A DNA stretch of 64,000 nt from Gemmatirosa kalamazoonensis (GTDB lineage: Bacteria > Gemmatimonadota > Gemmatimonadetes > Gemmatimonadales > Gemmatimonadaceae). The stretch covers positions 2,092,220 to 2,156,219 of the forward strand of contig NZ_CP007128.1 in the NCBI RefSeq assembly GCF_000522985.1, in the 5' to 3' direction. The position numbers and the translations under genes are program-made. Within the stretch, counting starts at the first letter, position 1. Each line of letters starts with the position of its first letter. The notes under the pieces were generated by a model. It had not been told where the DNA came from, made no database searches, and saw only the letters and a program-made list of their open reading frames with translations. Positions 1 through 64,000 of the stretch are shown piece by piece.

Positions 1-2
1 TG

Positions 3-1280
3 CTGCTCGGCGCGTTCGTGCAGCAGCAGCTCGCGTGGCGCGACCGGCTGTTCGTCACCGGCGCGGTCCGCGGCGACCGGAACAGCGCGTTCGGCCAGAA
101 CCTCGGCTTCGTGTGGTACCCGAGCGTGAACGCGTCGTGGGTCCTCAGCGACGAGCCGTTCTTCCCGCGCGTGCCCGGCCTCAGCTCGGCGCGGGTGCGC
201 GCGGCGTACGGCCGCTCGGGGCAGAAGCCGGACTTCCGCAACGCGATCACGTACTACAGCCCGTACGCGGTGCGCGTGTCGGGGCAGGAGGTGGGCGCGA
301 TCTCGTTCGCGAACGGTGGGCTCGGTGACCCGGCGCTGAAGCCGGAGCGCACGGGCGAGACCGAGGCGGGCGCGGACCTCGGCTTCCTGAACGGCCGCGT
401 GAGCGCGCAGCTCACCTACTACACGAAGCGGACGGACGACGCGCTCGTGCAGCTGCCGGTGGCGCCGTCGGTGGGGTCGGTGGCGCAGCGCTTCCAGAAC
501 CTCGGCTCGCTGCGCAACCGCGGGTTCGAGGTGCAGCTCTCGGGCAAGCTGCTCGACACGCGTCCGTTAGGCGTGGAGCTGACGGTGGGCGGCTCGACGA
601 ACGACAACGAGCTGCTGAACCTCGGCGCCGGCGTGTCGCCGATCACGTTCAACGCGGGCGCGGGCGCGGTGCAGCAGCACCGGCCGGGCTATCCCGCCGG
701 CGGCTACTGGGCGGTGCCGTACACGTTCGCCGACGCGAACCACGACGGCATGATCGCGCGCTCCGAGGTCACGGCGGGCGACACGACCGTCTACCTCGGC
801 AACCCGCTGCCGCGCCGCGAGTGGCAGCTCACGCCGGCGGTGACGCTGTTCCAGCGGCTGCGCGTGCAGGCGCTGGTGAGCCACCGCGCCGGCTACAAGG
901 TCTACAACCTCACGGAGCGCTACCGCTGCGTGCTCGGGAACTGCCTCGCGATCGCCGACCCGACGGCGCCGCTCGCCGACCAGGCGCGCGCGATCGCGGC
1001 CGCGGTCTACGGCACCGACGCGGGGTTCGTCGAGGACGGCAGCTTCACGAAGCTGCGCGAGCTGACGTTCACGCTCTCCGCGTCGCCGCGCATCGCGCGG
1101 ATGCTGCGCACGAGCGCCGCGAGCTTCACGGTGGCCGGCCGCAACCTGTGGCTCAGCTCCAAGTACACGGGCTTCGATCCGGAGATCACGTCGACGCCGG
1201 GATCGAACTTCACGTCGGCCGACTTCCTCACGGTGCCCCCGGTCCGCACGTGGACGGCGCGCCTGAACCTCACCTTCTGA
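3..1280 (+). CDS. SusC/RagA-type TonB-dependent outer-membrane receptor, C-terminal part (5' end outside window)
   Basis: The reading frame is open from the window edge, so this is the C-terminal 425 residues of a larger protein. It is the beta-barrel part of a SusC/RagA receptor: the opening stretch (FVQQQLAWRDRLFVTGAVR) aligns with FVQQMFGWRDRLFVTGGLR in the complete SusC protein at 13981-16902, as do later NRGFEVQLSG and AGRNLWLSS segments. The C-terminus WTARLNLTF ends in phenylalanine, as outer-membrane barrels do. The next gene, 10 nt on, is its SusD-like lipoprotein partner. Such pairs import large substrates using TonB energy; the substrate cannot be told from the sequence. Confidence 0.93.
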   Translation: MLGAFVQQQLAWRDRLFVTGAVRGDRNSAFGQNLGFVWYPSVNASWVLSDEPFFPRVPGLSSARVRAAYGRSGQKPDFRNAITYYSPYAVRVSGQEVGAISFANGGLGDPALKPERTGETEAGADLGFLNGRVSAQLTYYTKRTDDALVQLPVAPSVGSVAQRFQNLGSLRNRGFEVQLSGKLLDTRPLGVELTVGGSTNDNELLNLGAGVSPITFNAGAGAVQQHRPGYPAGGYWAVPYTFADANHDGMIARSEVTAGDTTVYLGNPLPRREWQLTPAVTLFQRLRVQALVSHRAGYKVYNLTERYRCVLGNCLAIADPTAPLADQARAIAAAVYGTDAGFVEDGSFTKLRELTFTLSASPRIARMLRTSAASFTVAGRNLWLSSKYTGFDPEITSTPGSNFTSADFLTVPPVRTWTARLNLTF

Positions 1281-1290
1281 CCCTCGCACC

Positions 1291-2685
1291 ATGCGCAACA
1301 CCTATCGGGCGTTAGGCGCGGCCGCGCTGGCGCTGGGGACGGCGTGCAACACCGACTCGCTGCTGCGGGTGACGGACCAGGACGTGGTCCGCCCCACGGC
1401 GGTGAGCGACTCGACGAGCCTGCCCGTGTTCCTCGCCGGCGCGCAGAGCGACTTCCAGACCGCGTTCAGCGGCACGGGCCTCGGCAACGAGGGACAGGCG
1501 AACATCGCGGGGCTGTTCACGGACGAGTTCATCCAGACCGAATCGTTCGCGTCGCGCTTCGACGTCGACCGGCGCCAGGTGCAGTCGGAGAACGGCACGA
1601 TGGCGGGGATCTTCCTCGACCTGTCGCGCGCCCGCGCGGCCGCCGAGCGCGCGTCGGCGCAGTACGTGAAGTTCAACCAGCCGAACGCGTCGGGGCGGAT
1701 CGACGCGCTCACGCTGGCCGGCTTCTCGTACACGCTGTTCGGCGAGAACTACTGCTCCGGCGTGCCGTTCAGCACGCTCGACGAGAACAACCAGATCACG
1801 TACGGCCAGCCGCAGACGACGTCGCAGATGTTCGGCAGCGCGATCGCGAAGTTCGACTCGGCGCTCGCGATCCCGGGCATCTCGGCGGACCAGCGCGCGC
1901 TGGCGCAGGTCGGACGCGGGCGCGCGCTGCTCGACCTCGGGCGGTTCGACGACGCCGCGGCGGCGGTGGCGAGCGTGCCGATCGGGTTCCAGTGGATCAT
2001 CGAGTCGTCGAGCAATTCGGCGCGCCAGTACAACGGCGTGTGGGAGCTGACGGCGAACGAGGGGCGGTGGGGCGTGGCCGACCGCGAGGGCGGCAACGGG
2101 CTCGATTTCGTGACCGCGGAGGATCCGCGCGTGCCGTTCGACGCCGGCGCGTTAGGCTTCGACAACGGCCCGTCGCCGCTGCAGCTGAAGTACCCCGATC
2201 GCTCGTCGCTGACCGTGCTCGCCGACGGCATCGAGGCGAAGCTCATCGTGGCCGAGGCGCAGCTCCGGCGCGGCGACCGCGCGGGGATGACGGCGACGCT
2301 GAACGCGCTCCGCGCGGATCCGACGGCGCGCGAGCAGCGGGTGCCGGCCGACCTGCCGACGGGGTTCGAGCAGGACTTCTCCGCGCTCGTGCCGCTCGCC
2401 GTGCCGGCGACGCAGGATGCCGCGCGCGACCTGCTGTTCCGCGAGCGGGCGTTCTGGCTGTTCGGCACGTCGCACCGCCTGGGCGACATGCGCCGCCTCG
2501 TGCGACAGTACGCGCGCCCCGCGTCGAGCGTGTTCCCGTCGGGCAACTACCTGTCGAACGGGCGCACCGGCACGTACGGCACCGACGTGAACCTCCCGAT
2601 CCCGATCGACGAGGGGAACAACCCGAACACGCCGCGGACCGGGGAGCGGATCCCGAACAAGGGGTGCATCGACCGCAACGCGTGA
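1291..2685 (+). CDS. SusD/RagB-family outer-membrane lipoprotein
   Basis: 464 residues. The N-terminus MRNTYRALGAAALALGTAC is a lipoprotein signal with the lipobox Cys at residue 19. A 10-nt gap separates it from the SusC gene, the usual SusC-SusD order. The body is helical, and the C-terminus has the family features RAFWLFGTSHRLGDMRRL and a final region of LPIPIDEGNNPN type (SusD proteins typically end with a similar PIP segment). It would sit on the cell surface as the lid of the SusC barrel and bind substrate. No catabolic enzyme is linked, so the substrate is unknown. A tandem octamer array begins directly behind the stop codon. Confidence 0.93.
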   Translation: MRNTYRALGAAALALGTACNTDSLLRVTDQDVVRPTAVSDSTSLPVFLAGAQSDFQTAFSGTGLGNEGQANIAGLFTDEFIQTESFASRFDVDRRQVQSENGTMAGIFLDLSRARAAAERASAQYVKFNQPNASGRIDALTLAGFSYTLFGENYCSGVPFSTLDENNQITYGQPQTTSQMFGSAIAKFDSALAIPGISADQRALAQVGRGRALLDLGRFDDAAAAVASVPIGFQWIIESSSNSARQYNGVWELTANEGRWGVADREGGNGLDFVTAEDPRVPFDAGALGFDNGPSPLQLKYPDRSSLTVLADGIEAKLIVAEAQLRRGDRAGMTATLNALRADPTAREQRVPADLPTGFEQDFSALVPLAVPATQDAARDLLFRERAFWLFGTSHRLGDMRRLVRQYARPASSVFPSGNYLSNGRTGTYGTDVNLPIPIDEGNNPNTPRTGERIPNKGCIDRNA

Positions 2686-2687
2686 GT

Positions 2688-2743
2688 GCTGCGTGGCTGC
2701 GTGGCTGCGTGGCTGCGTGGCTGCGTGGCTGCGTGGCTGCGTG
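2688..2743. repeat. Tandem array of seven 8-bp units (GCTGCGTG)
   Basis: Seven perfect head-to-tail copies start 2 nt after the SusD stop codon. Thirteen bases later two copies in the opposite orientation follow (CACAGC-type strand, 2757-2772), so the transcript could fold into a long GC hairpin. Copy number is likely to vary between strains because the copies are identical. It may act as a transcription barrier behind the SusC-SusD pair; there is no T-run. Confidence 0.9.
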
Positions 2744-2909
2744 AGTACGTCGGTGTCACGCAGCCACGCAGCCACTCAGGTGTCGTAGTCCCGCAGCCGC
2801 TTCGTCGCACCGGACGGACGTTCCGTCGCGCGGGCGGAGAGATCGGCGGCGCCGGGCCCTAGGGTGATGTCCAGAACACCGGCTCACCCCTCGACGGAGG
2901 TTCTTCCCG

Positions 2910-3374
2910 ATGCGCCCGACGCTACAGTCCTTCGCCCGCGCCGTCCTCGCCACCTCGACGCTGTCCGCGCTCGCCGCGTGCGCGAGCGGGGGGCTCTCGT
3001 CGGGGGCGTTGTTCGAGCAGGGGACGACGCTGCCGAAGCTCGTGACGACGTCCCGCGACTCGTACGTCATCGCCGCCGCGTCGCTGCCGCGCGACCAGCG
3101 ACTGACCGACGTCGTGTCGCAGCGGTGGCCGCAGATGGTGCGCGGCGAGCTGCCGCGGGGCGACTTCGGGCTCGTTCCGACGCAGTCGCTCGACCGCTTC
3201 GGCGTGTACGACTCGCGCGGCGCGTTCCTCGGCGGGCCCGATTACCTCGTGAGCGTGCGCGCCGACGACGTGATCGAGATACGGCGGCTGACCGCGGGCG
3301 AGGAGTCGGCGCTGCTCGGCCGGCGGCACCCGGCGGGGGCCATCATCCTCCAGTGGCGCTACAACGCTCGATAG
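2910..3374 (+). CDS. Small lipoprotein of unknown function
   Basis: 154 residues starting MRPTLQSFARAVLATSTLSALAAC, a lipoprotein signal with its Cys at residue 24. A GGAGG at 2896-2900, nine bases before the ATG, supports the start. The mature part (about 130 residues) has no motif I recognise; it contains the segments RDSYVIAAASLPRDQRLTDV and DDVIEIRRLTAGEESALLG and may be a small beta-sandwich-like domain. Its 3' end overlaps the end of the convergent histidine kinase gene by 32 nt. Confidence 0.75.
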   Translation: MRPTLQSFARAVLATSTLSALAACASGGLSSGALFEQGTTLPKLVTTSRDSYVIAAASLPRDQRLTDVVSQRWPQMVRGELPRGDFGLVPTQSLDRFGVYDSRGAFLGGPDYLVSVRADDVIEIRRLTAGEESALLGRRHPAGAIILQWRYNAR

Positions 3375-5046
3375 TCGCGAGGGCGCGCAGCTCGTCGGTC
3401 ATCGCGGCGAGCGCGCGCTCCTCGTCGGGGGTCAGCCGCGTGCGGCCGGAGGCGTCGAGCAGCATCCGCAGCAGGTCGGCGGTGCGCTCGGCGATCCGCT
3501 CGCCGCGCGGCGGGTCGGACACCACCACGCGCGCCGCGCGGTCGAGCAGCCAGAGGATGAACGGCGGGCGCACGTCGAGCGTGAGCGACTGCAGCCGAGT
3601 GCGCTCGATCTCCCGCTCCAGCCGCGCCGAGGCGAGCGCGCGCTCGCTGTACCACGCGCGCACGCCGCGCGCGTAGCCCCACGCGACGAGCGCGGCGACG
3701 AGCATCACGGCGACGACGATGCGGTCACCTCCGGGCGCGGCGCCCGCCACCCCCGTGACGGCCGGACGCAGCGCGAGCCGCGCGAGATCCTGCGCCGTCC
3801 ACACCGCGCCGACGCCGATCACGGCGGGCCACAGCAGCGGCACGTTAGGCGCGGGGCGCTGCGGGGGCACCGGATGCTCGCCGGTGAGACCGGTGGGGTC
3901 GGGGGGGCCCGCGGGGTCGTCGAGCTCCGCGACCTCGCGCTCGGGCACGTCGTGCCACGGCAGCTCGATGGTGACCGTGGTGCGGCCCGTCGCGTCGGTG
4001 CCTAACGCGAGCCCGTAGCGCGCGCCGTAGAGCTGGGCGAGCCGCGCGCGCGTGTTCGGCAGCCCGATGCCGTGCCCGCCGGTCGACGTCATCGACGCGC
4101 CCATCGACACGTCGGGCGACGCCTGCTCCGCGGCGCCGTTCTCCACCGTCACACGCAGCGTCTCGCCGACGACCGCGACGTCGACGTGCACCCGGCCGCC
4201 GTGTCGCAGCCCGTGGCGCACGGCGTTCTCCACGAGCGGCTGCAGCAGGAGCGGCGGCAGCAGCGCGGACCACGCCGCGGGATCCACGCGCTGGGTGATG
4301 TCGAGCCGGTCGCCGAAGCGCAGCCGCTCGATCGCGACGTACGACGCGAGCGTCGCCAGCTCGTCGCGCACCGTCACCTCGGGCACGTCCGTGGCCACGG
4401 TGGCGGCGCGCAGTAGCTCGGCGAGGTGGCGCATCATGTTCGCCGACGTCGTCGGCGCGTCGCGCGCGAGCTGCGCGATGGCGTTCAGCGCGTTGAACAG
4501 GAAGTGCGGGCGAAGCTGCCGCTGCAGATAGTCGAGCCGAGCGCGCGCCAGCTCGGTCTCGAGCTGCAGCGCGCGGCGCGTGCGGCGTACGAGCTCGCGG
4601 TGCGTGGTGACGGCGCGAAGCAGCGCGAGCATGAGCGCGTACGTGCCGAGGTCGAGGTCCACCTCGGCGACGGCGAGCGGCCAGTACCGCGGCGCCGCGG
4701 GCAGCAGCGCGGCGAGCACGCCGCGCCGCACGATGGAGAGCACCAGCCACGCCGCGAGCGCGAGCGCGCCGTGGAGCAGCAGCGTGGGGCGCCACGGCAG
4801 ACGGGCGCGTCGCACCGCGAGGTCCACGCGCGCGACGACGGGCGTGAGCGCGATCCACGCGAGCGCGAGGGCGAGCGCGGTCGGCAGCACCCAGCGCGCG
4901 GCCACCGGCGCCGGCGCGCGGTCGAGCGCGAGCCGCAGCCCGGCGAGCGCCGCACCGTACGCCACCCAGCCGGCGGCCCACAGCAGCGCGCGTCGTTGGG
5001 CGGCCGCCGGCCAGCGCGGCCAGCGCAGGGACGGGAAAGGGCTCAT
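3343..5046 (-). CDS. LytS/YehU-type sensor histidine kinase with a second, decayed kinase module
   Basis: 567 residues from the ATG at 5046; the open frame runs further upstream, but that stretch is arginine-rich non-coding-type sequence. Residues 20-150 hold about four membrane segments. The His_kinase (PF06580-type) motif RPHFLFNALN has the phosphoacceptor His at 181; the N-box LLQPLVENAVRHG is at 268-280 and the G-box GHGIGLPNTRARL at 324-336. Unusually, about 200 more residues follow: one or two further membrane segments (403-420, 442-460) and a copy of the dimerisation helix in which RPHFLFNALN has become RPPFILWLLD (493-502), so the His is lost. No response regulator is adjacent. Function: probably phosphorylates a LytTR regulator elsewhere. 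Confidence 0.88.
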   Translation of the reverse strand: MSPFPSLRWPRWPAAAQRRALLWAAGWVAYGAALAGLRLALDRAPAPVAARWVLPTALALALAWIALTPVVARVDLAVRRARLPWRPTLLLHGALALAAWLVLSIVRRGVLAALLPAAPRYWPLAVAEVDLDLGTYALMLALLRAVTTHRELVRRTRRALQLETELARARLDYLQRQLRPHFLFNALNAIAQLARDAPTTSANMMRHLAELLRAATVATDVPEVTVRDELATLASYVAIERLRFGDRLDITQRVDPAAWSALLPPLLLQPLVENAVRHGLRHGGRVHVDVAVVGETLRVTVENGAAEQASPDVSMGASMTSTGGHGIGLPNTRARLAQLYGARYGLALGTDATGRTTVTIELPWHDVPEREVAELDDPAGPPDPTGLTGEHPVPPQRPAPNVPLLWPAVIGVGAVWTAQDLARLALRPAVTGVAGAAPGGDRIVVAVMLVAALVAWGYARGVRAWYSERALASARLEREIERTRLQSLTLDVRPPFILWLLDRAARVVVSDPPRGERIAERTADLLRMLLDASGRTRLTPDEERALAAMTDELRALATIERCSATGG

Positions 5047-5234
5047 GCGCGGAACGATGGGACGAAGCGCGCGTAAGGGGGTGCGGTGCGGCGCACCGGA
5101 CGGCCGCTTCGTCGCCCGACGGGTCGGATGGCGGATGCGGCCGCGGATTGTCGTATGAGCAGACGCCGTCGGAGAACGGCCCCGCGCCGGTCGCGGAGTG
5201 CCGCGTCGTCCCCTGCGATTCCCGGAGCCGCCCC

Positions 5235-6656
5235 ATGCGTCGCCCTGTGTCGTCGCCCGTCGCCGTCGTCGCCGCCGTCGTCGCTGCCGCATGCACGCTC
5301 GCCGCCTGCGCCGAGCGTCCCACCGAGCCGGCCCGGACGCGCGCGCCGGGGGCCGCGTCGGCCAGCGTCGCGTCGGGCGGCGTGATGACGTCCGCCGAGA
5401 ATGCGGTGGCGACGGCGGCGATCGTGCGGCAGCTCGCGGCGTCGCGCGGCATCGTGCCGCTGCGTCGTCCGGCGCCGGTGCGGCCCGCGCTCGTCGCGCT
5501 CGGCCGCGCGCTGCTGTTCGACCCGATCCTGAGCGGCAACCGCGACATCGCGTGCGCCACCTGCCACCTGCCGGGCTTCTCCACCGGCGACGGCCGCTCG
5601 CTGTCGATCGGTCAGGGCGGCTCGGGGTTCGGGCCGTCGCGGCTGCACCCCGCGGGGACGCTCATCCCGCGCAACGCGCCGCCGATGTTCGCCCTCGGCG
5701 CGATGAAGCACCTGTTCTGGGACGGCCGCGTGCAGCTCGGCCCCGACGGGCGCGTGCAGACGCCGGCCGGCGCGCAGGTCACGGCGGAGATGCAGCGCAC
5801 GTTCGAGTTCGGCCCGATCTCCGCGTTAGGCATGTTCCCCGTCACGAGCCGGGCAGAGATGCGCGCCGGCCGCGAGAACGAGGTCGGCATGGTCGCCGAC
5901 ACCGACCTGCGCGGCATCTGGGCCGCGCTCATGCGGCGGCTCGGCGCGATCCCGCAGTACCGCGCGATGTTCGAGGCCGCGTACCCGGGCACGCGGTTCG
6001 ACCAGATGACGTTCGCGCACGCGTCGAACGCGATCGGCGGCTTCATCGTGGACAAGCTGACGTTCACGAACACGCCGTGGGATCGCTTCCTCGCCGGCGA
6101 CGACCGCGCGCTCACCACCGCGCAGCTCGACGGCGCGCAGACGTTCCTGTCGCTGAAGTGCTCCGTGTGCCACGACGGCGCGACGTTCAGCGACGACCAG
6201 TTCCACAACGTCGCGGTGGCGCAGATCGGCCCCGGCGAGGGGAACGGCGACGGGGGGCGCGACGACTTCGGGCGCATGAACGTGACGGGGCTCGCCGCCG
6301 ACCGGTACCGCTTCCGCACGACGCCGCTGCGCAACGTGGAGCTCACCGCGCCGTACGGCCACGACGGCGCGGTCACGTCGCTGCGGGCGTTCGTCGCGCA
6401 CTACAGCCAGTCGGACCTGAAGCTGCAGAGCTTCGACGGCGCGTCGCTCGACGCGGGGCTGCGCGGGTCGCTGCTGGCGACGGCGTCGCGCATCCTCGCG
6501 ACGCGCGACACGCTGCTGAACGGCGTCGTGTTCGGCGACGACGTCGTGAACAAGCTGATGGCCTACATGTCCGCGCTGACCGACGACGCGGCGCGCAACC
6601 TCTCGTCGCTCACGCCGGAGCGCGTGCCGAGCGGATTGCGCGTGCCGCGGCCGTGA
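5235..6656 (+). CDS. Di-heme cytochrome c peroxidase / MauG-family lipoprotein
   Basis: 473 residues. MRRPVSSPVAVVAAVVAAACTLAAC is a lipoprotein signal (Cys 25). Two c-type heme sites are visible: CATCH at 107-111 and CSVCH at 309-313, with the family segments LFDPILSGNRDIAC, HLFWDGRV and TPLRNVELTAPYGHDGAV. This is the CCP_MauG architecture: periplasmic reduction of hydrogen peroxide with cytochrome electrons, or oxidation of a partner protein. A CGGAG lies about 10 nt before the ATG at 5235. The stop codon directly abuts the convergent kinase gene. A second MauG-type gene lies at 29970-31223. Confidence 0.93.
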   Translation: MRRPVSSPVAVVAAVVAAACTLAACAERPTEPARTRAPGAASASVASGGVMTSAENAVATAAIVRQLAASRGIVPLRRPAPVRPALVALGRALLFDPILSGNRDIACATCHLPGFSTGDGRSLSIGQGGSGFGPSRLHPAGTLIPRNAPPMFALGAMKHLFWDGRVQLGPDGRVQTPAGAQVTAEMQRTFEFGPISALGMFPVTSRAEMRAGRENEVGMVADTDLRGIWAALMRRLGAIPQYRAMFEAAYPGTRFDQMTFAHASNAIGGFIVDKLTFTNTPWDRFLAGDDRALTTAQLDGAQTFLSLKCSVCHDGATFSDDQFHNVAVAQIGPGEGNGDGGRDDFGRMNVTGLAADRYRFRTTPLRNVELTAPYGHDGAVTSLRAFVAHYSQSDLKLQSFDGASLDAGLRGSLLATASRILATRDTLLNGVVFGDDVVNKLMAYMSALTDDAARNLSSLTPERVPSGLRVPRP

Positions 6657-9209
6657 TCAGTCCGGCGGAAGCAGCGCGCGGTACTTCGCGGCCTCGGCGT
6701 CGCGCTTCGCCGCGGTATAGAACCGCACGAGCGCGGCGAGGGCGTAGAGGCGCCACTGTCGGGTGATGACGTTGTCGACGCGGAAGCGCTCGTAGCCGGC
6801 GAGCAGCAGCGGCTCCGCCTCGGCGAGGCGTCCCTGCGCGCGCAGGGCGTCGCCGAGGTGGACGCGCGCGTTCGCGACCATGGCGCTCTTCTCGCCCAGC
6901 TGCGAGCGGAAGACGCGCAGCGCGTCGCGGCTCAGCGCCACCGCCTCGTCGGCCTGGTCGTTCTGGGTCAGCACGCTCGCGAGGTCGACGTCCAGCACGC
7001 CGACGTCGATCGCATCGGGCCCGAGGAACCGCCGGTTCATCTGCAGCGCCTCGCGCAGCACGGGCTCGGCCTCGCGATAGCGCTTCGCCCGCGCGAGCTC
7101 GACGCCCAGGTTGCGCAGCGCCACCGAGAGATCCGGATGTCCCTGCGGGTGCGCCGCGCGCAGGATGTCGACCGCCTCGCGGAGCAGCGCCTGGGCCTCG
7201 TCGTGGCGATCGTGCTCGCCTAACGACATGCCGAGCTCGATGAGGTTCGCGGTCACCGCCGGGTGCCGCTCACCGTAGAACGCGCGGGTGACGGCGAGCG
7301 CCTGGCGGTACAGCGGCTCGGCGCGCACGAAGTCGCCGCGGTAGTTCAACAGGTTCGCCGCGCCGGTCAGCCGCGCGGCGCGGGCCGGCGTGATCTCGCG
7401 CGGCTGACGCGCGATGAGCGACAGCCATCGATCGAACAGCGGCACCGCGGTGCGCGCGTCGCCCGCCTGGTGCAGGTCGACCGCGAGGTCGTAGAGCGCG
7501 TCGACCGTCTTCGGGTCCCGCTCGCCGCCGAGCGTGCGCCTGACGGCCAGCACCTCGCGGCGCAGCCGGATCGTCTCCGGCAGCTCCTGCTTGTTCTCGT
7601 ACACGTCGGCGAGGTGCTCCAGGGAGTTCGCGACGTCCACGTGATTCTCGCCGTGGAGCCGGCGCCGGATCGCGAGCGCCTCGTCGAGCAGTGGACGCGC
7701 CTCGTCGTAGTCGCCGAGCTGCGTGTGGACGCGCCCGATCACGTCGAGCATCTGCGCGCGGAGCTCGGGCTGCCCGGAGAGCTCGCGGGCGCGCGCCAGG
7801 CCGCGACCGAGCAGCGCCCGCGCCGTCACGGTGTCGCCGAGCGCCTTGCCGCTCTCGCTCGCCTCGAACAGGCCGAGCATGAAGTCGGTGACCTGCTCCG
7901 CCTTGTGGGCGTTCACCGTGGCCTCGACGAGCGCGCGCTGGATCCGCGCGCGGCCGACGACGACGGTGCTCACGTACGCCGTCGCCAGCGCGCCGATCCC
8001 GAACGCGGCGGCGACGCCCCCGCGGTGCCGCACGCAGAACTTGCGCACGCGGTACCACGCGTCGTCGGGCCGCGCGAGCACGGGGCGTCCATCGCGCAGC
8101 CGCTGCAGGTCGTCGAGCAGCGCGGCGGCCGACGCATACCGGCGCTCCGGCTCCCTGCGCAGCGCCTTCAGCACGATGGCGTCGAGATCGCCGCGCAGCG
8201 CACGGCGCGCGTCGTCGGTCGCCGCCACCGCGGACGGCGGCGGCGGGTCGCCGCGCAGGATCGCGTCCTCCAGCGCGCGCTCGCCGCCCTCGCGGCCGAC
8301 GCGCGCGCCGAACGGGAGCCGGCCGGCGAGCAGCTCGTAGAGCAGGGCGCCCAACTGATACACGTCGGTCAGCGTCGTCACCGGCTCGCCGCGGATCTGC
8401 TCGGGCGCCGCGTACTCCGGCGTCATCCATCGGTGTCCCGCGCGCGTGCTGGGCGGCGCGTAGGCGCCGACCACCGGCGTGGTGCCGTCCTGCAGCAGCT
8501 TCGCGAGCCCGAAGTCGAGCAGCTTCGGCGTGCCGTCGTCGGTGACGAGCACGTTCGACGGCTTCAGGTCGCGGTGCACGACCAGGCTGCGGTGCGCGTA
8601 CTGCGTCGCCTCGACGACGGGGAGGAAGAGCCGCACGCGCTCGGCGACGGAGAGCGAGCGCGCCGCGCAGTAGCGATCGATGGGGACGCCGTCGACGTGC
8701 TCGAGGACGAGATACGGCTGGTCGTCGTCGGTCATGCCGCCGTCGAGCAGGCGCGCGACGTTCGGGTGGTTCAGCGTCGCGAGGATCTGGCGCTCGGCGC
8801 GGAACCGCTCGCGGTCGATGTCGGCGTCGAGGCCGGGGCGCAGCAGCTTCAACGCGACGCGCTGGTCGAACTGTCCATCGGCGCGCTCGGCCAGGAATAC
8901 GCGCGACATGCCGCCGCGGCCGATCTCGCGCACGAGCCGGTACGCGCCGACGCGCCGCCCCTCCTGCGCGGGCGCCGCGTACGCCTCCGCGCGCCGCTCG
9001 GCCATCGCCGCCGCGGCCGCGCCGATCGGCGGCGCGTCGAGGAAGCGCCGCGCCGTGCCGAGTCGGTCGAGCAGCGACTCGACCTCGCGCCGCAGATCCG
9101 GATCGCCGGCGCAGGTCTGGTCGAGCAGCGCCGGCCACTGCGCGGGCTCGCGCGCGAGCGCCGCGTCGAGCACCTGCTCCACGCGCCGCCACCGGTCGAG
9201 CTGCGTCAT
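6657..9209 (-). CDS. Membrane-anchored Ser/Thr protein kinase with C-terminal TPR repeats
   Basis: 850 residues. An N-terminal helical region (1-60) of the type found in acidobacterial and gemmatimonad kinases precedes the kinase domain: glycine loop IGRGGMSRVF near 97, ATP lysine K121, catalytic HRDLKPSN with D214, DFG at 232-234 and APEQ at 268-271. All catalytic residues are present. One membrane segment lies at about 398-419, and the rest (430-830) is a string of tetratricopeptide repeats (QALLREAVDILRAAHPQGHP-like units), probably periplasmic and used for protein binding. The start overlaps the stop of the sigma-factor gene by 4 nt (ATGA), so the two are translationally coupled. Confidence 0.95.
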   Translation of the reverse strand: MTQLDRWRRVEQVLDAALAREPAQWPALLDQTCAGDPDLRREVESLLDRLGTARRFLDAPPIGAAAAAMAERRAEAYAAPAQEGRRVGAYRLVREIGRGGMSRVFLAERADGQFDQRVALKLLRPGLDADIDRERFRAERQILATLNHPNVARLLDGGMTDDDQPYLVLEHVDGVPIDRYCAARSLSVAERVRLFLPVVEATQYAHRSLVVHRDLKPSNVLVTDDGTPKLLDFGLAKLLQDGTTPVVGAYAPPSTRAGHRWMTPEYAAPEQIRGEPVTTLTDVYQLGALLYELLAGRLPFGARVGREGGERALEDAILRGDPPPPSAVAATDDARRALRGDLDAIVLKALRREPERRYASAAALLDDLQRLRDGRPVLARPDDAWYRVRKFCVRHRGGVAAAFGIGALATAYVSTVVVGRARIQRALVEATVNAHKAEQVTDFMLGLFEASESGKALGDTVTARALLGRGLARARELSGQPELRAQMLDVIGRVHTQLGDYDEARPLLDEALAIRRRLHGENHVDVANSLEHLADVYENKQELPETIRLRREVLAVRRTLGGERDPKTVDALYDLAVDLHQAGDARTAVPLFDRWLSLIARQPREITPARAARLTGAANLLNYRGDFVRAEPLYRQALAVTRAFYGERHPAVTANLIELGMSLGEHDRHDEAQALLREAVDILRAAHPQGHPDLSVALRNLGVELARAKRYREAEPVLREALQMNRRFLGPDAIDVGVLDVDLASVLTQNDQADEAVALSRDALRVFRSQLGEKSAMVANARVHLGDALRAQGRLAEAEPLLLAGYERFRVDNVITRQWRLYALAALVRFYTAAKRDAEAAKYRALLPPD

Positions 9210-9775
9210 GCGACGCCTCCGGATTCGTCGGCGTTAGGCGGCTCCGGCTCCCGATCCAGCTCGCGGAGGAGGAACAGCCGCGCCTTGAGCCAGTCGCGCT
9301 CGACGGTGCGGACCGACACGCCGAGCATGTGCGCGATCTCCTCCTCGGCCACGCCGGCGAAGAAGCGCAGCTCGACGACCTGTCGCAGCCGCGGGTTCAT
9401 GGCGTCGAGCTGGTCGAGCGCCGTGTCGAGGTCGAGCAGCTCCTCGAGCTGCAGCTCGAGCGCCGCGTCGTCGTCGCGCAGCGTCACGGGCGCGTCCGGG
9501 CCGCCGCGCTTCAGCGAGCGGCGGCGGCGCGCGAAGTCCACGAGCACCTGGCGCATCGCGCGCGCCGCCGCGCCGAAGAAGTGCGCCCGCCCCTCCCACG
9601 ACGTGTCGTCGCCGCGGCCGAGCTTCAGGTACGCCTCGTGGACCAGCTCCGTGGTGCGGAGCGTCGCGAACGCGTCCACCGCGTTGATCTGGCGGTGGGC
9701 CAGGCGCTTCAACTCGTCGTACAGCGCGACGAACAGCGTCTCCGTGGAATGCGGCGTGGAGTGCGGCGTGTCCAC
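9206..9775 (-). CDS. ECF-like sigma-70 family sigma factor
   Basis: 189 residues. Region 2 (ELKRLAHRQINAVDAFATLRTTELVHEAYLKLG, then FFGAAARAMRQVLVDFARRR) and region 4 (MNPRLRQVVELRFFAGVAEEEIAHMLGVSVRTVERDWLKARLFL) match the Sig-70_X6 group, which is commonly encoded next to TPR-bearing Ser/Thr kinases. The gene is 4 nt overlapped with the kinase and 7 nt downstream of the S9 peptidase gene. The kinase probably controls this sigma factor or its anti-factor; that is inference from the pairing. Confidence 0.95.
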   Translation of the reverse strand: MDTPHSTPHSTETLFVALYDELKRLAHRQINAVDAFATLRTTELVHEAYLKLGRGDDTSWEGRAHFFGAAARAMRQVLVDFARRRRSLKRGGPDAPVTLRDDDAALELQLEELLDLDTALDQLDAMNPRLRQVVELRFFAGVAEEEIAHMLGVSVRTVERDWLKARLFLLRELDREPEPPNADESGGVA

Positions 9776-9782
9776 GGCGAGC

Positions 9783-10919
9783 TCACGGCATCGTGCGCAC
9801 CGGGGGGAGCGGCTTGGAGCGGTCCTCGTACGGGCGCAGGTTCCACTCGAAGAACGTCCACGTGCGGTTCCACGAGTCGATCTGCTCCGGCGAGTCGACG
9901 CGCTCGAGCGTCTTCGGGTCCACGCGGCGGCTGAACGCGTGGCCGACGCTGCTGCCCCACGGTGCGGGGTTCACGTAGATCTTCGTCTCCGCGAGATCGG
10001 GCTTCAGCGCGCGGAGCGTGTACACCATCTGCTGATCCTCGACGAAGTTGACGTCCTCGTCGTTCGTCGCGACGTGCACGAGGATCGGCACCTTCAGGTT
10101 CTCGACGTGGAAGACGGGCGAGCGCTTGATGTACTCCTCGCGCTTCTCGAACGGCAGCCCGCCGATCCCCTCCTCCGCGGCGTAGTCGCGCTGGTAGCCG
10201 GGGCCCTTGTACGAGAGGCGGAAGACGAGATTGGTGACCGGCACGATCGCGGCGCCGGCCTTGAACGGGTGCTCGGTGCGATAGAGCGTGTGCGCGGTGA
10301 TGAACCCGCCGTGGCTCCATCCCATGATGCCCAGCCGGTTCATGTCGACGTACGGCAGCGTCTTCAGGTAGTCGACCGCGGAGATGACGTCGTCGACCTC
10401 CTTGCCGCCGTAGTCGATCGCCTCGTAGTGGGCGGCGCCGTGGCCGGTGCTGCCGCGGTAGTCGGGCGTGACGACGACGTAGCCGCGCTGCACGGCCTCG
10501 CGCACGAACGGGAACATGCTCGTGCCCCAGTCGCCGTGCACGCCGCCGTGCACCCACACCATCGCCGCGTGGCCGCCGGTGCCGCGCTTGGCGAGCGGCG
10601 CGAACAGGTAGGCCGGGATCTCCATGCCGTCCGCGCGGCTCTTGTAGGTGATCTTGCGGAACTCCATCAGGCCGGCGCTGCGGGCGGCGTAGATGCTGTC
10701 GGTGGCGCGCTTCTGCGCGATCTGTCGGTCGTAGTCGGCCTTCGGCAGGTCCGCCGGGCGGTTGCTGACGTAGAGCAGCCGTACGCGCGCGGAGTCGAGC
10801 GGCACGTCGGCGCCGCGGCGCGGGGCGCTCGGCGCGGGGTTCTGCGCGGCGGCGGTGCTCGCGACGGCGACGAGCAGCGCGCCGACGAGGCGGGTGCGGT
10901 GACGGATGCAGTGAGCCAT
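9783..10919 (-). CDS. Secreted S9-like alpha/beta-hydrolase peptidase (prolyl oligopeptidase family)
   Basis: 378 residues from the ATG at 10919; longer readings run into repeat DNA upstream. A Sec signal peptide (LVGALLVAVASTAAAQ) is followed by a single alpha/beta-hydrolase domain. The nucleophile is Ser202 in GWSHGG, the acid is D287 or D289 in TNDEDVN, and the His is H327 in SVGHAF. The oxyanion-side segment WVHGGVHGDWG and the YRGSTGHG turn are typical of the S9 catalytic domain. The beta-propeller of full S9 enzymes is missing (usual length 600-700), so this is a short, propeller-less form, perhaps acting on small peptides or esters. First gene of the operon with the sigma factor and kinase. 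Confidence 0.85.
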   Translation of the reverse strand: MAHCIRHRTRLVGALLVAVASTAAAQNPAPSAPRRGADVPLDSARVRLLYVSNRPADLPKADYDRQIAQKRATDSIYAARSAGLMEFRKITYKSRADGMEIPAYLFAPLAKRGTGGHAAMVWVHGGVHGDWGTSMFPFVREAVQRGYVVVTPDYRGSTGHGAAHYEAIDYGGKEVDDVISAVDYLKTLPYVDMNRLGIMGWSHGGFITAHTLYRTEHPFKAGAAIVPVTNLVFRLSYKGPGYQRDYAAEEGIGGLPFEKREEYIKRSPVFHVENLKVPILVHVATNDEDVNFVEDQQMVYTLRALKPDLAETKIYVNPAPWGSSVGHAFSRRVDPKTLERVDSPEQIDSWNRTWTFFEWNLRPYEDRSKPLPPVRTMP

Positions 10920-11019
10920 GGGCGGAGCGGGGAGCGGAAGACGGCGCGCGGGGGGGCGCCCGTCTCGGCCAACATACGGCTCGTGCCACCGTTCGGCAGG
11001 TCGTTGCCTTTCGGAGTCG

Positions 11020-11190
11020 AAACCGCAGAGGACGCAGAGGGCCGCAGAGGACTGCTTTTTCGACCACAGAGGGCACAGAGGACACGGAGGAAACCAACGA
11101 GCGTGGTACGCCTCCGTGTCCTCCGTGTCCTCTGTGGTTCGAATGAAAGGCTCTGCGACCCTCTGCGTCCTCTGCGTCCTCTGCGGTTCA
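11020..11190. repeat. Nested intergenic inverted repeat, family A (CAGAGGACRCAGAGG arms)
   Basis: In the 411-base gap 10920-11330 I see no gene. The gap is filled by two nested imperfect inverted repeats: outer arms 11020-11050 and 11151-11189 (CGCAGAGGACGCAGAGG type) and inner arms 11061-11090 and 11111-11142 (CACAGAGG type). The sequence between inner and outer right arms, ATGAAAGGCTC, recurs in the copy near 38070. The flanking 10920-11019 and 11191-11330 hold nothing else I recognise. Confidence 0.9.
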
Positions 11191-11330
11191 CATGCCCAGC
11201 CGCTCGTCACACCGCACGCTGCCGCCGCGCGCCGCGCGTGGCGTACGGGCCCGTGCGCGGGTCTCCCGTTTGACAAGCGTGGGACCGCCAGTAACGTAGC
11301 CCGCGACTCCGTCCACCCCCGCTCGAGACC

Positions 11331-12365
11331 ATGCCCCCCGCTGGTCGCCTGCGTTCGCGCGCGTGCTGCGCGCTGCTCGTGTCGCTCGCCGTGTCGCTCG
11401 CCGCGTGCGGCGCCGATGGCGTCGCGCCGACGGGTCCGCACGGCACGGCCGGCGGCCCCGCACAGGTGCTGCTCACCGTCGCGCTGCCGGCGCTCGACAC
11501 CGCGCGCGACGGCCGCTACGAGGCGTGGGTCGTGGATGCGGGCGAGACGCGGCGGTCGATCGGCCGCTTCGCGACGGGCGGGTCGTACACGCTCGCGAGC
11601 CCCGTCGCCGACCCGACCGCGATCGAGATCACGCTCGAGCGGCCGGACGACGCCGACGCGGTGCCGTCGGCGCAGCTGCTGCTCCGCGGCCGGGTACAAC
11701 GCGGCCACGCCGACCTCGGGTACGCCGGCGCGGTGACGCAGAACGACCTCCCGCTGCGCCCGTCGCCCGGCCAGTTCACGATGTTCACGCCGAGCGACAA
11801 CGACAGCCTCGGCTACCCGTCGAACGAGCAGTCGGGGGTGTGGCTGTTCAACATGGCGCCCGCGCAGACGGCGCAGCGCGACTACTACGTGCGCCTCACG
11901 CCGCTGCAGAGCGGATGGACGTACGAGGGGTGGATGGTGCGCGACCTCGACCGGCCTAACGCGATCTGGCTCTCGTACGGCAAGTTCGTCCCCGACTGGA
12001 CGAGCGCCGTGAACCAGCCGGACGACACGGGGTGGGGACCGTTCTCCGGCGTGCTCGACTTCCGCCGCGCGCGGCTGGAGGACTTCCCCGGCGACGACTG
12101 GATCTCGAACCCGCTGCGCCTGCCGTGGCGCGCCGATCTCACGCTGCCGCTCGACCTGCGCGAGAAGGACGCGCAGGGGCGGATGCGGTGGTCGCACGTC
12201 ATCACGATCGAGCCGGCGACGGACCGCGGCGAGCCGGTGACGACCGAGCGCCCGTTCGTGCTGCACCCGTACGTGGACGCGTTCGGCGACCTCGGGCCGG
12301 GCATCGCGCGCACGATCACGGCGCATCTCGAGACCATGCCGCGCGGCACCGCGGACGTGCGATGA
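11331..12365 (+). CDS. Lipoprotein of unknown function, two similar halves
   Basis: 344 residues. The signal ends LAVSLAACG (lipobox Cys at 27). The mature protein seems to carry two related beta-rich units: RYEAWVVDAGETRRSIGRF in the first and WTYEGWMVRDLDRPNAIWLSYGKF in the second, a pattern that recalls extracytoplasmic anti-sigma (RskA-like) beta domains, but no membrane helix or sigma-binding part is present. Its stop overlaps the start of the PAP2-like gene by 4 nt, so the two proteins are probably made together and both are lipid-anchored. Function not known. Confidence 0.75.
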   Translation: MPPAGRLRSRACCALLVSLAVSLAACGADGVAPTGPHGTAGGPAQVLLTVALPALDTARDGRYEAWVVDAGETRRSIGRFATGGSYTLASPVADPTAIEITLERPDDADAVPSAQLLLRGRVQRGHADLGYAGAVTQNDLPLRPSPGQFTMFTPSDNDSLGYPSNEQSGVWLFNMAPAQTAQRDYYVRLTPLQSGWTYEGWMVRDLDRPNAIWLSYGKFVPDWTSAVNQPDDTGWGPFSGVLDFRRARLEDFPGDDWISNPLRLPWRADLTLPLDLREKDAQGRMRWSHVITIEPATDRGEPVTTERPFVLHPYVDAFGDLGPGIARTITAHLETMPRGTADVR

Positions 12366-13804
12366 GCCGGTCGCGCCGCGCGCGCCGCGCGCACCGAGCC
12401 GTTCGCGTCGTCGCCTGGGCGGCGCTCGTCGTCGTCGCGTGCCGCGACGCGCCGTCGGCGCCTAACGCGGCGCGGGCCGAGTCGGACGCGGGGCAGTGGC
12501 GCACGTGGGTGCTCGCCGACGGAAGCGCCCTCCGCCCCGCGGCGCCGCCCGCGCCCGGCTCCGCCGACGAGGCGCGCGAGCTGGAGGCGATCGTGCAGCG
12601 GCAGGCGCACCGCGCGGTGAGCGACGCCGCGCTGCGCCGGTGGAGCGGCCATCCCACCGCGCCGTGGGACTCGGTGGCGCTCGGCACGCTCGACTTCTAC
12701 TTCCCGCTGCTCCCCGACGTGCGGCTCGCGACGCCGGTGCGCGCCGCGCGCGTGATGGCGCTGCTGCACGTCGCGGCGTACGACGCGCTCGTGGCGGCAT
12801 GGGACGCGAAGTACGCGTATCGCCGCACCGCGCCGTCGGCGACCGACCGCCGAGTGCGTGCGCTCGTGCCCGCGGGCGACGTGCCGAGCTATCCGTCGGA
12901 GCACGCCGCGGTGGCGGAGGCGGCGGCCGCGGTGCTCGCGTATCTCTTCCCGGCGGAGGACACGCTCGCGTTCCACGCGCTCGCGCGCGAGGCCGGCGAG
13001 GCGCGCGTGGAGGCCGGCGCGGCGTACCCGAGCGACGTTGACGCGGGGGCCGCGATCGGTCGCGCGGTGGCGGCGCGCGTGATCGCGCGCGCCCGCGTCG
13101 ACGGCGCCGCGGAACCGTGGACGGGCGCGATCCCCGCCGGCGACGGGCTGTGGCGTCCGACGCCGAACAAGTTCGTCGGCGTGCCGTTCGACGCCGGCGC
13201 CGGCGGGTGGCGCACGTGGGTGCTGCCTAACGGCGCCGCGTTCCGCCCGACGCCGCCGCCCGCGCCCGGCTCGCCGGGCTTCGCGCGCGACGTCGCCGAG
13301 CTGCGCGCGCTCTCGGTCGGGCGCACCGCGGCGCAGGCCGACGTGGCGCGGTACTGGGCCACCGACGCGCCGTCGGTGATCTGGGAGAAGTTCATGCTGC
13401 GCGAGCTCGCCGACCGCGGCATCGCCACCGTGCACGCCGCGCGCGCGCAGGCCGCGTCGAGCGTGGCGATGTACGACGCGTTCGTCGCCTGCTGGGACGC
13501 GAAGTTCCACTACTGGGTGGAGCGTCCCGTCACGGCGGATTCCACGCTGCGCACGGTGTTCCCGACGCCGCCGTTCCCGAGCTATCCGTCGGGGCACTCC
13601 ACGATCTCGACCGCCGCCGCCGAGGTGTTCGCCGAGCTGTTTCCCGACGCGGCGCGGACGTACCGCGACAAGGCGACGGACGCGTCGCTGTCGCGCGTCT
13701 ACGCGGCGGTGCACTACCGCTTCGACGTGGAGGCCGGGGACACGCTCGGTCTGGCGGTGGGGCGCGCCGTCGTGCAGCGGCTGAAGGACGATGGAGCGCG
13801 ATGA
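12362..13804 (+). CDS. Tandem PAP2 / vanadium haloperoxidase-like lipoprotein
   Basis: 480 residues; the start overlaps the previous stop (ATGA). ALVVVAC (Cys 27) is a likely lipobox. The protein is an internal duplication: GQWRTWVLADG (44-54) and GGWRTWVLPNG (281-291) each open a unit of about 235 residues. The second unit carries all three phosphatase motifs: KFHYWVERP (381-389), SYPSGHS (407-413) and SRVYAAVHYRFD (444-455). In the first unit the same places read KYAYRRTAP, SYPSEHA and RVEAGAAYPSD, so the catalytic Arg, Gly and last His are gone. The enzyme probably acts as a periplasmic phosphatase or vanadate-dependent haloperoxidase, with the first copy structural. Confidence 0.85.
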   Translation: MSRSRRARRAHRAVRVVAWAALVVVACRDAPSAPNAARAESDAGQWRTWVLADGSALRPAAPPAPGSADEARELEAIVQRQAHRAVSDAALRRWSGHPTAPWDSVALGTLDFYFPLLPDVRLATPVRAARVMALLHVAAYDALVAAWDAKYAYRRTAPSATDRRVRALVPAGDVPSYPSEHAAVAEAAAAVLAYLFPAEDTLAFHALAREAGEARVEAGAAYPSDVDAGAAIGRAVAARVIARARVDGAAEPWTGAIPAGDGLWRPTPNKFVGVPFDAGAGGWRTWVLPNGAAFRPTPPPAPGSPGFARDVAELRALSVGRTAAQADVARYWATDAPSVIWEKFMLRELADRGIATVHAARAQAASSVAMYDAFVACWDAKFHYWVERPVTADSTLRTVFPTPPFPSYPSGHSTISTAAAEVFAELFPDAARTYRDKATDASLSRVYAAVHYRFDVEAGDTLGLAVGRAVVQRLKDDGAR

Positions 13805-13820
13805 GGGTGTTAGGCGAATA

Positions 13821-13925
13821 CGCCTGGGGATCCAACGGCGATCTCCGTGGATCTCGGGATAGGCTCCAGCCTGGAGCCGCGAGCCTATCCCGAGATCCAT
13901 GAAGATCGCCGTCGAGATCCCCCTG
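13821..13925. repeat. Long imperfect palindrome, family B1
   Basis: Between the PAP2-like gene and the SusC gene. Left arm GATCTCGGGATAGGCTCCAG (13852-13870 region) pairs with CTGGAGCC...AGCCTATCCCGAGATC on the right, and the outer part GGATCCAACGGCGAT is shared with the hairpins at 21373-21480 and 61850-61960. It could end transcription of the upstream pair or be a mobile non-coding repeat. The stop codon upstream is followed by a TGTTAGGC word at 13808-13815. Confidence 0.8.
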
Positions 13926-13980
13926 CAGGTTTTCCCTTAGACCTTGCAACTCGTCCCGATCGAATTCCACGGAGGTCGCG

Positions 13981-16902
13981 ATGTCGGGTCCTCGAGTGTT
14001 CGTGTTCGTGTTCGCCACCCTCGCTCTCGCCGCTCCGCTGGGAGCGCAGCCGCCGACGGGCATCGTGCGCGGCCGCGTGACGCAGGTCGGCGGCATCCCG
14101 ATGGACGCCGCGCAGGTCTCCATCGTGGGCACGACCCGCGGCGCGCGCACGAACGCGCAGGGCGTCTACCGCATCGTCGGCGTGCCGGCCGGCGCGCAGC
14201 AGGTGCGCGTGCAGCTCATCGGCTTCGCGGCGCAGACGCGCGCCGTCACGCTGCGCGGCGGCGACTCCGTGGTCGTCGACTTCGAGCTGCGCCCGGCGGC
14301 GGTGTCGCTCGACGCGCTCGTCGTCACCGGCACGGCGGTGGAGTCGCGCAAGAAGGAGGTCGGCAACTCCATGGCGGCGATCTCGGCGCGCGAGCTCGAG
14401 GTCGCGCCGGTGAAGAACACGCAGGACATCCTCGGCGCACGCGCGCCGGGCATCACGGTGCTGCAGAACTCCGGGCAGCCGGGAGCCGGCGGCACGATCC
14501 GCCTGCGCGGCACGAACTCCGTCACGCAGGGGAACAACCCGATCATCTACGTCGACGGCATCCGCATCTACAGCGACGCGGGGCCGATCTCCCCGGGCTC
14601 GCGGCAGGCGACCGCGTCGTACAACGACATCAAGCCCGAGGACATCGAGCGCATCGAGGTGGTGAAGGGCGCCGCGGCGACGACGCTCTACGGCACCGAG
14701 GCGGCGCCGGGCGTGATCCAGATCTTCACGAAGCGCGGCGCGGCCGGCACGCCGGAATGGTCGATCGAGGCGGGCGGCGGCGCGAACGCGATGGGGCACA
14801 TCGGCTCGAGCGAGGATCCGACGGGCGTGTTCGTCAACAAGTGCCGCGGGCCGGACCTGCGCGACTCGCGCGACTCGCTGTGGGTCGATCCCACGTGCCC
14901 CGCGAGCGGGAGCTGGCTGCGCACCGGCGCGGTGGCGCAGGCGTCGGTCGCGGTGAAGGGCGGCGCACAGCAGATGTCGTACTACCTCTCGGGCACGTAC
15001 GACGGCGAGCAGGGCGTCGTGCCCACCGGCTCGGCGAAGTCCGGCGGCGCGCGCGCCAACTTCCAGTTCTCGCCGCGGCCGAGCCTGACGTTCAACGTCA
15101 ACACCGCCTACAACCGCAACGAGACGCGCTTCATCCCCGACGGCAACTTCGCGTGGGGCTTCATGCTCAACGTCGGCCGCGGGAGCTTCGGGAACTTCAA
15201 GGGCGGCAAGGGCGAGTGCGCCGGCATCACGACGACGTGCGTGACGAACAAGTACATCCTCGACCAGCAGGCGACGAACAGCGCCGACCACTTCATCACC
15301 GGCCTCACCGCGAACTGGAGCCCGCTGCAGGCGCTCACGAACCGCGTCGCGATCGGCTACGACTACAACAACGTCGACAGTCAGGACGTGATCCCGTTCG
15401 GCTACATCAACCTGCCGCTGGGACGCCTCGACAAGACGGACTGGAACCACACGAAGCTGTCGCTCGACTACGCGGGGACGTTCCAGCACACGCTGCTCGG
15501 CCTCGCCTCGACGTCGTCGTGGGGCGGCCAGATGTTCGACGACCGCGACAAGTTCATCGGCGAGACGGGAAACGACTTCTCCGGCCCCGGCGACCCGACG
15601 CTGGGCAGCGCCGCGCGCGTGACGTTAGGCCGCGTCGACCGCCCGCGCGTCGTGAACGCGGGGCTGTTCGTGCAGCAGATGTTCGGCTGGCGCGACCGGC
15701 TGTTCGTCACCGGCGGGCTGCGCATGGACGGCAACAGCGCGTTCGGATCGAACTTCGGGCTGCAGAGCTACCCGAAGGTGAGCGCCGCGTACGTGATCTC
15801 GGAGGAAGGCTTCTGGCCCAAGCAGCTCCTCTCGACGATGAAGCTGCGCGCCGCGCTGGGTGAGTCGGGCAAGGCGCCGGGCGCGTTCGACGCCGTGCGC
15901 ACGTGGGATCCGATCGCCGGCGACGAGGGGAAGCCGGGCTTCACGCCGAACCAGATCGGCAACCCGAACCTCGGCCCCGAGCGCACGCGCGAGCTGGAGC
16001 TCGGCTTCGACGCGGGCGCGTTCGAGGATCGCGTGAGCCTGGAGCTGACGATGTTCCGCGCGAAGACGCTCGATGCGCTGATCGGCGTGACGTACCCGCC
16101 GACGCAGGGCTTCACGCGCACGCAGCTCGAGAACGTGGGCACGCTGCAGAACCGCGGCGTGGAGGTGCAGCTCTCGGGCGACATCCTGCGGCTCGACAAG
16201 CTGCAGTGGAGCGGCCGGGTGAGCTACACGGCGATGAACAGCAAGGCGATCGACCTCGGCGGCCGCATCATCTCCATGGGCTCGTCGGTGTACGTGCGCG
16301 AGGGGTACCCGGTGCCGTCGTACTTCGGGCGCAAGGTCACGAACCCCGACGCGATCGCCGAGCCGGTCGTGGAGCAGGACCAGTTCCTCGGTTCGGCGTA
16401 TCCCAACCATCTGTTAGGCGTGAGCACCACGGTGCGGCTGTTCCGCAACCTCGCGCTCGACGTGCTCGGCGAGTACCAGGGCGGCGGGATGCTCGGCAAC
16501 TTCGTCGGCTACCAGAACGAGAACCGCTCGGTATGGTACCCGTGCTACGGCACGCAGAAGGCGATCCGCGCGAACCAGCTCCAGGGCGTCACCGCGATGC
16601 AGCGCGCGAAGTGCGCGATCGACCCGACGAAGATCAACAGCGACTACTGGATCGAGCCCACCGACTTCTTCAAGATCCGCTCGGCCTCCGTCGCGTGGAC
16701 GGTGCCGAAGCGGTTCGTGCCCGGCGCGGCGTCGGCGATGCTGATCCTCTCCGGCCGCAACCTGTGGAAGTCGACCGACTACGACGGGCTCGATCCCGAG
16801 CTGCGCGACGCGAGCGACCAGGGCGCGACGCTCGCTCGCCGCGAGTACTACCAGCTGCCGCCGAGCAAGCAGTTCCTGCTCTCCGCGCGCGTTCACTTCT
16901 GA
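13981..16902 (+). CDS. SusC/RagA-family TonB-linked outer-membrane receptor
   Basis: 973 residues, complete. GGAGGT at 13971-13976, 4 nt before the ATG, fixes the start. Signal peptide ends at about residue 22 (APLGAQ|PP). Residues 25-100 form the carboxypeptidase-like regulatory domain typical of SusC (GIVRGRVTQVGG...DAAQVSIVGT, NAQGVYRIVGVPAG), then the TonB-box/plug region (SLDALVVTGTA, then NTQDILGARAPGITV and GTIRLRGTNSV near 140-180), then the barrel ending FLLSARVHF. It takes up a large substrate with its SusD partner 19 nt downstream. No polysaccharide-degrading enzyme is adjacent, so substrate is not evident; the upstream genes encode lipoproteins of the PAP2 type. Confidence 0.96.
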   Translation: MSGPRVFVFVFATLALAAPLGAQPPTGIVRGRVTQVGGIPMDAAQVSIVGTTRGARTNAQGVYRIVGVPAGAQQVRVQLIGFAAQTRAVTLRGGDSVVVDFELRPAAVSLDALVVTGTAVESRKKEVGNSMAAISARELEVAPVKNTQDILGARAPGITVLQNSGQPGAGGTIRLRGTNSVTQGNNPIIYVDGIRIYSDAGPISPGSRQATASYNDIKPEDIERIEVVKGAAATTLYGTEAAPGVIQIFTKRGAAGTPEWSIEAGGGANAMGHIGSSEDPTGVFVNKCRGPDLRDSRDSLWVDPTCPASGSWLRTGAVAQASVAVKGGAQQMSYYLSGTYDGEQGVVPTGSAKSGGARANFQFSPRPSLTFNVNTAYNRNETRFIPDGNFAWGFMLNVGRGSFGNFKGGKGECAGITTTCVTNKYILDQQATNSADHFITGLTANWSPLQALTNRVAIGYDYNNVDSQDVIPFGYINLPLGRLDKTDWNHTKLSLDYAGTFQHTLLGLASTSSWGGQMFDDRDKFIGETGNDFSGPGDPTLGSAARVTLGRVDRPRVVNAGLFVQQMFGWRDRLFVTGGLRMDGNSAFGSNFGLQSYPKVSAAYVISEEGFWPKQLLSTMKLRAALGESGKAPGAFDAVRTWDPIAGDEGKPGFTPNQIGNPNLGPERTRELELGFDAGAFEDRVSLELTMFRAKTLDALIGVTYPPTQGFTRTQLENVGTLQNRGVEVQLSGDILRLDKLQWSGRVSYTAMNSKAIDLGGRIISMGSSVYVREGYPVPSYFGRKVTNPDAIAEPVVEQDQFLGSAYPNHLLGVSTTVRLFRNLALDVLGEYQGGGMLGNFVGYQNENRSVWYPCYGTQKAIRANQLQGVTAMQRAKCAIDPTKINSDYWIEPTDFFKIRSASVAWTVPKRFVPGAASAMLILSGRNLWKSTDYDGLDPELRDASDQGATLARREYYQLPPSKQFLLSARVHF

Positions 16903-16921
16903 CCGACACGGAGACACGACC

Positions 16922-18157
16922 ATGCGTCACTCCCGGATGGTTAGGCATGGCGCGCTCGCCGCGGCGATCGCGCTCGGCGCCTCGTGCCACGACTACCTCA
17001 CCGTCACGAACCCCGGCCCCATCGCCGACGAGTCGCTGCAGACGCCGGACGCCGTCCCCGGCTTCGTCACGGGCATGTCGAGCGACCTGTCGAACGCGCT
17101 CGACGAGGTCGTGCGCATCTCGGGCATCGCGTCCGACGAGCTCGGACACGGCGGGAGCTACACGGGCGAGGGGCTCTGGTACCGCGGCATCATCAACCCC
17201 GAGGACATCAACGACCAGTGGGCGCTGATGCAGCGCGCGCGGTGGGTCGCGGAGCAGGGGATCACGCGCATGAAGGCGCTCCCCGGCTTCACGTACGACA
17301 ACGACGCCGCGTCGGCGCGCGCGAACCTGCTCGCCGGCTTCGCCGACCGCCTGCTGGGCGAGAACGCCTGCAAGGCCGTCATCGACGGGGGCGCGGTGCA
17401 GTCCGACTCCGTGCACTTCCAGCGCGCGCTGGCCTACTTCACGGAGGCCATCCGCATCGCGCAGGCGCGCAACGTGGTGGACGTGCTGAACGCGGCGTAC
17501 GGCGGCCGCGCGAGCGTGAAGGCGTCGCTCGGCGACTGGCCCGGCGCGGTCGCCGACGCGCAGCAGGTGCCGGCGGCGTTCGTGTACAACGCCGTGTACT
17601 CCACGAACTCCACGCGCGAGAACAACTCGCTCGTGCAGGAGACCTACGTGCGCCGCGAGTTCACCGTGTTCGGCACGCAGTGGGCGCAGGTGTTCAACGA
17701 CCCGCGCGTGCCGTGGGACACGATCTACACGAGCGCCGCGAAGACGGCCGTGCAGAAGGGACAGGACGGCAAGACGAACTTCTTCCGGCAGCGGAAGTAC
17801 ACGGACCTCGGCGCCGACATCCCGCTCACGAAGGGGACCGAGATGCTGATGCTCCGCGCCGAGGCGGCGCTGCGCACCGGCGACATCGGCGGCGCGTTCG
17901 CGCTCATCAACCAGCAGCGCACGGTGTACCGGCTGCCCGCCCTGTCCCCGCCGCCGGCGGGCCTCGCGGCGGCGTGGCAGATCCTCGAGAAGGAGTACGG
18001 CGCGGTGGTGTGGCTCGAGGGGCGGCGGCTGTGGCAGCTCCGCCGCTGGCAGGCCGCGACCGACGCGTCGCACAACGGCTTCCTCGACGGCCGCGCGACG
18101 TGCATCCCGATCAGCCTCGCCGAGCGGCAGTCGAACCCGAACGCGTCGGGGGGCTGA
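16922..18157 (+). CDS. SusD/RagB-family outer-membrane lipoprotein
   Basis: 411 residues, smaller than the first SusD-like protein. Signal GALAAAIALGASC with lipobox Cys at about 21. The mature start CHDYLTVTNPGPIADESLQTPDAVPGFVTGM is typical of RagB/SusD. Helical TPR-like segments follow, and near the end comes EKEYGAVVWLEGRRLWQLRRWQ, matching the family's conserved ERxxEFxxEGxRxxDLRRW region, then ATCIPISLAERQSNPN as the final PI(P/S) segment. It is the surface partner of the receptor encoded immediately upstream. Confidence 0.93.
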   Translation: MRHSRMVRHGALAAAIALGASCHDYLTVTNPGPIADESLQTPDAVPGFVTGMSSDLSNALDEVVRISGIASDELGHGGSYTGEGLWYRGIINPEDINDQWALMQRARWVAEQGITRMKALPGFTYDNDAASARANLLAGFADRLLGENACKAVIDGGAVQSDSVHFQRALAYFTEAIRIAQARNVVDVLNAAYGGRASVKASLGDWPGAVADAQQVPAAFVYNAVYSTNSTRENNSLVQETYVRREFTVFGTQWAQVFNDPRVPWDTIYTSAAKTAVQKGQDGKTNFFRQRKYTDLGADIPLTKGTEMLMLRAEAALRTGDIGGAFALINQQRTVYRLPALSPPPAGLAAAWQILEKEYGAVVWLEGRRLWQLRRWQAATDASHNGFLDGRATCIPISLAERQSNPNASGG

Positions 18158-18162
18158 GCACG

Positions 18163-18774
18163 TTAGGCGTCGTTCGCCGCGAGCGAAGTCGGAGCGGAGA
18201 CGGCCGAGATCTCGGCGAGCGGGACCGACGCGAGGAACGGCGCGTAGAGCCGCGCGAGGTGGCGCGGCGGCAGCACGTCGGCGACGAGCAGCGCGAGCGC
18301 GGCCGACGCGACGAGGTACTCCGCGGTGACGGCCGAGCGCAGCGCGCCGAGCCCCGCCGCGCGCTGCCGCGCCCACTGCGGGCCGCACACGACCGCGTGG
18401 ATGCGGTCCTGGAGCGTCCACGCCGCCTCGCCGCGCTCGGTGCGCACGAGTGCCGTGGCCGCCGCTTCCTCGGCCGCCGCCCAGTCCCGAGGCGCATGCT
18501 GCGACTCGCGCCACGAGACCACCGCGGCGTCCACGTCCGCCGGCGTCATCGCCGAGACGCGGTCGAGAAAGAGGTCGACGAATCGACCGTTGGGGCCGAG
18601 TGGGTGCGAGGCCACGGGAGTCGAGAGGCGTGAGAGGACGCGGGTCGCGAGCGGTGCGCGGAGACGCTCAGAGAGGAGACACCTCAACCGCCGCGCTCCC
18701 GCATCCCTCAACACACGTCGCGCCTCCGGCGGACGTTGCATGCGGCGAGCGGGGCCGCATGTGACCCGCGTCAC
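18163..18774 (-). CDS. Conserved-type protein of unknown function, coupled to LytTR regulator
   Basis: 203 residues if it starts at the GTG (18774) that overlaps the stop of the response-regulator gene (GTGA). The first 50 residues have weaker third-position GC than the rest, so a later start (GTG 18615 or ATG 18549) is possible. The better-supported part is helical (MTPADVDAAVVSWRESQHAP onward) with one hydrophobic stretch near the C-terminus (EYLVASAALALLVADVLP). No motif recognised. As third gene behind a histidine kinase and its regulator it may be an output or accessory component. Its TAA stop lies inside a CGTTAGGC word. Confidence 0.55.
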   Translation of the reverse strand: MTRVTCGPARRMQRPPEARRVLRDAGARRLRCLLSERLRAPLATRVLSRLSTPVASHPLGPNGRFVDLFLDRVSAMTPADVDAAVVSWRESQHAPRDWAAAEEAAATALVRTERGEAAWTLQDRIHAVVCGPQWARQRAAGLGALRSAVTAEYLVASAALALLVADVLPPRHLARLYAPFLASVPLAEISAVSAPTSLAANDA

Positions 18775-19598
18775 GACGACACGCCGAGCCAGCGCTCGAG
18801 CGCCTCGCGCCGGGAGCGGCTCACCTTGAGCCGGCCGCCGCCCCTCAGCTGCAGCTCGTAGTCGCCGCCCGCGCCGCGGTGCAGCGCCTCCACGAGGTCG
18901 AGCCGCACGATCACCGAGCGGTGCACGCGCATGAAGCGGTCGGGATCGAGCCGCTCCTCGAGCGTCTGCATCGCCTCGCGGATGACGTGGCGGCGGTCGC
19001 CGACGTGGAGCTCCGCGTACGGCCCCGCGGCGGTGATGTAGTCGATCTCGCTCACCGGCACCGGACGCACCTTGCCGCGCACCTCGACGGCGATGCGCTC
19101 CAGCCAGCGGCGCGGCGCGGCGTTAGGCACCCCGGCCGGCGTGGCCGGCGCCGGCGTGCCCTGCAGCACGCCGAGGAGCTGCGCGCGCAGCCGGTCCATG
19201 CCCTCCAGCGCGAGGCGGCGGCGCGCGCGCCGGAACGCCTCCTCGAACCGCTCGTCGTCGAACGGCTTCACGAGATAGTCCACGGCCGCGACGTCGAACG
19301 CTTGCAGCGCGTACTGGTCGAACGCGGTGACGAAGATGGTCGCCGGCATGCGCTCCGCGCCGACCTCGCGCACGACCTCGATGCCAGTCTTGCCGGGCAT
19401 CTGCACGTCGAGGAACACGAGGTCGGGCGAGAGGCGACGGATCGCGTCGACCGCCTCGACGCCGTTCTCCGCCGTGCCGACGAGCTCCACACCCGTCTCG
19501 TGCCTCAGCAGATCCTCGAGCCGCATGCGCGCGAGCGGCTCGTCGTCGACGACGAGCACGCGCACCGGCGGCAGCGCGGCCGCGCGGTCGTCAGACAT
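18771..19598 (-). CDS. LytTR-type response regulator
   Basis: 275 residues. Receiver domain 12-130: acidic pocket DDE at 18-20, phosphoacceptor D64 in VFLDVQMPGKTG, T/A switch VTAFDQYAL and conserved K in DYLVKPFDD. After a linker the LytTR DNA-binding domain spans about 170-272 (VRGKVRPVPVSEIDYITA, RVHRSVIVRLDLVEAL, GGRLKVSRSRREALERWLG). All phosphorylation residues are present. Its start overlaps the kinase gene stop by 8 nt, marking it as the cognate regulator. Confidence 0.96.
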   Translation of the reverse strand: MSDDRAAALPPVRVLVVDDEPLARMRLEDLLRHETGVELVGTAENGVEAVDAIRRLSPDLVFLDVQMPGKTGIEVVREVGAERMPATIFVTAFDQYALQAFDVAAVDYLVKPFDDERFEEAFRRARRRLALEGMDRLRAQLLGVLQGTPAPATPAGVPNAAPRRWLERIAVEVRGKVRPVPVSEIDYITAAGPYAELHVGDRRHVIREAMQTLEERLDPDRFMRVHRSVIVRLDLVEALHRGAGGDYELQLRGGGRLKVSRSRREALERWLGVSS

Positions 19599-20808
19599 GG
19601 ACGCCTCCGAGGGCCGTGACGGTGCCGAGCGCGCGGGCGCGCGTGCGCAGCGGGAGCCGGATCTCGGCCACGGTGCCGCCGGTCGCGCCCGGCGCGAGCG
19701 TGAACGAGCCCGCGTCGCCGTAGAGCTGCCGCAGCCGCTCCACGGTGTTGCGCACGCCGACGCCGGTGCGCGCGGAGGGGGCCGCGGGGCCGGGCCCGTC
19801 GTCGCGGACGGTGAGCACGAGCGCGCCGCCGTCCGCCGCAGCGCCGATGCGCACGCTGCCCGGTCCCGTCGCGCGCTCCACGCCGTGCTTGATCGCGTTC
19901 TCCACGATGGGCTGCAGGATCATGGTCGGTACGAGGGCGTCGAGCACGTTCTCGTCGGCGTGTGTCTCCACGGTGAGGCGCCCCTGGAAGCGCACCTGCA
20001 TGATCTCGACGTAGCGCGCGAGCAGCGCGAGCTCCTCGCGCAGCGGCGCCTCCGCCTCGTCGCCGCCCTCGAAGCTGTGGCGCAGCAGCTCGCTCAGGCG
20101 CGCGATCATGCGCCTAACGCCGCGCGGGTCGCGCTCGACGAGCGCGGAGACGGCGTTCAGCGTGTTGAACAGGAAGTGCGGATCGAGCTGCCGCCGCAGC
20201 GCATCGAGACGCGCCTCGGCGAGCTGCGCGTGCAGCTCCGCCTCGCGCCGCGCGGCTTCGTGGCGGCGCAGCGCGTACCGACGCGAGAACGCGCGCGCGA
20301 TCCCCGCGGCGACGACGCCGAGGTAGAGCACGATCGCGTTCAGGATGCCGAACCAGATCGGCGGCCCGCCGCGCCCACGCCCGCCGCGCCCGCGCGTCAA
20401 TCCGCGCATGGCGTCGAACGACGCGACGTCGCGCGGCGGCCGCGGCCCGCCCGGCGTGAGCGTCTGCCGCAGCCACGTGCCGAGCCACCCCACCGCGACG
20501 GCGACGACGACGCCGAGCACGAGGAACTGCACGATCTGCCGCGCACGGTCGCGGTCGGGATCGAACCGGTCCGCGAGCGCGAGGATGGGCGGCGTGAGCA
20601 GCGCCCAGCACAGCGCCTCCGCCAGCGCGACGCCGGCCGAGCCGATCATGAAGGTCGACCCGCGCTCCGGCAGGTCGAACAGCCGGCTCGCGATGGAGAG
20701 CACCGCGTACGCGCTCCACACGGCGGCGATGATCGCGAGCTCGCGGCGCGAGAGCGGAAAGCGCTCGGGGGCGCCGGGGTGGGCGAGCGGGTCGGAGTCG
20801 GCGGTCAC
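19591..20808 (-). CDS. LytS/YehU-type sensor histidine kinase
   Basis: 405 residues from the GTG at 20808; longer in-frame starts lie in poorly coding DNA. Four membrane segments (about 24-42, 54-80, 92-112, 150-172) precede the His_kinase domain with H211 in LDPHFLFNTLN, N-box ILQPIVENAIKHG and the G-box GVGVRNTVERL. It should phosphorylate the LytTR regulator encoded next to it. The signal sensed is unknown. A linker (RGGRGRGGPP, 140-150) is rich in glycine and arginine. Confidence 0.94.
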   Translation of the reverse strand: MTADSDPLAHPGAPERFPLSRRELAIIAAVWSAYAVLSIASRLFDLPERGSTFMIGSAGVALAEALCWALLTPPILALADRFDPDRDRARQIVQFLVLGVVVAVAVGWLGTWLRQTLTPGGPRPPRDVASFDAMRGLTRGRGGRGRGGPPIWFGILNAIVLYLGVVAAGIARAFSRRYALRRHEAARREAELHAQLAEARLDALRRQLDPHFLFNTLNAVSALVERDPRGVRRMIARLSELLRHSFEGGDEAEAPLREELALLARYVEIMQVRFQGRLTVETHADENVLDALVPTMILQPIVENAIKHGVERATGPGSVRIGAAADGGALVLTVRDDGPGPAAPSARTGVGVRNTVERLRQLYGDAGSFTLAPGATGGTVAEIRLPLRTRARALGTVTALGGVHV

Positions 20809-20925
20809 GATGCACTCGATTCTGTCGCACGTCGCCGGCCCGCGGCTACCCCTCGTGGCACGGATCGCACGCGTGCGCGCACGAGATGCACCGGTGCGAT
20901 GCGAACGGTAGCGCACGAGTCGTTT

Positions 20926-21000
20926 GAACCACAGAGGACACGGAGGACACGGAGGAGAACCACGTCACTTGTCGGCTTCCTCCGTGCCCTCCGTGTCCTC
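20926..21000. repeat. Intergenic inverted repeat, family A, right arm cut short
   Basis: Left arm CCACAGAGGACACGGAGGAC and right arm TCCTCCGTGCCCTCCGTGTCCTC flank a loop of about 25 bases. The terminal TGTGGTTC of the right arm is missing; the repeat runs straight into the decayed coding remnant at 20998-21366, so the two probably share a breakpoint. Confidence 0.85.
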
Positions 21001-21366
21001 GAGCGCGTCGCCGGCCGCGGCGAGCGAGCCGCCGACCAGTGTGAGCGACGCCGCGTCGTCGAGCGTCGCGCCGTCCGACTCTGCGGCGGCGAGCCGCGCA
21101 TCGGTCGCGGTCACGACGCCGGAGACGAGGATCGCCGGCGCGCGCGCGCCGGCCGTGCCGGTCGTGCCGCGCGCGCTCGTCGTCACCGAGCCGCCGCGAT
21201 CGTGATGCGGCTCGCGCCCGCCGCCCGCACGCCGGCGTTCACGCCCTGGTCGTCCCTCGCGGCCGCGTCCACGCGTCGCCCGATGCCTTCGTGACGATCG
21301 GTGCGGTGAGCGCGAGCGTGCCGCCGCCACCGCGCGCCGACGGCGCTCTCGTCCTCGACGAACATG
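20998..21366 (-). pseudogene. Decayed fragment of a beta-helix / filamentous-haemagglutinin-like surface protein
   Basis: Reading the minus strand from an ATG at 21366 and switching frame gives a continuous repetitive protein: MFVEDESAVGA, then GGGGTLALTAPIVTKASGDA, then DDQGVNAGVRAAGASRITIA, then SVTTSARGTTGTAGARAPA and ILVSGVVTATDARLAAA up to GGSLAAAGDALED. Such short G/S/T-rich beta-strand repeats are characteristic of right-handed beta-helix exoproteins. At least three frameshifts are needed and both ends are lost, so it is a relic. The rest of the 948-base gap (20809-21756) holds repeats only. Family assignment is tentative. Confidence 0.45.
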
Positions 21367-21372
21367 GATGGC

Positions 21373-21480
21373 GCGAGGTGACAGGCGAGGACCCTGGGGA
21401 TCCACGTGCGATTGAAGAGATCTCGAGATCCTTTTCATCGCCGTTGGATCCCTAGGGTCCTCGCCCAGCACCTGGAACCG
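21373..21480. repeat. Intergenic hairpin, family B2
   Basis: Arms CGAGGACCCTGGGGATCCA and TGGATCCCTAGGGTCCTCG enclose GTGCGATTGAAGAGATCTCG and AGATCCTTTTCATCGCCGT, itself partly palindromic around AGATCTCGAGATCT. The copy at 61850-61960 is nearly identical. It is followed after about 30 bases by a family A repeat, as is the other copy. Confidence 0.9.
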
Positions 21481-21511
21481 GCCGGAAGGAACGTGACCTG
21501 CTTTGCAGTCC

Positions 21512-21592
21512 TCAACCACAGAGGACACAGAGGACACGGAGGAACCCAACAAGAAGTGGTTCTCCTCCGTGTCCTCCGTGCCTCCGCGTGAG
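21512..21592. repeat. Intergenic inverted repeat, family A (downstream of B2)
   Basis: Left arm AACCACAGAGGACACAGAGG, right arm CTCCGTGTCCTCCGTGCCTC, with an inner AACCCAAC...GTGGTTC loop pairing. It forms one composite element with the hairpin at 21373-21480. The following 21593-21756 upstream of the Spy-like gene shows nothing I recognise. Confidence 0.9.
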
Positions 21593-21756
21593 CCGCCGTT
21601 CGTGTCGCCGCAACCGCCGTTCGCAACACGTACGTGCAGATGGTGCACGCCAGCGGATCGTCTCGCCGCGCGCGGCGTACGACGATGCGAACCGGTCGTG
21701 CGACGCGTCATCTCCGACGCGCGACGACGGGACGACGTCCACGCGGAGTTTGCACC

Positions 21757-22242
21757 ATGCGCAAGACGATCTCGATCGGCGCGCTCGCCCTGGCTCTCGT
21801 CGCCGCGGGCGTGAGCGCGCAGCCGCCGCGCGGCGACGCGGCGCCGCGCCGCGACACCGCCGACAGCACGTTCCGCGGCCGGCGCGGTCCCGGCGGCCCG
21901 GGCGGCCCGGAGCGGATGCTGCTGAAGGGCATCACGCTCACCGACGCGCAGCGGCAGCAGATCGCCGCGCTGCACGACAGGCAGCGCGCGGAGGCCGCGC
22001 GCGACGAGGGACGCAAGGCGTTCGACGAGGTGCGCGCGGCGCGTCAGCGCGGTGACACCGCGGCGGCGCGCGCGAAGATGGCCGAGCTGCGCACGCAGAT
22101 GGACCGCCGACGCGAGCAGCAGGTCGCGTCGATCCGCTCGCTGCTCACCGCCGACCAGCGCACGCAGTTCGACGCGAACGTCGCGGAGATGGAGAAGCGC
22201 CAGGCGCAGCGCGGCGAGCGCGGCGAGCGCGGCGGCCGCTGA
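21757..22242 (+). CDS. Spy/CpxP-like periplasmic protein with LTxxQ motifs
   Basis: 161 residues. Signal peptide MRKTISIGALALALVAAGVSA|QPP. Two LTxxQ motifs, LTDAQRQQ (about 67-74) and LTADQRTQ (about 130-137), frame a charged helical region (RAARQRGDTAAARAKMAELR), the pattern of Spy/CpxP periplasmic chaperone-like or metal-binding proteins. The glycine-rich stretch RRGPGGPGGPERM precedes the first motif. Likely a periplasmic stress or metal-related protein. A strong GC hairpin follows the gene. Confidence 0.88.
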   Translation: MRKTISIGALALALVAAGVSAQPPRGDAAPRRDTADSTFRGRRGPGGPGGPERMLLKGITLTDAQRQQIAALHDRQRAEAARDEGRKAFDEVRAARQRGDTAAARAKMAELRTQMDRRREQQVASIRSLLTADQRTQFDANVAEMEKRQAQRGERGERGGR

Positions 22243-22255
22243 ACACGCCTAACGG

Positions 22256-22300
22256 ACACGCGTCGGGTGCCGCGGTAAGGGTGCGGCCCCCGACGCGTGT
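22256..22300 (+). terminator. GC hairpin behind the Spy-like gene
   Basis: ACACGCGTCGGG (22256-22267) pairs perfectly with CCCGACGCGTGT (22289-22300), with GCCGC/GCGGC pairing inside the loop. It starts 13 bases after the stop and lies before the next gene. No T-run follows, so it is a candidate terminator or 3' stabiliser rather than a classic intrinsic terminator. Confidence 0.6.
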
Positions 22301-22355
22301 TCCATTGCGTGAAGGCCGCATCGCATGCCACACCATCGACCACCGGATCACCTCG

Positions 22356-24359
22356 ATGTCGCGCACGTCTCTCGCCCGGCACGCGCTCGCCCTCTCGCTG
22401 CTCGCGGCGTGCGCCGGCGGCGACTCGGCGGTGACCTCCACGACGACGCCGACGCCGGGCGCGATCACCGTCGTCAGCGGCGGCGCACAGTCGGGCACCG
22501 TCGGCACCACGCTGTCCTCGTCGGTCGTCGTGCAGGTCGCGACGACCGCGGGCGCACCGGTGCAGGGTGCCACGGTGGCGTTCGTCGTCTCGTCAGGCGC
22601 CGCCACGCTCTCCGCGTCGAGCGCGGTCACCGACGCGAGCGGGCTCGCGAGCACGCAGGTCACGCTCGGCACCGCCGCCGGAAGCGTCGTCATCGGCGCG
22701 TCGGTGCAGGGAACGAGCATCGCCACGACGATCACCGAGACCGCGGTGGCGGCGGAGATCACGGCGCCGTGCACGCCCACGTCGCTCGCCGTCGGCGCGA
22801 CGGCGGTGCAGAGCGGCTCGTCGGTGTGCCTCGACGGCGGCACGTCCGGGGCGGAGTACGCCGTCATCCCGTTCAACGGATCGAGCAGCAGCGCGACGCG
22901 CGCCACGTTCGTCGTGCAGGCGGCCGGCGTGCAGCCGGTGAGCACCGTGCTCGCGAGCTCGGCGCCGACCGGCGGCCTCGCGACGTTAGGCGCGTCGGCG
23001 TCGGTGAGCCCGCGCGCGCAGTTCGAGCGCCGGCTGCGGGCGACCGAGCGCGCGGCGCTGTCGCCGATGGTCGGCACGGCCCGCGCGTGGTACACGGCGC
23101 GGCGCGGCGGCACCACGGCGCGGCTCGACGTCATCCCGGCGAATCCCACGTTGGGCACGGTCGTCTCGCTGAACGCGAACGCCGACGACGCGTGCACGCG
23201 TCCGGAGATGCGCGGCGCGCGCGTGATGGCGGTCGGCAGCAAGGCGATCGTCGTCGCAGACACGCTGAACCCGTCCGGCGGCTTCACGCAGGCCGACTAC
23301 GCCTCGATCGCCGCGACGTTCGACACGCTCGTCGACGCGGTCGACACGAAGAACTTCGGCCAGCCCACCGACATCGACGGCAACGGCCACGTCATCCTGT
23401 TCTTCACGAGCGCCGTGAACGCGCTCACGCCGCGCAACGCCGACTACTACATCGGCGGCTTCTTCTACAGCCGGGACCTGTTCCCCACCACGGCGACGAA
23501 CGGCCTCGAGGCGTGCGCGTCGAGCAACGTCGGCGAGATGTTCTACCTCGTCGTGCCGGATCCGTCGGGCGCGATCAACGGCAACGCGTTCTCGAAGTCG
23601 TTCGTCACGAGCGCCACGATCGCGACCACGGCGCACGAGTACCAGCATCTCATCAACTCCTCGCGCCGCCTGTACGTGAACACCGCCGCCACCGACTTCG
23701 AGGAGACGTGGCTCGATGAGGGGCTCGCGCACGTCGCCGAGGAGCTCGTGTTCTACGCGCGGTCGGGGCTCGCGCCGCTGAAGAACCTCGACGCGGCGAC
23801 GCTGCGCGCGAACGCGATCTTCCGCGCGGCGTTCAACGACGAGGGGATCGACAACTTCGGGCGCCTGTCGTCGTACCTCGAGGATCCGTCGAGCAACTCG
23901 CCCTACGCCGACGACGACTCGCTCGCCACGCGCGGCGCGACGTGGAGCTTCCTGCGGTGGGCCGTCGATCACCAGGCGGCCGCGCAGGACGTGGTGTGGC
24001 AGCGGCTCGTGAACTCCACGACGACGGGGCTCGCGAACCTGCGCCAGGTCTTCGGCAGCGATCTCGCGCCGCTGTTCCGCGACTGGGCGACGTCGCTGCT
24101 GCTCGACGACGTGGCCGGCGTCGCGACGCAGTGGCAGGAGCCGAGCTGGAACGAGCGCTCCATCCTCGACGCGATCACGTCGACGAGCACCTACCCGCTC
24201 GCCACGCGCGCGCTGTCGAGCGGCGCGCCGACGACGCTGTCGGTGCGCGGCGGAAGCGCGGCCTACCTGCGCTTCACGGTGGCCGCGGGGCAGACGGGCA
24301 CGGTGAGCTGGACGACGACCGGCGCGTCGGGCGCCGTCACCGTCGCGCGGCTGCGCTGA
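22356..24359 (+). CDS. Secreted M30-like zinc metalloprotease lipoprotein with Ig-like domain
   Basis: 667 residues from ATG 22356. The signal ALALSLLAAC (Cys 16 or so) is a lipobox. Residues about 30-130 form a Big_1-type immunoglobulin-like domain (GGAQSGTVGTTLSSSVVVQV, AGAPVQGATVAFVVSSGAAT, VTDASGLASTQVTLG). The peptidase part has HEYQH (H427-H431, an HExxH zinc site) followed by EETWLDEGLAHVAEE about 22 residues later, which matches the HExxH...WLxEG pattern of family M30 (hyicolysin-like). Residues after 560 form a C-terminal beta domain. A secreted or surface protease; its 3' end overlaps the convergent crtB gene by 23 nt. Confidence 0.85.
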   Translation: MSRTSLARHALALSLLAACAGGDSAVTSTTTPTPGAITVVSGGAQSGTVGTTLSSSVVVQVATTAGAPVQGATVAFVVSSGAATLSASSAVTDASGLASTQVTLGTAAGSVVIGASVQGTSIATTITETAVAAEITAPCTPTSLAVGATAVQSGSSVCLDGGTSGAEYAVIPFNGSSSSATRATFVVQAAGVQPVSTVLASSAPTGGLATLGASASVSPRAQFERRLRATERAALSPMVGTARAWYTARRGGTTARLDVIPANPTLGTVVSLNANADDACTRPEMRGARVMAVGSKAIVVADTLNPSGGFTQADYASIAATFDTLVDAVDTKNFGQPTDIDGNGHVILFFTSAVNALTPRNADYYIGGFFYSRDLFPTTATNGLEACASSNVGEMFYLVVPDPSGAINGNAFSKSFVTSATIATTAHEYQHLINSSRRLYVNTAATDFEETWLDEGLAHVAEELVFYARSGLAPLKNLDAATLRANAIFRAAFNDEGIDNFGRLSSYLEDPSSNSPYADDDSLATRGATWSFLRWAVDHQAAAQDVVWQRLVNSTTTGLANLRQVFGSDLAPLFRDWATSLLLDDVAGVATQWQEPSWNERSILDAITSTSTYPLATRALSSGAPTTLSVRGGSAAYLRFTVAAGQTGTVSWTTTGASGAVTVARLR

Positions 24360-25293
24360 ACGCGCCGCGCGGCCCGAGGTCGAGCAGCGCCCGCGCCGCG
24401 AGCGTGAGCTTGCGGCGCGGGCGCACCCACGCGCGTCGGCCGAAGACGTCGTAGTCGGCGCGCCGGATCTCGTCGTGGATGCCCAGGTAGACGCGCGCCG
24501 CCACCGCGGTGGCGCGGCGGAACCCCGGCGGCAGCACCGGCAACGCCTCCCGCGCGTCGTCGTACGCCGCCTCCGCTTCCGCCATCAACGACTCGGCCAG
24601 GGCGCGCCACCCGTCGTCGTGCGGCACGCCGCCGAGCCCCCACGCCGAGAGGTGGAACGACGACACGCCGTGCACGGCCATCAGATCGGCGGGGAGGTAC
24701 ACGCGGCCGTGCCACAGGTCGTCGCCCACGTCGCGCAGGATGTTCGTGAGCTGCATCGCGTGCCCGAGCCGCGCGGCCCGCGACAGCGCGAACGCGCCGC
24801 GCACGCCGAACAGCTCGGAGAGCCAGAGCCCCACCGTCGACGCGACGCGGAACGTGTACACGCGCAGCGCGTCGAGCGTGGGGTAGCGCACGCGGCGCAG
24901 ATCCATGCGCACGCCCTCGATCAGCTCCTCGGCGTGGCGCAAGGGCACGTCGTGTCGCCGCAGATCGCCCACGACGCGCTCGAGCAGCGGCACACCGGAC
25001 ACGCCGCCGGCGTGCTCGAGGCGCAGCAGGGAGAGCCACGCGTCGAGACGCGCTTCCGTGCGCCGCGCGTCGTCGGCGTCGCCGACGTCCACCAGGTCGT
25101 CGGTGAAGCGGCAGAACGCGTACACGGCGGCGATGCGGTCGCGGTCCGCGGCGTCCAGGCAGCGCGCGGCGAACCGGAACGAGCGGCCATGGCGCGCCAT
25201 GTACGCGAGCCAGCCGTCGCGTGGCGGATCGACGAGCGCGCGGAGCTCGGCGACGTCGGCGTGGTGCGGCTCGATCCGCAGCAGCGACGTCAC
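24337..25293 (-). CDS. crtB: Phytoene synthase (squalene/phytoene synthase family)
   Basis: 318 residues from a GTG whose last two bases form the TGA stop of cruF (GTGA), so translation is coupled. It joins two geranylgeranyl diphosphates into phytoene, the first carotenoid step. Both aspartate-rich motifs are intact: FCRFTDDLVD (60-69) and LTNILRDVGDDLWHGRVYLP (182-201). The length fits the family. Squalene synthase-like activity cannot be ruled out from sequence alone, but the neighbours crtI and cruF make phytoene synthase most likely. Confidence 0.95.
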   Translation of the reverse strand: MTSLLRIEPHHADVAELRALVDPPRDGWLAYMARHGRSFRFAARCLDAADRDRIAAVYAFCRFTDDLVDVGDADDARRTEARLDAWLSLLRLEHAGGVSGVPLLERVVGDLRRHDVPLRHAEELIEGVRMDLRRVRYPTLDALRVYTFRVASTVGLWLSELFGVRGAFALSRAARLGHAMQLTNILRDVGDDLWHGRVYLPADLMAVHGVSSFHLSAWGLGGVPHDDGWRALAESLMAEAEAAYDDAREALPVLPPGFRRATAVAARVYLGIHDEIRRADYDVFGRRAWVRPRRKLTLAARALLDLGPRGAFSAAARR

Positions 25294-26174
25294 CGCAGGA
25301 CGCTCTGCAGCAGCGCGCACCCCGAGAGCGCGCCGACGGTGACGAGGACGGCGCCCCAGTACCCGGCGGCCGCGGTCATGCCTAACGGGAGCGCGAGGTT
25401 CGTCGCGTAGAACGCGGCGACCCACCGGCGGTCGAGCCGCGCGGTCCACGCGCCGGCGCCGAGCCGCACGAGGATCGCCATCAGCGCGAGCCCCGTGACG
25501 AACCAGCCGACGAGGTTCGACCACGGCATGCCGTAGTACGGGCCGGTGCCGCCCCACAGCCAGTACGTCGTGACGCGGCTCATCGCGGGGTCGAGCGCGA
25601 GGTCCCACGACAGCAGCACGAGCGCGCCGAGGACGACCGTCGCCGCGGGATGCGCGCGCCGCGCGAGCGCGAGCGACGGCACGGCCATCGTGAACCAGCT
25701 CAGCGGGATGAGCACGGGCACGTGGCCGAACCACTTCGCGCCGAGGCCGTCGGTGTAGTGGTACGGGCCGAACGGCAGGCCGACCGTGGTGCCTAACAGC
25801 TCGCTCGCCAGGCTCGCCGCGTACACGGCGGCGAGGGCGGGGAGCCAGCGCGCGCCCGCGACGTGGACGAGCGCGACGGCGAGCGCGACGAACGCGAGCG
25901 CGACCTGCGTGCGCGCGAAGAACGTGAACGCGACCGCGTAGACCGGTCCCGCGCCGGGATAGCGCGCGAGCAGGTCGGGGTGACGTCCGAAGACGGCGAA
26001 GCCCGCGAGCGCGGCGGCGGTGAACCCGACGAGCGCGACGAGCGCGCCGAGCGCGATGCGCGCGCCGAGCGCCGCGCGCGCGGGACGCAGCGGAGTCTGA
26101 CGCCACGGGGCCCTTTCCCATCCTGCCCCATCCACTTCCACCCGTGACGCCAGACTGCGCGTGCCTCCCCCCAT
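25290..26174 (-). CDS. cruF: CruF-type carotenoid 1',2'-hydratase (membrane protein)
   Basis: 294 residues, about seven membrane helices. The family (DUF422, CruF) signature is clear: ELLGTTVGLPFGPYHYTDGL and later LSWDLALDPAMSRVTTYW and GPYYGMPWSNLVGWFV. CruF adds water to the psi end of gamma-carotene or lycopene-type carotenoids, giving hydroxylated tails. The first 35 residues look weakly coding, so GTG 26141 or 26135 may be the true start. It is transcribed away from carH through the minus-strand promoter at 26220-26248 and is followed by crtB. Confidence 0.88.
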   Translation of the reverse strand: MGGGTRSLASRVEVDGAGWERAPWRQTPLRPARAALGARIALGALVALVGFTAAALAGFAVFGRHPDLLARYPGAGPVYAVAFTFFARTQVALAFVALAVALVHVAGARWLPALAAVYAASLASELLGTTVGLPFGPYHYTDGLGAKWFGHVPVLIPLSWFTMAVPSLALARRAHPAATVVLGALVLLSWDLALDPAMSRVTTYWLWGGTGPYYGMPWSNLVGWFVTGLALMAILVRLGAGAWTARLDRRWVAAFYATNLALPLGMTAAAGYWGAVLVTVGALSGCALLQSVLR

Positions 26175-26219
26175 CCTCCCCCCTGTCGTCCGCCCGGTCC
26201 CCTGACCGGTGCGAGGGGA

Positions 26220-26248
26220 AGGTTAACCGCCTGTCCATGCTCTGTCAA
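26220..26248 (-). promoter_or_regulatory. Sigma-70-like promoter for cruF-crtB
   Basis: Read on the minus strand: TTGACA (26248-26243), 17-base spacer, TAACCT (26225-26220). The -35 box is a perfect consensus and lies inside an inverted repeat shared with the opposite promoter. The cruF ATG is about 40 bases beyond the expected start of transcription. Confidence 0.7.
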
Positions 26249-26276
26249 ATTTATTCTGGTGCCGATATTTGACAGA
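26241..26276. promoter_or_regulatory. Operator-like inverted repeat TCTGTCAAAT-N16-ATTTGACAGA
   Basis: Ten-base perfect arms at 26241-26250 and 26267-26276. Each arm contains the TTGACA -35 box of one of the two divergent promoters, so a protein bound here would control both operons at once. A second palindrome, GTTGTACAAC (26278-26287), fills the spacer of the plus-strand promoter. The adjacent carH gene is the obvious candidate for the binding protein. Confidence 0.75.
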
Positions 26277-26297
26277 AGTTGTACAACGGCCTATCCT
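26269..26297 (+). promoter_or_regulatory. Sigma-70-like promoter for carH-crtI
   Basis: TTGACA (26269-26274), 17-base spacer, TATCCT (26292-26297). The -10 box ends only seven bases before the ATG of carH at 26305, so the transcript should start at or next to the initiation codon. This implies leaderless translation. Confidence 0.75.
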
Positions 26298-26304
26298 CCT
26301 GCGC

Positions 26305-27327
26305 ATGCCGACGCCGTCCGAGCCCGCCGACCACGCGGAGCCGCGCTACCCCATCCGCGTCGCCGCGCGACGGGCCGGGCTCACCACCGCCACCGTCCGC
26401 GCCTGGGAGCGCCGTTACCGCGCCGTCGCGCCGGCGCGCACCGAGACCGACCGCCGCCTCTACTCCGAGGCCGACATCGAGCGGCTCCGGCTCCTGCGCG
26501 CGCTCGCCGCGGCGGGACGGTCCCTGACCGATCTCTCGCGGGTGCCGACGACGCGCCTCCGCGCGCTCGTGGAGGGGCTCGCCGAGCCACGCGCGGCCCG
26601 CACGCCGCGAACGGCTCGCGCGGCGGCGGCGCGCGGCCGCGAGCCCGCGGTGCTCGGCGCGCTGCTCCGCGCGTGCGACGCCGCGGTGCGCGACATGGAC
26701 GCGCCGAAGCTCCAGACGCTGCTCGGCCGCGCGCTCGTCGGCCTGCCGCCGCGGCCGTTCTTCGAGCGTGTCGTCGTGCCGCTGCTGCGCCGCGTCGGCC
26801 GGCTCTGGGAGCGCGGCGAGATCACGGTCGCGCACGAGCACGCGGCGGCCGTCGCCGTGCGGCAGGTGCTCGGCTGGATGCTCGAGACGTTCCGCGCCGC
26901 GAACGAGTCGCGCGGCGCCGCGTGGAGCGACACCGCGCCGGCGCTCGTCGCCGCCACGCCGCAGGGCGAGCGGCACGAGCTCGGCGCGCTCATGGTCGCC
27001 GTGCTCGCCGCGGCGGCCGGATGGCGCGTCTCCTACCTCGGCGCCGACCTTCCGGCGGCGGACATCGCGGCCGCGGCGCGCAAGGCGAGCGCGCGCGTCG
27101 TCGCGCTCAGCGTCGTGGTGCCCGGCGCCGGCGACGCGATCGAGCCCGAGCTGCGCGCCCTGCGCGCCGCGCTCGACGACGAGGTCGCGCTCCTCGTCGG
27201 CGGCGCGGAGGCGCCCGGGCACGCGGGGCTGCTCGCCGCGTTAGGCGCGGCGCGCGTCGAGCGCCTCCGCGGCGTCGGCCCGTGGCTCGCGGAGCACGCC
27301 GCGCGACCTTCGGCACGTTCGGCGTGA
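26305..27327 (+). CDS. carH: CarH/LitR-like B12-dependent MerR-family photoreceptor-repressor
   Basis: 340 residues from ATG 26305. Residues 14-80 are the MerR helix-turn-helix (YPIRVAARRAGLTTATVRAW, RRLYSEADIERLRLL). Then comes a four-helix bundle with W168, E178 and H179 in LWERGEITVAHEH, and a cobalamin-binding Rossmann domain with E222-x-H224-E-L-G (the B12-ligand motif) and YLGADLP. The Trp-x9-Glu-His spacing and the ExHxxG motif equal those described for Thermus CarH, which binds adenosylcobalamin in the dark, represses carotenoid genes as a tetramer and falls apart in light. The gene sits between divergent carotenoid operons and its stop overlaps crtI (GTGA). Confidence 0.92.
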   Translation: MPTPSEPADHAEPRYPIRVAARRAGLTTATVRAWERRYRAVAPARTETDRRLYSEADIERLRLLRALAAAGRSLTDLSRVPTTRLRALVEGLAEPRAARTPRTARAAAARGREPAVLGALLRACDAAVRDMDAPKLQTLLGRALVGLPPRPFFERVVVPLLRRVGRLWERGEITVAHEHAAAVAVRQVLGWMLETFRAANESRGAAWSDTAPALVAATPQGERHELGALMVAVLAAAAGWRVSYLGADLPAADIAAAARKASARVVALSVVVPGAGDAIEPELRALRAALDDEVALLVGGAEAPGHAGLLAALGAARVERLRGVGPWLAEHAARPSARSA

Positions 27328-28808
27328 CGCGGCGCGGCCGCGCGCGCTCCGTCGTCGTCGGCGCGGGACTCGGGGGCCTCGCCGCGGCGATCCGCCTGCG
27401 CGCGCGGGGCGACGACGTCGTGCTCGTCGAGGCGCTCGACCAGCCGGGCGGCCGGGCGCGCACGTTCCGCCGCGACGGCTACACGTTCGACGCCGGCCCC
27501 ACCGTCATCACCGCGCCGTACCTGCTCGACGAGCTGTTCGCGCTCGCCGGCCGCGACCGCCGCGACTACGTGTCGCTCGTGCCGGTGGATCCGTTCTACC
27601 GCATCCTCTTTCACGACGGCGCGACGTTCGACTACCACGGCGACGAGGAGCGGCTGCTCGCCGAGATCGAGCGACTGAGCCCGCGCGACGTCGACGGCTA
27701 CCGACGGCTCGCGCGCGTGGCCGAGCGCATCTTCGACGTCGGCTACACGCGGCTCGCCGATCAGCCGTTCGATCGGCTGTCGACCATGCTGCGCGTCGTT
27801 CCCGACATGGTGCGGCTGCGCAGCCATCGGTCCGTCTACGCACTCGTGGCCGAGCACGTGCGCGACGAGCGGCTCCGGCAGGCGCTCACGTTCGAGCCGC
27901 TGCTCGTCGGCGGGCACCCCTTTCGTGCCTCGTCGATCTACCTCCTGATCCACTGGCTCGAGCGGAAGTGGGGCGTCCACTTCGCGTTAGGCGGCACGGG
28001 CGCGATCGTCTCGGCGCTCGCGCGGCTGCTCGAAGAGATGGGCGGCGAGCTGCGGCTCTCGGCGCCCGTGGAGCGGATCCTCGTCGGCCGCGGCGGTGCC
28101 GTGGAGGGCGTGCGCCTCGCGTGCGGCGAGACGCTGCGTGCCGACCGGGTGGTGTGCAACGCGGATCCGACCACGGTGTACGCGCAGCTCGTCGACGCGC
28201 GTCACCGCCGCGTGCACGCCGATCGCCGCGTCGCGCGCGTGCGGCAGTCGATGGGGCTGTTCGTCGGCTACTTCGGCGTCGACCGCGCGTACCCGGCGCT
28301 CGCGCACCACACCATCGTGCTCGGGCCGCGGTATCGCGGGCTGCTCGACGACATCTTCGTGCGGCGCCGCCTCGCCGACGACTTCTCGCTCTACCTCCAC
28401 GCACCCACGCGCACCGATCCGTCGCTCGCCCCGCCGGGACACGACGCGATGTACGTGCTCTCGCCGGTGCCGAACCTGAAGGCCGACGTCGACTGGACAC
28501 GCGAGGGCGCGGCGTACTTCGACCGCGTGCTCGACGCGCTCGAGCGGCGCGTGCTGCCGGGCCTCGGCGGCGCGCTGACGACGCGCTTCCACATGACGCC
28601 GCTCGACTTCGCGCGCGACCTGCGATCGGCCGACGGCGCGGCGTTCGGCCCCGAGCCGCTGCTCACGCAGTCGGCGTGGTTCCGCTACCACAACCGGAGC
28701 CCCGACGTCGACGGGCTGTACTTCGTCGGCGCGGGGACGCATCCCGGCGCGGGCGTCCCCGGCGTGCTCTCCTCCGCGAAGGTGCTCGAGCGGATCCTGG
28801 ATCGTTAG
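27324..28808 (+). CDS. crtI: CrtI-type phytoene desaturase
   Basis: 494 residues from a GTG that overlaps the carH stop. An N-terminal FAD-binding fold (SVVVGAGLGGLAAAIRLRARG, with the E-type ending VVLVEALDQPGGRA) and the family signature DGYTFDAGPTVITAPYLLDELF are present, and the C-terminus has GLYFVGAGTHPGAGVPGVLSS, the conserved CrtI FAD motif. It oxidises phytoene to neurosporene/lycopene at the membrane. Co-transcribed with carH. Its TAG stop is formed by a CGTTAGGC word that also provides the stop of the convergent chrA gene. Confidence 0.96.
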   Translation: MTRRGRARSVVVGAGLGGLAAAIRLRARGDDVVLVEALDQPGGRARTFRRDGYTFDAGPTVITAPYLLDELFALAGRDRRDYVSLVPVDPFYRILFHDGATFDYHGDEERLLAEIERLSPRDVDGYRRLARVAERIFDVGYTRLADQPFDRLSTMLRVVPDMVRLRSHRSVYALVAEHVRDERLRQALTFEPLLVGGHPFRASSIYLLIHWLERKWGVHFALGGTGAIVSALARLLEEMGGELRLSAPVERILVGRGGAVEGVRLACGETLRADRVVCNADPTTVYAQLVDARHRRVHADRRVARVRQSMGLFVGYFGVDRAYPALAHHTIVLGPRYRGLLDDIFVRRRLADDFSLYLHAPTRTDPSLAPPGHDAMYVLSPVPNLKADVDWTREGAAYFDRVLDALERRVLPGLGGALTTRFHMTPLDFARDLRSADGAAFGPEPLLTQSAWFRYHNRSPDVDGLYFVGAGTHPGAGVPGVLSSAKVLERILDR

Positions 28809-29947
28809 GCGGCGCGGATCGCGATGCCGAGCGCCCCCGCCGCGACGATCACGAGCGGCTCCGGCAGCCTGCGGAAGCGCAGCAGCAGCGCCAGCGTCGC
28901 CGCCGCGATGACCGCGGTGGGCGCGTCGACGATGGCGCGGCGGCCGAGCACCACCGCGGCGCCGGCGATGGCGCCGGTGGCCGCGGCCGTCACGCCGTCG
29001 ACGAACGCGCGTGCCCGCGGGTCGCTCTTCCATCGCTCGTACCGCGGCGCGAGCAGCACGGTGATGAGGTACACCGGCGCGAACACGCCCGCCGCCGCGG
29101 CCGTCGCGCCGAGCGTGCCGGCGACGAGGTAGCCGATGAACGCGACCGTGATCACCACCGGCCCCGGCGTGATGAGCGCGACCGCGACCGCGTCGAGGAA
29201 CTGGCGCTCGGTGAGCCAGTGGTGCTGCAGCACCACGCCGCCGTGCAGGAACGGCACGATCGCGAGGCCGCTGCCGAACACGAACAGCCCCGCCGACGCG
29301 AAGAACACGAACAGCGTGCCGACGAGCGACGCCGACGCGGTCGTGCCGAGCCCCGTCACGAGCCACGGCGGCACGAGCGCGAGCGCGCCCGCGCGTCCTC
29401 TCCAGCGCATCTGCGCGCCGAGCGACACGAGCCCGCAGCCGACGAACAGCCACAGCAGCTCGGACTCCGTCCACGCCGTGACGAGCGCGCTCGTCGCGCA
29501 CAGCACACGGAGCAGCAGGCCGGGCCCCACGGTGGTGCGCACGAGCTTCACCACGCTGCGCGCGATGATCGCGATGACCGCCGCGCCGATGCCGTAGAAC
29601 GCCCCCTGCAGCCACACCATCCCGCCGAAGCGCACGTAGAGCGCGGCGAGCGCGACGACCATGACGAACGACGGACCGACGAACGCGATGCCGGCAACCG
29701 TCGCGCCGCGCAGTCCCGCGCACAGCCACCCCAGGTAGATCGCGAGCTGCGCGGCGAGCGGCCCGGGCGCGAGCTGCGCGAACGCGAGGCCGTCCTTCAG
29801 CTCCTGGCGGCTCACCCATCCGTGCTCGTCGACGAACGCGCGCTCCATGTAGCCGACGAGCGCGATCGGCCCGCCGAAGCCGGCGGCGCCGAGGCGCAGG
29901 AAGTAGCGCGCGAGCGCGCGCAGCGACGGCCGCGTGGGGTCCGGCAT
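28805..29947 (-). CDS. chrA: Chromate transporter, two-domain type
   Basis: 380 residues, about ten membrane helices in two homologous halves. Half one: FLRLGAAGFGGPIALVGYME, LKDGLAFAQLAPGPLAAQ. Half two: SAGLFVFGSGLAIVPFLHGG, FLDAVAVALITPGPVVIT. These are the paired FGGP/FGxG and PGP motifs of the ChrA family, which exports chromate by proton exchange; some family members transport other anions. Last gene of a minus-strand run with the di-heme peroxidase (22-nt gap). Its TAA stop overlaps the crtI stop inside the same octamer. Confidence 0.92.
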   Translation of the reverse strand: MPDPTRPSLRALARYFLRLGAAGFGGPIALVGYMERAFVDEHGWVSRQELKDGLAFAQLAPGPLAAQLAIYLGWLCAGLRGATVAGIAFVGPSFVMVVALAALYVRFGGMVWLQGAFYGIGAAVIAIIARSVVKLVRTTVGPGLLLRVLCATSALVTAWTESELLWLFVGCGLVSLGAQMRWRGRAGALALVPPWLVTGLGTTASASLVGTLFVFFASAGLFVFGSGLAIVPFLHGGVVLQHHWLTERQFLDAVAVALITPGPVVITVAFIGYLVAGTLGATAAAAGVFAPVYLITVLLAPRYERWKSDPRARAFVDGVTAAATGAIAGAAVVLGRRAIVDAPTAVIAAATLALLLRFRRLPEPLVIVAAGALGIAIRAA

Positions 29948-29969
29948 GGCGGCCGAAGATACGATTGTA

Positions 29970-31223
29970 TCACTCCATGCTCAAGCGCGCCGGCGCGCTC
30001 AGCGTGCGCAGGAACGCCTCGATCTGGCGGCGCTCGGTGGCCGAGAGCCGCAGCGGCTTGAGCTCGCTGTGCCCGGCCGGCGCGTGCGGCGCGCGGTCGT
30101 AGTGCGCGATCACCTCGGACAATGTCGCGAGCTGCCCCGCGTGCATGTACGGCGCGCGCTCGGCCACGCCGCGCAGCGACGGCGTCTTGTACGCGCGCAC
30201 CAGCTGCTCGCCCTCGGTGACCGCGAACCGCAGCTCGGCGCAGTCGTCCACCTTCGCGTCGCTGTAGCGGCTCGTGCAGTTGAACTCTCCCGCCACCGCC
30301 TGCCGCACGCCGACGATGCGGCCGCTGTCGAACGGCAGCGCGACCTTCGGCAGCGGCACGCCGGTGTTGTGGAAGTGGTCGTCGGTGAAGCGTGGCCCGT
30401 TGTGACAGTTCACGCAGCTCGCCTGGCCGAGGAACAGCTCGAGCCCCGCCACCTCGTCGTCGCTCAGCGTCGATTGCGCGGGGTGCGGCCGCCCCGCGAG
30501 CTCGGCCTCGACGTACCGATCGAAGCGCGTCGGCGGGAGCTCCACGCGCCGCTCGAACGCCGCGATCGCCTTGCCGACGTTCGCGTACACGCGGCTGACG
30601 TCCTGCTGCCGTGCCGGCGCGAGGCGGCCCCACGCCGCGCGCCACGCCGTGTCGGCGACCGGGCCCGCGTGCGCCGGGACGTCGTCGAGGCGCGGCAGCG
30701 GCCCGAACACCGCCTCGTAGTCGCGACGGTAGTGATCGGCGACGACGTGGGCGTACTGCGCGCGGCTGCCGCCGTGCTCCACCGCGCTCTCCAGCGGGCC
30801 CAGCGCCTGCGCCCACTGGCTGTCGGCGCGGCCGTCCCAGAAGAACCACGCGCCGTGCGCGGTGCCGGCGACGGGCATCGTGCGCCGCGCCGTGGTGCCC
30901 ATGCCGTGGCCGAGCGGCGTGCCGTCCTGGAAGTCCGTCGCGGGCACGTGGCAGGTGGCACACGACACCCTGCCGTTGCCGCTCAGCCGGGTGTCGAAGA
31001 AGAGCGCGCGGCCTAACGCCGCGGCGCGGGGGTCGTCGGCGTAGCGGTTCGACGGATCGGCCGGCAGCGGGCCGAGGCTGGCGAGCGACAGCGACCGGAG
31101 CAGCGTGCGCTGCTCGGCCGACCAGCCACGCCGCCGCGGCGCGGCCGACCGGGCGGCCGCCATGGCCGTGAGCGCGAGGAGCATCAGCGCCGTACCGAGC
31201 GCGCGACGTGACGGGCAGGTCAT
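29970..31223 (-). CDS. Periplasmic di-heme cytochrome c peroxidase / MauG-family protein
   Basis: 417 residues. Signal peptide ALGTALMLLALTAMAAARSA. Heme sites CATCH (88-92) and CVNCH (270-274), with the family segments LGRALFFDTRLSGNGRVSC, WFFWDGRADSQWAQA and YKTPSLRGVAERAPYMHAGQ. It reduces peroxides or oxidises a partner protein in the periplasm. Ten nt downstream of the YtkA-like lipoprotein gene, so co-expressed. It is a different subtype from the lipoprotein at 5235-6656 (free signal peptide, longer insert between the hemes around 150-230). Confidence 0.94.
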   Translation of the reverse strand: MTCPSRRALGTALMLLALTAMAAARSAAPRRRGWSAEQRTLLRSLSLASLGPLPADPSNRYADDPRAAALGRALFFDTRLSGNGRVSCATCHVPATDFQDGTPLGHGMGTTARRTMPVAGTAHGAWFFWDGRADSQWAQALGPLESAVEHGGSRAQYAHVVADHYRRDYEAVFGPLPRLDDVPAHAGPVADTAWRAAWGRLAPARQQDVSRVYANVGKAIAAFERRVELPPTRFDRYVEAELAGRPHPAQSTLSDDEVAGLELFLGQASCVNCHNGPRFTDDHFHNTGVPLPKVALPFDSGRIVGVRQAVAGEFNCTSRYSDAKVDDCAELRFAVTEGEQLVRAYKTPSLRGVAERAPYMHAGQLATLSEVIAHYDRAPHAPAGHSELKPLRLSATERRQIEAFLRTLSAPARLSME

Positions 31224-31233
31224 GGCGCGGTCC

Positions 31234-31656
31234 TCAGAGCTTGAGGTTGAACACCACGGAGTCCGTGCCCGCGTCGGCGTGCACGCGGAACGTGACGACC
31301 CACCAGCCGCCCATGTTGAACTTCATCCCCTCGACGACGTGGTCGCCGTGGCCTAACGCGCGGGTGACGCGCGGTTTCGTCGGCAGCCCGTGGCCGTGCT
31401 GCGGCATGCCGCCGTCGACGGTGATCGCGGCGCTGTCGACGGGTGCGCCGGCCACGGTCTCCACGTGCAGCGTCCAGCGCTGCAGCTTGCCCTGCGGGAT
31501 GGTGTCGCCCTGGGGATGGATCGTGGCGCGATAGCGTCCGCCCTCGCTCGCGCGCGTACGCGAGTAGTCGAGATCCTTCGGCGGACGCGCGAACAGCATG
31601 CAGCCGGTGAGCAGCGCCGCGCCGATCGTGGCGAGGAGCGTCTGATGGATACGCAT
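31234..31656 (-). CDS. YtkA/FixH-like small lipoprotein
   Basis: 140 residues; signal LLATIGAALLTGC with lipobox Cys about 19. The remaining domain is a beta-sandwich of the YtkA-like type (KLQRWTLHVETVAGAPVDSA, ITVDGGMPQHGHGLPTKPRV, GMKFNMGGWWVVTFRVHAD). The conserved MPQHGHG histidines may bind copper or heme. YtkA-like genes often neighbour MauG-type peroxidases and cytochrome genes, as here. It may deliver metal to or stabilise the adjacent di-heme protein; that is inference. Confidence 0.8.
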   Translation of the reverse strand: MRIHQTLLATIGAALLTGCMLFARPPKDLDYSRTRASEGGRYRATIHPQGDTIPQGKLQRWTLHVETVAGAPVDSAAITVDGGMPQHGHGLPTKPRVTRALGHGDHVVEGMKFNMGGWWVVTFRVHADAGTDSVVFNLKL

Positions 31657-31660
31657 AGTC

Positions 31661-32185
31661 TCAGGGACGTGTAGGAAGTGTGGGCATCGTTAGGCGGTGC
31701 CATCGCTCGCTCGGCGACCACGCGGCGAGCAGCGCACCGGTCGCCGCGCCCCATGCCGCGCTCGTCGCGGCCATGCGTCCGGGGCTCGGGTCGCCCTCGC
31801 GGTGCCGGATGGCGGAGCCGATCGCGCTGACCGCGGCGCCCATGAGCGCCGGGACCACGGCGCCGCGCAGCGCGGCCTCCCAGCGTGGCGGGCGGCCGCG
31901 GCTCGTGAACGCGGCGCGGAGCGAGGCGACCGGCACGTGGAGCGGCGGCACGTCGTCGCGCACGGCGAGCAGCACGGTGTCCGCGCGCATTCCCGCCAGC
32001 GTGCCGACCACCGACTGCGCGCGCGTGCGGCCGAGGCGCGTGCGCTCGGTGGTGAGCAGATCGACGCGCACGCGGGCCCGCGGCGTCACCGAGTCGAGCG
32101 GCTGCGCGCCCACGCGCTCGGCGCCGGCGAGCAGCAGCAGGGTCGCGATCGCGCCGATCGATCGGCGGGCGGTGGTGTCGGTCAT
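31661..32185 (-). CDS. Exported protein of unknown function
   Basis: 174 residues with signal peptide AIATLLLLAGAERVGAQ. A beta-rich middle (RVRVDLLTTERTRLGRTR, SVVGTLAGMRADTVLLAVRD, LHVPVASLRAAFTS) may be a small barrel of the kind that lists an attribute as 'VxGxLxxxxxDTLxL', frequent in gemmatimonad exported proteins. Two hydrophobic glycine/alanine-rich stretches near the end (GAVVPALMGAAVSAIGSAIR and AATSAAWGAATGALLAAW) resemble a membrane hairpin. GGGAG lies before the start. It is the first gene of a minus-strand run leading to the peroxidase and chromate transporter. Confidence 0.65.
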   Translation of the reverse strand: MTDTTARRSIGAIATLLLLAGAERVGAQPLDSVTPRARVRVDLLTTERTRLGRTRAQSVVGTLAGMRADTVLLAVRDDVPPLHVPVASLRAAFTSRGRPPRWEAALRGAVVPALMGAAVSAIGSAIRHREGDPSPGRMAATSAAWGAATGALLAAWSPSERWHRLTMPTLPTRP

Positions 32186-32342
32186 GGTCGCTCCCTCGCG
32201 TGGTGTGGATGGGCCGAGTGTACGGCGCCGTGGGCGCGGGCTATAGCACGACGAGGACGTCCTGGTACGATTCGCACCCGCTCTTGCGGCGGATCCCTGC
32301 CGCCGTAGTGTTTCCGCGTCCGCTCACACGAGAGGTGGCGCG

Positions 32343-33161
32343 ATGGAGACGCCGGTCGCGCTCGCCCAGTTCGTCGGCCCCGCGATCTACGAGCACGTGC
32401 GTGGCGACGTCGCGATGCACGAGGGGACGTTCGCGGCGGGACTGGTCCTGCCCTGTCACGTGCACGACGCGCCGGTGATCAGCCTCGTGCTGGAGGGCGT
32501 CGGCGTCGAGGAGGTCGACGGCCGGACGCGCGCCGTCGCCGCGCAGCACCTGCTCCTCACGCCGTCGTACGCGCCGCACGGCTATCGCTTCGGGAGCGCG
32601 GGGCGCTGGTTCAACATCCAGCTGTCCGATCGGTGGCTCGCCCGCGTCGTCGACGGCGGGCCGCGGCTGCCCGTGACCGCGCAGGTCGTGCGCAGCCGCG
32701 CGGCGGCGGCGTGGGTGGCACGCGTGCGCGCGGAGGTGCGCGAGCGCGACGCGATCTCGACGCTCGCGATCGACGGCGCGCTCGTGCTCATGGTGGCGGA
32801 CCTCGTCCGTCTCCGCGTCGACGGCGCGGTCACGCGGCCGCGGTGGCTGCACCGCGTGGAGGACGCCATCGAGGCGTCGGTCGCCGCGCCGCCGCCGGTG
32901 GACGAGCTGGCGGCGCTCGCGGGCGTGCATCCGACGCACCTGCTGCGCACGTTCCGTCGGCACCACGGCACGACGGTCGCCAACTACGTCAGGCAGCGGC
33001 GCATCGAGCGCGCGCGGGCGGCGGTCGCGAAGGGCGACCGGTCGCTGTCGATGATCGCGCTCGACGCGGGCTTCGCCGACCAGTCGCACTTCACGCGCGT
33101 GTTCCGGCAGGCGTTCGGCGAGACGCCCGGGCAGTACGCGCGCGCGCTCCGCGGCCGTTAG
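32343..33161 (+). CDS. AraC-family transcriptional regulator (paralogue 1)
   Basis: 272 residues. The N-terminal cupin-like sensor has the metal/ligand strand LPCHVHDAPVISLVLEG; the C-terminal double helix-turn-helix has DELAALAGVHPTHLLRTFRRH and MIALDAGFADQSHFTRVFRQAFGETPGQY, the AraC signature. It is closely similar along its whole length to the regulator at 35479-36327 (shared AGVHxxHLLRTFRRHHGxTV core), so these are recent duplicates. It lies convergent to the hydrolase operon; its TAG stop is part of an octamer pair with the convergent gene's stop. The inducer is unknown. Confidence 0.93.
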   Translation: METPVALAQFVGPAIYEHVRGDVAMHEGTFAAGLVLPCHVHDAPVISLVLEGVGVEEVDGRTRAVAAQHLLLTPSYAPHGYRFGSAGRWFNIQLSDRWLARVVDGGPRLPVTAQVVRSRAAAAWVARVRAEVRERDAISTLAIDGALVLMVADLVRLRVDGAVTRPRWLHRVEDAIEASVAAPPPVDELAALAGVHPTHLLRTFRRHHGTTVANYVRQRRIERARAAVAKGDRSLSMIALDAGFADQSHFTRVFRQAFGETPGQYARALRGR

Positions 33162-33173
33162 GCGGGCCTAACG
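33156..33173. terminator. Perfect 8-bp inverted repeat spanning two convergent stop codons
   Basis: CGTTAGGCGGGCCTAACG: both arms are the dispersed octamer, separated by only two bases. The left arm contains the TAG of the AraC gene (33159-33161) and the right arm the TAG of the hydrolase gene (33168-33170, minus). As RNA the stem could only form with an opened loop, so it may be a protein site rather than a terminator. Confidence 0.45.
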
Positions 33174-34196
33174 AGCCACGGACGCCCTCGTCCCGCGCAC
33201 CCGTGCGACCACCTCCCGCACGGCGCCGATCACGACGTCCGGACGATCGAACTGGACGTAGTGCGACGCGTCCCGCACCATCTCGTGCCGGCTCTCGCGC
33301 GACCACGTCGCCTCGTCGTCCTGCAGCGTCTTCCACGCCGCCTGCATTCGCGCGCCCTCTGCGCGCGTGACGCCCTCGGCGGCGAGCCGTTCGGCGCTCA
33401 TCTCCGCCGCGGCGGTGAGCACGACGAGCGGCCGGTCGCCGAGCACCCGCGCGCGCGCCTCGGCGGCGAGCGTCGCGTCGATCGCGGCCGTCTCCGCGTG
33501 CAGCTCGTCGAGGGAGGTGGGCAGATAGGCGGACGCCGTCGCGACGGCGTCCGTCGGCCAGTCGGCCGGCGCGTCGCCGCCCGCGACCAGCCGCACGAGC
33601 CCCGTCCACGCGAGCGCCGATCCGAAGGCCACCATGCCGGTCGGCGGCTTCATGGACCGGCCGGTGATCTCGAAGTAGCGCGCGAACTGCGCCGGGTGCG
33701 ACGCGTCCACGAGCACGAGGCCGGCGACCTCCGACGGATACGCGTGCGTGAAGAGCGTGACGTACGGTCCGCCTAACGAATGGCCGACGAGCACCCACGG
33801 CCCGCGCTCGCCCGCGGCGGCGAGCGCCGCGTGCAGGTCGCGCGGGATCCGCTCGGCGTCGAACGGCCCGGGGGCGGCGTCGCTCCAGAGAATGCCCGCG
33901 CGGCTGTACGCACACACGCGCGTGGTCCGGGCGATGGAGTCGTGGACCGTGGCCCAGGCGAGCGAGCCGAGATGGTCCAACCCCGATTCCAGCACGACCG
34001 TCGGCGAGCCCGCACCGCGGCAGTCGAGCTGCAGCCGCCGTCCGCCGATGTCGACGAGCCGGCCTCGCACGGGGTACGCGCGCGTCGCGCGATGGCGCAG
34101 CGCGGCCTCGTAGCTCGCGCCCGTGCCTAACGCGATCACGGTGAGGCCGGCCGCCGCGAGTGCGACGCGCCGCGTCCAGCGTTCGACGGCGCTCAT
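33168..34196 (-). CDS. Membrane-anchored alpha/beta-hydrolase
   Basis: 342 residues from ATG 34196, which overlaps the stop of the upstream membrane-protein gene (ATGA). An N-terminal hydrophobic helix (VALAAAGLTVIALGTGASYE) tethers the protein to the membrane. The hydrolase fold has nucleophile S140 in VGHSLGG, the oxyanion segment VLESGLDHLGSLAW, an acid in LVDAS or LGDRPL, and the catalytic His in DASHYVQFDRPD near the end. The substrate is unknown; it may be an ester or a carbon-carbon bond hydrolase of signalling type. Confidence 0.85.
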   Translation of the reverse strand: MSAVERWTRRVALAAAGLTVIALGTGASYEAALRHRATRAYPVRGRLVDIGGRRLQLDCRGAGSPTVVLESGLDHLGSLAWATVHDSIARTTRVCAYSRAGILWSDAAPGPFDAERIPRDLHAALAAAGERGPWVLVGHSLGGPYVTLFTHAYPSEVAGLVLVDASHPAQFARYFEITGRSMKPPTGMVAFGSALAWTGLVRLVAGGDAPADWPTDAVATASAYLPTSLDELHAETAAIDATLAAEARARVLGDRPLVVLTAAAEMSAERLAAEGVTRAEGARMQAAWKTLQDDEATWSRESRHEMVRDASHYVQFDRPDVVIGAVREVVARVRGTRASVAR

Positions 34197-34633
34197 CGTC
34201 CGGCCTCGGGAAGTGCGGAGAGCGTCGCCGGGAACGGCGTCCGCGCGGTGTGGGTTCGCGCGAGCCGCCACGCGAGATACGCTCCCGCGACCACGTCGTA
34301 GGACATACACCACGCCGGCCACCACGCGGGCACGCCGGGATTCGCGACCAGGTGACCGTGCACGAGATCCATCGCGCCGTGCGCGACGAGTCCGGCGACG
34401 ACGAGCCAGAGGTTTCGCCGGAAGCCCACCGTCGCCACGACCGCGAAGACGCCGGTGATGAGCGACTCGATCACGATCGCTCCGGCCGAGCCGCCGAGGA
34501 TGGCGAAGAGCACGTAGTACGACCCGAAGACGATGAGCAGCGTCGGGTAGAGCACGCGGTCGCGATCGAAGCGCATCGCCGTGGCGTAGACGCCGACGGC
34601 GAGGGCGAGGACGATTCCGAGGACGTAGGGCAT
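34193..34633 (-). CDS. Small integral membrane protein
   Basis: 146 residues with about four or five membrane helices: MPYVLGIVLALAVGVYATAM, LLIVFGSYYVLFAILGG, AIVIESLITGVFAVVATVGF and LVVAGLVAHGAMDLVHGHLV. The AHGAMDLVHGHL segment with paired histidines followed by a WWPAWCMSYDVVAGAYLAWRL helix is conserved in a small family of uncharacterised membrane proteins. Middle gene between DJ-1-like protein and hydrolase; the three overlap or are closely spaced, which implies a shared job. Confidence 0.75.
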   Translation of the reverse strand: MPYVLGIVLALAVGVYATAMRFDRDRVLYPTLLIVFGSYYVLFAILGGSAGAIVIESLITGVFAVVATVGFRRNLWLVVAGLVAHGAMDLVHGHLVANPGVPAWWPAWCMSYDVVAGAYLAWRLARTHTARTPFPATLSALPEAGR

Positions 34634-34657
34634 GTGATCGCTCCGGGGTGGGTGGGA

Positions 34658-35344
34658 TCAGCCGAGTCGCCGCGCGGCGCGCTCGACGAGGGTGCGCCGC
34701 TCGGTCAGCATTCGTTCGCTTGCCCGCGCGACGTCGGCCCGCACCGCCGTCGGCGCCGCGCGCGGCGACCCGCTGTCGAACGGCGGCGCGGGGTCGTACT
34801 CGAGCGCGAGCTGGATGCGCTGCGCCACCGGCGCGCCGAACAGCTCCGCCGCGAGCGCGAGCCCGAAGTCGATCCCCGCCGTCACGCCGGCGCCCGTGAT
34901 CCGGTTGCGGTCGCGGACCACGCGCGCCTCCACCGCTTCGGCGCCGAGGAGCGACAGCAGGTCGAGCGAGAGCCAGTGCGTGGTCGCGCGGTAGCCGCGG
35001 AGCAGCCCCGCCGCGCCGAGCAGCAGCGCGCCGCTGCACACGGACGTGACGTAGCGGGCGCGTTCGCCCCGCGCGCGGAGAAACGCGAGCAGCGGCTCGT
35101 CGTCGAGGCGTGCGTTCACGCTCCAGCCGCCCGGCACGCACAGCACGTCGATCGGCGGCGCGTCGTCGAACGTCGCGTCGGGCACGATCGCCATCCCCCA
35201 CTCGCTGCGCACGGGCGCGCGGCTCGCCGCCACGAGATGCACGCGCGTGTCCGGCAGCCGCGCGAGCACCTCGTACGGCCCGGTGAGGTCGAGCTGGGTC
35301 AGCCCGTCGAACAGCACGAACCCGACGGAGAGTGATGGTCGCAT
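34658..35344 (-). CDS. DJ-1/PfpI-family protein (isonitrile hydratase-like)
   Basis: 228 residues from ATG 35344 (the open frame extends upstream without good coding signs). The glutamine-amidotransferase-like fold contains the nucleophile-elbow Cys 103 in VTSVCSGALLLGAAGLL and the early FDGLTQLDLTGPYEVL segment typical of the isocyanide hydratase/GATase1 branch that also supplies the sensory part of GlxA-type regulators; here there is no DNA-binding domain. It might hydrate isonitriles or degrade another small electrophile. Divergent from the AraC gene at 35479 across 134 bases, so that regulator likely controls it. Confidence 0.85.
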   Translation of the reverse strand: MRPSLSVGFVLFDGLTQLDLTGPYEVLARLPDTRVHLVAASRAPVRSEWGMAIVPDATFDDAPPIDVLCVPGGWSVNARLDDEPLLAFLRARGERARYVTSVCSGALLLGAAGLLRGYRATTHWLSLDLLSLLGAEAVEARVVRDRNRITGAGVTAGIDFGLALAAELFGAPVAQRIQLALEYDPAPPFDSGSPRAAPTAVRADVARASERMLTERRTLVERAARRLG

Positions 35345-35478
35345 GGCCTCGGGGGCGGGGTGGGCGAACGTCTCATCGCGAAGATCGCCCGGGGTGCCGT
35401 CCGGCTCTTGCACCGAACACGCGTTCTGGAACGAATCGGCTGGCGCGTGCGCCTCGGGGCGTCGCATACTGGGGCGCC

Positions 35479-36327
35479 ATGACCGCGCCGATCGGGATCG
35501 GACAGTTCGTCGGAGCACCGGTGCGCGCCCGCACGTTCGAGGGCGTCTCGCTGGCGGAGAACACGTACGCCGCCGGCCTGCGCGTCGCGGCGCACGCGCA
35601 CGACGCGCCGCTGCTCAGCCTCGTGCTGCAGGGGAACGCGACGGAGGACGTCGGGAGCCGGACGCGCGAGCTGGGCGCCCAGAGCCTGCTCTACACGCCG
35701 TCGTTCGAGACGCACGCGCATCGCTTCCTCACGCCTGGGCGGTGGCTCAACGTGCAGTTCACCGCCGCGTGGTTCGCGCGCGTCGGCGCCGGCGAGCGCG
35801 CGCTCCCGAAGGCACCGCAGCTCGTGCGCGGCACGGCGGTGAACTGGGCGTCGCGCATCGGCGCCGAGCTGCGCGAGCCGGACGCGGTATCGCGCCTCGC
35901 CATCGAGGGCGCGCTGCTCCTGCTCGTCAGCGAGCTCTCCCGCCTCCCCGGGCTCGGCGAGCCGCGGCGTCCGCGCTGGCTCGGCGTCGTCGAGGACGCG
36001 ATCGAGGCGTCGCTCACGGAGCCGCCGACGGTGGCCGACCTTGCCGCGCTCGCCGGCGTGCACGCGTCGCATCTGCTGCGCACGTTCCGCCGGCACCACG
36101 GCGCGACGGTCGCCAACTACGCGCGACAGCGGCGCATCGAGCAGGCCCGCGCAGCGATCGCGCAGGGCGACCGATCGCTCTCGGCCATCGCGCTCGCGGC
36201 CGGCTTCGCGGACCAGTCGCACTTCACGCGCGTGTTCCGTCGCGCGTTCGGCGAGACGCCGGGGGCGTATGCGAGGTCGCTGCGGGGGGATGCGTTGCTG
36301 CAGGATGCCTTGCTGCGGGACGACTGA
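35479..36327 (+). CDS. AraC-family transcriptional regulator (paralogue 2)
   Basis: 282 residues from ATG 35479. N-terminal cupin strand AAHAHDAPLLSLVLQG, C-terminal DNA-binding part DLAALAGVHASHLLRTFRRH and AIALAAGFADQSHFTRVFRR. It differs from paralogue 1 mainly by a C-terminal tail LLQDALLRDD that is encoded by two 15-bp units matching, in reverse, the tandem array at 36581-36640. So part of its coding end derives from simple-repeat expansion. Divergent to the DJ-1-like operon, its probable target. Confidence 0.93.
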   Translation: MTAPIGIGQFVGAPVRARTFEGVSLAENTYAAGLRVAAHAHDAPLLSLVLQGNATEDVGSRTRELGAQSLLYTPSFETHAHRFLTPGRWLNVQFTAAWFARVGAGERALPKAPQLVRGTAVNWASRIGAELREPDAVSRLAIEGALLLLVSELSRLPGLGEPRRPRWLGVVEDAIEASLTEPPTVADLAALAGVHASHLLRTFRRHHGATVANYARQRRIEQARAAIAQGDRSLSAIALAAGFADQSHFTRVFRRAFGETPGAYARSLRGDALLQDALLRDD

Positions 36328-36330
36328 GGG

Positions 36331-36435
36331 CGGGACGATCCACGGCGGGACGATCCACGGCGGGACGATCCACGGCGGGACGATCCACGGCGGGACGATC
36401 CACGGCGGGACGATCCACGGCGGGACGATCCACGG
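36331..36435. repeat. Tandem array of seven 15-bp units (CGGGACGATCCACGG)
   Basis: Seven identical copies directly after the AraC stop codon. The 356-base gap 36328-36683 holds no gene; besides this array it holds an AT-richer stretch at 36536-36580 (CTATAACTACGATC) and the second array at 36581-36640. Confidence 0.93.
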
Positions 36436-36580
36436 CGGGGACCGGCTGCGCCGTCTGGGATCCGCGGTGCGTCGGTTTGATACCGTCGCGCGATGCGGCG
36501 CGTGGAACTATGGGCGAAGGGGGGGGAGCCTCCCCTGGTAACTATAACTACGATCCCGCGCGAGCGATCCCGCGGTATAT

Positions 36581-36640
36581 CGTCCCGCAGTAAGGCGTCC
36601 CGCAGTAAGGCGTCCCGCAGTAAGGCGTCCCGCAGTAAGC
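36581..36640. repeat. Tandem array of four 15-bp units (CGTCCCGCAGTAAGG)
   Basis: Four copies, the last ending C instead of G. The unit is the reverse complement (one change) of the 15-mers that encode the last residues of the upstream AraC gene (GCCTTGCTGCGGGACG), so coding end and array could pair into a long stem enclosing the first array. It lies 44 bases before the rhamnose isomerase gene. Confidence 0.93.
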
Positions 36641-36683
36641 CGTCAGGCGTTGACACCCGCCTCCCGCAGCCGATCTTGCGCGG

Positions 36684-37967
36684 ATGACGATCGCTCCCCC
36701 CGACGCGCGCGCGGCCGACGACGCGGCCCTCGACGACCACCGGCGCGACTACGAGAGCCTCGCCGAACGGCTCGATCGCCGCGGGCTGCGCGCCGACGAC
36801 GTGGTGGACGCGGTGCGCCGGTTCGAGGTGGCGGTCCCCAGCTGGGCGTTAGGCACCGGCGGCACGCGCTTCGGCCGCTTTCCCGGGCCCGGCGAGCCGC
36901 GCACGCTCGACGAGAAGCTCGAGGACGCGGCCGTCGTCCATCGCCTCACCGGCGCCACGCCGCGCGTCTCGCTCCACCTGCCGTGGGACGATCCGCGCGA
37001 CCCCGATGCGCTGAAGGCGCACGCCGCGCAGCTCGGGCTCGGCTTCGACGCAGTGAACTCCAACACGTTTCAGGACCAGCAGGGCCAGCGGCTCAGCTAC
37101 AAGCTCGGCTCGTTCAGCCACCCCGACGCCGCGGTCCGCCGCCAGGCCGTCGACCACAACCTCCACGTCGTGGAGGTGGGCCGCGCGCTCGGCGCCGAGG
37201 CGATCACGATCTGGCTCGCCGACGGCTCGAACTATCCCGGGCAGATGTCGCTGCGACGCTCGTTCGATCGCGTGCTCGACTGCCTGCGCGAGGTGTACGC
37301 CGCGCTTCCCGCAGGCTGGCGGCTGTTCACCGAGCACAAGCCCTACGAGCCCGCGTTCTACGCGACGGTCGTGCAGGACTGGGGCTCCTCGCTGCTGCTC
37401 GCGCAATCGTTAGGCGACCGCGCACAGTGCCTCGTGGACCTCGGCCACCATCTGCCGAACACGAACATCGAGATGGTCGTCGCGCGGCTGCTTGGCGCGG
37501 GGAAGCTCGGTGGCTTCCACTTCAACGACTCGAAGTACGGCGACGACGACCTCACGGCCGGCTCCATCAAGCCGTACGCGCTGTTCCTCGTCTTCCACGA
37601 GCTGGTGCTGGCGGAGCGGGACCGGCTGCCGTCGTTCCGGCCGGCGTACATGATCGACCAGAGCCACAACCTCAAGGATCCGGTCGAGGATCTGCTGCAG
37701 ACGGTCGATCAGCTCCAGCTCGCGTGCGCGAAGGCGTGGCTCGTCGACCACGACGCGCTCGCCGCGCACCAGGAGAGCGGGGACGTGCTCATGGCCGAGC
37801 GGACGCTGAAGGACGCGTTCGAGACCGACGCGCGCCCGCTCGTCGCCGAGGCGCGCCGGCGCGCCGGTGCCGCGCTCGATCCCGTGCGCGCGTTCCGCAC
37901 TTCTGGCTATCGCGCGACGAAATCGGCGGAGCGCGTCGGCGGCATCGTAGAGGCGCGCGGGCTGTGA
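36684..37967 (+). CDS. rhaI: L-rhamnose isomerase (RhaI type)
   Basis: 427 residues. It converts L-rhamnose to L-rhamnulose. Family signs: SWALGTGGTRFGRFPGPGEP near the N-terminus; metal-site region FTEHKPYEPAFYATVVQDWG, LVDLGHHLPNTNIEMVVA and GGFHFNDSKYGDDDL, with the metal-binding Glu, Asp and His of the TIM barrel. It is the shorter, Pseudomonas/Gram-positive-type isomerase rather than E. coli RhaA. First gene of the rhamnose cluster; a family A repeat separates it from the kinase gene. Tandem arrays lie upstream in place of an obvious promoter. Confidence 0.93.
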   Translation: MTIAPPDARAADDAALDDHRRDYESLAERLDRRGLRADDVVDAVRRFEVAVPSWALGTGGTRFGRFPGPGEPRTLDEKLEDAAVVHRLTGATPRVSLHLPWDDPRDPDALKAHAAQLGLGFDAVNSNTFQDQQGQRLSYKLGSFSHPDAAVRRQAVDHNLHVVEVGRALGAEAITIWLADGSNYPGQMSLRRSFDRVLDCLREVYAALPAGWRLFTEHKPYEPAFYATVVQDWGSSLLLAQSLGDRAQCLVDLGHHLPNTNIEMVVARLLGAGKLGGFHFNDSKYGDDDLTAGSIKPYALFLVFHELVLAERDRLPSFRPAYMIDQSHNLKDPVEDLLQTVDQLQLACAKAWLVDHDALAAHQESGDVLMAERTLKDAFETDARPLVAEARRRAGAALDPVRAFRTSGYRATKSAERVGGIVEARGL

Positions 37968-37984
37968 ACCTTGCTTTGTTCATT

Positions 37985-38109
37985 GAACCGCAGCGGACGC
38001 AGAGGGCCGCAGAGGAAACCAACACCAATTGGTTCTCCTCTGCGGCCCTCTGCGTCCTCTGCGGTTCAAATGAAAGGCTCGGCGGCCCTCTGCGGCCTCT
38101 GCGGTTCCA
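37985..38109. repeat. Intergenic inverted repeat, family A
   Basis: Between rhaI and rhaB. Arms GAACCGCAGCGGACGCAGAG and CTCTGCGTCCTCTGCGGTTC; the tip holds AACCAACACCAATTGGTT, a second small palindrome. A third arm GGCCCTCTGCGGCCTCTGCG follows the ATGAAAGGCTC segment shared with 11020-11190. The copy ends 13 bases before the rhaB start, so it must be transcribed with the operon or contain its own promoter break. Confidence 0.92.
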
Positions 38110-38121
38110 ACGCAGCGCACC

Positions 38122-39545
38122 GTGACTGAAGCCCCGTCGTACCTCGCGATCGACCTCGGCGCGTCCAGCGGCCGCGCCGTCGTCGGGACGCTGCGCGACG
38201 GCGTGATGGAGATGCGCGAGGTGCACCGGTTCCGCACGCCGCTCGTCGAGGCCGAGGGACACCTGTGGTGGGACGCCGAGGCGCTGTGGGGCGAGGTGCG
38301 ACGCGGGCTCGCGCTCGCCCGCGAGGCATCGCCCGCGGTCCGCTCCGTCTCCGTCGACTCGTGGGCGGTGGACTACGTGCCGTTAGGCACCGATGGCGAG
38401 CCGCTGCGGCGGCCGTACTGCTACCGCGACCCGCGCACCCGCGGGCGGCTCGACGAAGCCGTGAAGCGTGCGGGCGGCGCCGACGCGCTGTACGAGCGCA
38501 CCGGCATCCAGTTCCTCGAGCTGAACACGCTGCCGCAGATCGTCGCCGACCTGCTCGACGAGCCCGCGCTCGTCGCGCGCACCGCGAAGCGGCTGCTCAT
38601 CGCCGAGTGGCTGCTCTACAAGCTGAGCGGCCGCATGGTGGCCGAGCGGACGAACGCGAGCACCACCCAGCTCCTCGACGCGCGCACCGGCCGGTGGGCC
38701 GAGGATCTCATCCGCGCCGTCGGCGACGACCCCGCGCGATGGCCCGACGTGGTGCCGCCGGGTACCGCGCTCGGCGAGGCGATCGACGCGATGGGCGTGC
38801 TCGTGATCGCGTCGTGCGCGCACGACACGGCCGCCGCGGTGGCCGCGGTGCCGGCGTCGCCCGCGCGGCAGTGGGCGTACGTCAGCTCCGGCACCTGGTC
38901 GCTCGTCGGCGCCGAGCTCGACGCGCCCATGCTCGCGCCCGAGGCGCGGCGCGCCGGCTTCACGAACGAGGCGGGCCTCGACGGCACCGTACGGTTTCTC
39001 AAGAATCGCACGGGCATGTGGGCGCTCGAGGAGTGCCTGCGCGCGTGGGAGGCGGAGGATGGCGCGCGGCCGGCGTACGACGCGCTCGTCGCCGCCGCGG
39101 CATCGTCGCCGTCCCACGTCACGCTCGATCTCAACGCGCCCGCGTTCGGCGAGCGCGGCGACATGCCGGCGCGCATCGCCGAGGCGTGCCGCGCGCAGGG
39201 ACACGACGCGCCCGACACGCGCGGCGCGGTCGTGCGGCTGATCCTCGACAGCCTCGCCGCGAGCTACGCCGACACGCTCGCCGAGCTCGATGCGCTCACC
39301 GGGCGGCGCACGGACGACGTGCACGTCGTCGGTGGCGGCGCGCGCAACGCGCTGTTGAATCAGCTCACGGCCGACGCGTGCGGGCGCCGCGTGCTCGCCG
39401 GCCCCGAGGAGGCGACCGTGCTCGGCAACCTGCTCGTGCAGGCGCGCACGATGGGCGACCTCGCGCCGGGCAGCACCGTGCGCGACGCCGCGCGTCGCAG
39501 CGCCCGCCTCACCGAGTACACTCCACGCTCCAGTCCCGCATTGCG

Positions 39546-39549
<4 letters not shown>
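38122..39549 (+). CDS. rhaB: Rhamnulokinase (FGGY family)
   Basis: 475 residues from GTG 38122. Phosphorylates L-rhamnulose to L-rhamnulose 1-phosphate with ATP. N-terminal FGGY/actin-like start YLAIDLGASSGRAVVGTL, substrate-binding VSVDSWAVDYVPLG, YCYRDPRTRG, and the C-terminal lobe with HDTAAAVAAVPA, YVSSGTWSLVGAE and VHVVGGGARNALLNQL. Its stop overlaps the aldolase-dehydrogenase start by 4 nt. Confidence 0.96.
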
Positions 39550-41762
<2,213 letters not shown>

Positions 41763-41797
41763 CATGGGTCGAGCCGCAGGGGACGACCTCTTTGATC

Positions 41798-41878
41798 GAA
41801 CCGCAGAGGACGCAGAGGACGCAGAGGAGAACAATGAGAGCGCTCTCCTCTGCGTCCTGTGCGTCCTCTGCGGTTCGA
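41798..41878. repeat. Intergenic inverted repeat, family A
   Basis: Arms GAACCGCAGAGGACGCAGAG and CTCTGCGTCCTGTGCGTCCT plus CTGCGGTTC, with the tip GAGAACAATGAGAGCGCTCTC. It fills most of the 151-base gap between the aldolase and LUD-domain genes. Confidence 0.92.
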
Positions 41879-41913
41879 TTACGTGACAGCAGGCGAGCAG
41901 AAGGAGCCATTCC

Positions 41914-42507
41914 GTGTCCCATTCCAGCACGCGCGACGCGATCCTGAGGGCCGTGCGTGCCGCGCGTCCCGCGGCGGTGCCGCTGCCCGATCACCCGGCA
42001 TTCCCGATCCCGGACGGCGACCTCGGCGCGCGATTCGCCGACGCCGCGCGCGGTGCCGGCGCCCACGTCGTGGAGGGCGCGCGCGCCGACACGAACCGAC
42101 TCGCGCGCGCGGTGTACCCGCAGGCAGGGAAGGTCGTATCCACACTCTCCGGCGTCCCCGGCTCGGAACCGCTGCCGGCTGATCCGCACGACCTCGCCGA
42201 TACCGACCTGTTCGTGTGCGAGGGCGCGTTCGGCGTCGCGGAGAACGGGGCCGTGTGGCTCCCGGCGTCGCGGCTCGGCGGACATGCGCGCGCGGCGGCG
42301 TTCCTCGCCACCCGCGTCGCGATCGTGCTCGACCGGCGCGCCATCGTCGCCGACCTGCACGCGGCGTACGCGCGGCTCGATCTCACGGCCGAGCCGTTCG
42401 GCGCGTTCATCGCCGGCCCGTCGAAGACCGCCGACATCGAGCAGTCGCTCGTTGTCGGCGCGCACGGCCCGAAGAGCCTCACCGTCGTTCTCGTCACGGA
42501 GTCCTGA
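41914..42507 (+). CDS. LUD-domain (LutC/YkgG-like) protein
   Basis: 197 residues from GTG 41914. Family signs: the N-terminal RDAILRAVR helix, DTDLFVCEGAFGVAENGAVW and the end AFIAGPSKTADIEQSLVVGAHGPKSLTVVL, which is the LutC consensus. In Bacillus LutABC oxidises L-lactate. Here LutC stands alone, without the iron-sulfur subunits LutA/LutB, right after the lactaldehyde dehydrogenase that should yield lactate. Its partners may lie outside the window. Confidence 0.9.
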   Translation: MSHSSTRDAILRAVRAARPAAVPLPDHPAFPIPDGDLGARFADAARGAGAHVVEGARADTNRLARAVYPQAGKVVSTLSGVPGSEPLPADPHDLADTDLFVCEGAFGVAENGAVWLPASRLGGHARAAAFLATRVAIVLDRRAIVADLHAAYARLDLTAEPFGAFIAGPSKTADIEQSLVVGAHGPKSLTVVLVTES

Positions 42508-42515
42508 TCGGTCGC

Positions 42516-43760
42516 ATGCGGAAGATCGACACGCGCAACTTCCAGCTCGCCACCCGCGCCACGCCGCGCGAGGTGAACCGGCAGATCGTGCTCAACATCA
42601 TCCGCGAGCACGAGCCGATCTCGCGCGCCGAGCTGGCGCGGCACATGGAGGTCGCGCGCAGCGCGCTCACGCTCATCGTGCGCGAGCTGATCGAGTCGGG
42701 CGACGTGGTCGAGACGACCGAGCGCGTCGCGGGTGACGTCGGCCCCGGGCGGCGTCCCACGCTGCTGCGCGTGCGCACGAGCGGCCGCCTCGCCGTCGCG
42801 GTCGACGTGCGGCCCGGCGGCACCACCGTCGCCATCGCCGACTTCGCGGGCGAGACGCTCGCGCGCGAAGTGATGGAGACGCCCACGACCCCCGACACGC
42901 TCGTCGCCGCGCTCGCCGACCGCATCGCCGCGATGCGCCGCGCACACGTCACCGACGCGGACTACCGCGGCGTCGGCGTCGTCGTGCCGGGCATGGTGGA
43001 CCGTCGCACGGGACGCGTGCTGTACTCGCCGCTGCTCGGCTGGCGCAACGTCGACATCCGCGACGCGCTCGCGGCGCGCGTCGAGCTCCCGGTCGACATC
43101 GCGGCCACGCCGGCGGCGTGCGCGCTCGCGCGGCTGTGGCTCGCCCCCGAGGGACAGCAGGCGGTGCGCAACTTCGCGTACGTGCACGTCTCCGACGGCG
43201 TCGGCGCGGGGCTCGTCGTGAACGGCGAGGTGCTGCGCGGCGAGACGCACACCGCGGGCGAGTTCGGCCACAACTCGCTCGACCCGCACGGGCCGATCTG
43301 CTCGTGCGGGAAGCGCGGCTGCTGGGAGGCGTTCGCGTCGAACCGCGCCACCGTGCGCCGCTACGTCGACCGCATGCTGCAGGCGCACCGCGCGCCTGGC
43401 GAATCCTCAGGCACCACGCTCCCCGACACGCCGCCGACGATCGACGACGTGCTCGACGCCGCGCGCCGCGACGACGAGGCGGCGGTGTCGGCCATCCGCG
43501 AGACCGGCTGGTACATCGGCCGCGGGCTCGCCACCGTCGTCAACGCGTTCAACCCGGGACGCATCTACCTCGGCGGCGAGATCACCGGCGCGTGGTCGCT
43601 GCTCGAGCCGCCGATGCGCGAGGCGCTCGCCGAGGCGACGCTGAGCGACGCCGGCCGCACCACCCCCGTGCTCGCCGACCCGCGGCCCGCGGAGTACCGG
43701 CTGTTAGGCGCGGTCGCGCTCGTCGCCGTGCCGACGTTCGCCGCGCCGCGCGTCGCCTGA
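42516..43760 (+). CDS. ROK-family transcriptional repressor
   Basis: 414 residues from ATG 42516, eight bases after the LUD gene. N-terminal winged helix (EVNRQIVLNIIREHEPISRA ELARHMEVARSAL) and a C-terminal ROK sugar-kinase-like fold: VDVRPGGTTVAIADF, VVVPGMVDRRTGRVLYSPLL and the zinc motif GHNSLDPHGPICSCGKRGCWEAFAS (CxCGxxGCxE). Such NagC/XylR-like proteins release DNA on binding a sugar; here probably rhamnose or a downstream sugar phosphate controlling the cluster. No kinase-specific proof of activity. Confidence 0.93.
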   Translation: MRKIDTRNFQLATRATPREVNRQIVLNIIREHEPISRAELARHMEVARSALTLIVRELIESGDVVETTERVAGDVGPGRRPTLLRVRTSGRLAVAVDVRPGGTTVAIADFAGETLAREVMETPTTPDTLVAALADRIAAMRRAHVTDADYRGVGVVVPGMVDRRTGRVLYSPLLGWRNVDIRDALAARVELPVDIAATPAACALARLWLAPEGQQAVRNFAYVHVSDGVGAGLVVNGEVLRGETHTAGEFGHNSLDPHGPICSCGKRGCWEAFASNRATVRRYVDRMLQAHRAPGESSGTTLPDTPPTIDDVLDAARRDDEAAVSAIRETGWYIGRGLATVVNAFNPGRIYLGGEITGAWSLLEPPMREALAEATLSDAGRTTPVLADPRPAEYRLLGAVALVAVPTFAAPRVA

Positions 43761-43765
43761 GTCGG

Positions 43766-43839
43766 CTCACGCGGAGCCGCGGAGGACGCGGAGGCCACCG
43801 TCCTCGGTTTCCTCCGCGTCCTCCGCGGCTCCGCGTGAG
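43766..43839. repeat. Inverted repeat, family A variant (GCGGAGCCGCGGAGG), overlapping a gene end
   Basis: CTCACGCGGAGCCGCGGAGG and CCTCCGCGGCTCCGCGTGAG form an almost perfect 20-bp stem around CACCGTCCTCGGTTT. It lies between the convergent ROK and antiporter genes, and the antiporter frame reads through it to the stop at 43767, taking its last 24 residues from repeat sequence. Confidence 0.92.
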
Positions 43840-45134
43840 ACTTCCCCAGGAATCTCCCCCGCCTTCAGCAGCGCGCGGCGGAACAGCACCGGGCCGAGCG
43901 TCTGGTTGATCGCGAGCACCGCGAGGAACAGCGTGCGCAGCTGCTCGCCGCGGCTCGGGTAGACGCTCGCCACCACCGAGACGAGCCCGATCGCCACACC
44001 GGCCTGCGACACGAGCCCCATCCACACGAGGTTCGCGTCGCGCGTCGGCACCGACGCCCACCGCGCGCCGACCCGCACGCCGCCCCACAGGCCGAGCGAG
44101 CGCACCAGCACCAGCGCGAGCACCAGCGGCCAGAACGCGATCACCGCCTGCGGCAGGATGCGCGCGCCGGCGATCGCGAAGAACACGACGAACACCGGCG
44201 AGGCCGCGCGCTCCATCGCCTTGCGCAGCGTCTCGCCCTGGCCGCCGCCGGCGTTCTCGGCGACGAAGCCCGCGGTGAGCAGCGTCAGCAGCCCCTCGAC
44301 GTGCGCGAGCCGCGCGATCTCGGCCCCGAAGAACGCGACGACGATGGCGAAGATGAACAGCTCGCGGCGCACGAAGCGCAGATACAGCGCCACGCCGGCG
44401 CCGAGCAGCGCGCCCACGAGCACCGCGCCGCCCACCTCCCACACCACCGCGGAGAGCGGCGTCGCGGCACCACCCGCCGGCGGGACGAGCGCGCGCGCGA
44501 GCGCCAGCGCGCCGGTGAAGAACAGCACGACCGCCACGTCGGCGACGAGCACGATGCCTAACGTGGTGCGCGCCACCGGGCCGCGCGCGCCCGTCTCGGT
44601 GAGCAGCGCGAGCGTCACGGCCGGCGAGTGCACGATCGCCACCGCCGCGAACAGCACCGAGAACGCGATGGCCTCGCGCGCCGGCGCCGTCGCGAGGAAC
44701 GGCAGGAAGCCGCGCAGCAGGTAGAGCACCGCGACGAGCCCCACGAACGTCAGCGACAGCTCCACCGAGAGCATCTTCAGCACGGCGATGCCGCGCGCGC
44801 GCACCTCCGCCCACTGCAGCTCCGCGCCGGCGAGGAACGCGATGAGCGCGATCGCCAGCGCGCTCACCGGCGCGAGCGCGTCGAGCACGTCGGCCGGCAG
44901 CGTGCCCAGCCCCGGAGGGCCGAACAGCATCCCCGCCGCGAGGTAGCCGACGATCTTCGGCAGCCGCAGCGCCTCCGCCACCTCGCCGATCGTGTACGCC
45001 GCGAGGATGAGGAAGCCGAACGTCACGAGCGCGAGCGCCTGCGACGTGGGCAGGCCGAGCGGCAGCACGAGCTGCAGCCCGCCGTAGAGCAGGGCCAGGA
45101 TCACCAGCCGACGGACGGCGAGCGCCTCGCGCAT
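43767..45134 (-). CDS. Cation:proton antiporter (CPA2/Kef-like membrane domain)
   Basis: 455 residues, about 12-13 membrane helices. Signs of the Na+/H+ exchanger fold: LPKIVGYLAAGMLFGPPGLG early on, ALIAFLAGAELQWAEV, HSPAVTLALLTETGARGPVA and VLVADVAVVLFFTGAL. No cytoplasmic TrkA-N domain follows. The C-terminal SRGAAEDAEETEDGGLRVLRGSA comes from the family A repeat and is unlikely to be functional. It starts 4 nt after the second antiporter gene, so the two proteins may work together in ion/pH homeostasis. Confidence 0.9.
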   Translation of the reverse strand: MREALAVRRLVILALLYGGLQLVLPLGLPTSQALALVTFGFLILAAYTIGEVAEALRLPKIVGYLAAGMLFGPPGLGTLPADVLDALAPVSALAIALIAFLAGAELQWAEVRARGIAVLKMLSVELSLTFVGLVAVLYLLRGFLPFLATAPAREAIAFSVLFAAVAIVHSPAVTLALLTETGARGPVARTTLGIVLVADVAVVLFFTGALALARALVPPAGGAATPLSAVVWEVGGAVLVGALLGAGVALYLRFVRRELFIFAIVVAFFGAEIARLAHVEGLLTLLTAGFVAENAGGGQGETLRKAMERAASPVFVVFFAIAGARILPQAVIAFWPLVLALVLVRSLGLWGGVRVGARWASVPTRDANLVWMGLVSQAGVAIGLVSVVASVYPSRGEQLRTLFLAVLAINQTLGPVLFRRALLKAGEIPGEVSRGAAEDAEETEDGGLRVLRGSA

Positions 45135-45138
45135 CCGC

Positions 45139-46365
45139 CTAACGCGCCGGCTCGGCGACCGGGCCGATCGCCGCGCGCACGAGCCGCACGGCGGCGAACT
45201 CGGTGAGCAGCACCGACACCGCGGCCGTGGTGAACACCACGTTCGGCAGCGGCACGTCGCGGCGCAGCAGGTAGTCGAACGCGAGCGCGATGGCGAGCCC
45301 GCCCTGTCCGAGCAGCGCGCGTCCCCATCGGCCGCCGAGCGTCGGGAGCGCGTCGTTCCACCACGTCGCGGCGGCGGGGGCCCCTACCTTCATCGCCGTG
45401 CGCACGACGAGGAACGCCAGCACCGGCGCGAACCACGCCGCCTGCGTGCTCGCCTTCCACGACATCCCCGCGAAGATGAGCAGCACGTAGTACAGCGGCC
45501 GCTCGCCGGCGCGGAGTGCCGATGCGATCGCCACGCGGCTGCTCGACGTGTTCACGAGGATCGCCCCGACGATGATGCATGCGAGCAGCGGCGATAGCCG
45601 CAGGAACGTCGCCGCGCCGCTCGCCAGGATCACCGCGCCGGCGAGCGCCACGAACAGCCGGTCCGGCTCGCGCTCCCCACCGAGAAAGAGATGGAACAGC
45701 ACTCCGCCACCGACGCCGATGCCCAACGTGATGGCCGCCCACTCCGTCGTCGTCGGCTGCCGCGACAGTCCAGCGACCGCCGGATGCGCGACGCACGCGA
45801 TGAGCCCGATCGCGACGATCGCCACGAGCGCGTCGATGGCCACCGAGTGGCGGAGCTGCCGCAGCAGCCGCGCGCCGCCGCGTCCGAGGTCGCGCGCCGA
45901 GGCGCGCTCGTCGAGCATGCGCGCCGCGAGCTCCAGTCCCGCCGGCGTCGATGCGCACGCGATGGCCCCGAGCGCGACCGCCGGCACCACCGCCTGCGCG
46001 GACGTGAGCGCGAACAGCGGTCGCACGAGCACGAACGTCGCGCCGCTCACCGCCGCGAGCGTCGCGAGCGCCTCCGCGAACGCGAGGCGGAACGTGAGCC
46101 CCGGCACGCGCACGAGCGTCGGCAGGTGGAACTGCATCCCCACGAGCACGCCCATCCACCCCACCGCGAGCGCGGCCAGCGGCGCGAACCCCTTCACCAC
46201 GTCCGCGGGGATCACGCCGCTCGCCTGCGGCCCGAGCAGCAGCCCGAGCACGAGATACTCCGCTCCCGACACGACGAGGAACCGCCGCGCCACCCAGTCG
46301 TACGCGACGTGCGTCGCGAGGTACGCGACGACGACCACGACGACGAGCAGCACCCCGGCGCTCAC
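45139..46365 (-). CDS. Second cation:proton antiporter-like membrane protein
   Basis: 408 residues, about 12 membrane helices. Similar fold: RFLVVSGAEYLVLGLLLGPQASG, VGWMGVLVGMQFHL, GAIACASTPAGLELAARML and ATFLRLSPLLACIIVGAILV. It diverges from the first antiporter and lacks the clear HSPA/DV motifs in helix 5, where CAST-PAG occurs, so transport residues may differ. Fifteen nt after otsA and 4 nt before the other antiporter. Its TAG stop lies in a GCCTAACG word. Confidence 0.82.
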   Translation of the reverse strand: MSAGVLLVVVVVVAYLATHVAYDWVARRFLVVSGAEYLVLGLLLGPQASGVIPADVVKGFAPLAALAVGWMGVLVGMQFHLPTLVRVPGLTFRLAFAEALATLAAVSGATFVLVRPLFALTSAQAVVPAVALGAIACASTPAGLELAARMLDERASARDLGRGGARLLRQLRHSVAIDALVAIVAIGLIACVAHPAVAGLSRQPTTTEWAAITLGIGVGGGVLFHLFLGGEREPDRLFVALAGAVILASGAATFLRLSPLLACIIVGAILVNTSSSRVAIASALRAGERPLYYVLLIFAGMSWKASTQAAWFAPVLAFLVVRTAMKVGAPAAATWWNDALPTLGGRWGRALLGQGGLAIALAFDYLLRRDVPLPNVVFTTAAVSVLLTEFAAVRLVRAAIGPVAEPAR

Positions 46366-46380
46366 CGCGCCGCCTCCCGC

Positions 46381-47793
46381 CTAGCCCGCACTGCGGCCGA
46401 CGAGCGCGGCGCCCCCGCCGCCTAACGCGAGCAGGAACTCGCGCGCCCACTGGAACACGTCGTGCCGCCGCACCGCGGAGCGGAGCCGGCGCATGCGCAC
46501 GCGCCGCTCCGGCGCCGACATCGCGAGCGCCGCCGAGTACGACCGCGCGAGCCCGTCGACGTCGTCCGGATCGACGAGCAGCGCGGTGCGCAGCTCCGCC
46601 GCCGCGCCCGCGTGCTCGCTCAGCACGAGCACTCCGTCGCCGTCCACGCGGCTCGCCACGAACTCCTTCGCCACGAGGTTCATCCCGTCGCGCCGCGGCG
46701 TCACGAGCATCACGTCCGCCGCGCGGTAGAGCGCCGACAGCGTGACGTCGTCCACGCAGCCGTACCGGTACTCGATCGGCGTCCACTCGCGCGTGCCGAA
46801 GCGCGCGTTGATGCGCGCGACCGTCGACTCGACCTCGGCGCGCAGCGCCTGGTACGCCGGTACCGACTCGCGCGACGGCACCGCGAGCTGATGCAGCCTG
46901 ACGCGACCCCGCAGCGACGGCTCGCGCTCGAGCAGCCGCGCGTACGCGTCGAGCCGCGCCGGGATCCCCTTCGTGTAGTCGAGCCGGTCGACGCCGAGCA
47001 GCAGCCGCTCGCCGTCGCGCCGCATGTGCGACGCCATCGCCGCCACGCGCGGCTCCGTCGCCCGCGCCTCGAACGCGGACACGTCGACGCTCATCGGGCA
47101 CGCGCGCACGTGCACGCGCCGCGCTCCGTCCTCCACGTCGCTCGGCGACGTCGCGCGGCCGAGCAGCGCGCGCACCGCGTCGAGGAAGCGCGCCGCGTAC
47201 GCCCGCGTGTGCACGCCGACGACGTCGGCACCGAGCAGGCCGTCGAGCAGCGCCGCGTGGTGGCGCACCGTGGCCAGCGCCTCGATCGACGGGAACGGCG
47301 TGTGGAGGAAGAAGCCGATGCGAAGCGACGGGCACCGCTCGCGCAGCAGCCGCGGGACCAGCATCAGATGGAAGTCATGGATCCACACGACCTCGTCGGG
47401 TCGCGCGCGCCGTGCCACGACGTCCGCGTACCGCTCGTTCACCGTGCGGTAGGCCTCCCAGTCCGACGGCTCTGCTGCGGGATGGTCCAGCATGTCGTGC
47501 AGCACCGGCCACAGCACGCCGTTCGAGTAGCGCTGGTAGAACGCGTCGATCTCGCGCGCGGCGAGCGGCACGCCGACCGCGCCGACGGCCGCGAGCCGCT
47601 GGTCGATGGCCCGGCGGATCGGCGTCGGCAGCTCGGCCGGCACCCCCGGCCAGCCGATCCACAGGCCGCCCGACCGCTCGTGGACTCCCCGCAGCCCGGT
47701 CGCCAGGCCGCCGTTGCTCGGCACGACGGTGACGCCGCCCGCGTCGACGCGGGTGGTCACCGGCAGCCGGTTCGAGACGATGAGCACGTTCAC
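46381..47793 (-). CDS. otsA: Trehalose-6-phosphate synthase (GT20)
   Basis: 470 residues from a GTG (47793) that overlaps the stop of the upstream gene (GTGA). It makes trehalose 6-phosphate from UDP-glucose and glucose 6-phosphate. Signature blocks: [10 protein letters not shown] with N-terminal glycine loop [47 protein letters not shown]; and [18 protein letters not shown]. The length equals that of bacterial OtsA. No trehalose-6-phosphatase (OtsB) domain or gene is seen in the window. Trehalose is an osmolyte, which fits the two ion antiporters downstream. Confidence 0.95.
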
Positions 47794-48170
47794 CCCACCT
47801 GCAGCAGGCTCGGGGTGCCCGTCGCGGGCGCGATCAGGTCCACCGGCACGGTCGGCTGCCCGAAGCGGCGGTACTCCGCCGCGACCTGGCGCACCAGCGT
47901 GCCGTAGCGCTCGAGAGCGACGAACAGCTCGTCGGCCTCCGCGGACAGGTCGCCGACGCCGTGGCTTCCCTGACAGTTCACGAGCGTGCAGTGGATGTGC
48001 GAGTTCAGCACGCGCGCCAGCTCCGTGGCGGCGGCGACCAGCGTGCGGTATCGCGCCGCCCGCTCGGACTCGGCGGCGCGCAGCGGCAGTCTCAGCAGAG
48101 CGACCTGGGCGAGCGTCGCCAGGTCGTCGTGGCGAATGGTGACGGAGTCGGCGGTGCTGACGAGATCCAC
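47790..48170 (-). CDS. Protein of unknown function coupled to otsA
   Basis: 126 residues, soluble and mostly helical (DLATLAQVALLRLPLRAAES, ADELFVALERYGTLVRQVAA). A central NSHIHCTLVNCQGSHG holds two cysteines and two histidines six to ten residues apart, possibly a metal site. It overlaps otsA by 4 nt as its translational partner and opens the run otsA-antiporters. It is not a trehalose phosphatase (no DxDGT motif). Could be a regulator of OtsA; I do not recognise the family. Confidence 0.7.
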   Translation of the reverse strand: MDLVSTADSVTIRHDDLATLAQVALLRLPLRAAESERAARYRTLVAAATELARVLNSHIHCTLVNCQGSHGVGDLSAEADELFVALERYGTLVRQVAAEYRRFGQPTVPVDLIAPATGTPSLLQVG

Positions 48171-48300
48171 GGGTCACCTCGGGGCGAGTGGTCGGCGCTG
48201 GGGGTATCTTTCTCCGGCGGGCGATTCTAGCGAGCACCCCTCAGGTGGCCCGCACCGAGACCTCAAACGAACCTCAGAAACCGACGGCCAGTGCAGTTAA

Positions 48301-51213
48301 GTGCTTAGGCTGCGCACGCTTGGTGGCGTTTTCGTGGTGGGCGCGGACGGCGAGCCGCTCACCGGCGCGGCCGGGCAGCGACGGAACCTCGCGTTCCTGT
48401 CGGTGCTCGCCGTGGCGGGCGACGACGGGCTCACCCGGGACAAGATCACCGGGCTGCTGTGGCCGGACGTCGACGCGGACCGGGCCCGGCATTCGCTGAC
48501 CCAGGCGCTGTACGCCGCGCGCCGCGCGGTCGGCGTGGACGACCTGTTCGTCGTCGGCGGCGACATCCGCCTGAACCGGAGCCGCATCACGAGCGACGTG
48601 CAGGAGCTGGAGTCGGCGCTCGACGAGGGGGATCTGGAGCGCGCGGTCGGGCTGTACCGCGGGCCGTTCCTCGACGGCTTCTTCCTCCCGAGCGCACCCG
48701 AGTTCGAGCAGTGGTCGTCCGCCCAGCGCGCGCGGCTCGAGGATCGGATCACCGGCGCGCTCGAGCGGCTCGCCCAGAAGGCCGAGTCCGCCGAGGACTT
48801 TCGGGCGGCCGTCGAGTGGCGAAAGCAGCTCGCCGCCATCCGCCCGCTCGACTCGGCCACCGCGGTCGGGCTCATGACGGCGCTCGCGCGCTCCGGCGAC
48901 CGGGCTCGCGCGATCCACCACGCGCGGCTGCACGAGGAGCTCCTGCGCGACCAGCTCGGTCTCGAGCCCGACCCGGTGGTCACCGCGCTGGCCGAGCGGC
49001 TGCGCGAGCCGGTGGTGTGGCAGGCGAGCGCGCTGGCGTGGGACTCCATCGACGGCGAGGCGCTCGACGTCGCCGAGCCGGAGCCGAGCGAGCCGCTCGC
49101 GCTCGAGGAGGAGGAGCCGGCGTCGCCGGGCACGGCGATCGTGCGCGGCTCGCCGGTCCGCGTCGTACCGGCCGAGCCCGCGCGAAATCGGGCGCACCGG
49201 TGGATGGCGTTCGCGGCGCTCGCGGTGATCCTGGTGATCGTGGCGGTCGCGCTGTCGGTCCGACGCCGCGGCCCGGCGGCCGACGTGGTGGTGGCGGTGC
49301 CGCTCCGCCAGAAGGTCGTCATCGCGCCGTTCCGCGTGTCCGGCGCGAGCGAGACGCTGTCGTATCTTCGCGAGGGGCTCGTGGAGCTGCTGTCCACGCG
49401 GCTCGCCGACGACAGCGCGGCCCGGTCGGTGGATGCGGGCGCGGTCCTGGGTGCCTGGCAGACCGCCGGCCTCGGGCGGAGCGGCGACGTCCCGCGCGAC
49501 ACGGTCGTGAAGCTCGCGTCGCGGCTCGGCGCGGAGCGGGTGGTGATCGGGAGCGTGGTCGGCACCCGCAACCACGTCGTGATCAGCGCGACCGTCGTCG
49601 GCGTCGCGACGGGCGCGGTGGTCGGGCAGGCGTCGGTCGAGGGGCCGGCGGACAGCGTGACGACGCTCGTCGACCGGCTCGCGGCGCGGCTGCTCGTGGA
49701 AGAGGCGGGGGAGGACGTGTCGGTGGCCGACCGGACCACCGCGTCGCTCCCGGCCCTGCGCGCGTTCCTCGCCGGTCAGGCGGCGTTCCGGCGCGCGGAC
49801 TACGTCGCCGCGCGGCGGTCGTACGAGCGCGCGCTGCAGCGCGACTCCATGTTCGCGCTCGCCGCGCTGCAGCTCGTGCGCGCCGGCGACCGCCTGCAGA
49901 GCAGCGTGGAGCGGCGGCGGATGCTCGCCATCGCCTGGCAGGAGATGGGGGCGCTCGGCGAGCGCGATCGGACGCTGCTCGTGGCGCTGGTGGGGCCGCG
50001 CTACCCGGCGCCGTCGCCGTCGGCGGAGCAGGTCGCGGCGTGGGAGCGGGTGGTGAGCCTCACGCCGGACCGCGCCGACGCCTGGTACGAGCTCGGCGCG
50101 CGACTGTTCCGCGTCGGCGCCGTGGTGGGACTGCCCGACGCGCCCGCGCGCGCCATCGCGGCGCTGCAGCGGGCGCTCGCGATCGACTCCACGCACGCAT
50201 CCGCGCGCACGCTGCTCGCGCAGCTCGCGGCGGGCGCGCCGCCGAACGTGGGGCCGCTGTCGCCGTTCGCGCGGTGGCTCGCCGCGGCGCAGCGCGCGGA
50301 CTCGTCGGCACTGCGCCACCTGCGCGACACCATGCCGCGACTCGGCGGCGCTAACCTGCGCGCGATGGTCCAGGCGGCGCAGTTCGACGCGGTGGGGCTC
50401 GCGGACGCGCGACGCGCGCTGCAGCTCCTACAGTCACGCGCCGTCTCGCCGATCGAGCGGCTCGACGCGCTGGAGGCCGAGCACGCGCTGGCGCTGAACG
50501 AAGGGCGCCGGCGGGACGCGCTCGACGCCACGCGGCGGCTGCAGGAGCTGCAGCCCGGATCGCGGGCCGAGCTGCGGCTGCGCGTGCTCGACGCGCTGTA
50601 CGGGGACGGCGACCCGGCGGCCGCGGAGCAGGCGGTCGCCGCGCTCGACGGCGTGGCGCCGCTCTCCGCGCAGCCCGGCGTGCGCGCCGCGCAGGTCGCC
50701 GACCGGTGCGTGCTCGCGCAGTGGCGGCTGTCGCGCCGCGACACGACGGGCGTGTCGGCGATGATCGGCGAGCTGCGCGCGGAGCCGGCGGTGCCGGGTA
50801 TCCCGATCGCGACCACACCGGCGGTCTGCGCGACGCTGCTCGACGCCACGCTCGCCGTGGTGCGCGGCGGCTTCGACGCCCACGTCGCGCTCGCCGCGCT
50901 CGACTCGCTCGCGCTCACGCCGGAGGTGAGCGGCGACGCGAGCGCGTACGCGCCGATCCTGGTGGCGCGGCTGCACGAGCGGCTCGGCGACGTCGCGGGG
51001 GCGCTCGCGTCGGTGCAGCGGCGCGCGTACATGGCGGGGTGGCCGCGCTACCTCGCGACGGCCCTGCGCGAGGAGGGGCGGTACGCGGAGTCGCTCCGCG
51101 AGCCCGACGTGGCGCGGCGCGCGTACGAGCGGTTCCTCGCGCTGCGGGTCGCGCCGGACTCCTCGCTCGCGGGCGAGGTGGAGGCCGTCCGGCGCGCCGC
51201 CCAACGTCCCTAG
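48301..51213 (+). CDS. Membrane-anchored BTAD transcriptional regulator with TPR region
   Basis: 970 residues from GTG 48301. Residues 1-95: OmpR-type winged helix of SARP/BTAD regulators (LRTLGGVFVVGADGEPL, ITGLLWPDVDADRARHSLTQ). Residues 95-245: bacterial transcriptional activation domain, helical TPR-like (LEDRITGALERLAQKA, LHEELLRDQLGLEPDPVV). Then a proline-poor acidic linker, one membrane helix at 301-321 (WMAFAALAVILVIVAVALSV), and about 650 residues outside including TPR-like repeats. So DNA binding and extracytoplasmic sensing lie in one protein. Divergent from the trehalose/antiporter operon and 10 nt before the ClC gene. Confidence 0.92.
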   Translation: MLRLRTLGGVFVVGADGEPLTGAAGQRRNLAFLSVLAVAGDDGLTRDKITGLLWPDVDADRARHSLTQALYAARRAVGVDDLFVVGGDIRLNRSRITSDVQELESALDEGDLERAVGLYRGPFLDGFFLPSAPEFEQWSSAQRARLEDRITGALERLAQKAESAEDFRAAVEWRKQLAAIRPLDSATAVGLMTALARSGDRARAIHHARLHEELLRDQLGLEPDPVVTALAERLREPVVWQASALAWDSIDGEALDVAEPEPSEPLALEEEEPASPGTAIVRGSPVRVVPAEPARNRAHRWMAFAALAVILVIVAVALSVRRRGPAADVVVAVPLRQKVVIAPFRVSGASETLSYLREGLVELLSTRLADDSAARSVDAGAVLGAWQTAGLGRSGDVPRDTVVKLASRLGAERVVIGSVVGTRNHVVISATVVGVATGAVVGQASVEGPADSVTTLVDRLAARLLVEEAGEDVSVADRTTASLPALRAFLAGQAAFRRADYVAARRSYERALQRDSMFALAALQLVRAGDRLQSSVERRRMLAIAWQEMGALGERDRTLLVALVGPRYPAPSPSAEQVAAWERVVSLTPDRADAWYELGARLFRVGAVVGLPDAPARAIAALQRALAIDSTHASARTLLAQLAAGAPPNVGPLSPFARWLAAAQRADSSALRHLRDTMPRLGGANLRAMVQAAQFDAVGLADARRALQLLQSRAVSPIERLDALEAEHALALNEGRRRDALDATRRLQELQPGSRAELRLRVLDALYGDGDPAAAEQAVAALDGVAPLSAQPGVRAAQVADRCVLAQWRLSRRDTTGVSAMIGELRAEPAVPGIPIATTPAVCATLLDATLAVVRGGFDAHVALAALDSLALTPEVSGDASAYAPILVARLHERLGDVAGALASVQRRAYMAGWPRYLATALREEGRYAESLREPDVARRAYERFLALRVAPDSSLAGEVEAVRRAAQRP

Positions 51214-51223
51214 ATTGCGCTCG

Positions 51224-53059
51224 ATGAAGGGGACACCCCACGTCGCCTGGCGCCGGGCGCTCACGGGCTGGGCGCGCTGGCTCGACCGGATCGAGCGGCT
51301 CGGCGGGAAGCTCGGGCTCTCCGAGAACGGCGTGCTGCTGGCGTTCGCCGTCGCGGTCGGCGTCTGCGGCGCGCTCGGCGTGGTGGCGTTCTACGAGGCG
51401 ATCGACCTCGCGTACGCGGTGCTCGTGCGGTGGCCCGGGTCGTTCACGACCCGCGCGCACTTCCTGTTCTATCGACCGCTGCTCACTGGCGGCGCGCTGG
51501 CGCTCGCGTGGGCGGTGTGGCGGCGGCTGGGGCGCGGGAGCGACGGCGCGACCGTGCCCGACGTGCAGCTCGCCGTGGTGCGCCGCGGCGGGCGCGTGCC
51601 GTTAGGCACCACGGTGGGCCGCACGGTCGCCAGCGCGATCACGCTCGGCGGCGGCGGCTCGGCGGGGACGGAGGGCCCGGTCGTGGTGCTCGGCGCGGCC
51701 GCGGGGTCGACGCTCGGACGCGCGTTCCGCTTCGCCCGCGAGCGCACCGCGGTGCTCGTCGGCGCGGGCGCGGCATCGGCGATCGCGGCGGCCTTCAACG
51801 CGCCGCTCGCCGGCGCCTTCTTCGCGCTCGAGGAGATCCTCGGCGACTTCAAGGTCGCATCGTTCCCACCGGTCGTGATCGCGAGCGTGGTGGGCGCGGT
51901 GGTGTCGCGTGCGGTGTTCGGCAACCACCCCGCGTTCCCCATCCCGCGCGAGTACGGCTACACGTCGGTGCGCGAGGTGGTGCTGTTCTTTCCGCTGTTA
52001 GGCGCGGTGTGCGGCGCGGTGTCCGCGCTGTTCGTGCGCACGTACTTCGACCTCGGCGGGCGGCTCGGCGCGTGGCTCTCGCCGGCCCCGGACGCGCCGC
52101 GCGGCCGGCGGCGCATGGCGGCGCTCGTGCCGTGGCTCGCCGGCGCGTTCGTGGGACTCGTCGTGCACGTCTCGGCGGGGTTTCTCGTGGGCACGGGGCA
52201 CCTCGCGATCCCACTCGCGGCGTTCGGGCGGCTCGCGTGGTGGGCGCTGTTCCTGCTCGCGTTAGGCAAGATCCTCGTCACGACGGTCACGCTGCACGGC
52301 GGCGGCTCGGGCGGGCTGTTCACGCCGTCGCTGTTCGTCGGCGCCGCGGCGGGGGGCGCGGTGGGCGTCGCGCTGCACGGCCTCTTCCCCGGGCTGCCGA
52401 TCACACCGGAGGCGTACGCGATCGTCGGCATGGGCGCCGTCGTCGCCGGCGCGACGGGCGCGCCGATCACGGGGATCCTGCTCGTGTTCGAGATGACGAA
52501 CGACTACGCGCTCGTCGTGCCGCTCATGATCGCCGTGGTGACGTCGCACGTGGTGTCGCGCAAGCTCGTGCGCGACAACCTGTACAGCGGATGGCTGCGG
52601 CGCCGCGGCGAGCACCTCGAGCACGGCACCGACCGCGACGTGCTCGCGGGCATGCTCGTCGCCGACGCGTGCGAGCGCGACGCAGTGGTGGTGCGCGAGG
52701 ACGCGCCGGTGGCGCACCTGCTCGACCACCTCGGGCATCCCGACCAGAGCCTGTTCCCAGTGGTCGACGCCGCGGGGTCGTACGTCGGCGCGCTGGCGGC
52801 GGCGGAGCTGGGGCAGGTGGCGCGGGCGGGCCACGCGCTCGACGCGGTGCTCGTCGCCGCCGACGTCGCGCAGCCGTGGGAGGTCCTGGCGCCCGACGAC
52901 TCGCTGCTCGACGCGGTGCGCCGCATGGGCGTGCGCGGCTCCGCGTCGCTCCCCGTCGTGGACCCCGCGACGGGGCGGCTCGTGGGCGTCGTGACGCGGA
53001 GCCGGATCCTCGGCCTGTACGAGCGCGCGGTGGCGGCCGAGCCGGAGCCCGGGCCGTGA
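51224..53059 (+). CDS. ClC-family chloride channel/transporter with CBS domains
   Basis: 611 residues from ATG 51224. Selectivity-filter motifs are clear: GGGGSAGTEGP (142-152, the gating Glu E150 present), LHGGGSGGLFTPSLFVGAAAG (GxFxP), and GATGAPITGILLVFEMT. About ten membrane helices end near residue 450, then two CBS domains (DVLAGMLVADACERDAVVVR and DDSLLDAVRRMGVRGSASLP) that may bind adenine nucleotides and regulate opening. Conducts chloride or other anions such as fluoride. Co-transcribed with the BTAD regulator, so anion balance may be under its control. Confidence 0.95.
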   Translation: MKGTPHVAWRRALTGWARWLDRIERLGGKLGLSENGVLLAFAVAVGVCGALGVVAFYEAIDLAYAVLVRWPGSFTTRAHFLFYRPLLTGGALALAWAVWRRLGRGSDGATVPDVQLAVVRRGGRVPLGTTVGRTVASAITLGGGGSAGTEGPVVVLGAAAGSTLGRAFRFARERTAVLVGAGAASAIAAAFNAPLAGAFFALEEILGDFKVASFPPVVIASVVGAVVSRAVFGNHPAFPIPREYGYTSVREVVLFFPLLGAVCGAVSALFVRTYFDLGGRLGAWLSPAPDAPRGRRRMAALVPWLAGAFVGLVVHVSAGFLVGTGHLAIPLAAFGRLAWWALFLLALGKILVTTVTLHGGGSGGLFTPSLFVGAAAGGAVGVALHGLFPGLPITPEAYAIVGMGAVVAGATGAPITGILLVFEMTNDYALVVPLMIAVVTSHVVSRKLVRDNLYSGWLRRRGEHLEHGTDRDVLAGMLVADACERDAVVVREDAPVAHLLDHLGHPDQSLFPVVDAAGSYVGALAAAELGQVARAGHALDAVLVAADVAQPWEVLAPDDSLLDAVRRMGVRGSASLPVVDPATGRLVGVVTRSRILGLYERAVAAEPEPGP

Positions 53060-53072
53060 CCGTGGCGCGTGC

Positions 53073-53165
53073 CTAACGGCCGGCGAACGACACCGGGAGC
53101 CGCAGCAGCTCGCAGGCCGGCACGCCGTCCTGGCGGGCCGGCGAGAACCGCAGCCGCGGCAGCCG
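53073..53165 (-). pseudogene. Remnant of a TonB C-terminal domain
   Basis: Reading minus, the 31 codons before a TAG give LPRLRFSPARQDGVPACELLRLPVSF, which has the pattern of the last strands of TonB (xRFxPAxxDGxPVxxxxxxPxxF). Nothing upstream extends the domain: the frame enters the promoter of the GIY-YIG gene. The stop is inside a GCCTAACG word. It looks like the leftover 3' end of a gene whose rest was deleted. Confidence 0.4.
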
Positions 53166-53190
53166 GCAAGAGAAATTTGCCCGGGTCATA

Positions 53191-53219
53191 TTGCGCCGGG
53201 TATTGAACCCGGGTATAAT
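53191..53219 (+). promoter_or_regulatory. Sigma-70-like promoter TTGCGC-N17-TATAAT
   Basis: The only perfect TATAAT box I noticed in the window (53214-53219), with TTGCGC (53191-53196) and an exact 17-base spacer. GCCCGGGT, GCGCCGGGT and ACCCGGGT words around it form small inverted repeats that could be an operator. The GIY-YIG start codon lies 26 bases beyond the -10 box. Confidence 0.75.
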
Positions 53220-53244
53220 TGGCGCGACCCCAGTCCCGCCGCCC

Positions 53245-53619
53245 ATGACTCGCAAGGATCTCGTCCGCCGCTACAAGGAGACCCGCCGCCCAATGGGCGT
53301 GTACCGGGTCCGCAACCTCCGCGACGGCCGGTCGCTCGTCGGCCAGTCCGTGGACCTGCCGTCGGTGCTGAACCGTGAGCGCACCCAGCTCACGTTCGGC
53401 GGCCACCGCAACGAGGCGCTCCAGCGCGACTGGAACGCACTCGGCCCCGACGCGTTCGCGTTCGAGATCCTCGACACGCTGGAGGTGCCGGAGGGGAAGC
53501 CGGAGTACGATCCCGCCGACGACCTGCGCGTGCTGCTCGCGCTGTGGCTCGAGCGGCTGGAGCCGTACGACGAGCGCGGGTACATGCGGCGGCCGCGCGT
53601 GCCGGGCGAACGACGTTGA
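53245..53619 (+). CDS. GIY-YIG nuclease family protein
   Basis: 124 residues from ATG 53245. The domain begins with MGVYRVRNLRDGRSLVGQSVDL, a diverged GIY-(x10)-YIG motif (GVY...LVG), followed by VLNRERTQLTFGGHRNEALQ and RDWNALGPDAFAFEILDTLE, which matches the RN..LQxxWNxxGxxxFxFxIL pattern of small stand-alone family members. In those, DNA repair or unknown roles are usual. Preceded by a strong promoter and followed by a family A repeat that overlaps the stop codon. Horizontal transfer is possible because such genes are mobile. Confidence 0.82.
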   Translation: MTRKDLVRRYKETRRPMGVYRVRNLRDGRSLVGQSVDLPSVLNRERTQLTFGGHRNEALQRDWNALGPDAFAFEILDTLEVPEGKPEYDPADDLRVLLALWLERLEPYDERGYMRRPRVPGERR

Positions 53620-53680
53620 ACCGCAGAGGACGCAGAGGAAACCGACAAGAATTGGTTCTCCTCTGCGTCCTCTGCGGTCG
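53617..53680. repeat. Inverted repeat, family A
   Basis: Arms GAACCGCAGAGGACGCAGAG and CTCTGCGTCCTCTGCGGTC around AAACCGACAAGAATTGGTT. The TGA stop of the GIY-YIG gene is the first part of the repeat. Confidence 0.92.
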
Positions 53681-53703
53681 AAGAAGTCGACGTTCGCTGC
53701 CGC

Positions 53704-54603
53704 CTAACGACTCGCCGCCCGGAGCGCCCGCACCGCGGCCACGGCGTCGCTCACGAACGTCGTGGCGAGGCGGGCCTGGGCGTCGGGTGCGCTGGCGGCG
53801 ACGATCTCGCTGCCGGTGAGCACGGCGCCGACCCATCCCTCGCGGTGCCAGTGTCCGGCGGCGAGCGCGGGGAGCGCGTCGGCGCGCGGGTAGGGGTAGG
53901 GGCCGACGTAGAGGTACGGCTCCGCGTACGAGTCGTCGCCCGGCGACAGGCCGACACCGGTGGTGTGCTTCGCGCCGCCCGCGTCGGCGCCCTCGTCGAC
54001 CAGCGTGGCGATGTCGAAGTGGTGCGGCCAGCAGCGCACCGGCCCCGCTCCCGGCTCCGACGCGGCGAACGCGCGGAGCAGCGCGTCGGCGTTGCCGTAC
54101 CACGCGGCGAGCTCGCGGAACGCGGCGCCGTCGCCGAGCCGCCACGGGTGCGACGCGTCGGGCGCGGTGCCGGGGATCTCGAAGTGGCGTCGCATGGTCA
54201 CGCGTGCGCCGTCGCCGCCGGCGCGGGTGGTCCACGCCTGCAGCCAGGCGACCGCGTCGTCGCGTCCGTGCCCGTCGAGCGGGAAGCGGGCGAGCGGCGC
54301 GTCGTCGAGGTCGAGCACCGTGAGCGCGAGCGCCTCGACCTGCAGCGCGACGCGGAACGGCCGCGGCGCCGGGATCTCGCGCGCGACGAGCGCGCCGAGC
54401 GCCGCGCTCCACACGAAGCTGGTGTGCGAGTCGTCGGGCGCCGGCGGGAGCAGCGAGATGGCCGCCGCGTTCGCGACCTGCGCCGCGTGGTGGAGCTGGC
54501 CACGCGCATCGGCGAGCGCGGTGGGAGCGACCGCGCCGAGCGGCCGCCATGCGGTGATCCGCGCCTCGTGGAGCGTCGGGCCGGTCGTCGCCTGCCGGGA
54601 CAT
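53704..54603 (-). CDS. Conserved-type protein of unknown function
   Basis: 299 residues from ATG 54603. Recognisable segments are HFEIPGTAPDASHPWRLGDG, RCWPHHFDIATLV and GVGLSPGDDSYAEPYLYVGP followed by YPYPRADALPALAAGHWHRE. The pattern of a histidine-rich middle, DDSY and PYxYVGPYPxP is shared with an uncharacterised family of cytoplasmic proteins; no enzyme motif is evident. No signal peptide or membrane helix. Divergent from the GH63 gene across 172 bases in which I see no clear promoter. Its TAG stop lies in a GCCTAACG word. Confidence 0.7.
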   Translation of the reverse strand: MSRQATTGPTLHEARITAWRPLGAVAPTALADARGQLHHAAQVANAAAISLLPPAPDDSHTSFVWSAALGALVAREIPAPRPFRVALQVEALALTVLDLDDAPLARFPLDGHGRDDAVAWLQAWTTRAGGDGARVTMRRHFEIPGTAPDASHPWRLGDGAAFRELAAWYGNADALLRAFAASEPGAGPVRCWPHHFDIATLVDEGADAGGAKHTTGVGLSPGDDSYAEPYLYVGPYPYPRADALPALAAGHWHREGWVGAVLTGSEIVAASAPDAQARLATTFVSDAVAAVRALRAASR

Positions 54604-54775
54604 CTCGCCTCCGGGGTTCAACGTCGCAGGTTCTCTCTCGCTGACTCGGGGAGATGAATGCACCGGCGTCGCGAACGGTTCCACGGCGCGGGAACCATCC
54701 ACGCCACGGGTCGCTTCCAACCGGGCACACGCCGCACCGACGCCGCACCGAACCCACAGCGCCTGGAGACCCACC

Positions 54776-57480
<2,705 letters not shown>

Positions 57481-57484
<4 letters not shown>

Positions 57485-59448
57485 ATCCCGCCGCCGAGTG
57501 GCTGGAAGCGGACGGGCTGGGCGGGTTCGCGTCGGGGCGGGCGGACGGCGTGCGCACGCGGCGCTATCACGCGCTGCTGCTCGCCGCCGCGTCGCCGCCG
57601 ACCGAGCGTGCGGTGCTCGTGAACGGGTTCGACGCGACCGTGCGCACGCCGGACGGCGAGTGGGCGATCTCGTCGCAGCGCTACACGCCGGACGTGACGG
57701 CACCCGACGGCGCGACGCACCTCGCGTCGTTCACGGTCGACCCGTGGCCGACGTGGACGTACCGGCTGCCTAACGGCATCGAGATCGTGCAGGAGCTGCT
57801 GGTGCTGCGCGGGGCGCCGGTCGTCGCGCTGTCCTGGAGGTTGTCGGGACTCGGGACTCGGGACTCGGGACTCGTGGTGCGGCCATTCCTGTCCGGGCGC
57901 GACACGCACGCGACGCATCACGCGAACGGCGCGTTCGACTTCACGCCGCGCGTGGAGGACGACCGCGTGCGGTGGCAGCCGTACGCGGACCGGCCGGCGG
58001 TCGTCGCGGCGTCGAACGGGCGCTACGCGCACGAGCCGGTGTGGTACCACAACTTCCAGTACGACGAGGAGCGCGCCCGCGGGCTCGATTTCGTGGAGGA
58101 CCTCGCCGCGCCGGGCACGTTCACGTTCGATCTCTCGGCGGGACGCGCCGTGCTCGTGCTCGCGGCGGATCTGCCGGAAGCCGCGCCGTGGATCGCGCGC
58201 CCGGCCGACGCATGCTGGCGCGACGTGGAGCGCGCCGAGCGCGCGCGGCGGTCGTCGTTCCGCACGCCGCTGCACCGCGCGGCCGAGGACTACGTCGTGC
58301 GCCGCGGCGCTGGCAAGACGATCGTCGCCGGCTACCCGTGGTTCTCCGACTGGGGACGCGACACGTTCATCGCGATGCGCGGGCTGTGCATCGCCGGTGG
58401 GCGGCTCGACGACGCGCGCGACATCCTGCTGGAGTGGTCGCGGCACGTCAGCGAGGGGATGCTGCCGAACTACTTCCCCGAGGGTGGGCAGCCGGCGGAG
58501 TACAACGCGGTCGACGCCTCGCTCTGGTTCTGCGTGACGGTGCACGAGACGCTGCACGCGTCGGGCGCGGACCTCCCCGCGCTGCGCGACGCGGTGGAGG
58601 CGATCGTGTCGGGCTACGCGGCCGGCACGCGGTTCGGCATTCGCATGGACGACGACGGGCTGCTCGCCGCCGGCGTGCCCGGGGTCCAGCTCACGTGGAT
58701 GGACGCGCGCGTCGACGGCCGCGAGATCACGCCGCGCATCGGCAAGCCGGTGGAGGTGCAGGCGCTGTGGATCAACGCGCTGCGCATCGCCGCCGCGCGC
58801 GAGCCGCGGTGGAACGACGTCGCCGACCGCGCCTCGGCCGCTTTCACGCGACGCTTCTGGAACGAGGCGCGCGGCTGCCTGTTCGACGTCGTCGACGTGG
58901 ACCACGTGCCCGACACCGCCGACGCGTCGCTCCGCCCGAACCAGCTCCTCGCGGTCGGCGGGTTGCCGTGGGTGCTCGTCGACGGCGCGCGTGCGCGCCG
59001 CATCGTCGACGCGTGCGAGCGCGCGCTGTGGACTGTCGCCGGCCCGCGCTCGCTCGCACCCGGCGAGCCGGGATACATCGGCACGTACGGCGGCGACATG
59101 CGCAGGCGCGACGGCGCGTACCACCAGGGCACGGTATGGCCGTGGCTCGCCGGGCCGTTCGTGGACGCGTGGGTGCGCGTGCACTCCGACACGCCGGAAG
59201 CACGCGAGGAGGCGCGCACGCGGTTCCTCGAGCCGCTGGTCGCGCACTACGCGGCGACGACACCGGGCCACCTGGCCGAGATCGCCGACGCCGAGCCGCC
59301 GCATGCGCCGCGCGGCTGTCCGTTCCAGGCGTGGTCGGTGGGCGAGGCGCTGCGCCTGAGTCAGGAGCTGGCCTCGAACTTTTCGCCGAGTCGGTGCATC
59401 TCCATGGCATGCGAGCGAACCCCGAGCCGAGCGACGGCGACCTGGTGA
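57481..59448 (+). CDS. Amylo-alpha-1,6-glucosidase (glycogen debranching enzyme, GH133-type)
   Basis: 655 residues, ATGA overlap with the GH63 gene. N-terminal GDE_N domain (EWLEADGLGGFASGRADGVR, RRYHALLLAAA), then the C-terminal catalytic (alpha/alpha)6 domain: IVAGYPWFSDWGRDTFIAMR, GMLPNYFPEGGQPAEYNAVD, GVQLTWMDARVDGREITPR and GKPVEVQALWINALRIA. It removes alpha-1,6 branches from glycogen or maltodextrin. The last about 13 residues (SMACERTPSRATATW) overlap the next gene by 40 nt in another frame, so the true C-terminus may be inessential. Confidence 0.93.
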
Positions 59449-60359
59449 TCGCGGCGCGGGCCGGCGACGGTGCCGCGCTCGGCCTGCTGCTGGCGCGCCA
59501 CCGCCCGCGCCTGCTCGCGTCCGCGCTGCGGCTGCTCGGCTACCGCGCGGACGCCGAGGACGCGGTGCAGGAGACGTTTCTCGCCGCGCTGCGGCATCTC
59601 GACGCGGTGCGCGAGCCGGCGGCGGTGGGCGCGTGGCTGCACACGGTGCTGCGCCGCGCGTGCCTGCAGCACCGGCGGCGCCCCGACGCGCTGCGGACCG
59701 ACGCGCTCGTCGACGTCATCGACGTCGTCGACGCGAGCGCGGGGCCCGACGAGCGGCTCGAGCGCGCGGACCTGCGCGACTGGATCTGGGGCGCGCTGCA
59801 GCGGATCCCCGAGCCGCTGCGCGTCGCGGCGATGCTCCGCTACTTCGGCAGCTACGACTCCTACGACGAGCTGGCCGCGATCCTCGGCGTCCCCGTCGGG
59901 ACGGTGCGGAGTCGCCTGTCGGAGGTGCGGCGCAAGCTGTCGGACGCGCTGCTCGCGGGACGGCTGGACGACGGCTCGCGGGCGCGGTGGCGCGCGCGGG
60001 AGCGGTGCTGGCTCGACGCGTTCGACGACATCGTCAGGCGCGGGGCGAGCGATCCGTTCGTGTCGCTGCTCGATCCGGAGCTGCTCGTCGCGTGGTCGAG
60101 CGGCGCGACGGCGCGCGGCCGCCACCACCTCGCGGCCGAGATCGAGAGCGACATCGCCGCCGGCGTGCGCCTGGTGGCCGAGCGCGCGCTGACGACCGAC
60201 GGCGTGACCGTGGTGGAGGGGCGCTTCGTGAACCCGCCGGAAGATCCCACGCACTGCCCGCCGGGGATCGCGCTCGTGCTGTTCGGCGGGGGCGGCGACG
60301 ACCGCGCGTCGCGCGTGCACCTCCATCTCGCCCCGCGCGCGCCGCGCCCCGACGACTGA
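59409..60359 (+). CDS. ECF sigma factor with NTF2/SnoaL-like C-terminal domain
   Basis: 316 residues from ATG 59409, which lies inside the previous gene (40-nt overlap). Region 2: LLLARHRPRLLASALRLLGY, RADAEDAVQETFLAALRHLD; region 4: LQRIPEPLRVAAMLRYFGSY, YDELAAILGVPVGTVRSRLSE. Residues about 190-316 form an NTF2-like domain (FDDIVRRGASDPFVSLLDPE, AGVRLVAERALTTDGVTVVE) as in the ECF41-like groups in which this domain tunes activity instead of an anti-sigma factor. It probably drives the carbohydrate/stress genes around it; targets are unproven. Confidence 0.9.
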   Translation: MRANPEPSDGDLVIAARAGDGAALGLLLARHRPRLLASALRLLGYRADAEDAVQETFLAALRHLDAVREPAAVGAWLHTVLRRACLQHRRRPDALRTDALVDVIDVVDASAGPDERLERADLRDWIWGALQRIPEPLRVAAMLRYFGSYDSYDELAAILGVPVGTVRSRLSEVRRKLSDALLAGRLDDGSRARWRARERCWLDAFDDIVRRGASDPFVSLLDPELLVAWSSGATARGRHHLAAEIESDIAAGVRLVAERALTTDGVTVVEGRFVNPPEDPTHCPPGIALVLFGGGGDDRASRVHLHLAPRAPRPDD

Positions 60360-60417
60360 TCGAACTTTCCGTCCGTCTCGCGCCTCTCTCCCGTACACCC
60401 TCACGGAGGATGACGCG

Positions 60418-60984
60418 ATGCCGATCGTGTTCGGAGAGATGGCGAGCAGCGTGGAGGAGATCGTCGACGCGTTCGAGCGGCACGGCGACTCCGTGCGCGG
60501 CACGTACCGCGCGCACTACACGTTCGACTCCACGACGCGCGATCCATACACGGCGCCGCGGCTCGAGCGCCCGGCGTCGCTGCGCGACAACCCGGCCGAC
60601 ACGCTCTTCCCGTGGGAGCAGATCTTCACGACGGCCGCGGCGTGCGCGGGCTCGGACTACCCGATGCTCGCCGCGCATCTCGGCATCCCGCTCGAGCGCG
60701 TCCACTTCGTCGTGGAAGGCGTGTTCGATCCGCGCCGCGAGTTCGACGGGCTCGCCGGGTTCGCCGCGCCGGCCGACGCGCGCCACTGCTATCCGGCGCT
60801 GCACGTGCGGGCGACGCTGACGTCGTCCGCGCCGCGCGCGGCGCTGGAGCGGCTGCACGCGCGCGTGCTGGCGCACAACATGGTGCTCGACGCGCTGCGC
60901 GGCATCCCGCTCACGAGCGAGCTGGTGACGGTGCCGGCCGGGGAACCCTCGGCGCGCCGCGCGACTTCCACCGTGGCAGGATGA
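60418..60984 (+). CDS. OsmC-family protein
   Basis: 188 residues; GGAGGA at 60405-60410 before the ATG. The segment VHFVVEGVFDPRREFDGLAG and the following VRATLTSSAPRAALERLHAR with HNMVLDALRG match the beta-alpha core of OsmC/YhfA proteins (E..D.RG..G; IH.....A..E.L..L....E). The usual peroxidatic Cys appears in TTAAACAGSDYPML, but the second redox Cys is not obvious, so it may be a YhfA-like rather than a classic OsmC peroxidase. Overlaps the aquaporin gene by 4 nt. Confidence 0.82.
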   Translation: MPIVFGEMASSVEEIVDAFERHGDSVRGTYRAHYTFDSTTRDPYTAPRLERPASLRDNPADTLFPWEQIFTTAAACAGSDYPMLAAHLGIPLERVHFVVEGVFDPRREFDGLAGFAAPADARHCYPALHVRATLTSSAPRAALERLHARVLAHNMVLDALRGIPLTSELVTVPAGEPSARRATSTVAG

Positions 60985-61802
60985 CCGCGCATCGCTCCCA
61001 CTGGCCCGAGTACCTGCTCGAGGCGACGCTGCTCGGCTGCTTCATGGTGTCGGCGTGCGTCGTCGGCACCGTGCTGGGCCACCCGGCGTCGCCGCTGCAC
61101 CGCGCGCTCGGCGGCGGATGGATGCCGCGCGCGCTGGGCGGCGCGCTCATGGGAGCGACACTGATCGCCATCGTGTACTCGCCGTGGGGCAAGCGGTCGG
61201 GCGCGCAGCTGAACCCCGCGCTCACGCTCACGTTCCTGCGGCTCGGCAAGATCGCGCCGCGCGACGCGGCGGCGTACGTCGCGGCGCAGTTCGCGGGCGG
61301 GCTCGCCGGCGTGCTCGCGGCGCGCGGGCTCGTCGGCATGGCGCTCGGCCACCCGGCGGTGCACTACGTCGTGACGCGTCCCGGTCCGCGCGGCGCGGCC
61401 GTCGCGTTCGCGGCGGAGGCGGCGATCGCGGGCGTGCTGATGACCGTGGTGCTGCACGCGACGGCGTCGCCGCGCTGGTCGCGTTTCACCGGCGTGTTCG
61501 CCGCGCTGCTCGTGGCGACGTACATCACGCTGGAGTCGCCGATCTCGGGGATGAGCATGAACCCCGCGCGCACGTTAGGCTCGGCCGTCGTGGCGGGGGA
61601 CTGGACCGCGCTGTGGGTCTACTTCACCGCGCCGCTGCTCGGCATGCTCGCGGCGGCGCAGCTCTACGTCGCGCGGCGGGGAATGCGGGCGGTCGCCTGC
61701 CCGAAGATGGCGCACGCGGAGCCGTGCATCTTCTGCGAGCACGCCGCGCAGACGTCTCACGCGGAGCCGCGGAGGAGGCGGAGGACTGCCCTGGCTGTGT
61801 GA
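60981..61802 (+). CDS. Aquaporin/MIP-family channel
   Basis: 273 residues, ATGA overlap with the OsmC gene. Six membrane helices and both NPA loops: SGAQLNPALTLTF and GMSMNPARTLGS; therefore a water or small-solute channel. In the second loop the residue after NPA is R (MNPAR), as in most aquaporins. A C-terminal extension holds CPKMAHAEPCIFCEHAAQ, two Cys pairs with His that could bind metal, then QTSHAEPRRRRRTALAV, which is translated from a family A repeat. The extension is unusual for the family. Confidence 0.9.
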   Translation: MTAHRSHWPEYLLEATLLGCFMVSACVVGTVLGHPASPLHRALGGGWMPRALGGALMGATLIAIVYSPWGKRSGAQLNPALTLTFLRLGKIAPRDAAAYVAAQFAGGLAGVLAARGLVGMALGHPAVHYVVTRPGPRGAAVAFAAEAAIAGVLMTVVLHATASPRWSRFTGVFAALLVATYITLESPISGMSMNPARTLGSAVVAGDWTALWVYFTAPLLGMLAAAQLYVARRGMRAVACPKMAHAEPCIFCEHAAQTSHAEPRRRRRTALAV

Positions 61803-61840
61803 ATGAACCGCAGAGAACGCGGAGGGCCGCAGAGAAAATC
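61756..61840. repeat. Family A half-repeats at and behind the aquaporin gene end
   Basis: GTCTCACGCGGAGCCGCGGAGG (61754-61775 region) has no nearby inverted partner; a second half, GAACCGCAGAGAACGCGGAG, follows at 61804-61823. The missing partner GTCCTCTGCGTGAGAC lies at 62081-62096, beyond the composite element. Thus the element at 61850-62070 seems to be inserted between the two arms. No gene lies in 61803-62184. Confidence 0.8.
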
Positions 61841-61849
61841 GATAAGGCG

Positions 61850-61962
61850 AGGGGATAGACGAGTACCCTGGGGATCCAAGTGCGATTGAAGAGATCTCGA
61901 GATCCTCTTCATCGCCGTTGGATTCCCAGAGTACTCGCCTGTCACCTCGAACCTGTCGAAGA
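61850..61962. repeat. Intergenic hairpin, family B3
   Basis: GAGTACCCTGGGGATCCAAG and GATTCCCAGAGTACTC form the arms; the interior GTGCGATTGAAGAGATCTCG and AGATCCTCTTCATCGCCG equals copy B2 with one base changed. The following CCTGTCACCTCGAACCTG pairs with GAGGTGACAGG in front of copy B2, i.e. the outer arms have been kept on opposite sides in the two copies. Confidence 0.9.
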
Positions 61963-61977
61963 GAACGTCAACTGCCA

Positions 61978-62096
61978 TTGACCACGGAGGGCACAGAGGA
62001 CACAGAGGAGAACCCTTCAAGAGAAGAAGTTGGTTTCCTCCGTGCCCTCTGTGCCCTCTGTGGTTCAATTCAAAGAGGCAGTCCTCTGCGTGAGAC
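61978..62096. repeat. Inverted repeat, family A (downstream of B3)
   Basis: Arms ACCACGGAGGGCACAGAGGA and CCGTGCCCTCTGTGCCCTCT followed by GTGGTTC; loop GAACCCTTCAAGAGAAGAAG. As with copy B2-A at 21373-21592, this repeat follows a B hairpin at about the same spacing, so both belong to one composite element. Confidence 0.9.
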
Positions 62097-62184
62097 GAAC
62101 GGGAACCATCCGGCAGGGCGTGCACTTACAGCCGGCCACGAACGACGCACTCCGCGTCGCGCTCTCTCAGCGCCGAGGCCGGCC

Positions 62185-63810
62185 ATGCCGCACGACACCC
62201 ACTACGACGTCATCATCATCGGCAGCGGCGCGGGCGGCGGCACGCTCGCGCGCCGGCTCGCGCCCTCCGGCAAGCGGATCCTGATCCTCGAGCGCGGCGA
62301 CTACGTGCCGCGCGAGCCGGACAACTGGAGCACGCTCGCCGTCAACAAGAAGGGGAAGTACCAGACGCGCGAGGTGTGGCGCGACGCGGCGGGTGGGGAG
62401 CTGCACCCGCACACGAACTACTGCGTCGGCGGCAACACGAAGTTCTACGGCGCGGCGCTGTTCCGGCTGCGGCGCGAGGACTTCGGCGAGATCGCGCACC
62501 ACGGCGGCGTGTCGCCCGCGTGGCCGATCTCGTACGACGAGCTGGAGCCGTACTACACCGAGGCGGAGCGCATCTACGAGGTGCGCGGCGAGCGCGGCGT
62601 CGACCCGACCGATCCGCCGGCGAGCGCGCCGTACGCCCACGCGCCGGTGAGCCACGAGCCGCGCATCCAGCAGCTGCATGACGACTGGGCCGCGCTCGGC
62701 CACAAGCCGTTCCACGTGCCGTTAGGCGTGCGGCTGAACGAGGCGAATCGTCGCACCAGCCTCTGCGTGCGCTGCGCGACGTGCGACGGCCACCCGTGTC
62801 TCGTGAACGCGAAGTCGGACGCGCAGGTGCTCGGCGTCGACGTGGCGCTCGAGCAGCCGAACGTCTCGCTGCTCACGAACGCGCTCGTGCGCCGGCTCGA
62901 GACGAGCGCGTCGGGGCGCGAGGTCACGGGCGTGATCGTGGAACGCGACGGCGCGACGGAGCGCTACTCGGCCGACGTGGTCGTCGTCGCGTGCGGCGCG
63001 ATCAACTCCGCGGCGCTGCTGCTGCGGTCGGCGAGCGAGCGCCATCCGCACGGGCTCGCGAACGCCTCGGGCGTCGTGGGGCGGCATTACATGGGGCACA
63101 TCAACTCGGTGCAGATGGCGGTGTCGCGCTGCCCCAATCCCACGGTCTTCCAGAAGACGCTCGCGCTGAACGACTTCTACTTCGGCACGCCGGAATGGGC
63201 GTACCCGATGGGGCACATCTCGTTCGTCGGGAAGCTCGACGCGGTGACGCTCTCCGCGGGCGCGCCGGCGATCGCGCCGGGGTTCACGCTGGAGCTCATG
63301 GCGTCGCACTCGCTCGACTTCTGGCTCACGTCGGAGGATCTGCCCCATCCGGACAACCGCGTCACGCTCGACCGCGACGGCAACGTCGTGCTGGCGTACC
63401 GGCCGAACAACGAGGAGGGGCACAAGCGGCTGATCCGCGAGCTGCACCGCCTCATGAACGGCCAGCGCGCGTGCCCCATCCACGGCAAGGACTGTCACGT
63501 GGGGCTGTTCGCGCGCAGCCTGTTCGTCGGCCAGCGCATCCCGCTCGCGGGCGTGGCGCACCAGAACGGCACGATCCGGTTCGGTACCGACCCGCGCACG
63601 TCCGCGCTCGACGTGCACTGCCGCGCGCACGACGTCGACAACCTGTACGTCGTCGACGCGAGCTTCTTCCCGTCGAGCGGCGCGGTGAATCCCGCGCTCA
63701 CCGTGATGGCGAACGCGCTGCGCGTCGGCGACCACCTGCTGGACCGCATGGGCGCCGCGGCGGCCGTGAGCGCGTCGACGGCGCGCTACGCCGGCGCGGT
63801 GGGGGCGTGA
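62185..63810 (+). CDS. GMC-family oxidoreductase
   Basis: 541 residues. FAD-binding VIIIGSGAGGGTLARRLAPS at the start, second FAD motif HTNYCVGGNTKFYGAALFRL, and the C-terminal active-site region AGVAHQNGTIRFG (catalytic His) and VVDASFFPSSGAVNPALTVM (second active-site Asn). An inserted cysteine cluster, LCVRCATCDGHPCL at about 195-208, is found in some bacterial GMC members and could bind an iron-sulfur or zinc ion. It oxidises an alcohol or sugar at the C-OH group. Followed by a VOC protein 2 nt on; preceded by the composite repeat. Confidence 0.93.
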   Translation: MPHDTHYDVIIIGSGAGGGTLARRLAPSGKRILILERGDYVPREPDNWSTLAVNKKGKYQTREVWRDAAGGELHPHTNYCVGGNTKFYGAALFRLRREDFGEIAHHGGVSPAWPISYDELEPYYTEAERIYEVRGERGVDPTDPPASAPYAHAPVSHEPRIQQLHDDWAALGHKPFHVPLGVRLNEANRRTSLCVRCATCDGHPCLVNAKSDAQVLGVDVALEQPNVSLLTNALVRRLETSASGREVTGVIVERDGATERYSADVVVVACGAINSAALLLRSASERHPHGLANASGVVGRHYMGHINSVQMAVSRCPNPTVFQKTLALNDFYFGTPEWAYPMGHISFVGKLDAVTLSAGAPAIAPGFTLELMASHSLDFWLTSEDLPHPDNRVTLDRDGNVVLAYRPNNEEGHKRLIRELHRLMNGQRACPIHGKDCHVGLFARSLFVGQRIPLAGVAHQNGTIRFGTDPRTSALDVHCRAHDVDNLYVVDASFFPSSGAVNPALTVMANALRVGDHLLDRMGAAAAVSASTARYAGAVGA

Positions 63811-63812
63811 CG

Positions 63813-64000
63813 ATGCGCCGCCTGCTCCTCGTCCTGCTCCTCGCGTCGGGCCCCGCGTCCGCGGCGTCGGCGCAGCCGCTCGCGGTGCCGGTCGTCGGGA
63901 TGACGGTCTCCGACATGGAGCGCGCCGTCGCGTTCTACACGCGCGTGCTCTCGTTCCGGACGATCTCCGACGTGGAGGTCGCGGGCAGCGCCTACGAGCA
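63813..64000 (+). CDS. Exported VOC-family (glyoxalase-like) protein, 5' part only
   Basis: 62 codons before the window ends. Signal peptide MRRLLLVLLLASGPASAASA|QP, then VPVVGMTVSDMERAVAFYTR VLSF, the classic opening of the vicinal-oxygen-chelate fold (GLTVxDxxRAxxFYxxVLGF). Being exported is uncommon for this family. It starts 2 nt after the GMC oxidoreductase gene, so the two are co-translated and perhaps act on related substrates. Confidence 0.85.
   Translation, partial: MRRLLLVLLLASGPASAASAQPLAVPVVGMTVSDMERAVAFYTRVLSFRTISDVEVAGSAYE

Follow-up and report, generated by a model that had tools for sequence, protein, structure and literature searches.

Described CarH operators

The published binding unit of CarH is an 11-bp direct repeat, nnnnTnnACAn, whose copies, arranged in tandem, cover the −35 box, the −10 box or both (PMC9304148; PMC8156234). 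Known CarH tetramers occupy unidirectional arrays of three to four repeats, and in myxobacteria binding extends to operators in which one or two repeats are accompanied by degenerate copies (PMC9304148). A common orientation is what the described operators show rather than a formal requirement. The CarA/CarH operator at PB of Myxococcus xanthus was read as an inverted repeat first and as 11-bp direct repeats later (PMC9304148); its repeats lie over the −35 box, as at the locus analysed here, but PB is one promoter with one operator of ~55 bp. The crtI-carH and crtE-crtD intergenic operators of Sorangium cellulosum likewise serve divergent carotenoid promoters, with light- and B12-dependent control by CarH there and predicted control here; in S. 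cellulosum, however, one unidirectional three-repeat site overlaps both promoters, whereas at the present locus the two promoters have separate, mirrored arrays (PMC9304148).

The crtB/carH intergenic region of Thermus thermophilus HB27 was used as positive control and gave the repeats TGTACA, TTGACA and TATACA in one orientation, a TTGACA-N17-TACCCT promoter and a carH ATG lying 35 nt downstream from where the −35 box begins. This locus was missed when plasmids were searched by tblastn with the CarH of the window (the whole stretch of 64,000 nucleotides that was analysed), and was recovered with T. thermophilus CarH as the query. Shared by both loci are 11-bp TnnACA repeats with the −35 box inside one and the next in the spacer in the same register, a TANCCT −10 box, a distance of ~35 nt between −35 box and ATG, and a divergent carotenoid synthase gene. 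Thermus has three repeats in a single orientation, whereas the window has two opposed arrays of two, and such mirrored arrays are absent from the T. thermophilus crtB/carH intergenic region. Perfect repeats per operator number two per side in the window versus three in T. thermophilus and four in B. megaterium.

The binding unit, the regulator, its mechanism and the type of site were known already; apparently new is the mirrored pair of arrays that share an 11-bp spacing and recur in different genera of a single phylum. No description of mirrored CarH arrays was found in the open literature, and the papers naming both Gemmatimonad- and CarH were, by title and abstract, apparently not about CarH.

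Divergent promoters and predicted operator repeats

Two 10-bp arms, TCTGTCAAAT (26241-26250) and ATTTGACAGA (26267-26276), form a perfect inverted repeat with 16 bases between them, correct to the base in the original prediction. The TTGACA in each arm, the 17-nt spacers and the −10 boxes TATCCT and TAACCT were also located as predicted: the carH-crtI promoter, TTGACA-N17-TATCCT, lies on the plus strand at 26269-26297 (−35 at 26269-26274, −10 at 26292-26297), and the cruF-crtB promoter, TTGACA-N17-TAACCT, on the minus strand at 26220-26248 (−35 at 26248-26243, −10 at 26225-26220). The minus −10 box is weak (3/6), and a promoter scan of the window reported the plus promoter only. TTGACA-N17-TAGCCT was found in a relative with matching gene context (L010/L092). 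Transcription is predicted to start at 26304-26305, at the ATG, for carH-crtI and at ~26213 for cruF-crtB. Within 26292-26305, the carH ATG lies at or beside the expected start, at the same distance as in most relatives and Thermus. From the start of the −35 box to this ATG there are 36 nt in the window and 34-37 nt in 69/96 relatives; given this conserved distance in the window, Thermus and relatives, leaderless carH transcripts are predicted.

By sequence, the inverted arms correspond to the leading repeats of two outward-facing arrays, each of two predicted 11-bp CarH repeats in tandem. In the plus operator, repeat 1, ATATTTGACAG (26265-26275), was identified by the tandem-repeat scan, fits nnnnTnnACAn and holds the −35 box; repeat 2, AAGTTGTACAA (26276-26286), lies in the −35/−10 spacer exactly 11 bp from repeat 1, also fits, and has the register of the Thermus repeat TATACA. 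A degenerate third slot, CGGCCTATCCT (26287-26297), holds the −10 box TATCCT, and a TnnACA match is absent from it. On the minus strand, repeat 1, AAATTTGACAG (26242-26252, with the −35 box), and repeat 2, AGCATGGACAG (26231-26241, in the spacer and exactly 11 bp from repeat 1), fit nnnnTnnACAn as well, followed by a degenerate slot, GCGGTTAACCT (TnnACc; 26220-26230), with the −10 box TAACCT. Each side comprises two perfect repeats and one degenerate slot that together overlap the −35 box, spacer and −10 box; the two arrays are opposed and each alone is unidirectional. Between them lies a 12-bp centre (26253-26264), unmatched in the window and often occupied by a repeat in relatives.

The mirror-image promoters with −35 boxes in inverted arms were thus as described in the original prediction, but the units that CarH is predicted to bind are direct repeats of 11 bp, a pair on each side, and not the dyad itself. 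The element GTTGTACAAC (26278-26287), proposed as an extra palindromic site in the plus-strand spacer, was correctly placed, but as a separate site it was rejected: it corresponds to repeat 2 of the plus array. A stronger response of carH-crtI had been derived from it; a counterpart on the minus side, AGCATGGACAG (26241-26231), had been overlooked, and with a second repeat in both arrays there is no basis for that difference.

Because the window has a GC content of 73%, perfect inverted pairs of 10 bp are common in it (100 with spacers of up to 30 bases); the present pair is the sole one with at least six A/T in an arm. The only minus-strand TTGACA in the 64-kb window is the −35 box of the cruF-crtB promoter. 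None of 20,000 first-order Markov shuffles contained TGTCAA-N(9-32)-TTGACA, and none contained TnnACA pairs in tandem on both strands. In the 7.48-Mb genome, TGTCAA-N(16-24)-TTGACA was found at two places, in the window and at C4:748001 (control 0), and TTGACANNNNNTNNACA gave exactly two matches, both in this region (reversed control 0).

CarH protein and flanking genes

The carH gene (26305-27327, plus strand) encodes a MerR DNA-binding domain and B12-binding domains (PF13411, PF02607, PF02310). Both motifs said to define CarH, Wx9EH and ExHxxG (PMC8156234), are present: WERGEITVAHEH of the window aligns to WHRGEIGVAEEH, and ERHELG to ERHEIG, of T. thermophilus CarH (5c8d). Wx9EH caps the adenosyl group and ExHxxG provides the lower axial histidine. 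The NCBIfam CarH model NF052513 was the best family match at 99.5 bits, under its cut-off of 400, which appears to be set for close relatives; this cut-off serves for naming and does not describe a mechanistic trait.

Downstream of carH lies a crtI-family phytoene desaturase gene (27315-28808, plus strand, start codon approximate; PF01593, with TIGR02734 above cut-off). On the minus strand are a cruF-like carotenoid 1,2-hydratase gene (25290-26174; PF04240, CruF models under cut-off) and a crtB-like squalene/phytoene synthase gene (24337-25293, with the CDS start inside the frame; PF00494, HpnD and CrtB models under cut-off). The crtB assignment rests on context because HpnD scores higher, though below its own cut-off.

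With good confidence, the region is read as two back-to-back CarH operators, each over its own promoter, directed towards carH-crtI (plus) and cruF-crtB (minus). Of all explanations, this one best accounts for the observed sequence anatomy, genome-wide uniqueness, cofactor-site residues and cross-genus conservation. Shared control of both operons by CarH, as first proposed, is supported to the extent that predicted CarH operators lie on both sides.

Conservation in relatives

The sample covered 63 genera and nine families, with 143 distinct regions upstream of carH; many of the relatives are draft or metagenome-type assemblies, carH starts are approximate and only perfect repeats were scored. 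A search of genome contigs for related loci returned three, one of them useful. One relative, CP070829.1, belongs to the Gemmatimonadales. Across the 143 regions, tandem TnnACA pairs with a period of 11 were scored 70 times towards carH (plus) and 111 times away from it (minus); the remaining periods between 6 and 21 yielded 0-10 matches each, and carH coding DNA, used as control, gave 1/143. Tandem 11-bp repeats were present in 107/143 regions, in both orientations in 42 and in one orientation only in 65 of the 107; the other 36/143 relatives had no perfect tandem repeats. When the loci were widened to as much as 20 kb, almost all tandem pairs lay at the carH promoter.

These counts bear on the view that the inverted arms are nothing more than good −35 boxes belonging to two divergent promoters of the sigma-70 type, with no CarH binding there. 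TTGACA is the −35 consensus, and two copies head to head suffice to give the repeat. This view is nevertheless very improbable: the second repeats stand exactly 11 bp off on both sides, beyond any need of a −35 box, period 11 is far above other periods in relatives, and repeats without TTGACA follow the same 11-bp lattice.

The original prediction had suggested a search for the same repeat beside carH in relatives; when this was run, the repeat recurred, with TGTCAA-N(18-22)-TTGACA in 38/63 genera and seven families. Spacers of 21 (39 cases), 20 (14) and 19 (10) prevailed, with small groups at 9-10 and 30-32, and the convergent control gave one match. Distances from T to T between opposed repeats clustered at 11, 22 and 33 bp; 155 of 208 genus-level cases fell in the bins 10-11, 20-22 and 31-33, versus 24% expected, a comparison whose p-value is not literal because the bins were chosen post hoc and genera are not independent. 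With a repeat in the central slot, the spacing was 21 in 29/35 cases and 20 in the remaining six; with the slot empty, it ranged over 18-21. A same-face requirement on opposed arrays is plausible, since pure slippage fails to predict that the empty-centre cases lie near two helical turns.

CruF is the product of the divergent gene in eight loci from six genera. Five loci from five genera match the window in having two full repeats on each side. In G010, two full repeats on each side accompany the gene order crtB-cruF/carH-crtI and a CarH that is 43% identical. In many relatives, though not in the window, a second minus-strand array is present ~53-75 bp before the carH −35 box (peaks at 53, 64 and 75). 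It is separated from the first array by about four helical turns and lies close to where the divergent transcript should begin.

Proposed mechanism

By analogy with homologues, CarH would bind, repress and respond to light at this locus as follows. In the dark, AdoCbl-CarH would sit on each array, covering the −35 box, spacer and −10 box of both promoters. In the light, the Co-C bond would be broken, CarH would disassemble and the DNA would be freed, after which both operons would be expressed, carH itself included. Each array probably acts alone, because 65/107 array-bearing relatives have a single orientation, Thermus has one array and known tetramers bind unidirectional arrays. Adjacent CarH assemblies may touch, since the arrays lie ~two helical turns apart on one DNA face; such contact would be without direct precedent.

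According to the original prediction, a single tetramer could block both promoters. In the form of one CarH tetramer that spans the centre, binds both orientations and blocks both promoters as a unit, this is unlikely: known complexes bind single-orientation repeats, 65 of the 107 array-bearing relatives have a perfect tandem array in one orientation alone, and T. thermophilus manages with one array beside two divergent genes. What such bridging would explain is that opposed repeats share a helical face at distances quantised to 11/22/33, with a spacing that stays at 18-21 also where no repeat fills the centre; the tetramer, moreover, has four DNA-binding domains on flexible linkers, just three of which are engaged in the Thermus complex (PMC9304148; PMC8156234). 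The in-phase spacing leaves room for cooperation or bridging.

A refinement compatible with two back-to-back operators, and put forward tentatively, is that two CarH assemblies, one per array, cooperate across the centre to give sharper joint switching. The same in-phase spacing (11/22/33, and 18-21 with an empty centre) is consistent with it, but 11-bp steps could likewise arise by slippage or unequal crossing between repeats of that length, and common ancestry accounts for part of the count. Also possible, though doubtful, is a two-way 11-bp lattice throughout the phylum on which CarH forms a single in-phase complex over both arrays, so that one light event switches two operons. If true, this joint complex would be a mode of CarH-DNA assembly absent from solved complexes. 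The spacing variants of 11, 22 and 33 form a natural set in which to study how CarH tetramers meet on DNA.

Back-to-back operators of this kind would extend B12-based light control to the phylum of the Gemmatimonadales, with a mirrored operator in several families.

Genes divergent from carH in relatives

In 63/143 relatives, from 38 genera, a secreted fasciclin protein (FAS1, PF02469) is the product of the gene opposite carH, and in others this gene encodes a DUF378, SRPBCC or DUF2911 protein; L034, L035, L101 and L102 are example loci for such non-carotenoid divergent genes. The FAS1, DUF378, SRPBCC and DUF2911 genes are candidates for light control outside carotenoid synthesis, and their position opposite carH suggests that the light regulon in the phylum is broader than pigment synthesis.

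Other sites in the genome

Tandem TnnACA matches at C3:940384/940420 were rejected as CarH sites, as they form hairpin arms built from GGACAGGAT repeats; the locus (L089, G000:C3:940384-940436) is a terminator-like hairpin with tandem GGACAGGAT units on each arm and no relation to CarH. A second CarH-like protein is encoded at L002 (G000:C4:780914-781879) and has V, R, H and E at the W, E, H and axial-H positions; because the B12 residues are missing, it looks, by sequence, CarA-like and B12-independent. Around it, seven tandem repeat sites, five with TTGACA, lie within 38 kb (C4:744200-781929). Gene calling at C4 ~750-759 kb is unreliable, and a very long frame there is probably no gene. The C4 repeat sites lie near groES/groEL and near genes for a phosphoketolase, a DUF4070 radical SAM protein and an RsbRD_N protein.

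Follow-up and report, generated by a model that had tools for sequence, protein, structure and literature searches.

Two tandem arrays of a 15-bp repeat face each other between an AraC-family regulatory gene and a sugar-utilization operon of Gemmatirosa kalamazoonensis, which raises the question of whether they serve these two neighbors or belong to an element with a wider distribution. The locus was analyzed within a window of 64,000 nucleotides (positions 2,092,220 to 2,156,219 of contig NZ_CP007128.1), to which the coordinates below refer unless another locus is named.

Two inverted arrays form a composite element behind an AraC-family gene

The regulator gene (35479..36327, plus strand; HTH_18 and AraC_binding domain matches) was delimited, as were the other genes, with a home-made hexamer caller. 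Array 1 begins directly behind its stop codon, as the first-pass annotation had reported, and TRF placed it at 36329-36439 (period 15, 7.4 copies, 100% match, score 222). It forms the left arm of the element, with the unit GCGGGACGATCCACG on the plus strand, points right and was also recovered by family matches. Array 2 (TRF, 36581-36644, period 15, 4.3 copies, 97% match, score 121) is inverted relative to array 1; together with one degenerate inner unit, it forms the right arm (36574..36644, minus strand), whose repeat CGTCCCGCAGTAAGG is the inverted form of the family unit CTTACTGCGGGACGC. The copy numbers given earlier, seven and four, agree with these values. Both arrays are variants of a single unit, GCGGGACG-NNNN-AC-N. 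Beyond the arrays previously noticed, the locus has a conserved centre of about 135 bp (36440..36573, minus strand), with a core at about 36457-36566 recognized by core-motif matches in the genome and by alignments, its sense being taken as minus, and with a G-tract motif, GGGCGAAGGGGGG, starting at 36512 on the plus strand. Arms and centre make up a composite element of about 330 bp that is a member of a dispersed family (see below). Array 2 ends 39 bp ahead of a sugar isomerase-like gene (AP_endonuc_2; 36684..37967, plus strand), the first of the downstream operon, which continues with an FGGY kinase and an Aldolase_II/SDR gene. One further hairpin lies between the isomerase and kinase genes.

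The previous proposal that the gene end and the two arrays can fold as a long stem-loop was borne out by RNA folding of 36290-36655 (MFE -214.3 kcal/mol, z -7.1; none of 100 shuffled sequences reached this stability). The accompanying claim that array 2 is the reverse complement of the 15-mers coding for the end of the regulator needed only a small correction, as the match is nearly exact, with CCTTGCTGCGGGACG paired at 14 of 15 positions. A known type of structured RNA was rejected as an identity, given that Rfam returned no match at E<=1 for 36200-36750 and that no covariation was found in the element centre apart from an invariant G/C hairpin.

Degenerate 15-mer units also make up the 3' end of the AraC-family gene itself, from its last codons through the stop (LLQDALLRDD*; 36282..36327, plus strand); TRF detected 2.2 of them at 36288-36320. 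This extension is absent from the paralogue at 32343-33161. The paralogue ends ...LRGR, whereas the protein encoded here ends ...LRGDALLQDALLRDD, so the extra residues derive from array units. The C-terminal extension, of about ten residues, appears to have arisen as a side effect when the element inserted. It had also been suggested that changes in copy number would alter the length of the regulator. This did not hold, as arrays 1 and 2 both lie 3' of the stop codon and only the degenerate units are within the reading frame; a change in copy number would thus leave the regulator unaltered and, the unit being 15 bp long, the frame would never be shifted.

The element belongs to a family dispersed through the genome

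We searched the whole genome (7.48 Mb, 4 contigs) for the repeat. The array-1 unit, allowing up to 2 mismatches, matched at 180+208 places, compared to 15+14 for the reversed pattern. The two-unit pattern GCGGGACG-N7-GCGGGACG, with up to 1 mismatch, gave 232+219 matches against 9+5 for its reversed control, and a three-unit pattern gave 160+155 against 0. When 288 genomes of the order were scanned, this genome included, the three-unit array was found in none of the 287 others.

Almost every cluster in the stretches that we examined was a convergent pair of arrays, of 2 to 29 units, around a centre of about 100-135 bp. In a few pairs (L130, L133, and L136), the centre is missing and the arrays adjoin each other directly. 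The interior is the conserved core in most copies, nothing in a few, and in one case a PF05635 gene. The core (TTGGGCGAAGGGGGG...) occurs at 75 places in the genome, with 0 in the control, and elsewhere in the order its motif gave one or two two-mismatch matches in each of 7 genomes. Of the 75 places, one was not recovered as a distinct copy with a stricter motif, and the remaining 74 cores were analyzed: 33 are flanked by arrays on both sides, 9 on a single side, and 32 on neither.

Where an array edge faces a gene ending at the element, it falls from -42 to +48 nt relative to that gene's stop codon in 41/41 cases. All 33 two-array copies are intergenic as judged with the home-made gene caller, and only 3 of the 33 are between divergent genes. 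The probability that two units have the same variable 4-mer is 0.26 within an array versus 0.05 genome-wide, indicating that arrays homogenize locally, and the two arrays of an element, left and right, resemble each other to some degree (0.29 against 0.16). As 2 to 29 units are found among paralogous arrays of a single genome, the arrays are plausibly unstable, and such instability could alter the spacing ahead of the sugar operon.

Mean core identity is 0.71 among two-array cores, 0.60 among bare cores, and 0.62 across the two sets. The tighter set of two-array cores is consistent with a single founder but falls short of proof, and the same identities fall short of proving that all elements originated from bare cores. 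A bias of the arms toward G on one strand (68/73) was not used, as it is weakened by a bias in the rest of the left flank (62 against 10).

The bare cores have features of their own. These copies (for example L186:3959-4058 and L193:3959-4058, with 30 further ones) resemble a promoter-type motif. Those that are intergenic have a same-sense gene downstream in 21/27 cases, its start mostly 25-50 bp away, and 19/32 keep a fixed distance of 27-28 nt between CGCCCA/T and TA[CT]CA. The set looks like a large regulon or an older repeat family. Separately, another inverted repeat, of the GGAACGCGGATCAGCGGATTCGCGAATCCG type, is found beside the core in several copies (L148, L153, L154, L190, and L195).

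PF05635 genes are bracketed by inverted short tandem arrays

The gene-bearing member of the family (C2:4973452-4973763, listed as both L153 and L201) has 15-bp arrays of the window family on both sides of a PF05635 gene, whose reading frame continues through the right array. The protein matches PF05635 with E 7.1e-24 and PDB entry 2gsc (XCC0516) with E 1.3e-11. PF05635, the S23/IVP four-helix bundle family, is known from the intervening sequences of 23S rRNA and is described by Warrier 2016 (PMC4990558), in the part of that article available to us, as having no known function; a resemblance to the Avd protein of diversity-generating retroelements appears in an excerpt of PMC10053308.

The same genome encodes nine PF05635 genes, and short tandem arrays lie beside 9/9. 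To score bracketing, we compared the 250 bp on either side of a gene and took the best inverted match; 8 of the 9 scored 40 or more. At one gene, L204, the flanks contain separate hairpins in place of a single inverted pair. The units differ from gene to gene: 7-bp TCGGGAC, 7-bp GAGCGTG, 8-bp GTGGCTGC, 8-bp AGGGCAGG, several 14-mers, and the 15-mer.

The analysis was extended to other genomes of the bacterial family, in which PF05635 genes are present in 145/178. Samples were the best-scoring matches and not a random draw, and five loci that run off the end of their contig (L210, L217, L224, L227, and L228) were left out of the counts. A set of 34 loci, consisting of the 9 above and 25 from other genomes of the family, scored at least 30 in 31 cases and at least 40 in 29. 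Among 177 called genes of the G. kalamazoonensis genome, the corresponding numbers were 20 and 4; these genes came from stretches selected for arrays and include an IVP gene, so that the control is biased against the claim, and indeed its two top scorers are array-flanked loci, one of them that IVP gene. In a second set of 40 further family loci, 37 reached at least 30 and 35 at least 40, compared with 4/800 and 0/800 random windows and with 0/83 at either threshold for open reading frames of the same stretches. Taken together, 68/74 PF05635 loci of the family lie between inverted short tandem arrays, mostly with 7-bp units, and clear inverted flanks were not found at the other 6. Tandem arrays of period 7, 14, or 21 were present on at least one side of 45/74 loci versus 11/200 random windows. 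By comparison of these loci, PF05635 genes are thus shown to be generally bracketed by inverted short tandem arrays whose units differ by locus.

Protein and unit do not vary together. Over 53 loci, similarity of the IVP proteins was uncorrelated with similarity of the units (rho 0.025; 92 of 300 permutations as high), and only the closest protein pairs tend to have common units, which speaks against unit-specific recognition of the REPIN/RAYT kind.

The array-gene-array block moves as a unit in cyanobacterial plasmids

Beyond the bacterial family, 39 genomes, nearly all from other phyla, were drawn from a pattern scan of contigs in which the G. kalamazoonensis genome was excluded and in which scattered one-off matches are among the matches listed; 11 of the 39 have PF05635. 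The arrangement recurs in other phyla: loci of this set with complete flanks scored at least 30 in 8/17 cases, including those of Sinomicrobium and Roseimaritima, with 13 incomplete loci left out and 340 random windows that may overlap the tested flanks. Most of the weak matches in Myxococcota lacked clear inverted flanks. For plasmids, nearly all of them cyanobacterial, 11 of 17 records were sampled; 8 of 11 loci scored at least 30, two more reached 29 with visible heptamers, and L316 was ambiguous.

The cyanobacterial plasmids provided a view of movement. What three of them (L319, L330, and L332) have in common is limited to the segment between and including the two arrays, which is 416-419 bp long and 78-82% identical; their flanks are unrelated. 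The L319 site is empty in plasmids of Nostoc linckia and Microchaete whose flanks are 97-99% identical. GTAAT is found at both junctions of the filled site and once in the empty one, making this the one clear candidate for a site duplication, and another plasmid (L329) has a decayed IVP gene at the same place. Further filled and empty pairs, at about 85-95% identity, were found between cas10 and cmr3 of Picosynechococcus 7003 and 7002, for Calothrix versus Nostoc and Tolypothrix, and between nrd genes of Nostoc and Calothrix; these pairs are too diverged at the junctions for a duplication to be read. As the block is common to unrelated sites and absent from sites that are 97-99% identical, the array-gene-array unit of about 420 bp moves as a whole. 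These alignments show movement specifically for the gene-bearing elements of cyanobacterial plasmids.

The gap between cas6 and cas4 of type I-D CRISPR plasmids (loci L318, L320, and L333) is occupied by an IVP element in two cases, Anabaena sp. 90 and Pseudanabaena. In Dolichospermum (L333), it contains a hairpin repeat of another kind, and this site was accordingly not counted as empty. The gap is possibly a recurrent landing site.

Other array families in the window

Two further arrays of the window have units known from IVP genes. A gene-less hairpin of the 8-bp GTGGCTGC family (2689..2779; TRF), with 7 units, a short loop, and 2-3 inverted units, has the unit that flanks IVP gene L205. 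A one-sided 7-bp TCGGGAC array (57844..57874, plus strand; TRF), 31 bp and 4.4 units long, has that of L200; no inverted partner was seen nearby, and it is apparently inside a coding stretch. Three consecutive units of GTGGCTGC and of TCGGGAC matched 134+81 and 338+306 times genome-wide, each with a control of 0. The flanking units of the IVP genes L201, L200, and L205 are thus all high-copy dispersed families of this genome and, with one array site each of the GTGGCTGC and TCGGGAC families in the window, at least three families linked to IVP would be present there, one of them represented by the gene-less element behind the AraC-family gene.

At least ten more hairpin sites were seen in the window (11024-11176, 13835-13912, 20934-21000, 21376-21473, 21517-21586, 37983-38107, 41795-41879, 43766-43839, 61848-61949, and 61981-62064), several of them made of the 9-bp unit CGCAGAGGA/CACAGAGGA. 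Genes of another type are also found within hairpins. PDDEXK_3 (GxxExxY-type) genes are inside complete short-repeat hairpins at 5 of 7 distinct loci of the genome (L276, L278, L279, L280, and L283), with units of 9 and 11 bp among others; one set consists of the 9-bp CGCAGAGGA repeat, also present gene-less in the window. At L135:6988-8083, a small gene that appears LURP-one-like by eye has hairpins on both sides resembling the 14-bp unit that flanks IVP gene L203.

Comparison with known systems

Among the described systems nearest to this one are the intervening sequences of 23S rRNA genes with an S23p ORF in Leptospira and Coxiella. According to the part of Warrier 2016 (PMC4990558) that we could consult, hairpin ends, excision by RNase III, and the S23p protein are established for these sequences, and their mobility was no more than a hypothesis. 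They resemble the window family in having inverted, stem-forming ends and PF05635 in gene-bearing copies, as well as in their size of about 430 bp and proposed selfish or mobile nature. Complementary, stem-forming ends are indeed present in the window copy, as judged by the fold described above, and the S23p/PF05635 ORF is present in the full-length copy L201. Unlike the sequences of that account, the window family is intergenic at gene 3' ends and outside rRNA, the window copy itself lying between two protein genes, its ends are tandem arrays, and many of its copies are gene-less.

REPIN/REP elements with their RAYT (IS200-like) transposase, in the GTAG/CGTC families as outlined in PMC3733652, are likewise small, dispersed, intergenic inverted pairs near gene 3' ends, and gene-less copies outnumber the gene. 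As far as that outline goes, their arms are palindromes of 20-40 bp, in contrast to the 2-29 tandem 15-mers seen here, and the partner protein is another one. We rejected an identity with REP/RAYT because the genome had 0 PF01797 (Y1, RAYT transposase) matches, in a search whose control was positive in 5/14.

Classical IS-derived MITEs are also short non-coding elements with terminal inverted repeats, to which the inverted arrays and non-coding centre correspond. GTAAT on both sides of one cyanobacterial gene-bearing copy is a candidate target-site duplication, and the ends are common to an IVP-encoding element, IVP not being a known transposase. BrickBuilt of Porphyromonas gingivalis (PMC4596501, in extract) is MITE-like and intergenic with a head-to-tail tandem repeat; its array is internal and its inverted ends short, whereas in the window element the two inverted arrays are the ends.

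Short intergenic tandem arrays have been described as heptameric repeats in Xanthomonas and Nostoc (Rehm 2015, PMC4692102) and as TAACTGA repeats in Beggiatoaceae (PMC4679880). For Xanthomonas, the portion of the former paper at hand gives 70-75 convergent inverted pairs, generally not associated with mobile elements; within what we saw of both sources, the repeats are described without S23/IVP genes and as generally unlinked to mobile elements. The S23/IVP link is a new addition to this literature, and our search of open-licence papers returned no report of PF05635 genes between inverted tandem arrays.

Origin of the element and alternative explanations

Comparison among loci showed a genome-wide family, its inverted-pair architecture, its siting at gene 3' ends, and a gene-bearing copy. 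Based on these, the feature behind the AraC-family stop codon is probably a gene-less, MITE-like copy of a mobile array family linked to IVP. The element would have arrived directly behind the stop, its outermost units replacing the gene end and lengthening the protein by about ten residues. The process that spread the gene-bearing copies may also have spread the gene-less ones, with the arms acting as a hairpin in single-stranded DNA or RNA, and the arrays may then have grown or shrunk through slippage or recombination. Landing behind stop codons could explain why the element is tolerated. It counts against this reading that the core inside the gene-less copies does not stem from the IVP gene, so that these copies are not simple deletion derivatives. 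The 6 of 74 family loci and most weak Myxococcota matches, which lack clear inverted flanks, also weigh against it, as does the limitation to one clear candidate for a site duplication.

The arrays might instead be the mobile or self-propagating entity, with PF05635 genes as passengers that landed in or recombined into the hairpins and have no functional tie to them. The failure of IVP similarity to predict the unit makes this a serious rival, and we consider it quite possible, though short of an even chance. The variety of interiors (core, nothing, or IVP) favors it as well, and the bracketed PDDEXK_3 genes point the same way. It does not readily account for IVP genes being bracketed almost without exception in the bacterial family, nor for arrays and gene traveling together.

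Two other explanations place a function at the genes next to the element. The first-pass annotation had proposed a tuner specific to the AraC-family regulator and sugar operon, acting in cis through array length. The short distance from array 2 to the first gene of the operon and the variation of array length among copies speak for it, but the same element is found at dozens of unrelated loci, the arrays are outside the ORF, and a search of 36280-36700 yielded no sigma-70-like site, so that we regard a tuner as very improbable. Overall, the earlier observation was correct and the pairing of the arms stands, while its local interpretation does not, leaving that annotation partly supported. A selected 3'-end RNA structure at many genes (an mRNA stabilizer, attenuator, or RNase III site) would fit the strong hairpin, the location directly behind stop codons, and the few two-array copies between divergent genes. 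The same siting would also result from insertion followed by purifying selection, and the restriction to one species of 288, the free variation of array sequence and length, and the lack of covariation in the centre make such a role improbable. Finally, although tandem arrays are prone to mis-assembled length, hundreds of units on three contigs with near-zero controls, and the same architecture in many independent genomes, leave hardly any room for an assembly artefact or chance.

In conclusion, we favor a gene-less copy of an IVP-linked mobile array family as the explanation of this locus, and an insertion then probably accounts for both the odd C-terminus of the regulator and the wide spacing ahead of the sugar operon. 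On a broader reading, which we judge about evenly balanced between right and wrong, S23/IVP genes would be the coding part of a distinct, phylum-crossing class of very small mobile elements, bounded by inverted tandem arrays of short, typically 7-bp units that vary by element. Much of the unexplained short tandem repeat DNA dispersed in bacteria, such as the cyanobacterial and Xanthomonas heptamers and the window arrays, would then be their gene-less debris or non-autonomous offspring, and the intervening sequences a special case in rRNA genes. So far, annotation has kept the two parts separate, the genes as 'four helix bundle protein' or 'S23 ribosomal protein' and the arrays as 'repeats'. 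Considered together, they look like one class of mobile element that has clear ends, empty sites occurring in nature, and a partner protein that can be tested. The findings suggest that a type of bacterial mobile DNA has been overlooked, and they give a genomic context to two puzzles, the role of S23/IVP outside rRNA genes and the origin of dispersed short tandem repeats in bacteria.
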